Part shown: positions 1 to 64,000 of the stretch, one piece after another | Layout of the letters: each line of letters opens with the position of its first letter | Numbering within the stretch: the first letter of the stretch is position 1 | DNA from: Deltaproteobacteria bacterium | GTDB lineage: Bacteria > Desulfobacterota > Syntrophia > Syntrophales > Smithellaceae | DNA: 64,000 nucleotides | NCBI GenBank assembly: GCA_012729055.1 | Contig: JAAYDW010000053.1 | Coordinates: forward strand, 1 to 64,000 | Direction: 5' to 3' | Program-made: the position numbers and the translations under genes | Notes under the pieces: model-generated | The model's database searches: none | What the model was told of the DNA's origin: nothing | Seen by the model: only the letters and a program-made list of their open reading frames with translations

Positions 1-61
1 GCCGTTTCGCGTGACCTTCAGGTCATCAGGTTATCGCGACCGTTCCCTGCCAACAAATCAC

Positions 62-112
62 GTAGGGCGAGGCTTTAGCCTCGCCATCGGCGGACCTGAA
101 GGTCCGCCCTAC
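62..112. repeat. Double-hairpin REP-like repeat, copy 1
   Basis: A 51-bp element made of two adjacent hairpins. The first has arms GGCGAGGC/GCCTCGCC, the second GGCGGACC/GGTCCGCC with loop TGAA. The outermost bases form a further inverted repeat, GTAGGGCG/CGCCCTAC. A second copy with three differences lies at 172-222, and a short related palindrome (GACCTTCAGGTC) at 13-24. It looks like an intergenic REP/MITE-type repeat and not coding sequence. Confidence 0.75.
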
Positions 113-171
113 ATGAACAATCCCGCATCGCTTTCATCCGCCACACGAGCAATCCCCCGCACCTTAATAAT

Positions 172-222
172 GTATGGCGGGGCTTCAGCCTCGCCATCGG
201 CGGACCTGAAGGTCCGCCCTAC
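172..222. repeat. Double-hairpin REP-like repeat, copy 2
   Basis: Second copy of the 51-bp element at 62-112, in the same orientation and starting 110 bp further on. It differs at three positions, all in the first hairpin; the second hairpin and the right terminal CGCCCTAC are identical. Conservation of the arms suggests selection on, or recent spread of, the folded form. Confidence 0.75.
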
Positions 223-236
223 ATTGACATGGCCAT

Positions 237-278
237 GAACTATGAACTATGAGCTGCGAGCTGCGAGCTATGAGCTAT
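237..278. repeat. Six tandem heptads GARCTRY
   Basis: Six consecutive 7-bp units occur in three pairs: GAACTAT twice, GAGCTGC twice, GAGCTAT twice. The last unit contains the stop codon (TAG, minus strand, 275-277) of the HNH gene, so the array abuts and slightly overlaps that reading frame. Function unknown. Confidence 0.7.
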
Positions 279-733
279 TTCTTCTGCAGCGCCTGCCGCA
301 GCTTTTTGGCAAGCAGGCTTTCGGTGTCTGACGATGCGGTTGAGGTGTCGCCGTAAACGAGGTTGACGTCCCGGCTGGAAGCCGAATCTCCCAGGTAGTC
401 CGCCAGAACTTCCCGGCTGTGGACATCCTCATGGCAGTAAGCGCAGAGGTTTTCCCAGTTGCTCCCGTCGGGAGGATTGTTGTGGTGATTGCCGTCTTTA
501 TGATGAACCGTCAGCAGTTGACGGTTTGCGCCCGAAAAGTCCCGTCCGCACCGGGCGCAAACCAGGCCGTGCATCCGCAGAGACTTTTCCCGGTAGTCTT
601 CGCCGCTTTCCGGCCTGGCTGTATTTTTCATTTCCCGGACCGCGTCTTCCGCGGATTTCTGCGCATCGGCGGATGGAGTCTTTTTGCTGACGGCGACGCG
701 CCCCCATTTGCTGGAAAAAGTCATCTTCGCCAT
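275..733 (-). CDS. HNH endonuclease domain protein (YajD-like)
   Basis: 152-residue protein with a compact HNH nuclease/zinc-binding core: Cys59-x2-Cys62, the His77-His78 pair, an Asn in the NW segment near 92, and Cys97-x2-Cys100-His101. This spacing resembles the small YajD group of HNH proteins, which cut or nick DNA with a divalent metal; the biological substrate is not known. The charged 45-residue N-terminal part is unassigned. It starts 4 bases after the stop of the upstream gene (738-1133) and has no clear ribosome site of its own, so translational coupling is likely. An internal Met at codon 4 is an alternative start. Confidence 0.75.
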   Translation of the reverse strand: MAKMTFSSKWGRVAVSKKTPSADAQKSAEDAVREMKNTARPESGEDYREKSLRMHGLVCARCGRDFSGANRQLLTVHHKDGNHHNNPPDGSNWENLCAYCHEDVHSREVLADYLGDSASSRDVNLVYGDTSTASSDTESLLAKKLRQALQKK

Positions 734-737
734 CGTG

Positions 738-1133
738 TCAAATCGTTTCCTTGTCCGAGAGTACTTTCAGAAAAGCCTTTACGCCTTTGACGACGGGAAT
801 CAGCGCCGTGATCCTGCGGAACAGAGAAGACTGGAGCGCCAGCGGCGAAATCCGTTCGACCGTCATCGCAACCTCGTTCGCCACCAGTTGAAAGCGCTGG
901 GCCGTATCCGCGTATTTCTGAACCTGCGTATTGATGGCCGTCGTCGACTGATTGATGTTGGCGGAAATGTCTTCCATGTTTTTCAAAATGACCGGCAGGC
1001 GCTCATTTAGAGCCTGCAACGTCACCGTGACGTCGCTCGCGGCGCGCCAGAGTTTCAGCAGAATCGGAATGCAGAACAAAACGAGCAGGAAAAGCGCGCC
1101 GCCGAAAAGAATCAAACCGATTTCCAGATACAT
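738..1133 (-). CDS. DUF948-like membrane-anchored coiled-coil protein
   Basis: 131 residues. The first ~30 form one strongly hydrophobic membrane segment (LILFGGALFLLVLFCIPILL). An amphipathic helical region follows, rich in Asn/Gln/Ile, of the type seen in DUF948 and chemotaxis-like proteins. It sits between a YtxH-like gene and the HNH gene on the same strand. In Firmicutes and deltaproteobacteria, DUF948 and YtxH genes often adjoin and are linked to the cell envelope or general stress. The family assignment rests on architecture and context; no catalytic residues are visible. Confidence 0.6.
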   Translation of the reverse strand: MYLEIGLILFGGALFLLVLFCIPILLKLWRAASDVTVTLQALNERLPVILKNMEDISANINQSTTAINTQVQKYADTAQRFQLVANEVAMTVERISPLALQSSLFRRITALIPVVKGVKAFLKVLSDKETI

Positions 1134-1197
1134 TTTTCATCTCCCCTCATATTCGGCATCGGCTTATTCAGGGATTTAAGCCGCGCCCGCAATGACC

Positions 1198-1548
1198 TTA
1201 AAGCGGATTCTTGCTTTTTTCTTCCCGGTAGGCTTCCCTGCCCGCATCAAACGCTTTCTTCAAACGGGTTTTGTTTTCTTCCAGCGTGCCGGAAATTTCG
1301 TCAACTTTTTCCTTGGCGGTTCCTTCCACCTCTTTCAGGCGCGCCGCCGCCGCTTCGTAGGCCGCCTTGCTTTTTTCCGCCGCCTTCAGATATTCTTCTT
1401 TTGCCTTCGCCAGAAGCTCATCGGTTTTATCGACAAGATCCTGACGGGTTTCCCTGCCACTTTTGGGCGCAAACAAAACGCCGATCGCCGCGCCGATCAG
1501 GCCGCCGACCACCAGCCCCTTGACCAAATCCCAATCTCTTTCCGCCAT
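1198..1548 (-). CDS. YtxH domain-containing protein
   Basis: 116-residue protein beginning MAERDWDLVKGLVVGG. A single glycine-rich membrane segment (about 8-27) contains the GAAIGVLFAPKSGRETR motif typical of YtxH proteins, and is followed by a long Lys/Glu/Ala-rich helix likely to form a coiled coil. The frame stays open upstream to 1680, but the ATG at 1546-1548 is preceded by a strong AAGGAGG at good spacing and matches the family start. First gene of a three-gene minus-strand cluster with the DUF948-like and HNH genes. Role probably in envelope stress; not proven here. Confidence 0.8.
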   Translation of the reverse strand: MAERDWDLVKGLVVGGLIGAAIGVLFAPKSGRETRQDLVDKTDELLAKAKEEYLKAAEKSKAAYEAAAARLKEVEGTAKEKVDEISGTLEENKTRLKKAFDAGREAYREEKSKNPL

Positions 1549-1585
1549 AAAACACCTCCTTCTGGATAATCTTTCTTTCCCGGCA

Positions 1586-1591
1586 CTTATA
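1586..1591 (-). promoter_or_regulatory. Extended -10 promoter for the YtxH cluster
   Basis: Minus-strand TATAAG preceded by a TG one base upstream (TGCTATAAG), an extended -10 motif about 38 bases before the YtxH ATG. No good -35 is seen. It lies just downstream of the terminator that closes the neighbouring lipoprotein gene, as expected for an independent transcription unit. Confidence 0.4.
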
Positions 1592-1622
1592 GCATACTTT
1601 TTCGCGATGCACCACGGAAGAC

Positions 1623-1664
1623 AAAAAAAACCGGGGAACTTTTGCGTGAACAAAAGTTCTCCGG
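1623..1664 (-). terminator. Rho-independent terminator of the small lipoprotein gene
   Basis: Minus-strand stem CCGGAGAACTTTTG / CAAAAGTTCCCCGG with one imperfect pair and a six-base loop, followed directly by eight T residues. It begins about 28 bases after the stop codon of the lipoprotein gene at 1693-1929. Confidence 0.88.
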
Positions 1665-1692
1665 TCGTATAATCCTGCAATTGATTATATGA

Positions 1693-1929
1693 TTATTTCG
1701 CCGGTGCAGGTGCCGGAGCTGCCGGTGCCGCTTCGGGAGCCGCGGGCGCTGCCGGTGCCGCCTGATCAGCCGGTGCCGGTGCTGCCGGTGCTGCTTCGGG
1801 AGCGGCGGGAGCCGCAGGCGCTTCAGTTGCCGGTGCTGCCGGTTCTTCTGCTTTCTTGCAGCCGATCGCCGCCACGGACAAAGAAGCTAACAAAAGCACG
1901 CTAACAAAAATGGCCAATACCTTCTTCAT
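1693..1929 (-). CDS. Small Ala/Pro-rich lipoprotein
   Basis: 78 residues: a signal peptide of about 23 residues ending in a lipobox-like AIGC, then KKAEE and a low-complexity tail of AAP/APA repeats with scattered Glu. The tail is probably an extended, protease-tolerant linker at the membrane surface. A well-spaced GGAGG precedes the ATG. The gene is monocistronic, with its own terminator and an operator-like palindrome upstream. Such small lipoproteins are often abundant, but the function is unknown. The repetitive tail invites length variation between strains. Confidence 0.75.
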   Translation of the reverse strand: MKKVLAIFVSVLLLASLSVAAIGCKKAEEPAAPATEAPAAPAAPEAAPAAPAPADQAAPAAPAAPEAAPAAPAPAPAK

Positions 1930-1953
1930 TAGAGCATCCTCCTTTCTAAATTT

Positions 1954-1971
1954 TAGTGTGTAAACACACTA
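1954..1971. promoter_or_regulatory. 18-bp operator-like palindrome between divergent genes
   Basis: TAGTGTGT-AA-ACACACTA, two perfect 8-base arms, lies between the small lipoprotein gene (minus) and the hydantoinase-like gene (plus). A minus-strand TTGTCA at 1985-1990 would place the palindrome over the -10 region of the lipoprotein promoter. That is a typical repressor position. The binding protein is unknown. Confidence 0.5.
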
Positions 1972-2008
1972 GGTTTTACGATGGGTGACAATACGCCTTT
2001 TTTTTGCC

Positions 2009-2037
2009 TTGTCAAGAGATATTTAAACATATATAAG
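2009..2037 (+). promoter_or_regulatory. Promoter for the hydantoinase-like operon
   Basis: TTGTCA (2009-2014), 17-bp spacer, TATAAG (2032-2037). Predicted transcription start is near 2044, giving a leader of about 24 bases before the ATG at 2068. This supports 2068, and not the upstream in-frame ATG at 1981, as the true start. Confidence 0.65.
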
Positions 2038-2067
2038 TGTCAAAAATTAACATCAAAGGACGCTGTA

Positions 2068-3729
2068 ATGATACTCGGTATTGACGTCGGCGGAACCCAC
2101 ACGGATGCTGTTCTGGTTGAGAATTTTCAACTGATAAAGAAAGCCAAGGTGCTCACGAATCAGGCCAATATCATGGCCTCGCTGCTGGAAGCGGCCCAAA
2201 AGCTGATTTCCGGCGATAACATCAATAATATTGAACGTATCGTTTTGAGCACCACCATTTCCACAAACGCGATCGTCCAGAACAAAACCAATCGCGTCGC
2301 CATGGTGCTGCTCAGCGGCCCGGGGCTTTCCCCCGCCACGCTGGATCTGGGGAAGGACACATATTTTGCCCAGGGCTACGTCAACCACCGCGGCATACCC
2401 GTGAAGAACGTCAGCAGCCGGGAAATGGAGGAGATCAGCAACGATATTTCAGAAAAGTCCATCCGGCATATCGGCGTCGTGGGCAAGTTTTCCAGCCGCA
2501 ATCCGCAGCAGGAACGGGACGCCGCCGAGCTGCTCCAGAAAGAGTCGCGCATAATTTCTCTGGGGCACACTCTTTCCGGTCAGCTGAATTTCCCGCGCCG
2601 CATCGCCACCACATACCTCAACGCGGCCATCCATGACATTTACGATGCCTTTGTACACGATGTCCTCAAGTTCATCTCCAAAATCGGACCGAACATTCCC
2701 GTCTACATTCTGAAAGCGGACGGCGGAACGATCCTCATCGAGAAATCGCTGGAGTGTCCCGTGCAGACCATTCATTCCGGTCCGGCGGCGGGCATCATGG
2801 GCGTGCTGGCCACCGCCCGCATCAAAGAAGACGCCGTCGCGCTGGACATCGGCGGCACCACCACGGACATTTCCGTTTTCGCCGACGGCGTCCCTCTTCT
2901 GGAACCCTCCGGCGTCGCCATCGACGGCCGCAAAACGCTGATTCGCGGTCTTTACACCAAATCCATCGGCGTGGGCGGCGACAGCGTCGTTAAAATCGAA
3001 AAAGGTGAGCTGGTCATCGGTCCGCAGAGAGAGGGGCCGGCCGTTGCGCTGGGCGGACCTTTCCCCACCCCCACGGACGCCATGATCGTGGAAGGCATCG
3101 TCAGCTTCGGCGACGCCGAAAAAGCTAAAAAGGCCATTGCCGGACTGGCCCGGAAACTGGACCTCAGCGTCGAGGAAACGGCCCGGGCCATCGTGGAAAA
3201 AACGGCCGCCATCATTGCGGATCACGTCCGGGATATCCTCACGGAGATCAACAACAAGCCGGTTTACACCATTCATGAACTTCTGGAAGGGAAAATCATC
3301 AAACCCAAGATTCTTTATGTGGCGGGAGGTCCGGCGGCAATCGCGCCCGTCATCGCGGACAATCTGGGGTATCCTTATTCTATTCCGGAACATTCTGAAG
3401 TGTCCAACGCGCTCGGCGTCGCCATTGCCCGAACCACCGCCGAAATCACGATTCTGGCGGACACGGAAAAGCGCGAGCTCATTCTCAGCGAGGAAGGTAA
3501 AGTGGAGGAAATCCCCCGCAACTTCTCGCTGGCCGACGCGGTGGACACCGGCAAAAAAACCCTGCGGGAAAAAGCCGCCCGGATGGGCGCCCGGCCGGAA
3601 GACATCATTATGGAAGTCACCGAATCGCAGGAATTCAACATGATCCGAAACTTTTACACGACGGGGAAAAATATCCGCGTGAAAGTTCAGATAAAACCCG
3701 GACTGATCGCTTCCGGGACGGAAAGGTAA
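2068..3729 (+). CDS. Hydantoinase/oxoprolinase family protein (HyuA-like)
   Basis: 553 residues. The N-terminal hydantoinase_A-type nucleotide-binding segment opens MILGIDVGGTHTDAVLV, and a second phosphate-binding motif DIGGTTTDISVF follows about midway, marking the actin/hexokinase ATPase fold. Members couple ATP hydrolysis to opening hydantoin or 5-oxoproline rings or, in the acetone carboxylase group, to substrate activation. This protein is shorter than typical HyuA (about 650-700) and no HyuB partner follows, so the substrate cannot be inferred from the family alone. Start chosen at the ATG with AAGGA upstream. First gene of an operon with an HDAC-fold amidohydrolase (4-base gap) and a CMD-like protein. 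Confidence 0.85.
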   Translation: MILGIDVGGTHTDAVLVENFQLIKKAKVLTNQANIMASLLEAAQKLISGDNINNIERIVLSTTISTNAIVQNKTNRVAMVLLSGPGLSPATLDLGKDTYFAQGYVNHRGIPVKNVSSREMEEISNDISEKSIRHIGVVGKFSSRNPQQERDAAELLQKESRIISLGHTLSGQLNFPRRIATTYLNAAIHDIYDAFVHDVLKFISKIGPNIPVYILKADGGTILIEKSLECPVQTIHSGPAAGIMGVLATARIKEDAVALDIGGTTTDISVFADGVPLLEPSGVAIDGRKTLIRGLYTKSIGVGGDSVVKIEKGELVIGPQREGPAVALGGPFPTPTDAMIVEGIVSFGDAEKAKKAIAGLARKLDLSVEETARAIVEKTAAIIADHVRDILTEINNKPVYTIHELLEGKIIKPKILYVAGGPAAIAPVIADNLGYPYSIPEHSEVSNALGVAIARTTAEITILADTEKRELILSEEGKVEEIPRNFSLADAVDTGKKTLREKAARMGARPEDIIMEVTESQEFNMIRNFYTTGKNIRVKVQIKPGLIASGTER

Positions 3730-3733
3730 ATCC

Positions 3734-5044
3734 ATGGCCAAAAAAGAAAAGAAGACAGGTCTCATATTTTTCCCGGCATTCGACTGGGCCATATCCGTCA
3801 ATCATCCGGAGCGGGAAGAGCGGCTGCTCTACACGCAGGACCAGGTTTTTGAGGAAGGTCTGCTGGATTTTCCCAACATCCGGGAATATAAACCGGGCAT
3901 CGCCACTTACGCGGAGATCAACCGCTGCCACATCTGCGTTCCGAATCCGCAGAATCTGACGACCAACTCCCATCTCATTTCCGCCGGCGGCGCCATCACG
4001 GCCGCGCAAAAAGTTCTTTCCGGCGAGGTGGACAACGCCTTTGCGCTGGTCCGGCCGCCCGGCCATCATTCGATGCTCGTCGCCCACGGCGCGCGGGGAT
4101 TCTGCAACATCAACATCGAAGCCGTCATGATCGAATACATCCGCCACAAATTCGGCGTGAAGAGAATCGCCGTTGTGGACACGGACTGCCATCATGGCGA
4201 CGGCACACAGGATATTTACTGGAACGACCCGGACGTGTTGTGCATCTCCATGCACCAGGACGGGCGGACGCTTTACCCCGGCACCGGTTTCGTCGACGAC
4301 TTCGGCGGTCCGAACGCGCTGGGAGCGACGATCAACATTGCGCTGCCGCCCCGCACGTCGGATGAAGGATTTCTGTTTGCGCTCGACAACGTCATCCTGC
4401 CGATCCTGGATGAATTTCAACCGGAAATCATCATCAACTCGGCGGGTCAGGACAACCACTACAGCGATCCGATCACCAACATGAATTTCAGCGCCCAGGG
4501 CTACGCGCTTCTGAATGAAAAGCTTGCGCCCCACATCGCCGTTCTCGAAGGCGGCTACTCCATCGAAAAAGCCCTGCCCTACGTCAATGTCGGCATCATC
4601 CTCGCCATGGCGGGCCTCGACTACAGCCAGGTGCGGGAACCGGACTATGACGAGGAGCGCATCCGCCAGTCGCCGGAGGTCACGCGGCTCATCGAAGAGG
4701 AAGTCAAAAACGTGATGACCCTCTGGAAGAAAAAGAAAAACCTGAAGAAGCAGATCGTCGGCTCCGCCGCCTACATCCGCCGGGAGAAAAATATTTATTA
4801 CGACACGGACGACATCACGGAAAAGCAAATCGAAACGGTCCGCGTCTGCGAAGACTGCGGCGGCCTGGTCATGATCGAATCGGCCGCCGATACGGGCAAA
4901 AAGATCTTTGCCGTCATTCTGCCCAACAGCTGCTGTCCGGAGTGCCGCAAAAACGGCGAAATCTTCTTCGATCGGGTGAACGGATCGCAGTATAACCATG
5001 TCTATTTCCAGGACAGACAAAGAGACGTTTTCATCGTCAAATAG
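3734..5044 (+). CDS. Histone-deacetylase-fold amidohydrolase with C-terminal Cys motif
   Basis: 436 residues. The arginase/HDAC fold fills roughly residues 10-330 with an intact catalytic set: the His111-His112 charge-relay pair in RPPGHHS, Asp151 and His153 (DTDCHH) and Asp240 (GQD) as zinc ligands, and Tyr275 in GGY. Bacterial relatives deacetylate polyamines, acetoin-related or other small N-acyl compounds. Unlike AcuC, it carries a C-terminal extension with Cys372-x2-Cys375 and Cys401-x2-Cys404, a probable zinc ribbon. It starts 4 bases after the HyuA-like stop, so the two proteins probably act in one pathway, perhaps sequential hydrolysis of a cyclic and an acyl amide (inference). Confidence 0.85.
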   Translation: MAKKEKKTGLIFFPAFDWAISVNHPEREERLLYTQDQVFEEGLLDFPNIREYKPGIATYAEINRCHICVPNPQNLTTNSHLISAGGAITAAQKVLSGEVDNAFALVRPPGHHSMLVAHGARGFCNINIEAVMIEYIRHKFGVKRIAVVDTDCHHGDGTQDIYWNDPDVLCISMHQDGRTLYPGTGFVDDFGGPNALGATINIALPPRTSDEGFLFALDNVILPILDEFQPEIIINSAGQDNHYSDPITNMNFSAQGYALLNEKLAPHIAVLEGGYSIEKALPYVNVGIILAMAGLDYSQVREPDYDEERIRQSPEVTRLIEEEVKNVMTLWKKKKNLKKQIVGSAAYIRREKNIYYDTDDITEKQIETVRVCEDCGGLVMIESAADTGKKIFAVILPNSCCPECRKNGEIFFDRVNGSQYNHVYFQDRQRDVFIVK

Positions 5045-5057
5045 CCCGGGAGGCAAC

Positions 5058-5453
5058 ATGTCGGATCAGGATATCAGGGAAAGAACGCAGAAAACGGCGG
5101 AAAAACTTTTTTCCGGCGGCGCCAAACTGGAGCGCCCCTATTCCCTGTGGCGCGAATTTGACAAAGCGCTGGCCAACGACTTTTCACGCTTCATCACGGG
5201 CAATTTGTATTCCCGGGAAATCCTGACCCTTCAGGAACGCCAGATGGCGGCCTGCGCCATGCTGGCCGCGCTCAAGGCCCGGGATGAGCTGAAAGTCCAC
5301 GCCAACGCCGCCCTGAACGTCGGCTGCGATCCGCGCAAGCTGGTCGAAATTTTCTTTCAGACGGCAACGTATGCCGGCATGCCTGCGGTCAACGAAGCCC
5401 TGGCGGCTTTCAAGGAGGTTCTGCAGGCGCGGGGCGAATGGCCGCTTCGCTAG
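5058..5453 (+). CDS. Carboxymuconolactone decarboxylase family protein
   Basis: 131-residue all-helical protein with the CMD core (REILTLQERQMAACAMLAAL followed by HANAALNVGCDPRKLVEIFFQ). Relatives include gamma-carboxymuconolactone decarboxylase and AhpD-type reductases. The AhpD CxxC pair is absent here: the conserved region has only a single Cys in NVGCD. Start taken at the ATG at 5058, with GGGAGG in front, not at the longer frame from 4998 that overlaps the HDAC gene. Third gene of the HyuA-HDAC operon; the reaction is unknown. Confidence 0.8.
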   Translation: MSDQDIRERTQKTAEKLFSGGAKLERPYSLWREFDKALANDFSRFITGNLYSREILTLQERQMAACAMLAALKARDELKVHANAALNVGCDPRKLVEIFFQTATYAGMPAVNEALAAFKEVLQARGEWPLR

Positions 5454-5462
5454 ACATCAAGG

Positions 5463-6974
5463 ATGATCCTCTTGCGATCAAAGCGCCAATGGATATCGGA
5501 CGCCTTTCTTAAATTCAATTGGTTTGCCGCCCTCGTCGGAGCCGGCGTCACGGCGCTCGTTCTGGGCCGCCTGACCGAAACCCTCGCCGATCCCGACCTG
5601 TGGGGCTATCTGGCGTTCGGGCGCCTGTTCTGGGAAGGAAGAGGCTTCCCCTATGCCGACGTTTTCTCCTACACGCCCGTCAAGACCCTCTGGGTCTATC
5701 ATGAATGGCTCACGGGCGTTGTGTTTTATCCGCTTTATGAAACGCTGGGCGCAGCCGGCCTGCAGGGGTTGAAATACGCCGCGGGACTGGCCACCGCTTT
5801 TTTGATTTACAAAACAGCCCGGCTCCGGGGGGCGACCGCTCCGGCCGCGATCGCCGCGCTCGTTTTGGTCAGTCCCCTTTTCGGCTTCGCCTATTCGCCC
5901 GTCCGGGCCCAGATCTTTACCAACCTGTTTTTTGTCCTGACCCTGTATCTTCTTGAAGCCGCACACCTATCCGGTCGTCCCGCCTGTCTTTGGCGGCTGG
6001 CGCCTGTCTTCATGCTGTGGGCAAACCTGCACGGCGGATTTGTGGCGGGACTGGGCCTGATTGGAATGTTCGCCGCGGGCGCTTTCCTGTCCGGAAAAAA
6101 AGCCTGGCCCTACTGGCTTATTCTGTTTCCGACCTCCGCCGCGACGCTCATCAATCCCTACGGTCTGCAATACTGGATTTACCTCAAGGAAGCCCTCCTC
6201 ATGCCGCGGCCCGATATCGACGAATGGCATTCCGTCTTCTTTTCCCTGTCAAACGGCGAATTTACGTCAAACGTCATCATGTTCCTCATCCTGGTTCTGC
6301 TGGCCGTCCTGATGCTGTGGGCGGCGAAAACCCGCCGCCCGGCCGACATCATTATTTTGCTCGTGACGTCTTTTCTTGCTTTCCGGCACGTCCGGCATCA
6401 GAGCCTGTTTTTTCTGGCCATGGGCTGCCTGGCCCCGTTTTACTTCACGCAGGTCTGGACGCTCTTCAAGGCGTCTGGCTCCTGGACCGGCCTGCCAAAG
6501 GCGGCCCGCCGGATCACTGCCGTTTTGTTTGCCGGCCTTTTGCTCTTTTACGGAATCCGGTTTGCCGCCGGCGCTCCTTTTTCGCTGACGCTGCAAAACG
6601 TGTCCGGCGGCTACCGGGCAGACAACAATTATCCCACGGGCGCGGTCGCCTTTATCCGCAGCCACCGGTTGAAAGGCAATGTCCTTACGGAATTCAGCTG
6701 GGGAGAATATGTTCTCTGGAGCCTGCCTGCGTGCAGGGTGGCCATGGACGGCCGCTACGAAACCGTTTACACAAAGAAGTCCGCCGGAGAATATTTTGCC
6801 TTTGCCCGGGGCGAAACCGGCTGGCGCGAATACCTCGAAAAATATCCCCACACGTTGATTCTCTTCCGGCGGGAAAGTACGGCAAGCGCGCTGGTGCAGG
6901 AATTGCCTGACTGGGCGCCCGTCTATGCGGACGCGGATTGCATTTTGTTCATCCGCAAAAAACAGCCGATTTGA
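5463..6974 (+). CDS. Polytopic membrane protein, possible GT-C-type glycosyltransferase
   Basis: 503 residues with about ten to eleven hydrophobic segments and a C-terminal soluble region of about 110 residues. The first extracytoplasmic loop carries acidic residues in LADPDLWGYL and a downstream YHEW, reminiscent of the catalytic loop of GT-C (PMT/ArnT-like) lipid-linked sugar transferases. I do not recognise a specific family. It begins 9 bases after the CMD stop and may be the last gene of that operon, although its role there is not obvious. Confidence 0.6.
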   Translation: MILLRSKRQWISDAFLKFNWFAALVGAGVTALVLGRLTETLADPDLWGYLAFGRLFWEGRGFPYADVFSYTPVKTLWVYHEWLTGVVFYPLYETLGAAGLQGLKYAAGLATAFLIYKTARLRGATAPAAIAALVLVSPLFGFAYSPVRAQIFTNLFFVLTLYLLEAAHLSGRPACLWRLAPVFMLWANLHGGFVAGLGLIGMFAAGAFLSGKKAWPYWLILFPTSAATLINPYGLQYWIYLKEALLMPRPDIDEWHSVFFSLSNGEFTSNVIMFLILVLLAVLMLWAAKTRRPADIIILLVTSFLAFRHVRHQSLFFLAMGCLAPFYFTQVWTLFKASGSWTGLPKAARRITAVLFAGLLLFYGIRFAAGAPFSLTLQNVSGGYRADNNYPTGAVAFIRSHRLKGNVLTEFSWGEYVLWSLPACRVAMDGRYETVYTKKSAGEYFAFARGETGWREYLEKYPHTLILFRRESTASALVQELPDWAPVYADADCILFIRKKQPI

Positions 6975-6992
6975 CGCCGGCCTTTCCCTGGC

Positions 6993-7868
6993 CTACCCTT
7001 CCTCTTTGGGCTTATTCAGCCGGGTCACGGCGGCAATGGAAATCATGATCAGCAGGCCGCCCGCGGCGACGCGCCAGGTCAACGCTTCGCCGAAGACCAT
7101 CATGCCCAGGGCGACGGCGTAAAGAATGCGCGAGGTGGAAACCAACGAACCGGACCGCGCGGTAATGTATTTGTAGCCGTAGGTGATGCAGGCCTGCCCC
7201 AGGACGCCGACGCTCCCGGACGCCAGCAGAAGCAGCCACTGGCGGCTTCCCTCCGGCCAAACAAAAACCGGCAGCATCGCCAGGCCGTTGACGACCGTTC
7301 CGATCAACATCAGATAAAAAAGAATCAGCACCGTCGAATCGTTTTTCCGCGCCATGTTGAGCGTGATGATCGCCAGCGCTGCGGCAACCGCCGAAAGCAG
7401 GGCAAACAGATCTCCCCTGGTGAGCGTGTCGAAATGAGGATTGATCACCAGCCAGATGCCGGCGACTGCGATGATTAAAAGCGGATAAAGAAAAGGCGAA
7501 ACTTTCTCCCGGCGGAAAAAGACCGGCGCAAAAAGAAAAATGAAAAAGGGATAGGTCATGTTGAGCATGTGGGTGTTGGTGATGGTCGTGTACTGCGCCG
7601 CCAGAAAAAACAAAATCACGGCGATCGTGTTCAGCACGCCGCGCCAGACCAGCAGGGACAATTTGTTGGGCGCCAGCGACACGCCGCTTTTGTAAACGAC
7701 GGCCGAGGCGAACGCGAGACCCAGAATAAAACGCGCAAAGGTGACTTCCAGGGCGGAAATATCCGACATACCGGTGAGCAGTTTGGAAAAGACGGTCGAT
7801 GCGGTAAAGCAAAGTTCCGCCAGCATGATAAAAATAACGCCCCGGTAGAGATGAACCATCTTGAACAT
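6993..7868 (-). CDS. DMT-superfamily (EamA) transporter
   Basis: 291 residues with ten hydrophobic segments in two repeated halves of five helices, as in EamA/RhaT drug-metabolite exporters; the substrate is unknown. The frame is open to a TTG at 7905-7907, but that codon is part of a strong promoter (TTGACA-N17-TATAGT, 7876-7904). Transcription would start about where the ATG at 7868 lies, so translation is probably leaderless from 7868, or starts at the ATG at 7859. No Shine-Dalgarno precedes any candidate. Convergent with the membrane protein gene at 5463-6974. Confidence 0.8.
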   Translation of the reverse strand: MFKMVHLYRGVIFIMLAELCFTASTVFSKLLTGMSDISALEVTFARFILGLAFASAVVYKSGVSLAPNKLSLLVWRGVLNTIAVILFFLAAQYTTITNTHMLNMTYPFFIFLFAPVFFRREKVSPFLYPLLIIAVAGIWLVINPHFDTLTRGDLFALLSAVAAALAIITLNMARKNDSTVLILFYLMLIGTVVNGLAMLPVFVWPEGSRQWLLLLASGSVGVLGQACITYGYKYITARSGSLVSTSRILYAVALGMMVFGEALTWRVAAGGLLIMISIAAVTRLNKPKEEG

Positions 7869-7875
7869 GGGCGGG

Positions 7876-7904
7876 ACTATAGGGAAGCGCGTGTTTCCTG
7901 TCAA
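7876..7904 (-). promoter_or_regulatory. Strong promoter of the EamA gene, implying a leaderless message
   Basis: Minus-strand TTGACA (7899-7904), 17-bp spacer, TATAGT (7876-7881). The expected start site (about 7869) is immediately next to the ATG at 7866-7868, so the transcript would carry almost no 5' leader. Confidence 0.7.
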
Positions 7905-7926
7905 CAACGATCTTGCCGGATAACCG

Positions 7927-7955
7927 TTGTCAGCTTTGCGTTATTGTGCTAGTTA
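7927..7955 (+). promoter_or_regulatory. Promoter for mazG
   Basis: TTGTCA (7927-7932), 17-bp spacer, TAGTTA (7950-7955). Predicted start is near 7962, about 31 bases before the mazG ATG. It is divergent from the EamA promoter about 23 bp away. Confidence 0.55.
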
Positions 7956-7992
7956 CCTGCCTTCTTTGTAACGAAGGAGAAAGGCTTTCACA

Positions 7993-8793
7993 ATGGAAAA
8001 CATGGATGCCGCCCGGCAGGAATTGCAGGAGCTGATCACGCTGATCCAACGGCTGCGGGCGCCCGACGGCTGCCCCTGGGACCGCAGGCAAACCATGTCG
8101 GACATCGGCCGCTACCTTCTCGATGAATCCTACGAAGTCATCGACGCGCTTTCCGAAAACGATCCCCGGCACATCAAAGAGGAACTGGGCGATCTGCTGT
8201 TCCAGATTCTGTTTATCGCCGGCATCGCCGCCGAGACGGGGCTGTTTACGCTCGCGGACATCATGGCCGGCGTCCGGGAAAAAATGATCCGCCGCCATCC
8301 GCATGTCTTTGGCGACGTCAAGGTCCGCTCCGTCCAGGACGTGAAAGACAACTGGCAGGAAATCAAGAAAAAGGAACGGGGCGGCGCCTCCCCGGAAAAA
8401 AGCGTTCTGGACGGCATTCCCCGTTCTCTTCCCGCTTTGAAAAGAGCGCAAAAGATCACCGCGGCGGCCGGCAAAATCGGCTTTGACTGGAAAAACGCCG
8501 ACGAGGTCCTGTTCAAACTTGAGGAAGAACTGGCGGAACTCGCTCAGGCGCGCCAGAGAGCCGACGCGGAAAAGATCAGGGAAGAAATGGGCGATCTTTT
8601 TTTCACGCTGGTGAATCTCGGCCGCTTTCTCGGCGTGGACGCCGAGGAAGCAACATCGGCGGCAACCGAAAAATTCGGGCGGCGCTTCGCCTACGTCGCC
8701 GGTCGGCTGGCCGCGCACGGCCGCACACCCGAAGAAGCCGCGCAGCCGGAGATGGACGCCCTGTGGGACGAAGCCAAGGATAAGGGGATCTGA
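7993..8793 (+). CDS. mazG: Nucleoside triphosphate pyrophosphohydrolase MazG
   Basis: 266 residues containing two MazG all-alpha NTP-PPase domains. The N-terminal one (about 15-120) opens LRAPDGCPWDR and carries an EELGD metal-binding motif. The C-terminal one (about 140-250) carries EEELAEL and EEMGD. This matches full-length E. coli-type MazG, which hydrolyses (d)NTPs to NMP and pyrophosphate to clean the nucleotide pool. A GGAG-type ribosome site (AAGGAGAAAGG) precedes the ATG. A DUF2065 gene follows 7 bases later. Confidence 0.93.
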   Translation: MENMDAARQELQELITLIQRLRAPDGCPWDRRQTMSDIGRYLLDESYEVIDALSENDPRHIKEELGDLLFQILFIAGIAAETGLFTLADIMAGVREKMIRRHPHVFGDVKVRSVQDVKDNWQEIKKKERGGASPEKSVLDGIPRSLPALKRAQKITAAAGKIGFDWKNADEVLFKLEEELAELAQARQRADAEKIREEMGDLFFTLVNLGRFLGVDAEEATSAATEKFGRRFAYVAGRLAAHGRTPEEAAQPEMDALWDEAKDKGI

Positions 8794-8800
8794 AGCATCT

Positions 8801-8986
8801 ATGGACTATTTTCTCTGCGTACTGGGAATGGTTTTTATTATTGAAGGTCTTCCCTATTTCATTTTCCCGGAAAAACTGAAACTCTATCTGCTGAAAATAA
8901 TGGCGCTGCCGGATTCCACGCTCCGCGGCATCGGCGTTGCCGCCATTGTCCTGGGCCTGATTCTGCTCTATTTCGGGCGGCGCTGA
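8801..8986 (+). CDS. DUF2065 small membrane protein (YjeT-like)
   Basis: 61-residue protein with two hydrophobic helices separated by FPEKLKLYLLKIMALPDSTLR and ending ILLYFGRR, a typical YjeT/DUF2065 layout. Relatives lie near hflK/hflC or purA in proteobacteria; no function is established. It starts 7 bases after mazG and is presumably co-transcribed with it. Confidence 0.8.
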   Translation: MDYFLCVLGMVFIIEGLPYFIFPEKLKLYLLKIMALPDSTLRGIGVAAIVLGLILLYFGRR

Positions 8987-8995
8987 CGGTTTTGA

Positions 8996-9024
8996 TTGAC
9001 AGTCGCCTCTTATTCTGATTATTT
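8996..9024 (+). promoter_or_regulatory. Possible promoter for queA-tgt-yajC-secDF
   Basis: TTGACA (8996-9001) and a poor -10, TTATTT (9019-9024), separated by 17 bp in the gap between the DUF2065 gene and queA. The -35 is perfect but the -10 matches the consensus weakly. Confidence 0.4.
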
Positions 9025-9057
9025 GCCCCAAATTTTCACCCCTTGGTCATGGATGTC

Positions 9058-11209
<2,152 letters not shown>

Positions 11210-11252
11210 GGAAAACAACAAACCAAAGGAAAGAGCAAACTCAAAGGAGGAA

Positions 11253-11618
11253 ATGAAATTGATATCAACAGCATTCGCAATGGGAGGCGGCCAGGGAGCT
11301 CCGGCGCAGGGCGCGGGCGGTTTCGGAGACTGGAGTTTCATCATCATGATGGTGGTGATCTTCGCCATCTTCTACTTTTTAATGATCCGGCCGCAGCAGA
11401 AAAAGCAAAAAGAGCTGAAGGCCATGCTGGATAATCTCGCTTACGGCGACATGGTCATGACCACCGGCGGCATCCACGGCAAGGTCACGGGGCTGGCCGA
11501 CGCGGTCGTCACGCTGGAAATCGCCGACAAGGTCAGAATAAAAGTCGCCAGAAGCGCCGTCGGCGCCATTTTGCAGAAATCGGGAGCTCCCGCTCCGACT
11601 CCGACGACCAAGGCTTAA
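11253..11618 (+). CDS. yajC: Preprotein translocase subunit YajC
   Basis: 121 residues: a Gly/Ala-rich N terminus, one membrane helix (WSFIIMMVVIFAIFYFLMIRPQQKKQKE), then the conserved soluble part with GDMVMTTGGIHGKVTGL. YajC associates with SecD-SecF at the SecYEG translocon. The start is ambiguous. The ATG at 11253 lies only two bases after AAAGGAGG, while an in-frame TTG at 11259 has better spacing (8 bases). Confidence 0.93.
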   Translation: MKLISTAFAMGGGQGAPAQGAGGFGDWSFIIMMVVIFAIFYFLMIRPQQKKQKELKAMLDNLAYGDMVMTTGGIHGKVTGLADAVVTLEIADKVRIKVARSAVGAILQKSGAPAPTPTTKA

Positions 11619-11637
11619 GGCAAGAAAGGGGCAACTC

Positions 11638-13239
11638 ATGTTCAAATCTTTAAGGGTCAGGTTGGCCATTACGGCAGTCGTGTTTCTCGTGGCTCTGTAC
11701 TTCCTTCTGCCGACGCTCGTGACACAGATCCCCTCCCCCTGGAACAACTATTTTCCCAAGGATAAAATTCACCTGGGACTTGATTTGCAGGGCGGTATGC
11801 ACCTGATTTTGGAGGTGGACGCGGACAAGGCGCTGGAATCCATGATGGAAAGGACGGCCAACGATTTGAAGGAATCGCTGATGGACGGCAAGGTTCGTTT
11901 CCGGAACGTGGAAAAGGCAACAGGCGCCACGATTTCGATGGAATTGACCGACGCGGGCGGAAAGCCGGCGCTGGAAAAAATCCTCAACGAACAGTTTTCC
12001 GACCTGGAAATCGCCTCTTCCACGCCGCGCGACGGCGGGCAGATCGTCCACCTGAAAGTTAAAGATAAAAGAGCGGCCGAACTCAAAAAGCTGACCATCG
12101 AACACAGCGTCGAAACCATCCGCAACCGGGTGGACCAGTTCGGCGTCGCCGAACCGGAAATTGTTCCGGAAGGCGAAAACCGCATCATGGTTCAGCTCCC
12201 GGGCATCAAGGACCCGGAGCGGGCCAAAAACCTGATCGGAAAAACGGCGCTTCTGGAATTCAAACTGGTTGACGAGGATAACTCGCTCGACGAGGCGCTG
12301 CGCGGCAATGTTCCGGAAGGATCGGTCATCGCCTACGGCGCCCGGGAAGATAAAGCCGGCGGCCCGCGCGGACAGGCGCCCTACTTGCTGAAAAATAAAA
12401 CCCTGCTCACCGGCGCCTCGCTGGAAACGGCCAAGGTGCAGATTTCCGACCGCTTCGGCGAACCGCACGTTTCCATTAAATTCAATTCGCAGGGCGCGGC
12501 CGATTTCGACCGCATCACGAATGAAAACGTCCGCAAACGCCTGGCCATCGTGCTCGACGGCGTGGTCCACTCCGCGCCGGTCATCCAGGAAAGAATTTCC
12601 GGCGGCCAGGCGCAGATCACCGGAAACTTCACCATGGAGGAGGCCCGCGACCTGGCCATCGTGCTGCGCGCCGGCGCCCTGCCCGCTCCGGTGAATATTC
12701 TGGAAGAAAGGACCGTCGGTCCGTCGCTCGGCTCCGACTCGATCCGCCAGGGCGTCATGGCCACGCTGATCGGCTTTGTCCTGGTCGTCATCTTCATGTT
12801 CATCTACTACCGTCTTTCGGGACTGGTGGCGGATTCCGTTCTTATTATCAACGTGATTGTCCTCCTGGGCATTCTCGCCGGATTTAAGGCGACGCTGACG
12901 CTGCCCGGCATCGCCGGCATCGTTCTGGTAATCGGTATGGCGGTGGATGCCAACGTGCTCATCTTTGAACGCATCCGCGAGGAAATGAGGCTCGGGAAAC
13001 CGCCCCGCGCGGCCATCGACGCGGGATATTCCAAGGCCTTTTTAACCATTCTGGATTCCAATGTCACCACGCTGATCGCCGCTCTGTTCCTGTTCGCCTT
13101 CGGCACCGGCCCGGTGAAAGGATTCGCCGTGACATTGAGCATCGGCATTGTCGTCAGCATGTTCACGGCCATCTTTGTCACGCGCATTATCTTTGACTAC
13201 TTTGTCTGGAACCGGAACGTCCAGAAGATCAGCATCTAG
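11638..13239 (+). CDS. secD: Protein translocase subunit SecD
   Basis: 533 residues. One N-terminal membrane helix, the DLQGGMHLILEVD motif, a large periplasmic P1 domain (about 45-350), and five C-terminal helices with the RND-like segment GMAVDANVLIFERIREE. SecDF uses the proton gradient to pull translocated proteins out on the periplasmic side. Length is normal for an unfused SecD. Follows yajC by 19 bases and precedes secF by 27. Confidence 0.97.
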   Translation: MFKSLRVRLAITAVVFLVALYFLLPTLVTQIPSPWNNYFPKDKIHLGLDLQGGMHLILEVDADKALESMMERTANDLKESLMDGKVRFRNVEKATGATISMELTDAGGKPALEKILNEQFSDLEIASSTPRDGGQIVHLKVKDKRAAELKKLTIEHSVETIRNRVDQFGVAEPEIVPEGENRIMVQLPGIKDPERAKNLIGKTALLEFKLVDEDNSLDEALRGNVPEGSVIAYGAREDKAGGPRGQAPYLLKNKTLLTGASLETAKVQISDRFGEPHVSIKFNSQGAADFDRITNENVRKRLAIVLDGVVHSAPVIQERISGGQAQITGNFTMEEARDLAIVLRAGALPAPVNILEERTVGPSLGSDSIRQGVMATLIGFVLVVIFMFIYYRLSGLVADSVLIINVIVLLGILAGFKATLTLPGIAGIVLVIGMAVDANVLIFERIREEMRLGKPPRAAIDAGYSKAFLTILDSNVTTLIAALFLFAFGTGPVKGFAVTLSIGIVVSMFTAIFVTRIIFDYFVWNRNVQKISI

Positions 13240-13266
13240 GAAGAGGATATTATAGAGGAGAAGAGA

Positions 13267-14172
13267 ATGGAATTCATCAAACCGGGAACGCATTTTAATT
13301 TTGTAGGAAAAATGAAAATCGCCGCCGTCATATCGGCGGCGCTGATTGTTGTCAGCATTTTGTCCGTCGTCCTGCACGGCGGTTTAAATTTCGGCATCGA
13401 TTTCGCGGGCGGCACCGTAATTCAGATCAAGTTTTCCAAAGCCACGCCGATTGAAGGCATCCGCAAAGCGTTTGCCGGCATCAACGTCGCCGACGCCGTT
13501 ATTCAGGAAATCGGCGGAAATGAAGTCATCGTCCGCACCAACCAGTCCATGACCAAAGAATTCCAGGCGAAGGTGGAAGAGGCCCTGTCCGGCCAGTTCG
13601 GCGCCGGCCAGTTCGAAATCCGCCGGGTTGAGTTTGTCGGCCCCAAAGTCGGCAAGGATTTGACGAACAAGGCGATCCTGGCCATCATTTTTTCCTGGAT
13701 CGGCATGCTCGTTTATATTGCCTGGCGTTTTGAATTCCGCTTCGGCGTGGGCGCCATCATCGCCCTGATTCACGACACCATCATCACCATCGGAGCGCTT
13801 TCTTTGTTGAACAAGGAATTCACGCTGACCATCGTCGCCGCCCTGCTGACGATCATCGGATATTCGATCAACGACACGATCGTCGTCTTCGACCGCATCC
13901 GGGAAAACCGCAAAAAGGACCTCAAGCGGAGTATGGGAGACATTATCAATTCGAGCGTCAACGAAACGCTGAGCCGCACGATTCTGACGTCCTTCACCGT
14001 GTTTCTCGTCCTGCTCTCCCTGTTTTTCCTGGGCGGCCCGGTGATCCACGATTTCGCTTTCGCGCTGCTCGTCGGCATAGTCATCGGCACCTATTCATCG
14101 ATTTTCATCGCGAGCCCCACTGTGCTCGCGTTTAAAAGCTTTCGCATTTCAAAAGGGAAGAGGAAGAAATAA
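13267..14172 (+). CDS. secF: Protein translocase subunit SecF
   Basis: 301 residues with an N-terminal helix, the signature NFGIDFAGGTVIQIKF, a small periplasmic domain and a five-helix membrane domain containing GYSINDTIVVFDRIRENR. It forms the SecDF complex with the preceding gene product. A GAGGAGAAGAG ribosome site precedes the ATG. The DUF456 gene begins 1 base after its stop. Confidence 0.97.
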   Translation: MEFIKPGTHFNFVGKMKIAAVISAALIVVSILSVVLHGGLNFGIDFAGGTVIQIKFSKATPIEGIRKAFAGINVADAVIQEIGGNEVIVRTNQSMTKEFQAKVEEALSGQFGAGQFEIRRVEFVGPKVGKDLTNKAILAIIFSWIGMLVYIAWRFEFRFGVGAIIALIHDTIITIGALSLLNKEFTLTIVAALLTIIGYSINDTIVVFDRIRENRKKDLKRSMGDIINSSVNETLSRTILTSFTVFLVLLSLFFLGGPVIHDFAFALLVGIVIGTYSSIFIASPTVLAFKSFRISKGKRKK

Positions 14173-14173
14173 A

Positions 14174-14686
14174 TTGTCGTCCTTGGCGTCGGCGGGATTT
14201 GTTGTTTTCATCCTGATTCTGTTTGCCGGTATTTACCTGGGCTTGTTCGGATTGCCCGGCGCGGTCGTCATTTTTCTCGACGTCTTTATCTACGCTCTCG
14301 TCACCGGCTTTGGGCAGGTCGGCTGGAAGGTGATTTTGTTTCTGCTTCTTGCCGCCGTTGTCGCCGAGGCCATCGATGTCTGGGCGGATTCATCTCATCT
14401 TGCGCCGACGCCCGCAACCGGCGCTTCCCTGGCAAGCGTCGCCGCGGGCGCGGTGACGGGCGTGGTCGTCCTGGCGCCCCTGTTCTGGGGTCCGGGAATT
14501 TGGATCGGCTTTTTTCTGGGCGGACTCGCGGGTTTGCTACTTGCGGAACGGCTCCGGCAATCCAGGCTCTCTCCCCCCCATCCGTCGCCCGTCCGGGTGT
14601 TTCTGGCCCTGACCGGTCTTCGCGCCGGAAAAGGTTTCCTGTCGCTTGTCATGATCTTTGTCTCGCTGTCCAACATCTATTCCTAG
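14174..14686 (+). CDS. DUF456 family membrane protein
   Basis: 170 residues with about five hydrophobic segments rich in Gly, the DUF456 layout (GIYLGLFGLPGAVVIFLDVFIYAL near the start; TPATGASLASVAAGAVTGVV in the middle). It appears to start at TTG 14174, one base after the secF stop, with AGGAAG in the secF end as ribosome site, so it is probably coupled to secF. Function unknown. Confidence 0.75.
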   Translation: MSSLASAGFVVFILILFAGIYLGLFGLPGAVVIFLDVFIYALVTGFGQVGWKVILFLLLAAVVAEAIDVWADSSHLAPTPATGASLASVAAGAVTGVVVLAPLFWGPGIWIGFFLGGLAGLLLAERLRQSRLSPPHPSPVRVFLALTGLRAGKGFLSLVMIFVSLSNIYS

Positions 14687-14692
14687 GAGCGT

Positions 14693-14701
14693 CCCCCCCC
14701 C
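14693..14701 (+). repeat. Run of nine C residues ahead of lepB
   Basis: A C9 homopolymer lies between the putative Shine-Dalgarno AGGAG (14685-14689) and the lepB ATG (14702). The resulting spacing of 12 bases is longer than ideal, and slippage in the tract would change it. Confidence 0.8.
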
Positions 14702-15382
14702 ATGAAAGAAATCAAGCCCAAAGACGACGCCGCGGATAAATCGTCCGGAAAAACCGGCGAAGCCCCCCCGTCCAAAATCCAGGAAGTGATTGAAATCGTC
14801 ATCGTCGCCATTCTGATCGCCGTCCTGGTCCGCACCTTTGTCGTTCAGGCCTACAAGATCCCCTCCCGGTCCATGGTTCCGACGCTCCTGGTCGGCGACC
14901 ACCTGCTCGTCAACAAATTTATTTACGGGATCAAGGTCCCTCTCCTGCGCAAGGTTCTGATTCCGGTCACCGACCCCCAGAGAGGCGATATTATCGTTTT
15001 CATTTATCCCAATGACCGCACCAAAGACTATGTTAAAAGAGTCATCGGCATGGGGGGAGACAAAATTGAAATAAAAAACAAAAGCATCTTCATCAACGAC
15101 CGGCCCTACCGGGACGCTTACGGCGTCTATTCCGACCGGGTCGTCATTCCGGCCTTTGTCCAGCCGCGCGACAACTTCGGCCCCGTCGTGGTTCCCAAAG
15201 GGCATCTCTTCGTCATGGGCGACAACCGGGACGAAAGCGCCGACAGCCGTTTCTGGGGCTTCGTGGATCTGAAAGACGTGGAAGGAAAAGCCTGGCTTCT
15301 TTACTGGTCCTGGAACAGCGACGAGCAGGAATCTCCTTTGAAGAAGGTCCGCTGGGACCGCATGGGCGCCCTGCTGCACTAA
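14702..15382 (+). CDS. lepB: Signal peptidase I
   Basis: 226 residues. A charged N-terminal tail, one membrane helix (VIEIVIVAILIAVLVRTFVV), then the S26 catalytic domain: box B with the nucleophile Ser in PSRSMVPTL, box D with the general-base Lys in YVKRVIGMGGD, and box E GDNRDESADSRFWG. It removes signal peptides from exported preproteins, fitting its place downstream of secDF. Only one predicted N-terminal membrane segment is present, against two in E. coli LepB. Confidence 0.95.
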   Translation: MKEIKPKDDAADKSSGKTGEAPPSKIQEVIEIVIVAILIAVLVRTFVVQAYKIPSRSMVPTLLVGDHLLVNKFIYGIKVPLLRKVLIPVTDPQRGDIIVFIYPNDRTKDYVKRVIGMGGDKIEIKNKSIFINDRPYRDAYGVYSDRVVIPAFVQPRDNFGPVVVPKGHLFVMGDNRDESADSRFWGFVDLKDVEGKAWLLYWSWNSDEQESPLKKVRWDRMGALLH

Positions 15383-15412
15383 AAATATGCCCGTCCCGGC
15401 CCCAATAATAGC

Positions 15413-15441
15413 TTGACAGGAGACGTCCCAAAGAGGTAGAG
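15413..15441 (+). promoter_or_regulatory. Possible pyr operon promoter
   Basis: TTGACA (15413-15418) followed at 17-18 bp by GTAGAG/TAGAGG (15436-15442). The -10 is weak. The position, just upstream of the PyrR-loop leader and after lepB, is what a pyr operon promoter would require. Confidence 0.4.
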
Positions 15442-15453
15442 GATTTTTCAAAT

Positions 15454-15490
15454 AACCTTTTAATTTGATCCGGTGAGATTGAAAAAGGAC
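15454..15490 (+). promoter_or_regulatory. PyrR-binding loop in the pyr leader
   Basis: The leader RNA can form a lower stem CCTTTT (15456-15461) with AAAAGG (15483-15488), a purine-rich internal loop, and an upper stem TTTGAT/ATTGAA capped by CCGGTGAG. This follows the PyrR recognition pattern, with UCC and GAG in the terminal loop and lower CCUUU/AAGG pairs. UMP-loaded PyrR would stabilise this anti-antiterminator and favour the terminator at 15527-15558. It precedes pyrR itself, giving autoregulated pyrimidine control. Confidence 0.75.
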
Positions 15491-15526
15491 GAATACCATG
15501 AACAAACTACTTATACCGTCGAGTTG

Positions 15527-16184
<658 letters not shown>

Positions 16185-16208
16185 TCTAAAAACGCACAAG
16201 GCAAATTT

Positions 16209-17141
16209 ATGATGAAACTTGGAAAAAAAGATATTCTCGGCATCCGGGACATGACGCCCGACGAGATCCGCCTGATTCTGGACACGGCGGAGTCTTTTCT
16301 GGAAATTTCGACGCGCGACATTAAAAAAGTGCCGACCCTGCGCGGCAAGAGCGTGATCAACCTGTTTTACGAGGCCAGCACGCGCACGCGGACATCCTTT
16401 GAAATCGCGGGAAAAAGACTCAGCGCCGACACCATCAACATTTCCGCCTCGTCCAGCTCCGTCGTCAAGGGCGAAACGCTGATCGACACGGCCCGCAACC
16501 TGGAGGCGATGAATCCGGACATCATCGTCCTTCGGCACAGCGCCGCCGGCGCGCCGCACCTCCTGGCATCGCTCGTGCGGCAATCCATCATCAACGCCGG
16601 CGACGGAGCAAACGAACACCCCTCCCAGGCGCTTCTGGACATGATGACGATCCGGGAAAAGAAGGGTCGGATCGACGGCCTCAAGGTCGCCATCATCGGA
16701 GATATCCTGCACAGCCGCGTCGCCCGTTCCAACATCCACGGTCTGACCAAGATGGGCGCCCGCGTGGCGGTGGCGGGCCCCGCCACCATGATGCCGCGGG
16801 ACATTGAACGCCTGGGGGTCGAAGCGCACCTGAAAATCGACGACGCCATCGTGGACGCCGACGTGGTCATGATGCTGCGCATTCAGCTGGAGCGGCAAAA
16901 GCAGAACATCTTCCCGTCGCTGCGCGAATACGCCCAGCGCTTCTGCCTGAATCGCCGCAATCTGCAACTGGCCAGGCCGGACGCCATTGTGATGCACCCG
17001 GGGCCGATGAACCGCGGCGTGGAAATTTCGCCCGACATCGCCGATGATCCGGGTTGCTCGGTGATTCTTGACCAGGTCAACAACGGCGTCGCCGTCCGCA
17101 TGGCGCTGTTTTACCTGCTTTCCGGAGGAAACGACGAATGA
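16209..17141 (+). CDS. pyrB: Aspartate carbamoyltransferase catalytic subunit
   Basis: 310 residues. It condenses carbamoyl phosphate and aspartate in the first committed step of pyrimidine synthesis. Carbamoyl-phosphate motif [18 protein letters not shown] and [12 protein letters not shown] are all present. A second ATG overlaps the first (16209 and 16212). The 4-base ATGA overlap with pyrC implies coupled translation. No regulatory pyrI is seen, consistent with the ATCase-dihydroorotase pairing used by many bacteria. Confidence 0.97.
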
Positions 17142-18427
17142 AACTGATCTTGAAAAACGCGCGGGTCATCGATCCGTCTTGCCGGCTCGACGCGCGGATG
17201 GACCTTGTGATTGAAGAAGGAAAAATCAGCGGCGGCAAGTCCGGCCTGAAACCCAAACCGGGCGTCGAAACGATGGACCTGGCCGGTTTGATCGTGATGC
17301 CGGGGCTCATCGACATGCACACACATTTGCGCGAACCGGGATTCGAGTACAAGGAAACGATCGCCACCGGTTCGGCGGCGGCGGTGGCGGGCGGCTTCAC
17401 CTCCATCGCCTGCATGCCCAACACCAAGCCGGTGAACGACAACCGCTCGATCACGGAATTCATCCGCCGGAAAGCCGCCGAGGCAAATCTTGCCAACGTC
17501 TATCCCATCGGCGCCGTCAGCCTGGGCTCGGAAGGCAGGCAGATGACGGAATTCTGGGATCTGAAGGAAGCGGGCGTCGTCGCCCTGTCCGACGACGGCA
17601 ACCCCGTCATGGACGCGGCCCTGATGCGGCGCGCGATGGAATACGCGCATTCCCTGGACCTGCCGGTGATTCAGCACTGCGAAGACAAGAACCTGTCGGC
17701 CGGCGGTCTGATGAACGAAGGCTACTACGCCACCCTTCTGGGGCTGCCGGGCATTCCGGCCATCGCGGAAGAGGTCATGGCGGGCCGCGACATCCTGCTC
17801 GCCGAATACACGCGCACCCGGATTCACATCGCGCACGTGAGCACGGCGGGAACCGTCCGCCTGATCCGGGAAGCGAAGAAACGCGGCATCGCCGTCACGG
17901 CGGAAACGGCGCCGCACTATTTCACCCTCACCGACGAATCGCTGCAGGGCTACGGCACCAACTACAAGGTCAGTCCGCCGCTGCGCAATGAGGCCGACCG
18001 GGCGGCGATCCGGGAAGGTCTGGCGGACGGCACGCTCGACGCCATCGCCTGCGACCACGCGCCGCACGGCCGCACCGACAAGGAAGTGGAATTCGAATAC
18101 GCAGCCAACGGCATCAGCGGCCTGGAAACGTCGCTGGGGTTGAGCATGGCCCTGGTGCGCGAAGGCGTTCTGACCCTAAGCGGGCTCGCGGCGGCTCTGA
18201 GCTGGAATCCCGCGCGGATTCTGAAAATTCCCAAGGGAACGCTCGCGCCGGGCGCGGACGCGGACATCACCGTCATCGATCCGGACCTGCCGTGGACCGT
18301 GGATGTCCGCTCCTTTGCGTCGCGCGGAAAGAACTCTCCCTTTTCCGGATATGCCCTGAAGGGACGAGCCGTGCTGACGATCGTCGGCGGCGACATTAAA
18401 TACGACGGACGGGCAAAACGGTCATGA
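17138..18427 (+). CDS. pyrC: Dihydroorotase
   Basis: 429-residue amidohydrolase that cyclises carbamoyl-aspartate to dihydroorotate. Metal ligands appear in [16 protein letters not shown]; further ligands are the His in VIQHCED and in HIAHVST, and the catalytic Asp in [12 protein letters not shown]. This is the long (class I, PyrC-type) form that often associates with PyrB. It overlaps pyrB and recO by four bases each. Confidence 0.96.
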
Positions 18428-19197
18428 ACGTCCGGAAAAGCCATCGGGCCGCCGGCTTCGTCCTGAAAAGCCTGGCCTACGGGGAATCGGATCTCATTAT
18501 CACCTTCTACAGCCGCGAGTTCGGCAAAATGAGCGGCATCGCCAAGGGCGCCAAGAGAAGCAAAAAACGCTTTGCCAACGTCTTCGAACCTTTTTCGCAG
18601 ATTTCGATGATTTTCTCACGGAAGAGCCGCGACACGCTCGCCCTCGTCGAATCCTGCGAAATCATCGACCATTACGCGGACATCCGTGCGGACCTGGAAA
18701 AAACCCTCGCCGCTTCCTACTTCATCGAGCTTACCGACGCCTTCAGTCCGGAAGGGAAGGCCAACGAACGTCTTTTTGCCCTGCTCGCGGATTTTCTGGA
18801 CTGGCTTGTCCGGGAAAAGGTCTCGGATACGGCGATTCGCTTTTTCGAAATGCGTCTTTTGCAAATCTCGGGGTTCGAGCCCGCGCTGGGGGCCTGCGTG
18901 CGCTGCCGGAAGCCCGTCGCCAACGGCGAAGTTTACTACTTTTATCCGAAAGAAGGCGGCATCACCTGCGCCGCCTGCGCCCGGCCGGAGAGATACGACC
19001 AGGCCGTCTCCGCGGGCGCCGTCCGCACGCTGCTGCTGGGCAGGGATATGGACATGGAAAAGATGAAACGGGTCTCTATGCCGGAGAGCCTCGCCGCTGA
19101 ATCCCGCTGCATCCTCTGCGGCTTCATCACCTACGTTCTGGGCAAAGAGGTTAAATCCCTCAAAGTTCTGGAACAGGTCCGCCGGTATTGCCCCTGA
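18424..19197 (+). CDS. recO: DNA repair protein RecO
   Basis: 257 residues. An N-terminal OB fold (about 1-80, with SLAYGESDLIITFYSREFGKMSGIAKGAKRSKKRF) and a helical C-terminal domain holding a four-Cys zinc site (CVRC near 158 and CAAC near 182). RecO loads RecA onto SSB-coated single-stranded DNA with RecR. Its start overlaps the pyrC stop by four bases (ATGA), so it is expressed with the pyr genes. Confidence 0.93.
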   Translation: MNVRKSHRAAGFVLKSLAYGESDLIITFYSREFGKMSGIAKGAKRSKKRFANVFEPFSQISMIFSRKSRDTLALVESCEIIDHYADIRADLEKTLAASYFIELTDAFSPEGKANERLFALLADFLDWLVREKVSDTAIRFFEMRLLQISGFEPALGACVRCRKPVANGEVYYFYPKEGGITCAACARPERYDQAVSAGAVRTLLLGRDMDMEKMKRVSMPESLAAESRCILCGFITYVLGKEVKSLKVLEQVRRYCP

Positions 19198-19216
19198 AAA
19201 AAAAAGGAAGAAACCG

Positions 19217-20437
19217 ATGCGCCGACCGGAACTGCTCCTGCCCGCCGGAAACCTCGAAAAACTGCGCACAGCCGTTCTTTACGGCGCGGATGCGGTGTAC
19301 GCCGGCGTCGCGGGACTGAGCCTCAGGGCGGCCTCCGCCGAAATGTCGCCGGACGATCTGGCCGCGGGCATCGCCCACGCGCATGCGGCAGGCGTCCGGG
19401 TTTACGCGGCGTCGAACACCTTCGCCCGCGACGGAGATCTGGAAACCTTCCGGCGCATTCTTCCCGAAGTGGTCGCAGCGGGGGCGGACGCGCTCATCGT
19501 CAGCGATCCCGGCCTGATCCGTCTTCTCCGCAAGCTGGTCCCGCAGATTCCCCTGCATCTCAGCACACAGGCCAATACGACCAATGCGGAAGCCGTCCGC
19601 TTCTGGCGCGATCAGGGCGTAGAGCGGATCATCCTGGCGCGCGAACTGAATCTGGCGGACGTGGAAAAGATCGTTGCGGCGGTTCCGGACATGGAGCTGG
19701 AAATTTTCATTCACGGCGCCATGTGCATGGCCTATTCCGGACGCTGCTATCTGTCCGCCTGGCGAAACCGCAGAAGCGCCAATGCCGGAGACTGCACGCA
19801 GCCGTGCCGCTGGGAATACCTGCTGCGAGAATCGACGCGTCCGGACGACCCGCTGATTCTCGCAGAAGACGAGCGCTACTCCTATTTTCTGAGTTCCAAG
19901 GATCTGTGCCTGCTGCCGCACCTGCCCGACGTTCTGAAAACCGGAGTGGCGGGCCTGAAAGTGGAAGGCCGGATGAAGTCCTCCTATTACACGGCCGTCG
20001 TCGCCCGGGTTTACCGGCAGGCGCTCGACGCGCTGCTTTCGGAAGGGACGGGCTACGTCTGCCGCGCAGAATGGATGGATGAGCTGCAAAAGGTCTCGCA
20101 TCGCGGTTACACGACGGGATTTGCCTTCGCACAGGAAAAGATCAACGAAACGAGTCCGGGCATCAAAAATATTCAGACGCACGAACCGGCGGGCGTTGTC
20201 CTGGAGTATGATCCAGAAAGCAGACAACTTCGAATCGATGTCCGTAATCTTTTGCGGGCGGGCGATGACGTGGAACTCCTCCTGCCGCGGGAAGTCGCGC
20301 CGGTAGACACCGGACATTTGACCGGCGAGCAGGGGAAAGCCCTTCAGAGGGTCCATGCGGGCAGCAGGATTTTTCTCCCCTTTGACCGGCCCGTCCCCCC
20401 GGGCGCCCTCTTGCGGAAAAAAATCACGCCGCAATAA
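19217..20437 (+). CDS. U32 family protein (possible tRNA/rRNA hydroxylation factor)
   Basis: 406 residues with a TIM-barrel-like first half (ELLLPAGNLEKLRTAVLYGADAVY) and the U32 signature EIFIHGAMCMAYSGRCYLS followed by GDCTQPCRWEY, which supplies four conserved Cys. U32 proteins were named collagenases, but characterised E. coli members (TrhP/YegQ, RlhA/YdcP) act in prephenate-dependent RNA hydroxylation. It resembles the short TrhP class more than RlhA. Ends at a strong bidirectional terminator. Confidence 0.85.
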   Translation: MRRPELLLPAGNLEKLRTAVLYGADAVYAGVAGLSLRAASAEMSPDDLAAGIAHAHAAGVRVYAASNTFARDGDLETFRRILPEVVAAGADALIVSDPGLIRLLRKLVPQIPLHLSTQANTTNAEAVRFWRDQGVERIILARELNLADVEKIVAAVPDMELEIFIHGAMCMAYSGRCYLSAWRNRRSANAGDCTQPCRWEYLLRESTRPDDPLILAEDERYSYFLSSKDLCLLPHLPDVLKTGVAGLKVEGRMKSSYYTAVVARVYRQALDALLSEGTGYVCRAEWMDELQKVSHRGYTTGFAFAQEKINETSPGIKNIQTHEPAGVVLEYDPESRQLRIDVRNLLRAGDDVELLLPREVAPVDTGHLTGEQGKALQRVHAGSRIFLPFDRPVPPGALLRKKITPQ

Positions 20438-20470
20438 AAAAAGCCCCCGCAGCGCGCTGCGGGGGCCTCT
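20436..20470. terminator. Bidirectional terminator between the U32 and ompA genes
   Basis: A 24-base perfect palindrome, GCCCCCGCAGCG/CGCTGCGGGGGC (20443-20466), flanked on the left by an A tract (giving T residues on the minus strand) and on the right by CTCTTTT. It sits between convergent genes and can end both. Confidence 0.9.
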
Positions 20471-20516
20471 TTTGACGTAGTGCCTTCCGGCCGGCCAAGC
20501 CGGCCGTCTTGTTTCT

Positions 20517-21704
20517 TTACTTCTTGATTACGAACTCGGCGACGGCTTCCACGCGACGGTTCTGGGCGCGGCCCTTGGCCGTCTTGTTGGAGGCAATCGG
20601 GCTGTCCTCGCCGAACCCTCTGGCGGTGAGGCGCGATTTGTCGATGCCGTGCTTTTCCACCAGGTGTTTCACAACCGCTTCCGCGCGTTCCTGGGACAGC
20701 TTCTTGTTGTATGCCGCCGCACCCGTGGAATCCGTGTGTCCGTCGATTTCAACATTGAGGTCCGGATTCTGTTTGAGCACATCGGCCAGCTCGTCGATGT
20801 CGCTGTAGAAGCCCTTCTTGATCGTGGATTTGTCGAAGTCAAACTGCACGTTCAGCGTAGCCCGGCCTTTTTCAAGAATCGCGGGTCTTGCCGCCGCCCG
20901 GGGTTTGACCTCCTGGACGACCGGCGGAGGACAACCGTCATTGTCCACTTTCACACCGGCGGGCGTGCCGGGGCACTTGTCTCTGTAATCGGGAACGCCG
21001 TCCTTGTCGGAATCGAGCGGACAACCGTCCTGATCGACTGCAACGCCGGCGGGCGTGCCGGGGCATTTGTCCATATTGTCCGGAACACCGTCCCTATCCG
21101 AGTCTAAAACCACCGGGGCAGCAGGCGCCGGCTCAGGCGCGGGTTCTGCTTTCTTGGCGCCGCCGAACGCAATCGTAAGGCCCACCGTAGCCAGCAGGTT
21201 GTTATGCATGGAGTCAAACGGAATAATGTGGCGGACATCCGCGCGCAGGGCGAAGTTCTCCGAGAGGAAATACTTAAGACCGCCGCCGTAGCTGGCGGTG
21301 AATTTGTCCCGCCTGTCCTCCGTCGTCATCTCAAAGGCGTTGCTGTAATGTGCGCCGCCCACGCCCAAGGCCACAAACGGAACGAGAGCGCTGTCGGGAA
21401 GGATATTGAAGACGCCTTCCAGACCGTATCCCACAAATTTGATGTCCGACTCTGTGTTGTTGCTCCACATGATCGCCGTGGGGACGTAATGCGCGTAGGC
21501 TTCAACGCCGATGTACCGGGAAAAATTGTAGCCGGCGCGCAGACCGAGGGAAATCGTGCTTTTCAAATCCTCATTGCCTTCAAACTTGTACATGCCGATG
21601 GTCGGCGTGATGTTCACCGACCCCGCTTTCACCTGCGCGTATCCTGGAGCGACCAACAACATCGTCAACAGCAGGACCGCCAATAACGAAACTCCTTTTT
21701 TCAT
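20517..21704 (-). CDS. OmpA/OprF-like outer membrane protein with calcium-type repeats
   Basis: 395 residues: signal peptide (about 23, cleaved after GYA), an eight-stranded beta-barrel-like region (about 25-190), a Pro/Ala hinge, two thrombospondin type 3 repeats (DSDRDGVPD and DSDKDGVPD, each followed by KCPGTPAG), and a C-terminal OmpA peptidoglycan-binding domain (VQFDFDKSTI, IDGHTDSTGAAAYN, RGFGEDSPIASN). It anchors the outer membrane to the cell wall. Strong AAAGGAGAG site; own promoter with a leader of about 130 bases. Confidence 0.92.
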   Translation of the reverse strand: MKKGVSLLAVLLLTMLLVAPGYAQVKAGSVNITPTIGMYKFEGNEDLKSTISLGLRAGYNFSRYIGVEAYAHYVPTAIMWSNNTESDIKFVGYGLEGVFNILPDSALVPFVALGVGGAHYSNAFEMTTEDRRDKFTASYGGGLKYFLSENFALRADVRHIIPFDSMHNNLLATVGLTIAFGGAKKAEPAPEPAPAAPVVLDSDRDGVPDNMDKCPGTPAGVAVDQDGCPLDSDKDGVPDYRDKCPGTPAGVKVDNDGCPPPVVQEVKPRAAARPAILEKGRATLNVQFDFDKSTIKKGFYSDIDELADVLKQNPDLNVEIDGHTDSTGAAAYNKKLSQERAEAVVKHLVEKHGIDKSRLTARGFGEDSPIASNKTAKGRAQNRRVEAVAEFVIKK

Positions 21705-21840
21705 GGCTTTCTCTCCTTTTTTGTTAAATTAAATTCTTAACCGGTTTTGCATGATTAAAACCCGTTAACTTGCTTTCTCAGCACGTCCTTATGCTTTTAT
21801 GATGGTTAAATACGTGGGATTCCGTGTCCTGTCGATAACA

Positions 21841-21868
21841 TTTATAAGCTTTTGCGCCAAAAAGTCAA
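21841..21868 (-). promoter_or_regulatory. Promoter of the ompA-like gene
   Basis: Minus-strand TTGACT (21863-21868), 16-bp spacer, TATAAA (21841-21846). Predicted start is near 21834, leaving a 130-base untranslated leader before the ATG at 21704. The remaining gap (21705-21954) shows no gene. Confidence 0.6.
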
Positions 21869-21954
21869 TACGATTTTGTTTTTTTTCGATCGGGCCGAAT
21901 CGCATGCATCGTCCTTCTTTGAAAGACTCCGATAGCTTTTCCGGCATCGGGCGG

Positions 21955-23613
21955 TCACCTGCCCCGGCGGTCCGCTTCGAAAAGCATTTGTGCAATGCAG
22001 TCGCCGATGAGCGAATAAGGCAGCAAAACCTCGTTGGCGCCGCTCTTTTTCAAGTCCTCGACATGTTCGGTCGAATCCGCAGTCGCCACGATCAAGGCGT
22101 TCGGCGCCAGCGCCCGGCAGGTTTTGACCAGCGTCAGATTGTTGGTGTTCTTAAGCAGCATGTCCGGAATCGTGGAAAGAATGATATCGGCCGCGGCGAC
22201 ATGAGCGTGCTCGAGCGTATCCATGCTGCTGATATCGCCGAAAATTCCCTTGACGTTGCGGGTTCCGAGTTCCTTGAGCACTTCGAGATTGAAATCGATC
22301 ACGAGGATTTTCGCAAGCAGCCGGGGAGCGACAGCTTCCAGTTTTTCAATGAGCGCCCGCGCGCCGCGGTGATAGCCCAGCAGAACGATCGGATAGTGAG
22401 GCTCCCCGGCTTCGGCCGCGACCGCCGCATCCCGGGAAGGAAAGCCCAGCGCGGTCAGAACCCGGTTAAACGCCAGATAGAGCGCGTGGTTGCCTTTGAT
22501 GAAATAGGAAGACAAAACGGAAGTGATCGCCATGGCGTAAATGATCAGCGACATCAGCGGCTGCTCGATATGGCCGTAGCTCACGCCGAGGGCCGCGACC
22601 ACCAGCGAAAATTCGCTGATCTGCGCCAGGTTCAGACTGGCGATGAAGCTGGTGCGCCGACCGCTGCCGGACAGCGCCAGAATCGGATAAATCGTGAGAA
22701 AGCGGGACACGATGACAAAGAAGACGATCAGCGCCGCCATGATGAGCGTGGCCGCGTCGGGGAAGGGAATTTTCATGCCGATGGAAAGAAAAAAAAGCGT
22801 CAGAAAAAAATCGCGCAGCGGCAGCACCTTCGCCGTCACGTGCACCCCGTAGGGAAACGAGGCGATCGCCGCCCCGGCGATCAGCGCGCCCATCTCCATC
22901 GACATGCCGATGAACGATCCGAGCCCGGCCATGAACGCGCACCAGGCAATGGATACGGCCACGACCATTTCCGGCGTTTTGGTGATTTGCGCAAAAACCC
23001 AGCGCAGTCCATACCGGCTGAGCGCAAAGCCCACTGCCAGCAGGAGGAAACCCTTCCCGAGCGCCAGCGCTACAAGATGCAGCTGCGGATCGAGAAAATT
23101 AGGCTGCAGCGCCAGAATCAGAATCGCCCAAAGGTCCTGAAAAATGAGAATACCGAGGCTGATCCGTCCGGGCAGCGTGTCGAGTTCGAACTTGTCGTAT
23201 AAAAGCTTCACGACGATGGCCGTGCTGGAAAGCGCACAAAAGAGCGCCAGATACAAAGCGTCGATCCGGCCCCCGCCGAGCGGAAAGCCGAGCAGGGCAA
23301 AAAATCCCAGACCGATGAGCACGCACAGGACAAACTGGCCGACGCCGGCATAAACGAGCTTGCGGCCGGAGGAAAGCAGTTTGGCGGGATTGAGCTCCAG
23401 GCCGATGATGAACAGCAGGAGGATCAAACCGATCTCGGAGATGACTTCAATATTGTCGGGATGGGAAACGAGCGAAAACCCGATCTGCGGGCCGACCAGC
23501 GCCCCGGCCACCAGATAGCCGAGAATAACCGGCTGACGGCACAACTGAAAAATAAAACCCAGCGCCGTTGCCGCCAGAACCGCGATGCCGATTTCCGGCA
23601 GAATTCCATGCAT
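21955..23613 (-). CDS. CPA2 monovalent cation:proton antiporter with TrkA-N domain
   Basis: 552 residues. About twelve hydrophobic helices (1-380) of the Kef/CPA2 type with LILLLFIIGLELNPAKL and LSSTAIVVKLLYDK, then a cytosolic nucleotide-binding TrkA-N/RCK domain (about 415-545; IVLLGYHRGARALIEKL, VIDFNLEVLKELG). Relatives exchange K+ or Na+ for protons under redox or NAD(H) control. No KefC-type glutathione partner gene is nearby. Which cation is carried cannot be told. Confidence 0.88.
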   Translation of the reverse strand: MHGILPEIGIAVLAATALGFIFQLCRQPVILGYLVAGALVGPQIGFSLVSHPDNIEVISEIGLILLLFIIGLELNPAKLLSSGRKLVYAGVGQFVLCVLIGLGFFALLGFPLGGGRIDALYLALFCALSSTAIVVKLLYDKFELDTLPGRISLGILIFQDLWAILILALQPNFLDPQLHLVALALGKGFLLLAVGFALSRYGLRWVFAQITKTPEMVVAVSIAWCAFMAGLGSFIGMSMEMGALIAGAAIASFPYGVHVTAKVLPLRDFFLTLFFLSIGMKIPFPDAATLIMAALIVFFVIVSRFLTIYPILALSGSGRRTSFIASLNLAQISEFSLVVAALGVSYGHIEQPLMSLIIYAMAITSVLSSYFIKGNHALYLAFNRVLTALGFPSRDAAVAAEAGEPHYPIVLLGYHRGARALIEKLEAVAPRLLAKILVIDFNLEVLKELGTRNVKGIFGDISSMDTLEHAHVAAADIILSTIPDMLLKNTNNLTLVKTCRALAPNALIVATADSTEHVEDLKKSGANEVLLPYSLIGDCIAQMLFEADRRGR

Positions 23614-23655
23614 GGCCTACATCCTCATTTCGGAAGCAAGGGGCGTCGCCGCCCG

Positions 23656-24813
23656 CTACAAACAGCGTTTCAAAATGTCCCGCATCATGTCCAGCGTAAC
23701 ATCCTGCCTTTCGCCCATATCGACCATGCCGTGGGCGGCGAGCAGTTCCGCCACCCGTTCGATGTCGACCCCGGTCAGGCCGTATCCGGCGAAGCGCGTC
23801 GGCAATCCCATCGCTTCAAAAAAGGCGCGGGTTTTTCCGATTGCTTCCGCCAGGCGTTTTGTCTCGCCGCCGGCCGATAGCCCCCAGATGCGCTCGCCGT
23901 ACTGAAGCAGTTTTTCCCGCTTGCCCGGCAGGCGGACCGCCAGCATGGCGGGCACCAGGCAGGCCAGGGTTTCGGCGTGGGCCAGTCCGTACAGGACCGT
24001 CAGTTCGTAGCCCAGACGGTGCGCCGACCAGTCCTGCGGAACGCCCGCGCCGATGAGTCCGTTCAACCCGAGCGTCGCCGCCCACATGAGATTGGCCCGC
24101 ACGTCGTAGTTTTGGGGCTGCACAAGCGCCTTAGGTCCCTGGTCGATGAGAACGTGGAGCAACCCCTCGGCCAGACGGTCCTGCACCTCGCCGCCCGCCG
24201 GATAGGTCAGATACTGCTCCAGAACATGCGCAAACGTATCGACCACGCCGTTGCCGATCTGGGCGCAAGGCAGCGTGTAGGTCTTGGTCGGATCGAGGGC
24301 GGCAAAACGCGGATGCAGCAGGGGATTCATGACGCCCTTCTTGATGCGATACGCCTTGCGTGAAAGAATCGCCCGGCTGTTCATTTCCGAACCGCTCGCC
24401 GGCAGCGTCACCACGGCGCCGACCGGGAGCGTCTGCCGGATGGCGGCCCCCGCCCGGTCCATGAGGAGAAACGGATCGTCCGCGAAGGGAACGGCGGCGG
24501 ACATGAATTTCGCCGCGTCGATGACGGAACCGCCTCCCACCGCGACGATCCAATCAATCTTTTTTTCCCGGGCCAGTTCCACGCCCGGGAGGATCAGATC
24601 GTAGTCCGGATTCGGAGCGATGCCGCCGAATTCCACAAGATCATACCCCCGCAGGGCGGCCAGAACGTCATCAAGCGCGCCGGATGCCCGGGCGCCGGCG
24701 CCGCCGTAAACGATCATTACCCTGGCATTCCGGGGGATTTCCCCGGCGATCAGCCGGATGGCGTCCTTGCCGAAAAAAACTTTTGTCGGATTGTGAAACG
24801 TAAAATTGAGCAT
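23656..24813 (-). CDS. Iron-containing alcohol dehydrogenase (YqhD/BDH-like)
   Basis: 385 residues beginning MLNFTFHNPTKVFFG, as in NADPH-dependent butanol dehydrogenases and YqhD. The dinucleotide motif GGGSVIDAAKF and the metal-binding residues Asp and His in GVVDTFAHVLEQ, plus the later His in DWSAHRLGYE and LAHAETLA, are all present. It probably reduces aldehydes or 3-oxo compounds using NAD(P)H and an iron or zinc ion. Start chosen at 24813 with GGAGG 7 bases before; the frame extends to 24852. Confidence 0.88.
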   Translation of the reverse strand: MLNFTFHNPTKVFFGKDAIRLIAGEIPRNARVMIVYGGAGARASGALDDVLAALRGYDLVEFGGIAPNPDYDLILPGVELAREKKIDWIVAVGGGSVIDAAKFMSAAVPFADDPFLLMDRAGAAIRQTLPVGAVVTLPASGSEMNSRAILSRKAYRIKKGVMNPLLHPRFAALDPTKTYTLPCAQIGNGVVDTFAHVLEQYLTYPAGGEVQDRLAEGLLHVLIDQGPKALVQPQNYDVRANLMWAATLGLNGLIGAGVPQDWSAHRLGYELTVLYGLAHAETLACLVPAMLAVRLPGKREKLLQYGERIWGLSAGGETKRLAEAIGKTRAFFEAMGLPTRFAGYGLTGVDIERVAELLAAHGMVDMGERQDVTLDMMRDILKRCL

Positions 24814-24964
24814 TTCGTCGCCTCCGGCGATGCGCGTCCTCCGGCCAAACAAGCCGGCAGGCCGTGTGTTTCATCCTAAGGAAAAACGCCCCGGCCTGTC
24901 AATGAAAAACTGCCGCCGGCCGGCGCGGCGTCACTGCTCCGCCGCGCCTTTTTACCCTTTGATA

Positions 24965-24993
24965 TTGACCCTGTCCCCCTTTCGTGTTAGGGA
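24965..24993 (+). promoter_or_regulatory. Possible promoter for glyQS
   Basis: TTGACC (24965-24970), 17-bp spacer, TAGGGA (24988-24993), about 68 bases upstream of the glyQ start. The -10 is only a partial match. I see no T-box leader or other structured element in 24853-25067. Confidence 0.4.
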
Positions 24994-25067
24994 ACCGCAT
25001 GTCATTTTAAAGATGCGGATCGACAGGTCAAACCTGGCTTCTCATCGGTTAAAAAAAGGAGGACGTT

Positions 25068-25940
25068 GTGACTTTTCAGGAATTATTGATTGCGCTGGAA
25101 CGATACTGGCATACCCAGGGCTGCGTCATTCAGCAGCCTTACGATATGGAAGTCGGCGCGGGAACCTTTCACCCGGCCACCTGCCTGCGCGCGCTGGGCC
25201 CCGAACCGTGGAACGTGGCCTACGTGCAGCCGTCCCGCCGCCCGACCGACGGCCGCTACGGTGAAAACCCCAACCGCCTGCAGCACTATTACCAGTACCA
25301 GGTGATCATGAAACCGTCGCCCATGAACATTCAGGAACTTTATCTCAACTCGCTTCGAAGCTTCGGCATCGATCCGCTGGAGCACGACATCCGGTTCGTG
25401 GAGGACGACTGGGAATCCCCCACGCTGGGCGCCTGGGGACTGGGCTGGGAAGTCTGGCTCGACGGCATGGAGATTTCGCAGTTCACCTATTTCCAGCAGG
25501 TAGGCGGATTCGACTGCAATCCGGTCTGCGCCGAGCTGACCTACGGCACGGAGCGCATCGCCATGTACATCCAGGGCGTCAACAATGTTTACGACCTGCA
25601 GTGGACCGACACGGTCAGGTACGGAGACGTCCACCACCGGGGCGAAGTGGAATTTTCCACCTACAACTTCGAAGTGGCCGACATTCCCATGCTGCGCAAG
25701 CTCTTTGACATGTACGAAGAAGAAGCGCTGCGCATCGCCGAAAAGAACCTGCCGCTGCCGGCCTACGACTACTGCCTGAAGTGCTCGCACACGTTTAACC
25801 TGCTGAACGCCCGCGGCGCCATCAGCGTCGCCGAACGCACCAGCTACATCGGACGCGTCCGCAATCTGGCGCGCGTGAGCGCGGAACTTTACATGAAACA
25901 ACGGGAAGAACTGGGATACCCCCTGCTGAAGACCGCGTAA
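25068..25940 (+). CDS. glyQ: Glycyl-tRNA synthetase alpha subunit
   Basis: 290-residue catalytic alpha subunit of the bacterial alpha2beta2 glycyl-tRNA synthetase. Conserved blocks include [40 protein letters not shown] and [17 protein letters not shown]. It starts at GTG with AAAGGAGG in front. glyS follows 18 bases after its stop. Confidence 0.97.
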
Positions 25941-25958
25941 GCCTATACGGGAGAACCT

Positions 25959-28031
25959 ATGAGGAACGAACTGCTTTTTGAAATCGGAACGGAAGAAATC
26001 CCCGCCGGATTCTTATCCAGGGCGGTGGTCGATATGGAAGACATCATCCGCAAGTCGCTTACGGAAAAGCGCATCGCCTTCGACGGCGTCCGCTGCCTGG
26101 CCACGCCGCGCCGCCTGGTGCTCGCCATCGCCGATGTGGCGCCCCGCCAGGAAGACCAGACGATAGAAAAGCTGGGTCCGGCCAGGAAGGCCGCGTTCGA
26201 CGAAAACGGCCGGCCGACCAAGGCGGCCATCGGCTTTGCCCGCGGGCAGGGGCTCGACGTCTCCCGGCTCGAAACCATCACCACGGAAAAGGGCGAATAT
26301 GTCGGCGCGCGCAAAACCGTGACCGGCCGGCCCACGGCGGAATTGCTGCCGGATATTCTCCGGAGCTTTCTGCTGGCGATTCCCTTCCGCAAATCCATGC
26401 GCTGGGGCGCGCACGAGCTGCGCTTCGCGCGTCCGATTCACTGGCTCGTGGCGCTTTACGCCGGCCGGATCGTCCCGCTGAAAATCGAGGACATTGAAAG
26501 CGGCGACGCCTCCTGCGGCCACCGCTTCATGAGCCCCGGCGCTTTTCCCGTGACGGGTTTCGAGGACTATCTCAAGAAGACCAGGGAAAATTTCGTCATC
26601 GTCGATCCGGCGGAAAGGAAAACCCTGATCCTGGAGGAAGCCCGGCAGGCGGCGGCCGACGTCGGCGGCCGGCTGTTTTACACGGACGATCTGCTGGAAA
26701 CCGTCAGTTTCATCGTAGAATATCCGTTCATTCTCCGCGGCCGCTTCGACGAAAGCTACCTGCAGATTCCCAAGGAAGTGCTGACCACCACCATGATCTC
26801 TCATCAGAAGTACTTTCCTGTGGTCAACGACGAAGGAAAGCTCCTGCCCTATTTCATTGCGGTGAGCAACACGCGCCCCCGCGATCCGGCCGTGGTGGCG
26901 GGCGGCAACGAGCGGGTCCTCAACGCGCGCCTTGCGGACGCCTCCTTCTTCTTCGAGGAAGATAAAAAAGTTCCGCTGGAAGACCGGGTCGAATCGCTCA
27001 AGAAAGTGGTGTTCCACACGCTCCTGGGCACCTCCCACAAGAAAGTCATGCGTTTCCGGAAACTGGCGGTTAAAATCGCCGCCAAAGTCAAGCCATCCGT
27101 CAAAAAGAACGTGGACCGCGCGGCGCTTCTGGCCAAGGCGGATCTGGAATCGCTGATGGTGGGAGAATTTTCGGAGCTGCAGGGCGTCATGGGACGCGAA
27201 TACGCGCTTCTGGCCGGCGAAAAGCCGGAAATCGCCCAGGCCATTTACGAGCACTACCTGCCCATCGTGGCCGGCGGCGATCTGCCGCGGTCGGACGAAG
27301 GCGCAATCGTCGGCCTCGCCGACAAAGTGGATACCATCGTCGGTTTTTTCGCCGTCGGCATGCCGCCGTCCGGCACGGCCGATCCCTACGCGCTGCGCCG
27401 GCAGGCGCTGGGCGTCATCAACATCATTCTGGAGAAGCGCTACGCGCTGTCCCTGACGTTCCTGATAGACGAATGCCTGGCCGCGCTCAAGGATGTGTTG
27501 AGAAAACCGGCCGAAGACGTCAAAAAGGATGTGCTGGACTTTTTCCGGGGCCGGCTGCAAAACCAGCTCATCGCCCAGGGCTTCGCCTATGACACGGTGG
27601 ACGCCGTTCTGGCCGCCGACATCGACGATCTCGTGACGGTCGGCGAAAAAGTCCGCGCGCTTCAGGACTTCCGCCAAAATCCGGAATTCGAACCTCTCTC
27701 CGTCGCCTTCAAACGGGTGGACAATATTTTAAAGGATTTCCGCAACGGCCAAATCGACGTCAACCTGCTCTCCCAGGACGCGGAAATTAAATTATTCGCC
27801 TCCCTGGACACAATGAAAACCCGCGTGGAGAAATCCCTCGCCGAGAAGGACTTCCCCGCCGCGCTCAATCGTCTTTCCGCTCTGCGTCCCGCCGTGGATG
27901 CTTTTTTCGACTCCGTCATGGTCATGGATAAAGATGAACAGGTCCGGTTCAACCGGCTGTCCCTGCTTTACGAAATATCGGGGCTTTTCCACAAAATCGC
28001 CGATTTCTCCAGGATCGTCACCGCCGGCTGA
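25959..28031 (+). CDS. glyS: Glycyl-tRNA synthetase beta subunit
   Basis: 690 residues, the usual length for GlyS. Opens LLFEIGTEEIPAGFL, contains the HD-like region and GLADKVDTIVGFFAVGMPPSGTADPYALRRQALGVI, and ends with a DALR-type anticodon-binding region. It works with GlyQ to recognise and charge tRNA-Gly. Confidence 0.97.
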   Translation: MRNELLFEIGTEEIPAGFLSRAVVDMEDIIRKSLTEKRIAFDGVRCLATPRRLVLAIADVAPRQEDQTIEKLGPARKAAFDENGRPTKAAIGFARGQGLDVSRLETITTEKGEYVGARKTVTGRPTAELLPDILRSFLLAIPFRKSMRWGAHELRFARPIHWLVALYAGRIVPLKIEDIESGDASCGHRFMSPGAFPVTGFEDYLKKTRENFVIVDPAERKTLILEEARQAAADVGGRLFYTDDLLETVSFIVEYPFILRGRFDESYLQIPKEVLTTTMISHQKYFPVVNDEGKLLPYFIAVSNTRPRDPAVVAGGNERVLNARLADASFFFEEDKKVPLEDRVESLKKVVFHTLLGTSHKKVMRFRKLAVKIAAKVKPSVKKNVDRAALLAKADLESLMVGEFSELQGVMGREYALLAGEKPEIAQAIYEHYLPIVAGGDLPRSDEGAIVGLADKVDTIVGFFAVGMPPSGTADPYALRRQALGVINIILEKRYALSLTFLIDECLAALKDVLRKPAEDVKKDVLDFFRGRLQNQLIAQGFAYDTVDAVLAADIDDLVTVGEKVRALQDFRQNPEFEPLSVAFKRVDNILKDFRNGQIDVNLLSQDAEIKLFASLDTMKTRVEKSLAEKDFPAALNRLSALRPAVDAFFDSVMVMDKDEQVRFNRLSLLYEISGLFHKIADFSRIVTAG

Positions 28032-28095
28032 AACAGCGCGGATTTACCGGAAAAGCTGTTCGGTTTTGCGTTCGGACTTCCGGAAATCAGTTTGA

Positions 28096-28124
28096 TTGAC
28101 ATTCACAGGAGCGCTTGTTAGTAT
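28096..28124 (+). promoter_or_regulatory. Promoter of the GspE-like gene
   Basis: TTGACA (28096-28101), 17-bp spacer, TAGTAT (28119-28124). Predicted start about 28131, 36 bases before the ATG. It shows that the ATPase gene is transcribed separately from glyS. Confidence 0.7.
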
Positions 28125-28166
28125 AAAATCGGTCCGACGGTCAAGGAGGACCAAAGAGGTAGCCTG

Positions 28167-30464
28167 ATGAGTTTCCAGTTTCAGCCGGATTCAACAGCCA
28201 GCGTCGATGAACGACTGCGGATCCGCAAGGGTTTGCAGGAGATCACCAACCGGATTCACGCCGCGCAGAACATTCCGCAAATCCTCATTGATTTCAAGGA
28301 AGATTTCCTGGACCTGTTCAACGCCGACATGATCACCATTTATGTCGTCGACAAGCTGCGCAATGAAATTTATTCGCTCATGCTGGCCGGCTCGCAACTC
28401 AAGGAAATCCGCGTTCCCATCAGCAATCAAAGCATCGCCGGCTACGTCGCCAACACCTACAATATCGTCAATATCGCCGACGCCTACAATCAGTCGGAGC
28501 TCAAGGCCATCGACTTCGAGCTCACCTTTGATTCCAGCTGGGACAAAAAATCCGGCTTCCGCTCAAAACAGGTGCTGGCCGCGCCCATATTTCATGAAGA
28601 GCAGCTTCTGGGCGTTATTCAGATCCTCAACAAAAGAAACGGACAGACCAAATTTTCGGAAGACGACGTCGGTCTGGCGATGGAAATCGCGGAAGTGCTC
28701 GGCGTGGCCTTTTACAACCAGCGCCGCTTCGCCAGGCGCCGCCGGACGCGGTTTGATTTCCTCATCACCCGGGGCCTGATCAAGGAAGAGGAAATGGACG
28801 CCGCCTGGGCGGAAGCGCGCGAACAGAAGGAATCCATCGAGCGTTTCCTCATGCGCAAGCACAGGATCTCGAAGGACGACATCGGGCATTCTTTTGAGGA
28901 ATTCTACCGCTGCCGTTTTGTCGACTACAACGACAAGGCGGTGATTCCCGGCGATCTCATCAAAAATCTGAAAAAGGATTACCTGGCCCGCGAATCATGG
29001 GTTCCTCTGGGAACCGTGGACGGCTTTGTGCAGGTCATCATGGACGATCCCAACAACATTCTGAAACGGGACGCCATCGAAAACCTGCTCAAAACCAAAA
29101 AGGTGAAATACGACGTCGCGCTGCCCGAGGACATCCTGAAATACATCAACCTGTTTTTCCGTTCCGCGGACGGCGAGCATTCGTTCACGGAGCTTCTGGG
29201 CAAACTCGACAACGAAGATATCGGATATGACGATGAGGACGGCGCCGACATCGTCACGGAATCCGACAGCGTGATCATGCAGCTCGTCAACAAGATCATC
29301 AACGACGCCTATGCGCGCCGGGCCTCCGACATTCATGTCGAACCGAACGTCGGCAAGAAAAACGTGGAAATCCGTTTCCGCGTCGACGGAGACTGCGCCC
29401 TTTACCAGACGGTCCCTTACAGTTACCGGGCCGCGCTGATTTCCCGTATCAAGATCATGTCCAACCTGGACATCACCGTCAAAAGGCTGCCGCAGGACGG
29501 CAAAATCAAATTCCGCCGCAACACCGGAGACGAACTGGAACTGCGCGTCGCGTCCATCCCCACCCAGGGCGGCGTGGAAGACGTCGTCATGCGCCTTCTG
29601 GCCAAAGGCGAAACCATGCCGCTCGAAGAAATGGGGCTTCTGAAGCGCAACTACACCGAACTGCTCAATATGATCACCAAGCCCTACGGAATGATTCTGG
29701 TGGTCGGTCCGACCGGCTCCGGCAAAACGACGACGCTGCACGCCGCGCTTCGCCACATCAACCGGCCCGACCGGAAAATCTGGACGGCCGAAGACCCGGT
29801 GGAAATCACCCAGTACGGGTTGCGCCAGGTTCAGGTGCAGCCGAAAATCGGGTTTGACTTTGCGGCGGCCATGCGGTCGTTTCTGCGCGCCGACCCGGAC
29901 ATTATCATGGTCGGTGAAATGCGCGATTTTGAAACCGCGAAAATCGGCGTGGAAGCGTCGCTCACCGGCCATCTGGTCTTCAGTACGCTGCACACCAACA
30001 GCGCGCCGGAAACCATCGTCCGGCTTCTGGACATGGGCATCGATCCGCTGAACTTCGCCGACGCCCTTCTGGGGATTCTCGCCCAGCGTCTGGTGCGGAC
30101 GCTTTGCCCCAACTGCAAGGAACCCTATCATCCCACCCGGGAAGAATACGACGAAATCGCGCAAAGCTACGGCGAGGAAGAATTTGCCAAGCTCAACATT
30201 CCCTACGGCAACAGCTTCCGCCTTTTCCGCGCCAAGGGATGCGATCTGTGCGACAAGACCGGGTACAAGGGCCGAATGGGCATTCACGAACTGGTCGTGG
30301 CCACCGACGGCATCAAAAGGCTGATCCAGAAGCATGAAGCCGTGGAAGCCCTGCGCAACAAGGCCATGTCCGAAGGCATGACCACGCTTCTGCAGGACGG
30401 CATTCTGAAATCGCTCCGGGGGCTCACGGATTTCATGCAGGTCCGCCGGGTCTGCATCAAATAG
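28167..30464 (+). CDS. GAF domain-fused GspE/PilB-type secretion ATPase
   Basis: 765 residues. An N-terminal GAF domain (about 25-190), a MshE-N/T2SSE_N-like region (about 200-345) and a hexameric type II/IV pilus ATPase domain (about 370-760). Walker A is GPTGSGKTTT (near 513), Walker B lies in DPDIIMVGEMRD (near 575), and a zinc tetra-Cys motif CPNC...CDLC lies near 645-692. It probably powers a type II secretion or type IV pilus machine in response to a small ligand sensed by the GAF domain. No other pilus or secretion gene is in the window. Independent promoter upstream. Confidence 0.9.
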   Translation: MSFQFQPDSTASVDERLRIRKGLQEITNRIHAAQNIPQILIDFKEDFLDLFNADMITIYVVDKLRNEIYSLMLAGSQLKEIRVPISNQSIAGYVANTYNIVNIADAYNQSELKAIDFELTFDSSWDKKSGFRSKQVLAAPIFHEEQLLGVIQILNKRNGQTKFSEDDVGLAMEIAEVLGVAFYNQRRFARRRRTRFDFLITRGLIKEEEMDAAWAEAREQKESIERFLMRKHRISKDDIGHSFEEFYRCRFVDYNDKAVIPGDLIKNLKKDYLARESWVPLGTVDGFVQVIMDDPNNILKRDAIENLLKTKKVKYDVALPEDILKYINLFFRSADGEHSFTELLGKLDNEDIGYDDEDGADIVTESDSVIMQLVNKIINDAYARRASDIHVEPNVGKKNVEIRFRVDGDCALYQTVPYSYRAALISRIKIMSNLDITVKRLPQDGKIKFRRNTGDELELRVASIPTQGGVEDVVMRLLAKGETMPLEEMGLLKRNYTELLNMITKPYGMILVVGPTGSGKTTTLHAALRHINRPDRKIWTAEDPVEITQYGLRQVQVQPKIGFDFAAAMRSFLRADPDIIMVGEMRDFETAKIGVEASLTGHLVFSTLHTNSAPETIVRLLDMGIDPLNFADALLGILAQRLVRTLCPNCKEPYHPTREEYDEIAQSYGEEEFAKLNIPYGNSFRLFRAKGCDLCDKTGYKGRMGIHELVVATDGIKRLIQKHEAVEALRNKAMSEGMTTLLQDGILKSLRGLTDFMQVRRVCIK

Positions 30465-30501
30465 CCGGACAGGCGAAACATGGGTTTCGCCCCGCGCCAA
30501 T

Positions 30502-30531
30502 AAAAAAGGCGGAGAGCCGCAGCCCTCCGCC
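30502..30531 (-). terminator. Terminator after the flavodiiron protein gene
   Basis: Minus-strand stem GGCGGAG/CTCCGCC (7 bp, 10-base loop) followed by six T, about 22 bases after the stop of the gene at 30553. Convergent transcription from the GspE-like gene reaches the same hairpin but without a T run. Confidence 0.8.
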
Positions 30532-30552
30532 CCGCATCCGAAACCGAAATTT

Positions 30553-31746
30553 TCAGCCTTTGATTTTCGCGACAAAGTCTTTCCCGAAATCCCGCGCCCG
30601 GGACAGCTCTTCCTCGCCCGGCTGCCACAGGGTCTTGAGGCCCTCGTCCACAACCGCAAAACCGGCCCGGTTCAAATGATCGGTAAGCAGCTTGACGCTC
30701 TCCCCGCTCCAGCCGTAGCAGCCGAAAGCCGCGGCCTTTTTGTTTTTGAACTTAAGCCCCGTAACCATTTCGATAAGCGCCGACATCGCGTTGAGAATGC
30801 CCTTGTTGATCGTGGGCGATCCCAGCAGAATGGCCTTGGACTTGAAGACTTCAGTCACCACGTCATTGATGTCGCGGCGGGAGATATTGAAGAGCTTCAC
30901 CGTCACGGCATCGTCGGCCTGCTTGATTCCCTTGGCGATGTTTTCGGCGAGCATTCTCGTGCCGTCCCACATCGTGTCGTAAATGAGCGAGATCTGATTT
31001 TCCTGATAGTCCGCCGCCCACTGCAGATATTTTTGCGCGATCTGGAGCGGATTTTGGCGCCAGATAACGCCGTGGCTGGGGCAGATGAAATTCACCGGCA
31101 GATTGAGCGCCACCACTTCATTGATCTTCTTCGTGACCAGCGGCGAAAAGGGCGTGAGGATGTTGGCGTAATATTTCGTCGCCTCCTCAAAAAGTTCGGA
31201 CTGATCGACCAGGTCATTGAACATGTGCTCGCTGGCGATATGCTGGCCGAAGGCGTCGTTGGAAAACAAAATCGCGTCGCCGGTCAGATACTCCATCATG
31301 GAATCCGGCCAGTGCAGCATCATGGCTTCGACGAAAATCAGCTCCTTTTTGCCCAGAGACAGTTTGTCGCCGGTTTTCACCACCTGGAAGTTCCAGTCCT
31401 TGTGGTAGTGGCCCTTGAGCGATTTCAGGCCGTTGGCCGTGCAGTAAACGGGCTTGTCGGGAATACGGTGCATCAGCGCCGACAGGGCCCCCGAGTGATC
31501 CATCTCGGCATGATTGGCGATCACGTAGTCGATTTTGTTCAGATCGATTTCCCTGGCCAGATTGTCCACGAACTCCTTGGCGAAAGGCGTCCACACCGTA
31601 TCAATCAGCGCGGTCTTTTCGTCTCGCACCAGATACGCGTTGTACGACGAGCCGCGATGCGTGGAGTATTCCTCGCCGTGAAACTTGCGCAGCTCCCAGT
31701 CAACCTTCCCGACCCAATCCACACCTGGCGTAATCTCGAATTTCAT
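30553..31746 (-). CDS. Flavodiiron protein (FprA family A-type flavoprotein)
   Basis: 397 residues. A beta-lactamase-fold N-terminal domain with the diiron ligands in NHAEMDHSG (about 78-86) and later His/Asp in LHWPDSM and CPSHGVIW, then a flavodoxin-like FMN domain starting YDTMWDGTRMLAENIAKG (about 255). These enzymes reduce O2 to water or NO to N2O, protecting anaerobes; electrons usually come through rubredoxin, not encoded here. Only the two-domain core is present. An FNR/HcpR-like palindrome lies upstream of the neighbouring cupin gene, suggesting induction by nitrosative or oxidative stress. Confidence 0.93.
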   Translation of the reverse strand: MKFEITPGVDWVGKVDWELRKFHGEEYSTHRGSSYNAYLVRDEKTALIDTVWTPFAKEFVDNLAREIDLNKIDYVIANHAEMDHSGALSALMHRIPDKPVYCTANGLKSLKGHYHKDWNFQVVKTGDKLSLGKKELIFVEAMMLHWPDSMMEYLTGDAILFSNDAFGQHIASEHMFNDLVDQSELFEEATKYYANILTPFSPLVTKKINEVVALNLPVNFICPSHGVIWRQNPLQIAQKYLQWAADYQENQISLIYDTMWDGTRMLAENIAKGIKQADDAVTVKLFNISRRDINDVVTEVFKSKAILLGSPTINKGILNAMSALIEMVTGLKFKNKKAAAFGCYGWSGESVKLLTDHLNRAGFAVVDEGLKTLWQPGEEELSRARDFGKDFVAKIKG

Positions 31747-31763
31747 AACGCACCTCCTGTTTT

Positions 31764-32099
31764 TTATTTTATCATAACCAGCAGCATCTTGAAACGGGTG
31801 ACGGCCTTGAGCGCATGCGGCCTGTGGGCCGGCATGAGAATCATCTCCCCTTCCCTGACCGTATGGGGCTTTCCGTCAATCGTTATTTCGGCCGTGCCGT
31901 CCAGCAGATAGACGAGCGCGTCAAAAGGGGCCGTGTGCTCGCTTAATCCCTCGTCGGCGTCGAAGGCAAAAACCGTCAGAGTTCCGGAAGGTTTCCGGAT
32001 GATTTCCCGGCTGACCACGGTGTGGTCCTGATAGGAAACCAGTTCCGGCAGACGAAACGCGCCGGTAAGATCCGCAATGTTGGCGAAATTTTCTGTCAT
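31764..32099 (-). CDS. Small cupin domain protein
   Basis: 111 residues forming one cupin barrel (about 35-110) with metal-binding candidates His in LSEHTAPFDA and the later Glu/His of VREGEMILMPAHRPHAL. It starts at the ATG at 32099 with AGGAGG eight bases before; the longer frame to 32141 is unlikely. Ends 17 bases before the flavodiiron gene, so the two form an operon. Single-cupin proteins of this type are sensors or small enzymes; the ligand is unknown. Confidence 0.82.
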   Translation of the reverse strand: MTENFANIADLTGAFRLPELVSYQDHTVVSREIIRKPSGTLTVFAFDADEGLSEHTAPFDALVYLLDGTAEITIDGKPHTVREGEMILMPAHRPHALKAVTRFKMLLVMIK

Positions 32100-32183
32100 C
32101 TTGTCCCTCCTGAATTTTTTAAAACGCTGTAACGGCGACATCGCGTTTTTTCGTTTTTTATACCCCGCTTAAACAATATTGTA

Positions 32184-32199
32184 TTTGACTTAAGTCAAA
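32184..32199. promoter_or_regulatory. FNR/HcpR-like palindrome between cupin-fprA and serC
   Basis: A perfect 16-bp palindrome, TTTGACTTAAGTCAAA, i.e. TTGAC-N4-GTCAA, matches the half-site spacing of CRP/FNR superfamily regulators. HcpR-type regulators of NO-stress genes in anaerobes use similar half-sites. It lies 85 bp upstream of the cupin-fprA operon and also overlaps a possible -35 (TTGACT) for serC on the plus strand. Confidence 0.55.
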
Positions 32200-32355
32200 A
32201 TTTGTTATTTTACTGATACGAAAAACTTTTGGCTTCAACCGCATCGACCGTCGGTCACGGGAGGGCTATTACAGTTTAAATTTCTTGAGAAAAGAGCTTA
32301 ATGCTGGTATGTAATCTTCCAGAATTAAGAAAATTTATTTTAAGGATGGTTACCT

Positions 32356-33483
32356 ATGTTGAACCCCAATTTTAGTTCCGGCCCCTGCAGCAAGAGGCCA
32401 GCGTGGAGCCTCGACGCGCTGAAAGGCGCGCCGGTCGGCCGCTCACACCGTTCCGCGCTGGGAAAAGAACGGATCGTCAAAGCCATGAACGACACGCGTA
32501 AAGTATTGAACATTCCGGCGGATTACCTGGTGGGCATTCTTCCGGCTTCCGATACCGGCGCTTTTGAATGCGCCATGTGGTCACTTCTGGGCCCCAAACC
32601 GGTGACCGTGCTGGTCTGGGAAAGTTTCTCCAACGGCTGGGCGACGGATGTCAACAAACAGCTGAAGCTCAAGCCCGCGGTGACGAAAGTCGATTACGGT
32701 AAACTTCCGGACCTTTCCAAAGTGGACTGGAAAACCGACGTAGTCTTCGTCGCGAACGGCACCACCAGCGGCGTGAAGATTCCCAACTGGGACTGGATTC
32801 CGGCCGACCGCGAAGGATTGTCTCTGTGCGACGCCACCAGCTACGCGTTCGCCAACGAGATCGACTGGAGCAAGATCGACGTGCTCACCTACTCCTGGCA
32901 GAAATGTCTGGGCGGCGAAGCCGCGCACGGCATGATGATTCTGAGCCCGAAAGCCGTCGAGCGCCTCAATTCCTACGATCCGCCCTGGCCGATGCCGAAA
33001 ATTTTCCGCCTCAAGAAAGACGGCAAAGTCAACAAGGCCATCTTTGAAGGAGACGTCATCAACACGCCTTCCATGATTTGCGTGGAAGACTACCTGGACG
33101 CTCTGGACTGGGCGGGTAAGATCGGCTTGGAAGGTCTGGTCAAAAGAAGCAACGCCAACCTGAAAGTCGTAGCCGACTGGGTCGCCAAAACCGATTGGAT
33201 CGAATTTCTGGCGGAAGATCCCCTGACCCGGTCGAACACTTCCGTTTGCCTGTCCGTGACGCATCCGAAAGTCGCAGCGATGGAGGCGGATGCCAAAAGC
33301 AAGTTCCTGAAGAGCATTGCCTCGGATCTGAGCAAGAAAAATATCGCTCATGACATCAACTCCTACAAGGAAGCGCCGGCCGGCTACCGTTTCTGGTGCG
33401 GTCCGACCGTTGAAGAAGCTGATTTAAAAATTGCGCTGGCCGAGCTGGAAAAAGTCTTCAGCGAGAAGGTCAAGAGCCTGTAA
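32356..33483 (+). CDS. serC: Phosphoserine aminotransferase (alphaproteobacterial/Methanosarcina type)
   Basis: 375-residue class V PLP aminotransferase. Opens NPNFSSGPCSKRPAWSLDAL; the PLP lysine lies in YSWQKCLGGEAAHG. This layout matches the serC form found in alphaproteobacteria and Methanosarcina, not the E. coli form. It makes phosphoserine from 3-phosphohydroxypyruvate. serA follows 24 bases later, so the first two serine steps are together. The N-terminal leader is AT rich with a possible FNR-like site. Single gene with normal length. Confidence 0.88.
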   Translation: MLNPNFSSGPCSKRPAWSLDALKGAPVGRSHRSALGKERIVKAMNDTRKVLNIPADYLVGILPASDTGAFECAMWSLLGPKPVTVLVWESFSNGWATDVNKQLKLKPAVTKVDYGKLPDLSKVDWKTDVVFVANGTTSGVKIPNWDWIPADREGLSLCDATSYAFANEIDWSKIDVLTYSWQKCLGGEAAHGMMILSPKAVERLNSYDPPWPMPKIFRLKKDGKVNKAIFEGDVINTPSMICVEDYLDALDWAGKIGLEGLVKRSNANLKVVADWVAKTDWIEFLAEDPLTRSNTSVCLSVTHPKVAAMEADAKSKFLKSIASDLSKKNIAHDINSYKEAPAGYRFWCGPTVEEADLKIALAELEKVFSEKVKSL

Positions 33484-33507
33484 CGGAAGAAAATCCGGGA
33501 AAACGCT

Positions 33508-36403
<2,896 letters not shown>

Positions 36404-36421
36404 AAAACGTCGAGTTTCTTC

Positions 36422-36450
36422 TTGACATCGGCAACCTGAGCTGTTAGAAG
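36422..36450 (+). promoter_or_regulatory. Promoter of tRNA-Lys
   Basis: TTGACA (36422-36427), 17-bp spacer, TAGAAG (36445-36450). Predicted start near 36457, 22 bases before the mature tRNA 5' end. Confidence 0.7.
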
Positions 36451-36478
36451 CCGGTGTTCTCAAAACGGACGCAAACGT

Positions 36479-36553
36479 GGGCCGTTAGCTCAGCGGTAGA
36501 GCAGCGGACTTTTAATCCGTTGGCCGCGGGTTCAATCCCCGCACGGCCCACCA
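36479..36553 (+). tRNA. tRNA-Lys (anticodon TTT)
   Basis: A cloverleaf of 72 bases plus encoded CCA: acceptor GGGCCGT/ACGGCCC, D stem GCTC/GAGC, anticodon stem GCGGA/TCCGT with loop CTTTTAA (anticodon TTT), variable loop TGGCC, T stem GCGGG/CCCGC with loop TTCAATC. The discriminator is A. Own promoter and terminator. Confidence 0.97.
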
Positions 36554-36558
36554 GGATC

Positions 36559-36586
36559 AAGGGTTTCCAACGGGAAGCCCTTTTTT
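36559..36586 (+). terminator. Terminator of tRNA-Lys
   Basis: Stem AAGGGTTTCC/GGAAGCCCTT with one G-U pair and loop AACG, then a T run. Begins six bases after the encoded CCA. Confidence 0.85.
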
Positions 36587-36669
36587 ATTGCTTCCTCTTC
36601 TTCCCCGCCGCCGGGCTTTCGCGCGGACACCAGCAGCGTATAACTCCGCATATTCCGGACAAGATTTCC

Positions 36670-36698
36670 TTGACACGCGTAAATGGCCATTCTATACT
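36670..36698 (+). promoter_or_regulatory. Promoter of the second SerA-like gene
   Basis: TTGACA (36670-36675), 17-bp spacer, TATACT (36693-36698), near consensus. Predicted start about 36705 leaves a leader of about 140 bases before the ATG at 36846, long enough for regulation; I see no convincing terminator-antiterminator pair. Confidence 0.75.
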
Positions 36699-36845
36699 TC
36701 GCGGCGACAAGATGGACGTTTTTCTTGGCGAAAACCGCCCGGACAACGCGTCTGCAAAAAGACGGCGTGAGAAAAAAAACAAGCGCTCGCTGTTGTACAG
36801 AGTGCTTTCCAATAAAAAAGGTATGGAAAGGAATAGGAGGATTTT

Positions 36846-38006
36846 ATGTATCGGATTGATCTGCTGAACAAGATTTCGGAAAAAGGTCTGAACCTTTTTA
36901 CCGAGAAGTATGAGTATCGCACGGATATTCCCGATCCCGACGGCATTCTGGTTCGAAGCAAGGAAATGAAAGAGATGACGCTGCCGTCCAGTCTGAAAGC
37001 CATTGCCCGCGCCGGCGCCGGCGTCAACAATATTCCCATCGACAAATGTTCGGAAAAAGGCATCGTCGTTTTCAATACGCCGGGCGCCAACGCCAACGGC
37101 GTCAAGGAATTGGTGGTCCTGGGCATGATCCTGGCGGCGCGCAACGTGGCGGAAGGCCTCTTCTGGGCCAAAGGGCTCGTGGGCGAAGGCGACAAGGTCC
37201 CCGATCTGATCGAAAAAGGCAAAGCCAAGTTTGTCGGCACGGAAATTCTCGGCAAAACCCTGGGCGTCGTGGGACTGGGCGCCATCGGCACCATGATAGC
37301 CAACACGGCCGAAGATCTGGGCATGGAAGTGATGGGGTACGATCCGTTTTTATCCATCGAGGCGGCCTGGAAACTTTCCCGAACCATCAAGAAGGCGCCG
37401 AGCCTGGATCGGCTGCTTGCGGACTCCGACTACATCACGCTGCACGTTCCCCAGAACAAGGACACCAAGGGCTTCATCAACGCCGACAAGTTCGCGATCA
37501 TGAAAAAGGGCGTTGTTCTCCTGAATTTCGCCCGCGGCGGTCTGGTGGACACCGCGGCTCTGAAGAAGGCCATTGCCGACGGTATCGTGAGCCGCTACGT
37601 GACGGACTTTCCGGATGAAGAGGTCATCAAAACGGACCGGGTCATCGCCATCCCGCATCTGGGCGCTTCGACGGAAGAGTCGGAAGAAAACTGCGCTATC
37701 ATGGCCACCATGGAACTTATGGACTTCCTGGAAAACGGAAACATCAAAAACTCGGTGAACTTCCCCGAATGCTTCCTCGACAGATCGGATAAGCAGAGGA
37801 TCACCATTTCCAACCAGAACACGCCCGGCATGATCGAAAAGATCACCAAGCTTCTGGCCGAAAATCAGCTCAATATTGCCGACATGATCAACAAGAGCAG
37901 AGGCAATCTGGCTTACAACATCATCGATGTGGAAGGCAATGTCAGCGCAGACCTGGCAAAGAAATTTCAGGCGGTTGACGGAATCATCGCCGTGAGAGTG
38001 CTGTAA
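36846..38006 (+). CDS. Short D-3-phosphoglycerate dehydrogenase-like protein with ACT domain
   Basis: 386 residues. Truncated substrate domain (starts MYRIDLLNKIS), NAD domain with GLGAIG (about 140), catalytic residues in NFARGGLVD, then Glu in PDEEV and His in PHLGAST, and a C-terminal ACT domain (RITISNQNTPGMIEKI). Lacks the ASB domain of the long SerA at 33508. This short class is common in anaerobes and may be a second 3PGDH or another 2-hydroxyacid dehydrogenase. AGGAGG site, own promoter, strong terminator: a monocistronic unit. Confidence 0.88.
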   Translation: MYRIDLLNKISEKGLNLFTEKYEYRTDIPDPDGILVRSKEMKEMTLPSSLKAIARAGAGVNNIPIDKCSEKGIVVFNTPGANANGVKELVVLGMILAARNVAEGLFWAKGLVGEGDKVPDLIEKGKAKFVGTEILGKTLGVVGLGAIGTMIANTAEDLGMEVMGYDPFLSIEAAWKLSRTIKKAPSLDRLLADSDYITLHVPQNKDTKGFINADKFAIMKKGVVLLNFARGGLVDTAALKKAIADGIVSRYVTDFPDEEVIKTDRVIAIPHLGASTEESEENCAIMATMELMDFLENGNIKNSVNFPECFLDRSDKQRITISNQNTPGMIEKITKLLAENQLNIADMINKSRGNLAYNIIDVEGNVSADLAKKFQAVDGIIAVRVL

Positions 38007-38042
38007 CCGGAAACTGTCGCGCCCGCTTCGGGAGGCGACAAG

Positions 38043-38084
38043 AAAAAAATGGGGTTCGGCTGATCGCCGAACCCCATTTCCATT
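38043..38084. terminator. Bidirectional terminator between the SerA-like and acyl-CoA dehydrogenase genes
   Basis: A perfect 14-bp stem AAATGGGGTTCGGC/GCCGAACCCCATTT (38047-38079) with loop TGATC. A run of A on the left gives T residues for the minus strand. CCATTTTT follows on the right for the plus strand. Serves convergent genes. Confidence 0.9.
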
Positions 38085-38124
38085 TTTGCGCTTTCCGGTT
38101 CATGCCGGAAAGTCCCTCACCGTT

Positions 38125-39987
38125 TTACCAGGCAAATGCCTCTTCCGTAATTTCCAGCGCGGACTTTTCGTTCATCTTGATCGCTTCGCAGCGGGCTTTC
38201 ACCGTGGTCAGGATTTCATTGGCGAAAAATTTGGCGGACGCAATTCTTCCGCTGTAGAAGGCGGCATCCTTGTCGGAGCGCTGCAGGGCTTTCTGCTTGC
38301 CGGGCGAGGTCGCCCCCTGCGCTTCGTAAACGGCGGCCAGTTTTCCGGACGCGACATCTGCGGCGTCCAGAAGGAAATGGCCGACAATGACGTCCCCGAA
38401 AATTTCCAGGAATTTGCAGGCGTTCAGTATCGGCAGCAGGAAATCGCCGGACTTTCCGGCCTGGGCGAAAAACATCGTCAGCTCGAGGCAGGCGTTTAAA
38501 GCCTCTTCGAGCAGCGCGGCGGATTGGGCCAGATCCTCGTTCTTTTTGGCGCGGGCAATGTTCTGCTGAACAAGGCCGGCCATGTTCATGACATTGGCGC
38601 CCTTGCGCTGACCGAGCTTGCGTCCGACCAGGTCGAGCGCCTGAATGCCGTTCGTGCCTTCGTAAATGGTGGCGATTTTCTCGTCGCGCAGATACTGTTC
38701 CACGGGATATTCCGAACAGTACCCGTAGCCGCCGTAAACGTCCATCGCCATGGAGCAGGACAGCAGTCCCTTGTCCGTGGTCCAGGCCTTGACGATCGGC
38801 GTGAGCAGATCCAGGAAGCCTTCCCACTTGGCCTTTTCCTCATCGGTCCTGGCGACTTTCGCCATGTCGATGCAGAACGCCGTGAAATAGCAGAGGCTGC
38901 GGGATCCTTCGACATGGGACTTGATCCAGAGCAGTTTCCGGCGCACGTCGGGATGGTTGATGATGGTCACCGGCTTGGCGTCCGGATTTTTCATCTCCCA
39001 GATCGCCGTGCCCTGCACGCGCTCCTTTGCGTACTGCACGGCATGTTCCAGGGCTGCGGAGGAAAGCACCAGGCCCTGCATGCCGGTTCCGAGACGCGCT
39101 TCGTTCATCATCATGAACATGATCTTGATGCCTTCGCGCTCGTTGCCCAGGAGTTCGCCGATGCAGTTTCCGTCTTCGCCGAAATTGAGCGTGGCCGTGG
39201 CCGATCCCTTGATGCCCATCTTGTGTTCGATGCCGCCGGTTTTAACGTCGTTGGGTTCGCCCAGGCTGCCGTCGTCGTTGACGCGGATCTTGGGAACGAT
39301 GAAAATGGAAATGCCCTTGGTGCCGGGAGGATCGCCTTCAATGCGCGCCAGAACCGGGTGGACGATGTTCGGGGTCAGATCATGATCGCCCGCGGAAATA
39401 AAGCACTTGGTGCCCGTGATCAGGTACTTGCCGTCCGGCAGCTTCTTGGCGGTCGTTTTGAGCGCGCCGACGTCCGAGCCCGCGCCCGGCTCGGTGAGGC
39501 ACATGGTTCCCGTCCACTCTCCGGAAAACATTTTATCCATGTATTTTCTTTTCTGCGCTTCGGTGCCGTAATGATGAATCAGCGTGGCGGCGCCGTGCGT
39601 CAGTCCCGGATACATGGAAAAAGCGTAGTTTGCTGCGCCGAAGTATTCCAGCGCGGCAAACCCGACGGCCGCCGGAACCCCCTGACCGCCCACCTCGGGC
39701 GAGTCCATGGGATTGATCCAACCGCCCTCGCAGTATTTCTTGAACGGTTCACGGAAGCATTTGGGAACGGTGACAACACCGTCCTTGATGTGACAGCCTT
39801 CCTCATCTCCTTCCTTGCAGGCCGGCGCCAGCTCGTTGACGGCAAGTTTCTCGGCCTCATTCAGGATCATGGTGAGATCATCCTTGGCAAAATCCTTGTA
39901 GGCTTCATATTCAAACAATTTTTCGATCCCCAGTTGCTCGAACAGAACGAACTGCTGATCCCTCGTATTCACTAATCCGTTACTCAT
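38125..39987 (-). CDS. Acyl-CoA dehydrogenase, long (620-residue) form
   Basis: 620 residues, against about 380 for classical enzymes. The core carries the FAD/substrate motifs TGTMCLTEPGAGSD and GTKCFISAGDHD, and the catalytic Glu in IYEGTNGIQALDLVGRK, then a C-terminal helical extension of about 130 residues, as in the DmdC/FadE-like group common in deltaproteobacteria and pseudomonads. It oxidises an acyl-CoA to the 2-enoyl-CoA, passing electrons to ETF. Last gene of a minus-strand operon with an AbfD-family enzyme and an acyl-CoA ligase. Chain specificity cannot be read from the sequence. Confidence 0.93.
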   Translation of the reverse strand: MSNGLVNTRDQQFVLFEQLGIEKLFEYEAYKDFAKDDLTMILNEAEKLAVNELAPACKEGDEEGCHIKDGVVTVPKCFREPFKKYCEGGWINPMDSPEVGGQGVPAAVGFAALEYFGAANYAFSMYPGLTHGAATLIHHYGTEAQKRKYMDKMFSGEWTGTMCLTEPGAGSDVGALKTTAKKLPDGKYLITGTKCFISAGDHDLTPNIVHPVLARIEGDPPGTKGISIFIVPKIRVNDDGSLGEPNDVKTGGIEHKMGIKGSATATLNFGEDGNCIGELLGNEREGIKIMFMMMNEARLGTGMQGLVLSSAALEHAVQYAKERVQGTAIWEMKNPDAKPVTIINHPDVRRKLLWIKSHVEGSRSLCYFTAFCIDMAKVARTDEEKAKWEGFLDLLTPIVKAWTTDKGLLSCSMAMDVYGGYGYCSEYPVEQYLRDEKIATIYEGTNGIQALDLVGRKLGQRKGANVMNMAGLVQQNIARAKKNEDLAQSAALLEEALNACLELTMFFAQAGKSGDFLLPILNACKFLEIFGDVIVGHFLLDAADVASGKLAAVYEAQGATSPGKQKALQRSDKDAAFYSGRIASAKFFANEILTTVKARCEAIKMNEKSALEITEEAFAW

Positions 39988-40035
39988 ATGCTGCTGCTCC
40001 TTCTCAATATTTTTTTTGCACGCCGAATGCGCCTT

Positions 40036-41577
40036 TTACTTTTTCGCCGTCGGCGCAAAGCTTTTGTAAGATTCATCGATCGGGGGCATTTGCACGCAGT
40101 CCTCGATCAGGGGAAGTTTTCCGTAAGTGGTATCGTCCTGCCATCCGTCCATGTGCGCGGCGCGCCTTGCCGCCGCCTGAAGCTTTTTCCAGTTGGCGCT
40201 GCCGTAGAGGAACATCTCCTGGGCCGCCATCGATCCTTCGCCGTGAATCGTATCGACCTGCCAGTGATTTCCGGTGCAGTCCTTGATGAGGCGCAGAATG
40301 CGCAGCCGGTCTTCGGTGGGAACGCCGTCTTTTGCCGCCAGGTACTTGTCGATAAACGGCTTGATTTCCGGATTGTCCCAATCCCGGAAAGCGGGAACCG
40401 TGGTGGTGAGTCCGCCGCCGATATCGTGCATGTGCTGACACATCGTGTGGAAGTTGCTCGCATAGGTCCACTTCGAAGCGTTGATCGCCATGCGGTTGGG
40501 CATCATGACGTCCATGCCGAATTCCGTCACCGGGTCGAGGCAGGCCTGTTTGGCCAGCATCTGGACGGTTTCCGTGATGTAGGCCATCCAGGCGAGCTTT
40601 TTGCGCACATGCGGAACATTCTGCACGCCGTTGTAGTCGGCGATGAGACTGGCCGCGCCGGTCATCAGTTCCAGCGTTCCCGTCATCTTGCAGGTGCCGA
40701 AGAGGCGATGATAGCTGGCAAACGCATACGCCAGCACCTGGGAATACTGCCACTCGCCGCACATGAAAACGCGCTCCCAGGGAACAAACACATCGTCAAA
40801 GACAATGAGGGACTCCGAAGGCTGCAGATGATCCGAGGTCGGGTAATCGAATTCGCATTCCTCTCCGTACAACCGGACGTTGGGCTCAACCCCCAGGAGT
40901 TTCACGCCCTTTGTGGCGACCGGTATTGCAAAGCCCAGCGCATAGTCCTTGTCCGCTTCGCCGTGCGTCCGGCAGGGAAGACACAAAAGTTCATTGGCGC
41001 AGGGGGACGCGCTGATGTGAACTTTGGCGCCCCGGACGATGATGCCGTCCTTCTGCCGGTCCACGATCCGCAGGTAAAAATCCTTGTGCTGTTTCTGCTG
41101 CGAGGGATGAAGGCTGCGGTCGCCTTTCACGTCGGTGATCGCCCCGGTCAGCGCCAGGTCGTTTTTCTGAAGGTACCGGCGGTAATTTTCGACGCGCTCC
41201 CTGTAGCCCGTGCCCATTTTCTTATCCATCACTTCCGCAGCCACGCTGAACGCGGCCAGCGCGTCCGCGCCCATGCAGTGGACCAGCACGCCGCCGCCGG
41301 TTCGCATGCCGGCCATGTAGCACTCACGCCGGCGCAGCATGTCCTGCGGCGTTTTCGGCGAGGTGAGCAGAAAATTGATGTCTTCGCCATCCGCGTTCTT
41401 CGTGACGAACAAATCCCGGTAATCGGGATGGTTCGGCAAAACATAGTCCATCGCCGCCATGCGGACAATGGTACTCACGGTTGGGTGCGTCCGGACATCC
41501 CGAACCTTTTCACCCAGACACCAGACTTCCCGGCCGTCATTCAAGCTTTCCAGATACTGCTCAACTGTTTTGATCAT
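40036..41577 (-). CDS. 4-hydroxyphenylacetate 3-hydroxylase / 4-hydroxybutyryl-CoA dehydratase family enzyme
   Basis: 513 residues over the full HpaB/AbfD flavoprotein fold, with TEADKDYA-like EADKDYALGFAIP and GAASLIADYNG blocks. In AbfD, a [4Fe-4S] cluster is held by C99, C103, H292 and C299. Here the aligned positions are Val97, Cys101, His290 and Cys296, with His-x5-Cys in place of His-x6-Cys. One ligand is therefore replaced and the spacing shifted. The protein may be a cluster-altered dehydratase or isomerase, or a different flavoenzyme. It lies between an acyl-CoA ligase and an acyl-CoA dehydrogenase, so a CoA-thioester substrate is likely. Ribosome site AAGGAG. Confidence 0.8.
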   Translation of the reverse strand: MIKTVEQYLESLNDGREVWCLGEKVRDVRTHPTVSTIVRMAAMDYVLPNHPDYRDLFVTKNADGEDINFLLTSPKTPQDMLRRRECYMAGMRTGGGVLVHCMGADALAAFSVAAEVMDKKMGTGYRERVENYRRYLQKNDLALTGAITDVKGDRSLHPSQQKQHKDFYLRIVDRQKDGIIVRGAKVHISASPCANELLCLPCRTHGEADKDYALGFAIPVATKGVKLLGVEPNVRLYGEECEFDYPTSDHLQPSESLIVFDDVFVPWERVFMCGEWQYSQVLAYAFASYHRLFGTCKMTGTLELMTGAASLIADYNGVQNVPHVRKKLAWMAYITETVQMLAKQACLDPVTEFGMDVMMPNRMAINASKWTYASNFHTMCQHMHDIGGGLTTTVPAFRDWDNPEIKPFIDKYLAAKDGVPTEDRLRILRLIKDCTGNHWQVDTIHGEGSMAAQEMFLYGSANWKKLQAAARRAAHMDGWQDDTTYGKLPLIEDCVQMPPIDESYKSFAPTAKK

Positions 41578-41747
41578 ACGCTTTACTCCTTATTGTTAAA
41601 TATTCAGACAAAATTCGTTTTTCTTCATTTTTTTGCTGGAACGGGTTGTCGGGCGCTGTCGTTTCCGGCGCCGGAGCGCGAAACGGGCCAAAGCAACCGC
41701 CGCTGCCTCTTTGCGCCGGCCGGCCGTACAATGATTTCTCAGACGCC

Positions 41748-41773
41748 TGCGCCGGATCCGGAAACCCGGCGCA
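41748..41773. other. GC-rich hairpin in the gap after the acyl-CoA ligase gene
   Basis: TGCGCCGG (41748-41755) pairs with CCGGCGCA (41766-41773) over a 10-base loop, 26 bases past the ligase stop on the minus strand. There is no T run. It may act as an mRNA stability or processing element that sets expression of the downstream AbfD-like gene; otherwise nothing is recognised in 41578-41798. Confidence 0.4.
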
Positions 41774-41798
41774 GACCTTTCAAAAGAGCATCCGATCG

Positions 41799-43463
41799 TT
41801 ACTTTTTGCTTTTCGCGATTTCCTCTTCGCGCAGGATCTTGCGCAGGATCTTGCCGACAGCCGACTTCGGCAGCTCCTTGCGGAATTCGACCAGCTTCGG
41901 CACCTTGTAGGGCGCGAGCTTTTCCTTGCAGAAGGCGATGATTTCCTTGTCGGTGGCTTCGACACCCGGTTTCAGAACGATGAAGGCTTTCACCGTTTCC
42001 CCGCGGTACGTGTCGGGCACGCCCGCCGAAACCGCCTCGGCAATCTTGGGATGCTGGTACAGGACTTCATCGACCTCGCGGGGATAAATGTTGAAGCCTC
42101 CGGCGATGATCATATCTTTCTTGCGGTCCACGATGTAGAAATAGCCGTCTTCGTCCATCTGCGCAATGTCGCCGGTGGAAAGCCATCCGTCCTTCAACTG
42201 GTTGGCCGTTTCTTCCGGGTTCTGCCAGTACTCCTGCATGATTGTGGGACCTTTGATCAGAATTTCACCCGGTTCGCCGGGTTTGACATCATTGAGACCC
42301 GTTTCCACGTCGACCAGGCGCACGTCATTGCCGGGATACGGACAGCCGATGGATCCCGCCTTGTGGCGGAGAATCGGAATGCTGATGCCGACGGAAGCCG
42401 TTTCGCTCATGCCCCAGCCTTCATTGAAAAAGATTCCGATGTCCTTGACCCGCTGGATCAGCTCGACGGGCATGGGGGCGCCGCCCGTGCTGAGCAGGCG
42501 GATCTTGGCGCCCAGATCGAGTTCCGCGGCTTTGGGATGGTTGACGATTGCCGTCACCATCGTCGGCACGGTCGGGAAGTACGTGATTTCATCGACGCTG
42601 GCCAGCACGGCCATAAATTCTTCCAGTTCGAATCTCGGAAACATCACCTGCGTGGCGGCGTTGAACATTCCCCAGTTCATGGAAAACGTGTTGCCGTAAA
42701 TGTGAAAATACGGAATGGCGGCGATGACGGCCCGCTGCGCGTGGGGAATATAGGTCGTGATGGAATTTCCCCAAAGCGAGCCCTGCAGGGTGCCGGCGAT
42801 GAGGTTGGAATGCGTGAGCAGCGCGCCTTTCGGCAACCCCGTCGTGCCTCCCGTGAACTGGATCAGAGCGGGGTCTTCAGACGAAACATTGACTCTCGGC
42901 ATGCTTTCATCCGTGGCGCTTTCCACCAGTTCGGAAAAATGCTTCCAGCCCTCCTCCAGCTCGAGGCTTTTCGTCGTACTCACCGGGAACCCCTGGATGT
43001 AATCCGTCACCTTCGTGATGATGACGTTTTTCAGCCCCAGCTCTTTGGCCAGCGGCCGCATCACGGGCAGAACCGTGTCGAATGTGAACAGCGTCTGCAA
43101 ACCGGAATTTTCCATCATGAACTTGAGCTCATCATGGGTGTAAAGGGGATTCATATTCACGACGATCGCGCCCGCCGACAGAGCGGCGTAGTATGCGACA
43201 ATATACTGGGGGCAGTTGGGGAGCGCCAGGCCCACGCGGTCGCCTTTTTTCACGCCCATCCTGATCAGGGCGTTGGACAGCCTGAGCATCTGGGAACGGA
43301 TCTGGCGAAATGTCATCGTCGATCCATAGATGTTGGTCGCGGCCTTGCGGGGAAACATGGTGGCCGCCAGATGAACCAGGCTCTGAACGGGGATTTTCGG
43401 GAACTGAATGGTGTGCGGGACATTATAATCGTAATACTTTACCCAGGGTTTTGCTTCAAACAT
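41799..43463 (-). CDS. Long-chain-type fatty acid--CoA ligase
   Basis: 554 residues of the AMP-forming acyl-CoA synthetase family. Phosphate loop IQFTGGTTGLPKGALLTH, the aromatic and core motif FFNEGWGMSETASVG, hinge motif DGWLSTGDIAQMDEDGYFYIVDRKKDMI, and the catalytic Lys near the C terminus in LPKSAVGKILRK. It activates a carboxylic acid to its CoA ester for the downstream dehydrogenase. GGAGG site. First gene of the operon 38125-43463, behind an operator-like palindrome. Confidence 0.92.
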   Translation of the reverse strand: MFEAKPWVKYYDYNVPHTIQFPKIPVQSLVHLAATMFPRKAATNIYGSTMTFRQIRSQMLRLSNALIRMGVKKGDRVGLALPNCPQYIVAYYAALSAGAIVVNMNPLYTHDELKFMMENSGLQTLFTFDTVLPVMRPLAKELGLKNVIITKVTDYIQGFPVSTTKSLELEEGWKHFSELVESATDESMPRVNVSSEDPALIQFTGGTTGLPKGALLTHSNLIAGTLQGSLWGNSITTYIPHAQRAVIAAIPYFHIYGNTFSMNWGMFNAATQVMFPRFELEEFMAVLASVDEITYFPTVPTMVTAIVNHPKAAELDLGAKIRLLSTGGAPMPVELIQRVKDIGIFFNEGWGMSETASVGISIPILRHKAGSIGCPYPGNDVRLVDVETGLNDVKPGEPGEILIKGPTIMQEYWQNPEETANQLKDGWLSTGDIAQMDEDGYFYIVDRKKDMIIAGGFNIYPREVDEVLYQHPKIAEAVSAGVPDTYRGETVKAFIVLKPGVEATDKEIIAFCKEKLAPYKVPKLVEFRKELPKSAVGKILRKILREEEIAKSKK

Positions 43464-43521
43464 CGGATACCTCCTTCAAAAAAATGGTCTCGAGACAAAC
43501 GCTCGCGCCTCGTTATTTTTT

Positions 43522-43541
43522 TATATCGTTTGAACGCTATA
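43522..43541. promoter_or_regulatory. Operator-like palindrome upstream of the acyl-CoA ligase operon
   Basis: TATATCGTTTGAACGCTATA, a 20-bp inverted repeat with one mismatch per arm, 58 bp upstream of the ligase ATG. It overlaps a minus-strand TATAAA (plus 43519-43524) that could be the -10. The size and symmetry suit a TetR-family dimer, and a TetR gene lies divergently at 44016. The rest of 43464-44015 is AT rich and carries no gene that I can support. Confidence 0.55.
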
Positions 43542-44015
43542 TCCGTCCCGACTCTGCCTCCCGATCTTCTGAAAAAAAAACACGCCAGACGAAAGGATCT
43601 TCTCCGGAATTGCTCTGAAAAGAACAGGCGGGGGAATTTATGAAACCACGAAAACACTCCTGTGTCCGAAAAGCTGTTTACAAATTTTTATCCGGCGCCA
43701 ACCGATTCCAGTGCCTTTCATACACGATAATTTCTTTATATTCAACAGATTTTATAAATATATTTACTTTGTTATTGCAAATATTTACACACTTATGCTA
43801 AACAGACGTATGTTTTATTTCAGAGGCCCTTGCTTTTACCCAAACGGTCTGGTATTGATGCAGCATCTATTGGAAAACTCTGCCGTTGCCCCATGCATGA
43901 TCAGCCATGCGACCGGGTTATTTTTTTTACTGCCGACGGGCATCAGGCCCGGAAAAAGAAAAACACCGGATCCCTGCGGAAACACGCAAAACGTTGCCGA
44001 CCGGAAAGGAGACAC

Positions 44016-44666
44016 ATGAACGATCAACACAGCATCAAGGCGCCCGGCGCCGCGCAGACACTGCCGGAAACAGGCAATCCAGAAGCCGTCAATAAAAGGC
44101 AGTCTCAAATCGTTAAGAAAGCATCGCGCCTGTTCATCAAGAAGGGTTATGCCCAGACCACCATGCGCGATATCTCCAAGGCGACGGGCATCAATCTGGG
44201 AAATTTGTACAACTACATCAGCAGCAAAGAAGACATCCTGTGCCTTGCCTTCGAAACGTATCACGATCCGGCCGTCGCATGGCTGGAACGCAAGGGCGTT
44301 CTTGATATCGAGGATCCGAAGGAACAGCTGCAAACCGCTCTGCATCAGATCCTGATCATGACGCATGACGTCATGAACGACATTCTGATGATGTACCGTG
44401 AAACGCGGGTCCTGCCTCCCAAATTCCTGAAGATCGTCCTGAAAAAGGAAAGCGATCTCGTCGACTTTTTTGAAAAGATCATCACCCGGGGCATGGAAAA
44501 AAAGGTTTTTCGCGTCCGTGATCCTTTTTTTGCCGCCAATATGCTGGTCTTCCAGCTGTCTCTGTATCCCCTGAGAAGCTGGAACCTGAAACGTTACACC
44601 CGGGATGAGTTCCTGGCCCTGGCGGAGGAAACCATCCTCAAGGCCATCATTCCCGACTACGCATAA
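44016..44666 (+). CDS. TetR/AcrR family transcriptional regulator
   Basis: 216 residues. A Pro/Ala-rich lead of about 25 residues precedes a TetR helix-turn-helix (about 30-75: IVKKASRLFIKKGYAQTTMRDISKATGINLGNLYNYISSKEDIL), then a helical ligand-binding domain. Start at ATG 44016 with AAAGGA; the frame remains open upstream but lacks support. Divergent from the acyl-CoA ligase operon and upstream of an OYE-type reductase, so it probably responds to an acyl-CoA or aromatic ligand and controls one or both. Confidence 0.9.
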   Translation: MNDQHSIKAPGAAQTLPETGNPEAVNKRQSQIVKKASRLFIKKGYAQTTMRDISKATGINLGNLYNYISSKEDILCLAFETYHDPAVAWLERKGVLDIEDPKEQLQTALHQILIMTHDVMNDILMMYRETRVLPPKFLKIVLKKESDLVDFFEKIITRGMEKKVFRVRDPFFAANMLVFQLSLYPLRSWNLKRYTRDEFLALAEETILKAIIPDYA

Positions 44667-44689
44667 AATTTCATGACAAGGAGAACATC

Positions 44690-46627
44690 ATGAGCGCCTT
44701 TAGTCACCTTCTGTCCCCTCTGACCGTCAAATCCCTGACCCTCGCCAACCGCGTCGTCATGCCCCCCATGGGAACAAACCTGGGAAACGCCGACGGCACC
44801 GTGAGCGACGAAAATCTCGCCTATCTGAAACGCAGGGCCCAAGGACGACCCGGACTGATCATCACAGAGATCACCGGCGTTCATCCCGACGGCATGGTGT
44901 CCCCGCATCAGCTTGCGGCCTATGACGACCGTTTTCTCCCCGGCTTGGACCGGATGGCGCGGGCCGCCCGCGACGCGGGGTGCAAGATCGCCCTGCAACT
45001 GCACCACAGCGGCCGGGAAAGCCTTTACCTGCTGGGCAAGGGAAGAGCCGTGGCGCCTTCGGCGATTCCGAGCATCGTCTTTAAGGGCGCTCCCCGGGAG
45101 ATGACGAAGGCGGATATCGAAGAAGTGATTGCGGCCTTCGGCAGGGCGGCGGCAAGAGCGCGCACGGCCGGATTTGACGCGGTGGAAATTCACTGCGCGC
45201 ACGGCTATCTGCTGACGCAGTTCCTATCGGCCCTTTCCAATCAGCGCACCGACGAATACGGCGGCAACACGATCCGGGAGCGTTCGCGTTTCGTCCTCGA
45301 CGTCATCCGGGAAATCCGGCGGCAGGTGGGCGCCGATTACCCCGTCTCCATCCGCATCTCAGCAGAAGAGTACATCAAGGGCGGCTACAGCGCCGACGAT
45401 ATGCAGGGCATCGCGCCTGATTTCGTAGAAGCCGGCGCCGATATTATCCACGCCTCGTTCGGCACGCACGGGAGCCCCGGCGGCATCACCCAGGCGCCGG
45501 CCGAGTTCGCCCCCGGGTTCAACGCCTGGCTGGCGCGGAAAATGAAGGACGTCGTGTCCGTTCCCGTCATCGCCGTCGGACGCTTCACCGATCCCGCGGC
45601 GGCGGACGAAACACTCGCCCGCGGCGACGCGGATCTTGTCGCTTTCGGCCGGCAGTTTCTGGCGGATCCCGACTTCCTGGTGAAAGCGCAGGAAGGCCGG
45701 ACGGACGACATCCGCCTGTGCATCGCCTGCAACCAGGGGTGCATCGAGCGGGAAATCCTCGGCGAGGGCAACATCCGCTGCTCCATCAATCCCGAAACAG
45801 GCCAGGAAACGCTGTATCCCCGGGAAAAAACAGCCCGGCCGAAAAATGTCTGGGTCGTGGGAGCGGGCCCCGCGGGTCTTACGGCGGCCGCCGAGGCGGA
45901 CCGTCTCGGACACCGCGTTACGCTTTTTGAAAAAAAGAACATCCTGGGCGGCCAGATCCGCTACGCGCAGATTCCGCCGCACAAGGAAATTTACGGCCAG
46001 TGGATCGACTGGCTGATCGGCCAGGTCCGCAAAACGGGCGTCGCCATTAAAAGCGAAACGGAAGTGGACGAAGCACTGCTCAAAGAAGGGAAACCGGACG
46101 CTGTGATTCTGGCCACCGGCGGAGAAAAGCTGGTTCCGCCGATTCCGGGGATTGACGGCGCAAAGGTTTGCGACGCCTGGCAGATCCTCGACGGCCGGAT
46201 CGCTCCCGGCGAAAATATTGTCATTATCGGCGGAGCGCTGATCGGCATGGAAACGGCCGATTTCCTGACCGAGCGGGGCAAAACCGTCACGATCCTGGAA
46301 ATGCTCAAGCGCTCGCCCGTCCTCAAGATCACCTCCCACGGCTACATGCTGCACAAACGCCTGCGGGACCGCGCCTGCAAGTTTCTCTTCGGCGCCCGCG
46401 TGACGGCGGTCGATGAGACGGGCGTCACGTTCAGCGCTGAAGGACAGACTGCCGTTATCTCCCCTGTGGATCAGGTGGTTGTCGCCGCCGGCATGAAACC
46501 CTCAAACGCCCTGGAAGCCATTTGTACAAAACTCGGCATTGCGTTCAAAACGGTGGGCGACGCGAGCTCACCCCGCCGGATCATCGAAGCCACGGATGAA
46601 GGAGCGCGGGCCGCCTGGGAGCTGTGA
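44690..46627 (+). CDS. OYE-family NADH:flavin oxidoreductase / enoate reductase with Fe-S cluster
   Basis: 645 residues. FMN-binding TIM barrel (about 1-340; SNQRTDEYGGNTIRERSRF), four-Cys iron-sulfur motif C-x2-C-x3-C-x12-C beginning near 344 (CIACNQGC), then an FAD/NAD-binding half with VVGAGPAGLTAA (about 388) and a second dinucleotide motif IIGGALIGMETADFL (about 514). This is the architecture of 2,4-dienoyl-CoA reductase (FadH), 2-enoate reductase and BaiCD. It follows the TetR gene by 23 bases. The likely substrate is an unsaturated acyl or CoA compound made by the neighbouring genes. Confidence 0.92.
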   Translation: MSAFSHLLSPLTVKSLTLANRVVMPPMGTNLGNADGTVSDENLAYLKRRAQGRPGLIITEITGVHPDGMVSPHQLAAYDDRFLPGLDRMARAARDAGCKIALQLHHSGRESLYLLGKGRAVAPSAIPSIVFKGAPREMTKADIEEVIAAFGRAAARARTAGFDAVEIHCAHGYLLTQFLSALSNQRTDEYGGNTIRERSRFVLDVIREIRRQVGADYPVSIRISAEEYIKGGYSADDMQGIAPDFVEAGADIIHASFGTHGSPGGITQAPAEFAPGFNAWLARKMKDVVSVPVIAVGRFTDPAAADETLARGDADLVAFGRQFLADPDFLVKAQEGRTDDIRLCIACNQGCIEREILGEGNIRCSINPETGQETLYPREKTARPKNVWVVGAGPAGLTAAAEADRLGHRVTLFEKKNILGGQIRYAQIPPHKEIYGQWIDWLIGQVRKTGVAIKSETEVDEALLKEGKPDAVILATGGEKLVPPIPGIDGAKVCDAWQILDGRIAPGENIVIIGGALIGMETADFLTERGKTVTILEMLKRSPVLKITSHGYMLHKRLRDRACKFLFGARVTAVDETGVTFSAEGQTAVISPVDQVVVAAGMKPSNALEAICTKLGIAFKTVGDASSPRRIIEATDEGARAAWEL

Positions 46628-46645
46628 TTTCGCGAACCGCCTCAT

Positions 46646-46684
46646 AAAAAAAGGGGGCGGGGAGCAACATGCTTCCCGCCCCCT
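46646..46684 (-). terminator. Terminator of the nitronate-monooxygenase-like gene
   Basis: Minus-strand stem AGGGGGCGGGAAGC/GCTTCCCCGCCCCCT-type, 14 pairs with one G-U, loop of five, then a T run (plus A tract 46646-46652). It lies between convergent genes; the plus strand has no T tract after the stem. Confidence 0.85.
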
Positions 46685-46709
46685 GCTCATTCGTCAGACA
46701 GGGACCTTT

Positions 46710-47822
46710 TTAAGCCAGCAATTTCTTTTCCACACCGCGGAGAATTTCTTCCGCCTCTTTCACGACCTTCTGAACCATGTCGTCGACTTTTGGCATGTCG
46801 CCGATGCGCTGCGCGCACTCGCCGGCGGCCATCATCGCCTTTTCCTGATTGCCGTCGTAAACCGCTTTGATCGATTCCAGTTCATAGTCGATCAGCTTCA
46901 TATCAATCGAGCTGAAATCGTCGGGTGTTCCCAAAAACACGCCGGGGGATTTCTTGAGCGTGTTGACCGCATGCTCCTCGCTGCGCTTGTTTTTGATCCA
47001 GCGCGCGGGACCGACAAAACCGCGGGCCACCAGCGTTCCCCGGTCTCCGGCCGCCACGACGCCTTCCTTCCATATCTGGTGAAAATCGCTTTCCTGGGTC
47101 GCGAGAAATCGCGTGCCCATCTGCACGCCGTCTGCGCCCAGAACCAGCGCAGCCGCCAGCGTTTTGCCGTCGCAGTAACCGCCGGCGCCGCACACCAGCG
47201 TCTTGTCGTCGGAAACCGCTTCCACCACGGCCGGCAGCAGAATCATCGAGTGTACCGGTTCCCAGGAGGTGTGGAATCCTCCCTCGTGACCGGAAGCGAC
47301 GATGACATCCACACCCGCCTTCTTGCAGCGCTGCGCGCCCTTCACGGACGGAACCACGTGCATCCAGGTAAATCCCGCGCCTTTGATCTTGTCGTGCCAG
47401 GGAACGGGATCGCCCGCCGACGTAAAGATCACCTTGAAGTGTTTTTTCATGTCGGGATTTTTCTCCCGCACTTCAATCGCCTTGCTGATAATGATATCCG
47501 CTTCCTGGGCCATTTCCGCGGACACCATCACATTGATGCCGAACACGCCGTTTTTGTCCTTCGTCAGGCGGTACGTCCGCTGCAGCACCTTTTCCATGGC
47601 GGTTTCCATATCGTCGTCCGGATTCGCCTCAGCGGTCTTGATCCAGGCGTCATACACAAACGGCTGCATGTCCCTGCCGGTCAAACCGCTTGTGGACAAG
47701 AGCCCCAGCACGCCGGCATTGGCCGCCGCAACGCCCAGGTTGTTGTTGGAAAACGGGCCCATTCCCGCCTGGATGATCGGGTATCTCGTTCCGATCAGGT
47801 CGCAAAGTCTTGATTTAATCAT
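46710..47822 (-). CDS. Nitronate monooxygenase / 2-nitropropane dioxygenase-family flavoprotein
   Basis: 370-residue FMN TIM-barrel protein. Motifs: YPIIQAGMGPFSNNNLGVAAANAGVLGLLST near the start, VASGHEGGFH, and GAGGYCDGKTLAAALVLGADGVQMGTRFLAT for FMN phosphate binding. In anaerobes such enzymes often act as FMN-dependent enoyl reductases or oxidoreductases (FabK-like) rather than on nitronates, so the substrate is open. Strong AAGGAGG site and a near-consensus promoter with an operator motif at the start point. Confidence 0.88.
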   Translation of the reverse strand: MIKSRLCDLIGTRYPIIQAGMGPFSNNNLGVAAANAGVLGLLSTSGLTGRDMQPFVYDAWIKTAEANPDDDMETAMEKVLQRTYRLTKDKNGVFGINVMVSAEMAQEADIIISKAIEVREKNPDMKKHFKVIFTSAGDPVPWHDKIKGAGFTWMHVVPSVKGAQRCKKAGVDVIVASGHEGGFHTSWEPVHSMILLPAVVEAVSDDKTLVCGAGGYCDGKTLAAALVLGADGVQMGTRFLATQESDFHQIWKEGVVAAGDRGTLVARGFVGPARWIKNKRSEEHAVNTLKKSPGVFLGTPDDFSSIDMKLIDYELESIKAVYDGNQEKAMMAAGECAQRIGDMPKVDDMVQKVVKEAEEILRGVEKKLLA

Positions 47823-47884
47823 GAAACGCCTCCTTAAAGTATTTTGAATATCAAGATGCCGTTTGGCGCACCTGGCGCATTAAT

Positions 47885-47896
47885 AAAACGGACGTT
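47885..47896. promoter_or_regulatory. Operator motif AACGGACGTT, site 1
   Basis: AAAACGGACGTT, containing AACG-GA-CGTT, sits immediately downstream of the predicted transcription start of the gene at 46710-47822, a blocking position for a repressor. A 12-base identical copy in inverted orientation lies at 48232-48243. The AACGNNCGTT form resembles operators reported for TetR-type regulators of acyl or phenylacetyl-CoA catabolism such as PaaR (from memory). Confidence 0.6.
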
Positions 47897-47904
47897 CATT
47901 TTGC

Positions 47905-47933
47905 CTACTAAAATATCGTCGTTATTTTGTCAA
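47905..47933 (-). promoter_or_regulatory. Promoter of the nitronate-monooxygenase-like gene
   Basis: Minus-strand TTGACA (47928-47933), 17-bp spacer, TAGTAG (47905-47910). Predicted start near 47898, directly beside operator site 1 and about 76 bases before the ATG. Confidence 0.7.
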
Positions 47934-48231
47934 GAATTTTATATTGTTAAACACATAATATATTTATTTCATAAATAATTTCATCACACATCCCTACACA
48001 GAACACTCGTTTTTTTCCGGGAAGGCAACCAAAAAGACTTTTTTGCCGCGCCCGATGCAGGAACGCAGACGAAGACAGGTTACCCGGCTAAGCCAACACA
48101 GCGGAATCGCGGAGCACCGCGGCGGCCGCCGTAAAAACGCCGCTTTTTCGCGGGACAAGACGGCATGGAGCCGATTAAATCCCGTCCGATCCGTCTTCCC
48201 GAAGCGGGGGCCGTCAAAAGGAAAGCAAACA

Positions 48232-48243
48232 AACGTCCGTTTT
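48232..48243. promoter_or_regulatory. Operator motif AACGTCCGTT, site 2
   Basis: AACGTCCGTTTT, exact reverse complement of site 1 (47885-47896), with related flanks (CAAA before, TTGC-like beyond). It lies about 65 bp upstream of the -35 of the binding-protein promoter at 48308-48336. The surrounding stretch 47934-48307 holds a GC-rich core (about 48040-48225) in AT-rich flanks; I see no supportable gene there. Confidence 0.55.
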
Positions 48244-48307
48244 GTGATATTTTCATAATTTTCTCTAAGTAAATGATATTATATATATTTATAAAGCACA
48301 TCCCTCA

Positions 48308-48336
48308 TTGACATTGATGCGATATTAGTATAAATA
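48308..48336 (+). promoter_or_regulatory. Promoter of the substrate-binding protein gene
   Basis: TTGACA (48308-48313), 17-bp spacer, TAAATA (48331-48336). Predicted start near 48343, giving a 238-base leader that contains a stable hairpin at 48472-48514. Confidence 0.65.
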
Positions 48337-48471
48337 AGGGCCCGTTAAGCAGTACTTGAACGCCTTTTTATTTTTTGGCCGGATTTTCAAAGCAGTAGCA
48401 GGACCATCGTCCGGCCGCCCGGAGAATCAAGAACATGAAGCCGTAAACGTGAGTTTGGATCCAGGCTCGGA

Positions 48472-48514
48472 CGACACTCCTGGAAGGCAAAACCATGCCG
48501 CGCCCGGAGTGTCG
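48472..48514 (+). other. Hairpin in the long leader of the binding-protein mRNA
   Basis: CGACACTCC (48472-48480) pairs perfectly with GGAGTGTCG (48506-48514); inside it GGCA/TGCC can pair again. No T run follows, so it is not a terminator. It may stabilise the mRNA or be part of an unrecognised leader element. Confidence 0.45.
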
Positions 48515-48580
48515 CCGCCCTCAGGACCGAACACCGGCGTCTTGCGGGGTCATCAATTTTGTCATCAGGAGGAAAGTAAA

Positions 48581-50035
48581 ATGAAGCAGATGGGTAAGTG
48601 TTTTGCAGTAGTTTTTCTCGCACTCTTCGTATGGTCCATGGCTGTCGTGAGCCCGACCACAGCGCTTTCGGCTAAAGCGGACAAAACCGCAAAAGCGCCG
48701 AAAGCCGCCGCGTCGTTTGACGCGGCAAAATTGGCGGATATGTCGGACTTCGATCCGGGCAATCCCGTAACGCCTACGGGCGACACGATCAAGATCGCCG
48801 TCGTCGCGGCCTTCTCCGGACCCAGCGCCTACAACGGACAGATTTACTATGCCATGGTGCAATGGGTGGCCCACGACATCAACAAGCGCGGCGGCCTTCT
48901 GGTGGACGGCAAGAAAAAACTGATTGAAGTCATCAAAGCCGATCACCAGTCCAAAGTGGATCAATGCAAAAAGGTTACGGAGCGGATGGCCCTGCAGGAA
49001 AAAGTCCATTTCTTCTGGGGAACGGACGGCAGCCACTTCATGAAAGTCATCAACGACACCGCCCGCAAGTATAAGATCATCGCCGTCAACGCCACCTGCA
49101 TGTCCGACGACCTTCAGGACGCGGTGAACTTCTCGCCCTACGCTTTCCACGCGACCTTCTCCACCGCTTCCGTCGCGCGCGGCCTGGCTTACTACTACGG
49201 CCAGATCCGCAAAAAGGAGAAAAAATTCTACATCCTCAATCAGGATTACGCCTTCGGCCGCCAGTTCGCGGAAGATTTCAAGCAGGGCCTGAAGGAATAC
49301 TACCCCGAAGCACAGGTGGTGGGTGAAGATTACCACAAGCTGTTCCTCACCGACTACGCCCCCTACCTCACCAAAATCAAGGCTTCCGGCGCCGAAGTCA
49401 TTTTCACGGGCGACTGGCTTCCGGATGCGGGCAACCTGCTGAAGCAGGCGCGCCAAATGGGCATCACCCTGCCTTTCGCCAACGTCTACGTGGACGAACC
49501 CAACTATCTCAACGAAACGGGCGTCGAAGGCACCAAGGGTCTGGTGAACATCAGCGCCTACTATGACACCACCCCCTTCTTTAAAACCAAAGAACAAATT
49601 AAATTCTATACCACCTGGAAGGAACAGCAGAAAAAATGGAAGACCCTTCCTTACAGCAGCATCGCCTTCCAGCACTTCACGGCCAACGCCGCCGGCTGGG
49701 TCATGACGACCTACTGGGCGATGAGCGTTCTGGAACGGGCGCAGAGCACCGATCCGGAAAAGATCATCAAGGTCTGGGAAAATGACAGCTTCGAGTACAT
49801 CAACGGCAAGGTCGTCAAAATGCGGGCCTGCGATCACAAGGCGATCATGGATCTCGGCGTCACCGAGTACGTGCCGCCTCAAGAGCAGAAAATCGCAATG
49901 AATATTCCTCCCTACTTCTGGTTTAAAAACGCCTCCTACACGGGGCCGGTTTACAAAGTTCCGGCCGCCAAGGTTCTTCCCCAAATGGATCAGAAACTGG
50001 ATCGCTGCAAGGGAAAGAATAACTGGGGCGAATAA
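48581..50035 (+). CDS. ABC transporter substrate-binding protein, branched-chain amino acid type
   Basis: 484 residues: a signal peptide of about 30 residues (KCFAVVFLALFVWSMAVVSPTTALSA), then a type I periplasmic binding fold (Peripla_BP_6/LivK-like) with IKIAVVAAFSGPSAYNGQ, and later VIFTGDWLPDAGNLLKQARQMG. It is longer than LivK (about 370) and has a Lys/Ala-rich linker after the signal. Such long forms in anaerobes often bind aromatic or amide compounds, not amino acids. No permease or ATPase genes follow in the window. The ATG at 48581, with AGGAGG, is the start, not 48356. Confidence 0.88.
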   Translation: MKQMGKCFAVVFLALFVWSMAVVSPTTALSAKADKTAKAPKAAASFDAAKLADMSDFDPGNPVTPTGDTIKIAVVAAFSGPSAYNGQIYYAMVQWVAHDINKRGGLLVDGKKKLIEVIKADHQSKVDQCKKVTERMALQEKVHFFWGTDGSHFMKVINDTARKYKIIAVNATCMSDDLQDAVNFSPYAFHATFSTASVARGLAYYYGQIRKKEKKFYILNQDYAFGRQFAEDFKQGLKEYYPEAQVVGEDYHKLFLTDYAPYLTKIKASGAEVIFTGDWLPDAGNLLKQARQMGITLPFANVYVDEPNYLNETGVEGTKGLVNISAYYDTTPFFKTKEQIKFYTTWKEQQKKWKTLPYSSIAFQHFTANAAGWVMTTYWAMSVLERAQSTDPEKIIKVWENDSFEYINGKVVKMRACDHKAIMDLGVTEYVPPQEQKIAMNIPPYFWFKNASYTGPVYKVPAAKVLPQMDQKLDRCKGKNNWGE

Positions 50036-50062
50036 CTCCTAAAGGTTCCCCCTTATGGAACA

Positions 50063-50111
50063 ATCGCCGGAGCGATGCCATGGAACACGGCTACGCTCCG
50101 GCGATGCTTTT
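50063..50111 (+). terminator. Terminator of the binding-protein gene
   Basis: A perfect 12-bp stem ATCGCCGGAGCG/CGCTCCGGCGAT around a 19-base loop, then GCTTTT. Starts 28 bases after the stop codon; closes the gene as a monocistron. Confidence 0.75.
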
Positions 50112-50230
50112 AGCGCCCTCCAATCCCCTGCGGCTTTCGCTCTCCAGCCGCCGGCTGCACCGCCTGAATGAAAAAGCAAAATCTGCCTGCCCCCTTCGAG
50201 GCATTTTTTACAATCGCCTTACTGTCCTTG

Positions 50231-50259
50231 TTGTTTTTTGCCCCCAAATCCGTTAAATA
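50231..50259 (+). promoter_or_regulatory. Possible promoter of the 512-residue lipoprotein gene
   Basis: TTGTTT (50231-50236), 17-bp spacer, TAAATA (50254-50259), 60 bases upstream of the ATG at 50319. The -35 is weak. Nothing else is recognised in 50112-50230. Confidence 0.4.
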
Positions 50260-50318
50260 CGGCTCAGCAAATCGGCAAACGCCGCCGTGGTCCGGTCGCT
50301 TGATGAAAGGAAAGCATC

Positions 50319-51857
50319 ATGAAGGCAAAAAACGCAAGCCCCCTCCTCGCATACCTGAAAAAACTGATCCCCATCTGTACACTTTTGTGTCTGCTCCTCA
50401 TTTCGTCCTGCTCGCCCACCGATTCGGTGCGGCCGGCGCTCAAAATTTTCACGCTGGCCGTGCCCAGTGCAACGGAACTTTATTTCGGAGAAAAGAGGGA
50501 TTTTTATGTGGTCGCCTATTTTGAGCAGGGCGCTCCCGTGTTGAGCAACGTCCGGATCGAGCTTTTCCGCGGCGAAATTCCGCTCGGAGCGCCGGTGCGC
50601 CTCCTCGAAAGCCGGCTGGATGAAAACGGCGTGACGCCGGATGCAGCCATTTTGCAAAACTACGCCGAAGGCCAGGGCTGGAACCTGGACAAGGCGCCTG
50701 ATCTCGTTCTCGCTCCCGGAGGATTCCGTTATCCCGGAAACAAGCTCCTGGTCACCCAGAAATATTTTGCGGGCATCATTCTGGGCGGCGCCACGAAAGA
50801 TTTCGACACCGACTATGTGGATGCATCCGGCGCGGCGCTCGAAGATCTCACGGAAGGCGTCTATACGCTGCGGGTGACGGTCTTTTCGCATGGATTCATC
50901 CTGCAGGCCGAAACCCTCAAGCTGTATTTCAAACCCGTCTTCAAGCTGTTCGGCGCCTTCCAGCCCGCCAACCACGAAGGCAAGTTGAAAGCGTACGCGG
51001 CGGCAAACGGCTACCGGGTTTTCCTGGATCCCTTCGCCGGCTATTTCTTTCCCGAAGGCTACTCCGTTGGAAACTACAAAATCAACAAACGCTGGCGGCC
51101 GCAGAATTCCCTGGAAGTCGTCAATACCGTCGCTGGAACATCTTACGGCACGCCGGAAAACGCGCGGATCGGCTTCATCCTGTATAACCTGGTCGAATCC
51201 GGCACCACGTCCCGCCTGGAAATCGGCAAAGCCCTGCTGACGGGCGTCATCGACAGCCCCAACACTTTTTTCTTCCGCTATGACATCGGCGAGCCGGAAA
51301 TCGTCTATGTCAACAGAGCCTCCGAGGAGAAAACCCTCGCAGGCTTGATCGTCGCCTTTGCTTCCGCCGACCGCCTCGCGTTCACGCGGGCCGAAATCCG
51401 GGCGCGCGGCACGGGCGACGGCGACAACCGCTACAGCCTCTACGACAGAACACCCAAAACGCAGGACCTCAATCTGGCCGACGGCCTCCAGATAGCCGAA
51501 AGCGAAGAATTCAGCGTTTACGGCGTCGTCAAACCGATCGCGACATCCGTGACCGAAACGTCTTACCTTTACTACGCGGCCGACAACCGGATCGCCCGCA
51601 TCCGCTACCGCATCCGCAACGCACAGGGTGAAGAAGTCGCCGCAACCGTCCGCGAAATCAATCTGGGAAGGATCTACCTCGCCGACGAACCGGAACGGCT
51701 GTTTTATTCGATATTCGAATTCGAGCATGAATTTGATCTTGGCGCCCTTCGCCTCGCCCCCGGAACATACACGCTCGAAACAACGGGCCTGGACGTGCCG
51801 GGCGACGAGGTGGCGGGAACGTTCGAGGCGATCACCGTACAATACGCTCTGCACTGA
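50319..51857 (+). CDS. Unrecognised 512-residue lipoprotein
   Basis: A signal peptide with a clear lipobox (LLLISSC near 30) and then about 480 residues of beta-rich, Tyr/Phe-rich sequence without repeats or catalytic motifs I can name. Two segments resemble Ig-like or carbohydrate-binding folds (YDIGEPEIVYVN; APGTYTLETTGLDVPG), suggesting a surface-exposed accessory protein, but this is only an impression. AAAGG site. It is followed 86 bases later by a PaaI-type thioesterase. Confidence 0.7.
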   Translation: MKAKNASPLLAYLKKLIPICTLLCLLLISSCSPTDSVRPALKIFTLAVPSATELYFGEKRDFYVVAYFEQGAPVLSNVRIELFRGEIPLGAPVRLLESRLDENGVTPDAAILQNYAEGQGWNLDKAPDLVLAPGGFRYPGNKLLVTQKYFAGIILGGATKDFDTDYVDASGAALEDLTEGVYTLRVTVFSHGFILQAETLKLYFKPVFKLFGAFQPANHEGKLKAYAAANGYRVFLDPFAGYFFPEGYSVGNYKINKRWRPQNSLEVVNTVAGTSYGTPENARIGFILYNLVESGTTSRLEIGKALLTGVIDSPNTFFFRYDIGEPEIVYVNRASEEKTLAGLIVAFASADRLAFTRAEIRARGTGDGDNRYSLYDRTPKTQDLNLADGLQIAESEEFSVYGVVKPIATSVTETSYLYYAADNRIARIRYRIRNAQGEEVAATVREINLGRIYLADEPERLFYSIFEFEHEFDLGALRLAPGTYTLETTGLDVPGDEVAGTFEAITVQYALH

Positions 51858-51943
51858 ACCGTCCGTCATGCGCCGATTGAGCCTTTTTTGGCGGCGGAGC
51901 GCAAACGACGCGAACAGACAGCAGGCAAGCGAGGAGGCAGGCA

Positions 51944-52369
51944 ATGGATGAAAAGATTCGGGCGGCCCTTTTTCAAAAAATCGCACAGGAACCCTTCAGC
52001 CGGAAATTCGGAATTTCGCTTACGGAAGTGAGGCCGGGCTTTGCCCGGGTGGAAATGACGTTCACCGACGACATGGAGAACATGTTCGGCATGGCGCACG
52101 GCGGCGCAATTTTTTCGCTGCTGGACGCGGCTTTCGAAATCGCCTCCAACTCGCACGGCACGATGGCCGTTGCCCTCAGCATGAACGTTACGTATCTGTC
52201 CTCCCCCGCCAAGGGAGCCAGACTGACGGCGGAAGCAAAGGAAATCAATAAAACGCGCCGGACTGCGGCCTACGATCTTCGCGCCGCCGACGAAGCGGGA
52301 AAGCTTTTGGCAACCTGTCAGGCGCTCGTGTACCGGCTGGAAAAGCCGCTGCCGTTTTTAGACGATTAA
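51944..52369 (+). CDS. PaaI-type hotdog thioesterase
   Basis: 141 residues with one hotdog fold. The signature NMFGMAHGGAIFSLLDAAFEIASNS places the HGG motif and catalytic Asp as in PaaI and related acyl-CoA thioesterases. Probably hydrolyses a phenylacetyl- or hydroxyacyl-CoA ester to relieve CoA sequestration. It fits the nearby CoA-catabolism genes but is not obviously in their operon. Confidence 0.88.
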   Translation: MDEKIRAALFQKIAQEPFSRKFGISLTEVRPGFARVEMTFTDDMENMFGMAHGGAIFSLLDAAFEIASNSHGTMAVALSMNVTYLSSPAKGARLTAEAKEINKTRRTAAYDLRAADEAGKLLATCQALVYRLEKPLPFLDD

Positions 52370-52374
52370 CGCCG

Positions 52375-52403
52375 TTGCATCCCCCGGCTGTTTCGGCTAC
52401 AAT
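52375..52403 (+). promoter_or_regulatory. Promoter of the 203-residue lipoprotein gene
   Basis: TTGCAT (52375-52380), 17-bp spacer, TACAAT (52398-52403). Start near 52410, about 24 bases before the GTG at 52434. Confidence 0.55.
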
Positions 52404-52433
52404 GCCGCACGCCGCGCTAAAGGAGATTGAAAC

Positions 52434-53045
52434 GTGAAGAAAATGCCTGTCCGGATACTGCGCCTCTCGGTTGTTTTGCTGCTTGCCTTTGCCTTGTCGG
52501 CCTGTACGCCGTCCAACAGCACGCTTCCCCCCGACATGGCAGGCATGATCGTTCCGTTAACGCTCAGCGGGTACACTCCGCAATTCAGCGGCGCACTGCC
52601 CGCCTACAAGGGAAGGAAACTGTGCCTGTCGAACATCCGCAACGACGCGCGCAATACAACCAACTTCTCCTATTACAGCAAAGACAACCGCGTGAAATAT
52701 TCCCTTTCCAACAAGACCAACACGCCCCTTCAACTCGTCCCCAGCTTTTTCTGGTACGCCTATCAGAAAGGTTTCGCACACGCCGGCCTGACGGTCCTCG
52801 ACCACTGTACGGCGGACACGCCCGAGCTGTGGATTATCTTCCAGTCCTTCAACGACGAAGAGCTCAAGCTCACCGTGACCCTGCTGGAAAACGGCGAGAC
52901 GATCTTTCATAAGAATCTGACCATCGCCGTTCCGCCGGCCGCCGACTACAGCCCGGAAAAACTGCAGGCCAGAGCCTATGACATGATCGATCTGACGGTG
53001 AAAACGATTCTCAGCACCTCGGAATTTCAGGCGGGATTTCTGTAA
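52434..53045 (+). CDS. Unrecognised 203-residue lipoprotein
   Basis: Starts at GTG (AGGAG eight bases before) and encodes a signal peptide with a classic lipobox ALSAC (Cys near 24). The remainder is a compact, mostly beta domain with Trp/Tyr-rich segments (SFFWYAYQKGF; LWIIFQSFNDEELKL) and no recognised motif. An outer-membrane or periplasmic lipoprotein of unknown role. Convergent with tyrS. Confidence 0.72.
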   Translation: MKKMPVRILRLSVVLLLAFALSACTPSNSTLPPDMAGMIVPLTLSGYTPQFSGALPAYKGRKLCLSNIRNDARNTTNFSYYSKDNRVKYSLSNKTNTPLQLVPSFFWYAYQKGFAHAGLTVLDHCTADTPELWIIFQSFNDEELKLTVTLLENGETIFHKNLTIAVPPAADYSPEKLQARAYDMIDLTVKTILSTSEFQAGFL

Positions 53046-53168
53046 AAGAAAAGCGGCAGCAGGCGGTCCGGCATCAGCGCCGGCCGAGTGTTGCCGTAAG
53101 CCGGAAGCGACCGAAAGAGAATGAAAGACAAAAACCGATAGCTTTACTTCAGGGGCGCCCTGTCGTCT

Positions 53169-54452
53169 TCAATCTTTCAATTCCACGATCAGATATTTTT
53201 TCTTTCCCTTGCGGATGCGCAACTCCCCTTCCGTAAAATCGGCGACGGACAGTTTTTCATCGACTGTCTTGACCTGGCGCAGACCCAGATAGATGCCGCC
53301 CTGGTCGATCAGGCGCCTGGCTTCCGACATGGACTGTGTGAGCCCCGCCCTTGCGCAAAGCGAGGCAATGAAGAACCCCGCGTCGATGTCCTTCCGGGCG
53401 ACGGCAAAACGGGGAATGGCGGAGGTGTCGGCCGCCGGCGCTTCGCGCGGAATGTCGCTGGCCGGAAACAAATCGCCGTCCGCCGGCCGTGCATGAAACG
53501 CTTCCAGAGACGCGCGCCAGGCGGCGCGCGCCGCTTCGGTTCCGTGCGTCACCTTGGTGGCTTCGTACGCCAGGACGGCCTTGGCCATATTGAGCCGCGC
53601 GTCCGCCAGCGTTTTCACGACGGCGATGTCCGAAAGCGGCAGGAAGGTAAAGAGTTTCAAGAACCGCTCCACATCGGCGTCGTCGCAGTTGACCCAGTAC
53701 TGGTAATATTCGTAGGGAGTCGTAAGCTTGGCGTCGAGCCAGACCGTTCCCTTTTCCGTCTTGCCCATCTTCTGGCCCAGCGACGTCGTGATGAGCGGAA
53801 ACGTCAACGCGTGGGCGTCTTTGGCCTCGACCTTGCGGATGAGTTCGGTGCCGGCCAGCATGTTGCCCCACTGGTCGTTGCCGCCCATCTGCAGCGCGCA
53901 GCCGTGATGCTGAAACAGATGCAAAAAGTCGTATGCCTGGAGCAGCATGTAGTTGAACTCGATGAAGTTGAGTCCCTTCTCCAAACGGATTTTGTAGCTT
54001 TCCGCCGCCAGCATCCGGTTGACGCTGAAATGGCGGCCGATGTCGCGGAGAAACTCGATGTAGTTGATCGCAGTGAGCCAGTCGGCGTTGTTGAGCAGCA
54101 GGGCGCGGCCATCCGAAAAATCGATGTACTGGGAAAGCTGCTTTCCCAGGCAACCCGTGTTGTAGTCGATTTGCTCGCGGGTCAGCACCTGGCGCATTTC
54201 CGTCTTGCCGCTGGGATCGCCGATGAGGCCCGTGCCGCCGCCCACCAGCGCGATAGGCCGGTTGCCGGTCTGCTGCATGTGCGCAAGCGCCATGATGGGC
54301 ACCAGGCTGCCGATGTGCAGGCTGGCGGCCGTGGGATCGAATCCGATATAGCAGGTGACCGGCCCGCGGGCGAATTGCTCGGTGATCAGTCCCTCATCCG
54401 TGAATTGTTCGATAAACCCTCTTTCTTTCAATACGTCAAAACCGCTTTTCAT
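53169..54452 (-). CDS. tyrS: Tyrosyl-tRNA synthetase
   Basis: 427 residues. Class I motifs HIGS (in ASLHIGSL) and KMGKT (GQKMGKTEKGTVWLDA) bind ATP; GFDPTAASLHIG and QMGGNDQWGNMLAG are family blocks; an S4 RNA-binding domain closes the protein (LIDQGGIYLGLRQV). Last gene of the block rny-phosphoesterase-tyrS; starts 16 bases after the preceding stop. Confidence 0.97.
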   Translation of the reverse strand: MKSGFDVLKERGFIEQFTDEGLITEQFARGPVTCYIGFDPTAASLHIGSLVPIMALAHMQQTGNRPIALVGGGTGLIGDPSGKTEMRQVLTREQIDYNTGCLGKQLSQYIDFSDGRALLLNNADWLTAINYIEFLRDIGRHFSVNRMLAAESYKIRLEKGLNFIEFNYMLLQAYDFLHLFQHHGCALQMGGNDQWGNMLAGTELIRKVEAKDAHALTFPLITTSLGQKMGKTEKGTVWLDAKLTTPYEYYQYWVNCDDADVERFLKLFTFLPLSDIAVVKTLADARLNMAKAVLAYEATKVTHGTEAARAAWRASLEAFHARPADGDLFPASDIPREAPAADTSAIPRFAVARKDIDAGFFIASLCARAGLTQSMSEARRLIDQGGIYLGLRQVKTVDEKLSVADFTEGELRIRKGKKKYLIVELKD

Positions 54453-54468
54453 GACGCCTCCGCTTGAC

Positions 54469-55254
54469 TTATTCGTTCAATCTGACGCTGATCCGCTCGA
54501 TGGCGCGGGCCTTTCCGCTCTCCGGATCGATGTCCAAAAGCGCGCCCTGCAGCCGGACGTCGTGTTTGGCCACGTCGAACCGGTTGGGAATCTGCGTTAA
54601 AAATTTTTCAATAATGGTTTCTTTCCTTATTCCAATCACGGAATCAAAAGGCCCCGTCATCCCTACGTCGCTCAGATAAGCCGTGCCGCCGGGAAGAACC
54701 TCGTCGTCCGCCGTCTGGACATGCGTGTGCGTGCCGAGCACCGCGGAGACCTGCCCGTCGAGATACCAGCCCAGCGCCTTTTTTTCGGATGTCGCCTCCG
54801 CGTGGATGTCCACAATGACGACTTTCGTCCTGGCCCGCAGAAGGGCGACTTCCTCTCTGGCCCGCACAAACGGGCAGTCGATCGGTTGCATGAAGACGCG
54901 GCCGGCCAGATTGAGCACGCCGACATAGTCGCCCCCCGGCGTGGGATACAGAACGCTGCCGCGGCCGGGAACCGCTTCCGGGTAGTTCGCAGGGCGCAGG
55001 AGCGTTTCGTAGTCGGAGATGAACTCGAGCGCTTCCTTCTTGTCCCAAACGTGGTTGCCGGAGGTGAGAATGTCGATGTGCGATGCGTAGAGTTCTTCGA
55101 TGATGTCGCGCGTAACGCCGAACCCGGCGGCGGCGTTTTCGCAGTTGGCGATCACCAGGTCGATGCCGTGCCCGTTGACCAGCGCGGGCAACAGCTCCCG
55201 CACCGCCCGACGCCCCGGCTTGCCGACGATGTCGCCGATAAATAAAATTTTCAT
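54469..55254 (-). CDS. YmdB-like metallophosphoesterase (TIGR00282 family)
   Basis: 261 residues opening MKILFIGDIVGKPGRRAV. Dinuclear metal ligands are visible in GDIVGK, NCENAAAGFG, SGNHVWDKKE and in DIHAEATSEK and GTHTHVQTAD. Bacillus YmdB hydrolyses 2',3'-cAMP and affects RNase Y; here too the gene adjoins rny (19-base gap). The ATG at 55254 fits the family start; the frame is open to 55284. Confidence 0.9.
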   Translation of the reverse strand: MKILFIGDIVGKPGRRAVRELLPALVNGHGIDLVIANCENAAAGFGVTRDIIEELYASHIDILTSGNHVWDKKEALEFISDYETLLRPANYPEAVPGRGSVLYPTPGGDYVGVLNLAGRVFMQPIDCPFVRAREEVALLRARTKVVIVDIHAEATSEKKALGWYLDGQVSAVLGTHTHVQTADDEVLPGGTAYLSDVGMTGPFDSVIGIRKETIIEKFLTQIPNRFDVAKHDVRLQGALLDIDPESGKARAIERISVRLNE

Positions 55255-55273
55255 GCCCTCGTCCGTTTCTCGC

Positions 55274-56839
55274 CTATTTGGCAAAATTGGAAACCCGGGT
55301 TTCCCGGATGACCGTGACTTTGATCTGGCCGGGATAGGTCATCTCGTTTTCGATCTTTTTCACGATGTCGTTGCACAGCATCACGGCATCGTTGTCGGAA
55401 ATTTTTTCGTTTTCCACCATGATGCGGATTTCGCGCCCGGCCTGGATGGCAAAGCACTTATCGACGCCGGTGAAGGAATGGGCGATTTTCTCCAACTCCT
55501 CCAGGCGCTGCACATAGGTTTCCAGCATTTCGCGGCGCGCGCCGGGACGGGCCGCCGACAGGGTATCGGCCGCCTGGACCAGAACGCCCAGAAGCGTGTT
55601 GTTGCGGCCGTCGTCGTGGTGCGTGGCGATTGCCTGGACAATGCGCGGACTTTCTCCGAAGCGCTTGGCAAAGTCGGCGCCGATGGCGGCGTGCGTTCCT
55701 TCGATCTTATGGTCCACGGCCTTGCCGATGTCGTGCAGCAGACCCGCGCGTTTGGCTTCCTTGATGTTCATCTTCAGTTCAGCGGCCATGAGCCCCGTCA
55801 GATAGGCAACGTCGATGGAATGCTGCAAAACGTTTTGCGAATAGCTGGTGCGGTATTTGAGCGCGCCCAGCATGTTGATGATTTCCGGATGAATGTCGTG
55901 GACACCGCAGTCGAACGACGCCTTTTCACCCGTCTCCCGGATGATCTGCTCGACTTCCTTTTCCACTTTCTTCACGATGTCTTCGATCCGGCCGGGATGG
56001 ATGCGGCCGTCCTGAATCAGGCGCTCAAGCGATATCCGCGCGATTTCGCGCCGCACCGGATCGAAACTGGAAAGCACCACCGCTTCGGGCGTATCGTCCA
56101 CGATCAGGTCGATGCCGGTTGCCGCTTCAATCGCCCGGATGTTGCGGCCTTCGCGGCCGATGATGCGACCTTTCATCTCCTCGCTGGGCAGATTGACGAC
56201 GGATACCGTATGCTCCGCCACGTAGTCTCCGGCGTAGCGTTGAATGGAATACGCTATGATTTCGCGAGCCTTGCGGTCCGCGGTGAGTTTCGCCTCTTCT
56301 TCCGCCTTGCGCACCAGCGCCGCCGCATCCCGCCTGGCATCCGCCTCCATGGAGGCGATCAGAATATTTTTCGCTTCTTCCTGCGTGACGCCGGCGATTT
56401 TTTCCAGTTTATCCTTCTGTTCCGCCACCAGGGCGTCCAGCCGCTTGTGTTTTTCCTCCAGGGCGTGTTCTTTCTGGCTTAACGTCTTTTCCCGCCCCTC
56501 AATGTTGGTTTCCTTCTGCGACAGACTGTCGACGCGCTTGTCGAGGTTTTCTTCCTTTGTCCGGATGCGCCGCTCCAGTCCCTCCAGTTCGATTTTGGTT
56601 TCCTTGGTTTCCCGGTCAAAATCCGCCTTCATTTTCAGCAGATTTTCCTTGGCCTGCAAAATGGCTTCTTTTTTTATCGTTTCGGCTTCTTTTTTCGACT
56701 CTTCGACAATCCGCGCCGCCAGACTTTCCGAGGCCTTGATTTTCTTGGCCGTTAAGATCTGCTTCAGCACATAACCGGCTATCGCTCCCGCCAGAACCGC
56801 CACAATGATAAACAGGATATACAACCCGCCGTTGAACAT
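55274..56839 (-). CDS. rny: Ribonuclease Y
   Basis: 521 residues. An N-terminal membrane helix, a long charged coiled coil (about 30-200), a KH RNA-binding domain (about 210-270; [23 protein letters not shown]) and an HD domain ([16 protein letters not shown]). It is a membrane-bound endonuclease that starts mRNA decay. The order zapA-6S RNA-rny-ymdB-tyrS is widespread in deltaproteobacteria. Confidence 0.96.
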
Positions 56840-57012
56840 GGTCCCTACCTCCTCCTTCCCCGCTAAAAGCCGTCTTGGCCAAAGCCGGACGCCGTATACG
56901 GGTTTATATTTAAACCTTCCGGCACATTTCGGAACCGCGCCGAAGGATTCATGGTTGGCCTGCGTCTAAAAAAAATTATTCAGGGTTTGAACAGGGGAAG
57001 GGATGCGAGAAT

Positions 57013-57209
57013 AAAAAAACCCCCGCATATGCCGTGTCAATCACGATTTTGAACCTTTTTAACAAGTGGGCGCCCGGTATTGCTTGCTTCAGGCTTTCTG
57101 CCACCCGACCAGCGGAAAAAGGCGGACATGCTCACCACAAACAAGTATAGGCCCCAGGTTCAAAGTGTTGGCTCAAAAACAAATGACAATCACGCGCATC
57201 GCAGGGGTA
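57013..57209 (-). ncRNA. ssrS: 6S RNA (SsrS)
   Basis: Immediately downstream of zapA, the common proteobacterial location. On the minus strand an outer helix pairs ACCCCTGC-GATGC-TGTCA with TGACA-GCAT-GCGGGGGT. An inner helix pairs TTTGAACCT (57156-57164) with AGGTTCAAA (57048-57056), and the region between contains GGTGAGCATG, as in E. coli 6S. The large unpaired bubble between helices mimics an open promoter for RNA polymerase. Seven T follow the outer helix, so the helix also ends transcription. About 197 bases. Confidence 0.75.
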
Positions 57210-57222
57210 ACCATTTTTTCAA

Positions 57223-57501
57223 TTAACTTGCGTTTTCAATCAATCGGATCAATCTTTCGGACCGTCTTTGCAGTTGATTACACAAGTCCTCGTTAACTCC
57301 CTTTAATTTTAAAAAATCTTCTGTAATGTTCAAAGCCGCCAGGATGGCCACATCGACTGCCCGGAGTCCGTCGTTGGTGCGGAGAATGTCTTCCATTCTC
57401 TCATTGACGTACCGGACAACGCTGGCCACTTGCTCATCGTCCGCATCACTCAAAACCGCAAGCTCTTGACCTAAAATATTGATGTCATAACGTTTTTTCA
57501 A
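57223..57501 (-). CDS. zapA: Cell division protein ZapA
   Basis: 92 residues: a short beta N-terminal part (RYDINILGQELAVLSDADDEQVASVVRYVNERMEDI) and a C-terminal coiled coil. ZapA bundles FtsZ filaments at the division ring. It follows the ZapB-like gene by 16 bases and precedes 6S RNA. Confidence 0.9.
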   Translation of the reverse strand: MKKRYDINILGQELAVLSDADDEQVASVVRYVNERMEDILRTNDGLRAVDVAILAALNITEDFLKLKGVNEDLCNQLQRRSERLIRLIENAS

Positions 57502-57517
57502 ATTTTCCCCTGGAAGC

Positions 57518-57748
57518 TTATTTGGCTACTTCTATATCTGCAAGTAAATCAAGCAGTGAATCCACCCTTGCGCGTACGCTGTCCCTTTCCTCATCCAATA
57601 CCTTGAGTTTGCTTTTGTACCCTTCTATCTCCAATTCTTTATTTTTTAGCGCTTCCTCCAATACAGAAATCTGTTTTTTAAAAAAAACCTGCTCACTGAC
57701 AATATGCTTAATCTTTTCTTCAAGCTCTGCAAATTTACTTATTTCCAC
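57518..57748 (-). CDS. ZapB-like coiled-coil protein
   Basis: 76 residues almost wholly coiled coil (heptads of Leu/Ile/Val with Glu/Lys). Placed directly before zapA, as ZapB-like proteins often are in deltaproteobacteria. Starts at GTG with AAGGAAA in front. Family assignment depends on position and composition. Confidence 0.7.
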   Translation of the reverse strand: MEISKFAELEEKIKHIVSEQVFFKKQISVLEEALKNKELEIEGYKSKLKVLDEERDSVRARVDSLLDLLADIEVAK

Positions 57749-57809
57749 GGCTTTCCTTCATCCTTTATAAAGAATTTAACGCCAGTGATCCTGCTTTCTC
57801 TTTGATTTC

Positions 57810-57838
57810 TTTATGCCAATTCGCCGCTCAAATGTCAA
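57810..57838 (-). promoter_or_regulatory. Promoter for zapB-zapA (and possibly 6S RNA)
   Basis: Minus-strand TTGACA (57833-57838), 17-bp spacer, CATAAA (57810-57815). It overlaps the stop codon of dusB and would start transcripts near 57803, 55 bases before the GTG of the ZapB-like gene. Confidence 0.65.
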
Positions 57839-58824
57839 GTCATTATTTCGGGTTGCGTTTGTTCCAGCAATCGGAAATACTCTTCTAATTCCGCAAACAT
57901 CCGATCGCTGTCCGTCATTTTCCCCATCGCTTCCCGGAGGCGGCCGGAGGAGGGCAGTCCCTTGGTGTACCACAACAGATGCTTGCGAAAAGACCGGCCG
58001 GCCAATCGCGCGCCCCGGTGCCGAACCTCCAGATCCCAGTGCCTCCGGATGAGGGCGTAACGCTCGGCGAGGCGGGGCCGGTTCCCGAGAGAGGCGCCGG
58101 CAAGAAGCTCAGAAATGCCCTGAAATATCCAGGGATTGCCCAGAGCGCCCCGACCCACCATGACCGCGTCGCACTCCGTTTGTTTGAGCATGTCCAATGC
58201 GTCGGACGGCTTCCGGATATCCCCATTGCCGACAACCGGAATGCCGACGGCTCTTTTCACGTCCGCAATGACCGACCAGTCGGAAAAACCGGAAAATCCC
58301 TGATCGGCCGTCCGGCCGTGCACGATCACGGCCGCCGCGCCGGCATCCTCGGCGATCCGGGCCAGTTGCACGGCGTTTTGTGCCGCCCGGCTCCAGCCGG
58401 CCCGCATTTTCACGGTCACCGGCCTTTTGACCGCGCGGACCACGGCGGCAATGATCCGGCCCGCCAGAGGAAGGTCTTTCATCAGCATGGCGCCGGCGCC
58501 TGTTTTGACGACCTTACGGACCGGGCACCCCATGTTGAGATCCAGAATATCGGGATCATGTTCCCCGACAATTCTCGCCGCCTCCGCCATGACGGCGGGG
58601 TCCGCCCCGAAAATCTGCACGCCAAGGGGCCTGTCCTCCGGGCAGGTTTTGAGATAGTCAAGCGTTTTCGCCGTTTCACGGACCAGGCCGTTGGCGCTCA
58701 CCATCTCGGTGAAACACAGGCCGCAGCCGAATTCGCGGGCGACCAGGCGAAACGGCAGATCCGTCACTCCCGCCAGCGGCGCGAGTATCGCGGTGTTTTT
58801 GCAAAGGTCGGTTATTGCGGACAC
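57835..58824 (-). CDS. dusB: tRNA dihydrouridine synthase
   Basis: 329 residues. FMN barrel with PLAGVTDLPFRLVAREFG, the catalytic Cys in MGCPVRKVVKTGAGAMLMKD, and VMVGRGALGNPWIF. It reduces uridines in tRNA to dihydrouridine. Overall most like DusB. It starts 3 bases after the GlmU-like stop. Confidence 0.92.
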   Translation of the reverse strand: MSAITDLCKNTAILAPLAGVTDLPFRLVAREFGCGLCFTEMVSANGLVRETAKTLDYLKTCPEDRPLGVQIFGADPAVMAEAARIVGEHDPDILDLNMGCPVRKVVKTGAGAMLMKDLPLAGRIIAAVVRAVKRPVTVKMRAGWSRAAQNAVQLARIAEDAGAAAVIVHGRTADQGFSGFSDWSVIADVKRAVGIPVVGNGDIRKPSDALDMLKQTECDAVMVGRGALGNPWIFQGISELLAGASLGNRPRLAERYALIRRHWDLEVRHRGARLAGRSFRKHLLWYTKGLPSSGRLREAMGKMTDSDRMFAELEEYFRLLEQTQPEIMT

Positions 58825-58827
58825 AAA

Positions 58828-59583
58828 TCAACCCTGACCGCCGGCCCGCCGGCGCAGGTAATCGCCGGCTTTCTCCAGTTCTTCGAGCGTATTGATACCC
58901 ATCACTTCGACATAATCCGCCGTCAGGAAGGCCTGCACCTTCCGGCCTTCTCGACGGGCGATTTCCACGATATCCGTGAGATAGTACTCCTGCTGCCGGT
59001 TGTCGTTTTTCACCTGGTTTAGCGCGGCAAACAAAAACGGCGTGTCCACGCAGTAAATCCCCGTGTTGATTTCCCGAATTTCTTTCTCCCGGTCGGTGGC
59101 GTCGCGATGTTCGACGATTTTCAGCACCTCGCCTCGGTCGTTTTTTACGATGCGGCCGTAAGCGTGGGGGCCGGGCGGCTCGGTGGTGAGCACCGTGACC
59201 GTCGCTCCGGCGGCCAGGTGGCCGGCAACGAGCGAACGGACCGTTTCCGGTTGCAGAAGCGGAACATCGCCGCAGAGGATCACCGTCAGTCCCGGATAGT
59301 CCGCGCAGGCGGGCCGGGCCTGCATTACCGCGTGTCCCGTTCCGAGCTGCGGATCCTGCAGCGCAAATTCCAGATCGGCACCGGGAAAGGCTTCCCGGAC
59401 CTTGTCCGCCTGGTGGCCGACAATCACAACGATTTTTTCCGCTCCCGCGGCGCGGGCCGTTCGGAGCACGTAATACAAAAGCGGCCGGCCTTCCAGCCGG
59501 TGCAGCACCTTGGCCAGATCCGATTGCATGCGGGTGCCCTTTCCCGCCGCCAGAACAAGCGCGCAGAACCTTGAACTTTTCAT
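58828..59583 (-). CDS. GlmU-like N-terminal uridylyltransferase domain (stand-alone)
   Basis: 251 residues equal to the first half of GlmU: LAAGKGTRMQSDLAKVLH (nucleotide binding), QLGTGHAVMQA, GDVPLL with the metal-binding Asp, EINTGIY and EYYLTDIVEIA. The left-handed beta-helix acetyltransferase half of GlmU is missing and no second gene supplies it here. It may be a UDP-GlcNAc pyrophosphorylase or another sugar-nucleotide transferase. Between dusB and a CNNM-type gene in a tight minus-strand cluster. Confidence 0.85.
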   Translation of the reverse strand: MKSSRFCALVLAAGKGTRMQSDLAKVLHRLEGRPLLYYVLRTARAAGAEKIVVIVGHQADKVREAFPGADLEFALQDPQLGTGHAVMQARPACADYPGLTVILCGDVPLLQPETVRSLVAGHLAAGATVTVLTTEPPGPHAYGRIVKNDRGEVLKIVEHRDATDREKEIREINTGIYCVDTPFLFAALNQVKNDNRQQEYYLTDIVEIARREGRKVQAFLTADYVEVMGINTLEELEKAGDYLRRRAGGQG

Positions 59584-59591
59584 TCGTCGTT

Positions 59592-60893
59592 TTACCTCGC
59601 CGGAGAAGAGATTTGCGGCGTTTCGAATTGCGCGGGAAAGATCACCAGCACTTCACGAACGGATTTCGCATCGGCATTTTCCACGACAAAGATCACGCCC
59701 GAGTGTTCCAGTCTTTCCCGGCGCAGGGGAATTCGGCCCGCCTGCTGCATCAGAAAGCCGCCAAGCGTCTCATAATTGCCCTCGGGCAGGTTTGTCAACA
59801 GGATTTGATTGAGATCGTCGATTTTCATCCGGCCGTTCACCAGGTAGCGGCCCGGAGCCACCCGCCGGTAGAGCTTTTCACCCGTGTTGTAGGCGTCGTC
59901 CATGCTGCCCGTGATTTCCTCCCCGATGTCTTCCAGGGTGACGATCCCGACGGCGCCGCCGTACTCATCGACGACGACGGCCATGGTTTCATGCCTTCGA
60001 TGCATATCCATCAGAAGCGGGCCGGCTTTTTTCGTTTCGGGAACATAGAAGACGTCGGTGCGCATGCAGTCGTCCACCGTCGCCGCGCCCGCGTCCGTTT
60101 CTTTGCGCTTGCGTTTCCAGAGGATCTCCAGCAGGTCGAAGTAGTGCAGGATGCCGACGATGTTGTACACCGTCTCCGAATACACCGGCACGCGCATGTA
60201 TTTCTTGGCGCCGACGATGGCCGCCGCCTCGCTAAGCGTCATGGTCTGCGGCAGAGCCGTCAGCGCCGAAATCGGCACCATGATTTCCTCCGCCGTCAGT
60301 TCGGAAAAGTCGAACACGCGGCTGATCATCTCCTTTTCCGTTTCCTCGATATCGCTGCCCAGCGTTTTTTCATCGAGGATGTACTTCAATCCTTCCTTGG
60401 TGATGTAGGACGGCTGGCGGGTTTTGGCATCCTGCGAAATGTTAACGGTTCTGCGCGACACCACGGCGACCAGATAGGCGACCGGATAGAACACAAAAGA
60501 GGAAAAGCGAATGAAGGGAGCGACGCGGATCGCCATCGCCTCCGCGTAGTGCTGAAAAATGCTGCGGATGATGATGATCACGAACAGCGTCGGCAGCATG
60601 ATATAAAAGGCGATCCGTTCGCCCTCGCGGGGTCCGAAGGATTGGATGAGGAGCCCCGTGGCCAGCGTTGAGGCGACGATAATCGCCAGATTCGTACCGA
60701 TGAGCGCCGTGGAAATGAACCATTCCGGATTTTCCTTGAGCCGGACCGCCTGTTTCGCGCCGGACGAGCCTTTGCCGGCATAGTATTTGATCTTGTTGAT
60801 GTCGGCGGAAAAGAGCGCCACCTCGCCCCCGGAATACAGGGCCTCCAGAACCAGGCACAGAAGGATCACGGCCAGAATGAGATAGACGGTCAT
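59592..60893 (-). CDS. CNNM/CorC-type hemolysin-family transporter, paralogue 1
   Basis: 433 residues. A DUF21 membrane domain (about 1-190, [16 protein letters not shown]), a CBS pair (about 200-330; [25 protein letters not shown]) and a CorC_HlyC domain at the C terminus. Relatives export magnesium or other divalent ions; the term hemolysin is historical. Overlaps its upstream paralogue by four bases. Confidence 0.88.
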
Positions 60894-62164
60894 GTCCGTT
60901 CCTCCCCGGGCGCGTCCTCGGCATCCTTTTCAATGCGGATCCGGAGAATCCGGGTTCGGCCGACGCTTTCGACGCAAAACCGATAGGGCGCAAAGACGGC
61001 GATTTCGCCGCGTTCGGGCATCTTGCCGAAGAGATGGAGGACAAATCCGCCGATCGTGTCGAACTCGTCCTGCGGAAGGACGGCGTGCAAAAGCTCGTTC
61101 ACCTCTTCAATCGCCATGCCGCCCGGAACGATCACGGTCTTGTCGTCCATGATTTCACAGCCGCTGCACGCCGGCTCATCCTCGCCGTAGGCTTCCTCAA
61201 ATAGATTTTCCAGAATATCCTCCAGCGTCACCAACCCCGACACACCGCCGTATTCATCGACGACGATGGCCATTTGAATCGATTTCTCCTGAAAATCATG
61301 AAGCAGCCCGTTGATGGTTTTCGTCTCCGGAACGAAATAGGGCCGGGCCAGCAGCTTTTCGATGGAGGCGGGCGCGCCCAGGCGCAGCGCGTCGTTGAGC
61401 AGATCGCGGGCAAACAGAATGCCGATCACGTCATCGCGGTCTTCCCCGTACACCGGCACCCGTTCGTAGCGCCCGGAGATAACGGCCGAAACGATCTCGG
61501 CGGGCGGCATGTCCGCCGGCAGACAGAACATCTCGACGCGGGGAATCATGATGTCCGTCACCGGCCGGTCGCCGGATTCAAAGATGGTCCTGATGAGTTC
61601 CCGCTGCGACTCGTCCACCACGCCGTCGCGGCTTCCGGCATCGATGAGGTGTTTGAATTCGTCCTCCATGAGGACGTCCTGGGGCCGCGTCCGGCGCCGG
61701 CCCAGGCGCTGCAAAATGAAGCCCGGCGTTTTTTCCAGCGCCGCCACGAGAGGAAATTCCAGCCGCGAGATCAGGAGCAGAAGCGGCGAAACGGCCGCCG
61801 CGATCTGCATGGGATAGGTCACGCCGAACGTTTTGGGAATGGCTTCACCGGCAAAAAAAAGCACCAGCGAGGTGACGACAATCGATACCCACTGCCCCGG
61901 CGCGCCGAAGAGGCCGATAAACAGGGACGCCGCCAGGATGGAAATGCTGATGTTCACCGCTTCATTGCTGGTCACGACCGTGATCAGCAGACGCCGCGGA
62001 TTTTCCAGAAGTTTGAGGACGGAATTGAAAAAAGGGTAGTTGTCCGATTTCATCTTGTGCAGGTGCAGATCCGACAGAGACAAAAGCGCCGCCTCCGCCG
62101 ATGAAAAAAAACCGGAGAACAAAAAAAGGATCAAAAGAATGACGATATCCAAACCTAAAGCCAA
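60890..62164 (-). CDS. CNNM/CorC-type hemolysin-family transporter, paralogue 2
   Basis: About 425 residues with the same DUF21-CBS-CorC_HlyC plan (FFSSAEAALLSLSDLHLHKM; VVDEYGGVSGLVTLEDILENLFEEAYGE). The start is uncertain. The frame is open to an ATG at 62305, but the first 47 residues are unlike the family, so a TTG near 62164 or 62152 is more likely; neither has a good ribosome site. Tandem with paralogue 1, which suggests a heteromeric or duplicated transporter. Confidence 0.8.
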   Translation of the reverse strand: MALGLDIVILLILFLFSGFFSSAEAALLSLSDLHLHKMKSDNYPFFNSVLKLLENPRRLLITVVTSNEAVNISISILAASLFIGLFGAPGQWVSIVVTSLVLFFAGEAIPKTFGVTYPMQIAAAVSPLLLLISRLEFPLVAALEKTPGFILQRLGRRRTRPQDVLMEDEFKHLIDAGSRDGVVDESQRELIRTIFESGDRPVTDIMIPRVEMFCLPADMPPAEIVSAVISGRYERVPVYGEDRDDVIGILFARDLLNDALRLGAPASIEKLLARPYFVPETKTINGLLHDFQEKSIQMAIVVDEYGGVSGLVTLEDILENLFEEAYGEDEPACSGCEIMDDKTVIVPGGMAIEEVNELLHAVLPQDEFDTIGGFVLHLFGKMPERGEIAVFAPYRFCVESVGRTRILRIRIEKDAEDAPGEERT

Positions 62165-62288
62165 GGATGCTTTGCGACCTCGCTTGCCTGAGTGATGATG
62201 CAAATGTAACAGATTCCGGGAAAAAAAGATACCGCGGCTTGGATCAGCGACCGCCGGGCGGCAAATCACGGCGGCCGAGATTATTCGA

Positions 62289-62317
62289 TTGACTTCACTC
62301 CCCATCCTTTCTATACT
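62289..62317 (+). promoter_or_regulatory. Promoter of the DUF4197 gene
   Basis: TTGACT (62289-62294), 17-bp spacer, TATACT (62312-62317). Start near 62324, 77 bases before the ATG at 62401. It is divergent from, and overlaps, the longest possible N terminus of the CNNM gene at 60890, another reason to reject that long start. Confidence 0.7.
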
Positions 62318-62400
62318 TTTTTAATAGTCGGCTGCGATAGGAACAACCATTTCCAACACCCCGGTAAAGACCGTCCGACGACGGCCGGAAGGAGATCATC

Positions 62401-63117
62401 ATGACAAAAAAAATCTTTTGGGGAATTTTGCTGGTCCTGCTCATCGGCACGACGGGCCACGCCTCTTTTCTGGACACCCTCAAAGACACGCTGGGCACCG
62501 TCAAGCCGTCCAAAACCGACGGCGGAAGAGTGGATCTGGGGCTCAAGGAAGCGCTCAACATCGGCGCGAAAAACGCCGTCAAATATCTGGGTAAAAACAA
62601 CGGCTACTTCGGCAACCAGGCCGTCAAGATCCTGCTGCCCGAGGAGGTCCGCCAGGTAGAATCCGTTTTGCGCGGCGTCGGCTTCGGACCCGAGCTCGAT
62701 GAGTTTACTCTCAGCATGAACCGCGCCGCGGAAAAAGCCGCGCCGCTGGCGGCGGATATCTTCGCCAACGCCATTGCGGACATGTCGTTTGACGACGCCA
62801 ACCGAATTCTGCGCGGCGGCAACACCGCGGCGACGGACTATCTGAAGGGGAAAACCTACGACACCCTGCTTGCGCTTTTCGAACCGTCCGTCCGCAAAAC
62901 CATGGACCAGTACAAAGTCACCCAGCAGTACAACGCGATCGCCGGCAAGACGCAAAACCTGCCGCTCGTCGGCAAGGCGCTGAACCTCGACGTCAACCGC
63001 TACGTTTCGGGCAAGGCGCTCGACGGACTGTTTACCATGCTGGCCCGGGAGGAAACCGACATCCGCACCAATCCCCAGGCGCGCGTCACCTCTTTGCTCA
63101 AGGAAGTTTTCAAATAA
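62401..63117 (+). CDS. DUF4197 family exported protein
   Basis: 238 residues: signal peptide (about 21, cleaved near GHA-S), then an all-helical DUF4197 domain (GLKEALNIGAKNAVKYLGKNNGYFGN near the start; LDGLFTMLAREETDIRTNP near the end). Predicted periplasmic; function unknown. GGAAGGAG site precedes the ATG. purD begins 24 bases after its stop, so the two are probably co-transcribed. Confidence 0.85.
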   Translation: MTKKIFWGILLVLLIGTTGHASFLDTLKDTLGTVKPSKTDGGRVDLGLKEALNIGAKNAVKYLGKNNGYFGNQAVKILLPEEVRQVESVLRGVGFGPELDEFTLSMNRAAEKAAPLAADIFANAIADMSFDDANRILRGGNTAATDYLKGKTYDTLLALFEPSVRKTMDQYKVTQQYNAIAGKTQNLPLVGKALNLDVNRYVSGKALDGLFTMLAREETDIRTNPQARVTSLLKEVFK

Positions 63118-63141
63118 CGTTCAACAGGAGATCTCGAACCA

Positions 63142-64000
63142 TGCCCAACATTCTGCTGGTCGGCAACGGCGCGCGCGAACACGCGATGGCCGAAGCCATC
63201 GCTCGTTCAGCGCGGCATCCGCGCCTCTTTTCCTTCATGAAGGCCAACAATCCCGGCATTGCGTCGCTGTCGGAAAAAATCCGGCTGGGCGGCTATGCCG
63301 ATCTGGCGGCCATCACCGGCTTTGCCCGGGAGCAAAAAATCGATTTTGCCGTGATCGGCCCGGAAGATCCGCTCAATCACGGCGTGGTCGATGCGCTTGC
63401 GCAAATCGGCATTCCCGCCGTCGGGCCGAACCAAAGCCTGGCGCGCCTGGAAACGTCCAAGGCTTTCACCCGCCATCTGCTTGACAAATACAACATCCCC
63501 GGTAATCCGCGATTTCAGGTTTTTACGTCGCCGGAAGGGATGAAAGACTTTTTAAACGCCCTCGACGCCGTCGTCCTCAAACCGGACGGACTCACGGGCG
63601 GCAAGGGCGTCCTCGTGCAGGGCGATCACTTCGCCACGAAGGACGAAGCGCTGGCGCTGTGCGAGCAAATTCTGAAGGACAGCGGCTCGGTGATTGTAGA
63701 GGAAAAATTCGACGGCGAGGAATTTTCGCTCCAGTGCCTGTGCGACGGCAAAACCGTCGCCGGCACGCCGCTGGTGCAGGATCACAAAAGACGCTTTGAC
63801 GGCGATCAGGGGCCCAACACGGGCGGCATGGGCTCCTACTCCCTGCCGGACCATTCCCTGCCGTTTCTGAAGCCTTCCGATATCGAAGAAGGCCTGGACA
63901 TCACCCGCCGGGTCGCGGCGGCGCTCCTTGCGGAAACGGGAAACCCTTACAAGGGCGTCATGTACGGCGGTTTCATCGCCACGAAAAACGGCGCGCGGCT
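63142..64000 (+). CDS. purD: Phosphoribosylamine--glycine ligase, archaeal-type, truncated by window end
   Basis: The first 286 residues are visible; the frame runs off the right edge. Motifs: LLVGNGAREHAMAEAIA, FAVIGPEDPLNHGVVDAL, ATP-grasp LKPDGLTGGKGVLV, VEEKFDGEEFSLQCL, and VQDHKRRFDGDQGPNTGGMGSYS. PurD ligates glycine to phosphoribosylamine in purine synthesis. The AxxNPGI segment after residue 30 and GGMGSYS (bacterial enzymes usually have GGMGAYS) resemble archaeal PurD more than bacterial PurD. AGGAG site. Confidence 0.9.

Follow-up and report, generated by a model that had tools for sequence, protein, structure and literature searches.

Ordinary HDAC enzymes cleave acyl-lysine without ATP. 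In the caprolactamase CapAB, as described in PMC8453981, the ATP site lies in CapA (D11 and D295) and the metal site in CapB. The locus described here, in a window of 64,000 nucleotides (the whole stretch of DNA that was analysed) from a genome of 3.36 Mb with a completeness rating of 100%, places a short HyuA-like ATPase directly upstream of an HDAC-fold zinc hydrolase. As far as our literature searches reach, no description of this pairing was found, so that a first, sequence-only reading of the DNA, which took the combination to be undescribed, holds for HyuA and HDAC; a term search of the main text, supplements apart, of a survey of bacterial deacylases (PMC11532494) returned none of hydantoinase, Desulfo-, Syntroph- and Geobacter.

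The first gene of the pair (2068–3729, + strand) encodes a 553-residue HyuA-like ASKHA ATPase of a short form that matches PF05378 and PF01968 above cut-off, and the second (3734–5044, + strand) encodes a 436-residue HDAC-fold zinc hydrolase that matches PF00850 (E = 6e-65). A third gene (5058–5453, + strand) encodes a 131-residue carboxymuconolactone-decarboxylase-like (CMD) protein (PF02627, E = 3e-16) that lies outside the conserved module. The tight packing of these genes noted in the sequence-only reading, with gaps of four and then 13 bases between neighbours, is confirmed by the coordinates, and its three family assignments by Pfam matches that all exceed their cut-offs. Its single promoter for all three genes found no such support: the sole + strand sigma-70-like match near the start (2047–2075) overruns the ATG at 2068, and four sites were found against 2.6 ± 1.6 in shuffled sequences. 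A membrane-type gene of 503 residues starts nine bases past the CMD gene, and the gene run may extend into it.

Both the Hydant_A_N and the Hydantoinase_A domains were matched by all 78 HyuA members, in every one of which the residues of the two phosphate motifs, DxGGTxTD (D6, G8, G9, T10 and D13) and DxGGT (D260, G262, G263, T264 and D267), are invariant. The AF2 model of the window's HyuA (pLDDT 92.5) gave N-methylhydantoinase, acetone or acetophenone carboxylase and caprolactamase chains as its top PDB matches; Foldseek placed HyuA-type chains at every one of ranks 1–7 (E = 1e-32 to 3e-26), with the next match at 3e-8. In an alignment with 6yra_A, named in the structure match listing as a caprolactamase chain, D6 and D260 fall in its two phosphate motifs, which include the aspartates that CapA needs. 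HyuA has GGDS where its aligned relatives have GGGS, suggesting that it may not phosphorylate a lactam. The protein had been read as short and as lacking a HyuB partner, and both points were upheld. HyuA-type chains among the PDB matches have 658–732 residues (one is longer, with 1288), and the window's genome holds a single match to Hydantoinase_A and none to HyuB (Hydantoinase_B, PF02538) in a search that was positive in six of 14 control genomes. Loss of the C-terminal Pfam domain of HyuA was unusable as a defining trait, the domain having also gone undetected in three longer HyuA-like controls.

PF00850 (Hist_deacetyl) was matched by all 85 HDAC members, and H111, H112, D149, D151, H153, H154, D240 and Y275 are invariant among them. 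By analogy with HDAC structures, we take H111 and H112 to be the His-His pair, D151, H153 and D240 to be the Asp/His/Asp zinc ligands and Y275 to be the catalytic tyrosine. The AF2 model (pLDDT 91.2) found the bacterial deacetylases Kdac1 and HDAH as top PDB matches (Foldseek E = 4e-29 to Kdac1). The partner of HyuA is thus, as in CapAB, a predicted metal hydrolase, but of another fold. An extra zinc-ribbon-like domain occupies the C-terminus of the protein (approximately residues 345–436; 4766–5041, + strand); it is β-rich and confidently modelled, and its four cysteines (C372, C375, C401 and C404) are invariant in 85/85 members. This domain has no Pfam match in the window's protein, and Zn_ribbon_TFIIB was matched by one of the 85 members (E = 0.0079).

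Across two phylum samples, HyuA was present in 199 of the 201 HDAC-carrying genomes, leading us to regard the pair as likely to be one machine. HDAC occurs in 63/247 genomes of the window's phylum, all 63 of which carry a HyuA of this type, and in 138/348 genomes of the phylum of Clostridium sp. Cult2, 136 of which carry HyuA. The sequence-only reading had staked its proposal on co-occurrence in other genomes, and for HyuA with HDAC these counts, which exceed chance, bear it out. The pair reaches a quarter of the sample from the window's phylum and 40% of the clostridial one, and the module is also found outside Desulfobacterota. Contig ends cut both of the HDAC-only cases: in G346 a HyuA end piece abuts HDAC, and in G499 the HDAC gene itself runs into the contig end. 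In G604, a further genome with HDAC, the only HyuA match covers just a portion of a longer HyuA-like protein; conversely, G353 is a true HyuA-only case, with no HDAC at threshold and none after its HyuA of this type in the 353 bases left on the contig.

Linked pairs have the order hyuA-hdac, with both genes on the same strand in all 109 fetched stretches that hold both (106 of them distinct) and a 4-base overlap as the commonest spacing. Both genes are also retained when unlinked, in seven of the 63 genomes of the window's phylum; in a further set of 14 named genomes, in which no HyuA lies within the more than 1.8 kb of DNA upstream of HDAC, HyuA is kept in 13 (in one of these as two pieces at contig ends). 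In a mirror-tree comparison spanning 75 genomes, HyuA and HDAC correlated with r = 0.83, whereas none of 500 permutations exceeded 0.20; this lends weak support, as shared descent would give the same correlation. Fisher p-values on the co-occurrence likewise take no account of kinship.

The conserved unit is two genes, HyuA and HDAC, and not three. The three enzyme families had originally been read as a joined system, of which the HyuA-HDAC part stands and the CMD part does not: CMD adjoins the pair in the window and in only six of 180 other stretches, from five different genomes (loci L039, L041, which is the same as L130, L042, L144 and L153), and was rejected as a third component. The CMD protein scored 69 bits against TIGR02425 (PcaC), for which the cut-off is 155.7.

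The case for the pair is built from its co-occurrence, linked order and retention when unlinked, together with the ATP motifs, the catalytic residues and the four-cysteine domain, all of them observed. We tentatively propose, at somewhat less than an even chance, that HyuA and HDAC function together as a single ATP-dependent amidohydrolase, the HDAC zinc site replacing HyuB. According to this prediction, HyuA would use ATP to activate the carbonyl of an amide or lactam by phosphorylating the substrate; the activated substrate would be handed over to the HDAC zinc site, which would then hydrolyse the carbonyl in place of the missing HyuB. The two proteins would be in physical contact, and the HDAC cysteine domain may serve to dock them. 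An ordinary HDAC needs no ATP, so coupling the reaction to ATP adds an assumption to this model.

Alternatively, HDAC may be an ordinary protein lysine deacylase that HyuA regulates, targets or reactivates with ATP, with no activation of the substrate. Acetyl-lysine is a substrate of several classical deacylases of bacteria, according to PMC11532494, and the HDAC core here is complete, with bacterial deacetylases as its closest solved relatives by fold. The HyuA members also show weak matches to MutL (GlmL-type; 62 of 78), BcrAD_BadFG (43) and DDR (4), and there are other ASKHA families that serve as activators or reactivators of enzymes. However, HyuA stands by far closest to substrate-activating HyuA-type chains and not to reactivases, and bacterial deacetylases with this fold are not known to need a partner of this kind. 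We consider a regulatory HyuA unlikely, although it is the strongest of the alternatives.

Clustering of all 181 stretches revealed no constant neighbour family; the most frequent, miaB, is found in 27 of them. An earlier clustering of 60 stretches from the phylum together with the window likewise gave no constant neighbour except shadow ORFs of the pair. Among the clusters identified, the common neighbours are the housekeeping genes miaB, mutL, miaA, mutS, epmA, rlmN and murB, which favours a component of the cell (a protein side chain, a damaged cofactor or a modified nucleotide) over a nutrient as the likely substrate. A role for HyuA as an activator of 2-hydroxyacyl-CoA dehydratase was rejected, as no cysteine is invariant across the aligned HyuA members and a single locus supports it. 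Locus L116, from Spirochaetes, is the only one seen with dehydratase-like genes upstream, these genes having been named by eye.

Some of these neighbours hint at a role for the pair in maintaining or editing a modified base of tRNA, rRNA or DNA, with the cysteine domain binding nucleic acid and HyuA-HDAC opening or deacylating the base. The order mutS-hyuA-hdac-mutL, flanked by miaB upstream and miaA downstream on one strand, occurs in 17 of 40 hand-picked clostridial stretches; of the 138 genomes, at least 42 have mutL immediately after HDAC (35 among the 68 with a listed MutL place and seven more from fetched stretches), and rlmN or epmA is directly downstream of the pair in some Desulfobacterota. 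The invariance of the zinc-ribbon-like domain points the same way. Against this, the neighbours are variable and ordinary housekeeping genes. Turnover of cyclic t6A showed no association in 80 clostridial genomes, a synthase match (E ≤ 1e-20, a threshold that other ThiF-type proteins may also pass) being found in 20/25 genomes with HDAC versus 37/55 without (p = 0.30). EpmA is enriched in HDAC genomes (34/63 versus 38/184 others), yet kinship confounds this figure and epmA is adjacent in only four of the 34 (G134, G161, G186 and G232), and it was rejected as a required partner. We regard base editing or maintenance by the pair as distinctly unlikely. More doubtful still is a fuller form in which ATP-driven amide breaking, with the HDAC fold in place of HyuB, would act on a modified or damaged tRNA or DNA base in translation and genome maintenance; such a role would account for the mutS-mutL position of the pair in many Clostridia.

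The pathway for a cyclic or acylated amide envisaged in the sequence-only reading would make the pair a catabolic system. The HyuA family does resemble caprolactamase and hydantoinase subunits, and a CMD-like gene follows the pair in five relatives. The lack of any neighbour family that recurs in more than 27 of the 181 stretches, the housekeeping nature of the common ones identified and the single copy of this type of HDAC in each of the 201 genomes argue against it, and we consider it improbable. That HyuA and HDAC merely travel together with no functional link, their tight spacing moving them as a unit, is highly improbable in view of their retention when unlinked in the seven phylum genomes and 13 of 14 others.

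Through this pairing, one set of HDAC-like proteins in bacteria acquires a constant partner that is open to knock-out, pull-down and assay. If a HyuA-HDAC amidohydrolase with a swapped partner is indeed what the locus encodes, the HyuA engine would be modular and able to power a hydrolase of another fold.

Compared with HyuAB, OplAH and CapAB, the HyuA described here falls into the same ATPase family, judged by its sequence and its predicted fold, and has both phosphate-motif aspartates, but its constant partner is an HDAC-fold zinc hydrolase, the window's genome is without HyuB and the protein is shorter, at 553 residues. The division between an ATP subunit and a metal subunit in CapAB (PMC8453981) is the one that the mechanism proposed here would have. 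Acetone and acetophenone carboxylases, which supply some of the best structural matches to HyuA through their ATPase subunits, differ from the pair in carboxylating ketones, for which they use a CapB-like metal subunit (PMC8453981). The 5-oxoprolinase PxpABC offers a comparable pairing, of a probably metal-dependent lactamase with separate ATP-hydrolysing proteins, but it comprises three proteins rather than two and, according to PMC8453981, is unlike caprolactamase in sequence. The HDAC protein has its fold and catalytic motifs in common with the bacterial classical zinc-dependent deacylases HdaH, Kdac1 and AcuC, and is set apart from them by the additional four-cysteine domain at its C-terminus, a stretch at the N-terminal end that is invariant, an NSAGQDNH motif and its near-constant HyuA.

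The window carries on its forward strand the genes for a short HyuA-type ATPase (HyuA; 2068–3729; Hydant_A_N and Hydantoinase_A), an HDAC-fold zinc hydrolase (HDAC; 3734–5044; Hist_deacetyl) and a carboxymuconolactone-decarboxylase-like protein (CMD; 5058–5453; CMD family), and the tight packing described in the sequence-only reading, with intergenic gaps of 4 and 13 bases, was confirmed. An alternative in-frame hyuA start lies at 1981; in the family alignment, the conserved part of HyuA starts with the residues encoded from 2068. The single promoter proposed for the run was not borne out, the sole nearby plus-strand consensus match extending past the start codon. A small, divergent Ala/Pro-rich lipoprotein-like ORF (1693–1929, reverse strand) lies directly upstream of hyuA, and a 503-residue membrane-type protein (5463–6974, same strand; weak TgpA_N match, E = 0.0039) follows 9 bases downstream of CMD. 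A search of the source genome (3.36 Mb, completeness rating 100%) gave one Hydantoinase_A match, which is the window HyuA, and no Hydantoinase_B, in agreement with the earlier claim that HyuB, the usual metal subunit beside HyuA, is absent. This genome encodes one full-length HDAC of the window type, with two weaker HDAC matches elsewhere.

HyuA and HDAC together form the conserved unit. Names of relatives point to Desulfobacterota as the phylum of the window. Among 247 genomes of the window's phylum (cutoffs of E ≤ 1e-80 for HDAC and E ≤ 1e-50 for HyuA), HDAC was found in 63 and HyuA in 64; in genome G238 the extra HyuA starts at base 6, next to the contig end where HDAC would be expected. 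The two genes are adjacent in 56 of the 63 HDAC genomes, with at most 395 bases between the matched stretches, and not adjacent in seven (G076, G109, G138, G165, G190, G219 and G235). Of the proposed three-gene operon, the association of HyuA with HDAC held (63 of 63 HDAC genomes) and that of CMD did not: CMD adjoins the pair in the window and in loci L039, L041, L042, L144 and L153, amounting to six of 180 other stretches and five other genomes (L041 and L130 are the same contig).

Alignment of HDAC against named genome contigs gave at least 568 relatives, possibly including other HDACs. The titles of the best 80 of these include many deltaproteobacterial groups, Spirochaetes, Clostridium sp. 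Cult2 and Thiorhodococcus drewsii, and HyuA, whole or cut, adjoins HDAC in 62 of the 80. The whole genomes of the remaining 18 were searched with the HyuA alignment. More than 1.8 kb of DNA without HyuA lies upstream of HDAC in 14, 13 of which carry a short HyuA elsewhere (full length in 12, in two pieces at contig ends in G601); in G604 the HyuA match is limited to part of a 703-residue frame. Linkage cannot be judged in the remaining four (L115, L118, L151 and L161), where HDAC lies at the upstream contig end; three carry a short HyuA on another contig, and in G612 the match is only partial. When proteins were searched with the HyuA of Clostridium, the matches listed included Thermoanaerobacter, Caldanaerobacter, Tepidimicrobium and Schnuerera.

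Within 348 genomes from the phylum of Clostridium sp. Cult2, HDAC occurs in 138, HyuA in 140 and both in 136, with HyuA directly upstream of HDAC on the same contig and strand in 131 of the shared genomes. In G318, G452, G480 and G510 HyuA lies 0.8–1.1 kb upstream (the match covers part of HyuA), and in G572 (L239:4071–9992) the two lie on opposite strands some 3 kb from each other, with genes for an aldehyde ferredoxin oxidoreductase and a ThiF-family protein between them. An end piece of HyuA abuts HDAC at a contig end in the HDAC-only genome G346, and a contig end cuts into HDAC in G499. Among the HyuA-only genomes, G569 has its HyuA at a contig end and G297 and G317 encode longer HyuA-like proteins. 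G353 (L238:1392–3415) is a real exception, barring incomplete assembly: the 353 bases downstream of its HyuA are unlike HDAC in all frames. This HyuA is of the pair type, and the next frame reads as another, membrane-type protein. Longer HyuA-like proteins (657–694 residues) at L235:2243–4222, L236:402–2486 and L241:2366–4339 belong to another HyuA group; by eye, their neighbours include trimethylamine-methyltransferase-like genes and, in two, a transporter-like gene. One internal in-frame stop each was seen in the otherwise open G368 HyuA and G513 HDAC.

Both genes share a strand in all 109 fetched stretches with the pair (106 with distinct HDACs), most frequently with a 4-base overlap. Clustering of 181 stretches, with clusters identified in part, gave no constant neighbour family; the largest cluster, miaB, is present in 27. 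Genes downstream of the pair vary by lineage, being epmA-like, rlmN, patatin-like or carboxynorspermidine-synthase-like by group in the window's phylum (one example of each checked, the last two below the curated cutoff). Of 40 fetched clostridial stretches, 17 (L211, L213–L221, L223, L225, L227, L228 and L231–L233) have the pair between mutS and mutL in the order mutS-hyuA-hdac-mutL, all on one strand and flanked by miaB on the upstream side and miaA on the downstream side; murB lies upstream of the pair in five. The 40 were hand-picked from 138, mostly on long contigs, and are thus not a random sample. MutL was found in 336 of the 348 genomes; mutL is directly 3′ of HDAC in 35 of the 68 HDAC genomes with a MutL place among the matches listed, and in at least 42 of 138 when seven from fetched stretches are added. 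In Spirochaetes, two genes resembling 2-hydroxyacyl-CoA dehydratase subunits and an acyl-CoA ligase precede one pair on the same strand (L116:3784–8002, by eye), and at another locus an 85-residue cysteine-rich ORF with CxxC pairs (L122:8042–8299) lies 31 bases upstream of the trimmed hyuA start.

Known members of the HyuA ATPase family use ATP to activate a carbonyl or bicarbonate, together with a metal-bearing partner. The HyuA model (AF2, pLDDT 92.5) matched hydantoinase, acetone carboxylase, acetophenone carboxylase and caprolactamase chains far ahead of all others. All 78 sequences share D6, G8, G9, T10, D13, D260, G262, G263, T264 and D267, and profile alignment places D6 and D260 on the two phosphate motifs of 6yra_A, listed as the Pseudomonas jessenii caprolactamase. 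The caprolactamase report describes CapA D11A and D295A as almost inactive and metal-site substitutions in CapB as inactive, and proposes a tunnel joining the two sites (PMC8453981).

The pair is most simply read as a partner swap, in which HDAC replaces the usual metal partner of HyuA. HyuA would use ATP to activate an amide or lactam carbonyl, presumably by phosphorylating the substrate, and might contact HDAC and hand over the activated substrate for hydrolysis at the zinc site. The HDAC model (pLDDT 91.2) has bacterial deacetylases as its best structural matches, and all 85 members share H111, H112, D149, D151, H153, H154, D240 and Y275; the individual residues are assigned their presumed roles on the basis of HDAC structures. 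In the main rival to the partner swap, HDAC would be a lysine deacylase assisted by a helper that uses ATP. A nucleic acid has also to be considered as the substrate, as suggested by the neighbouring genes and by an HDAC C-terminal domain of about 90 residues, outside PF00850, in which C372, C375, C401 and C404 are invariant (85 of 85; weak zinc-ribbon family match in one). One specific version of this reading, cyclic t6A, showed no association in 80 clostridial genomes, and epmA is enriched with the pair yet seldom adjacent to it.

Both protein families are already known; the open-licence papers searched contained no description of the pairing. The pair may be viewed as a HyuA engine combined with another kind of hydrolase or, just as well, as a bacterial HDAC that has its own dedicated ATPase. 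As in known HyuA-type systems, the constant partner is a predicted metal hydrolase, but one with the HDAC fold.
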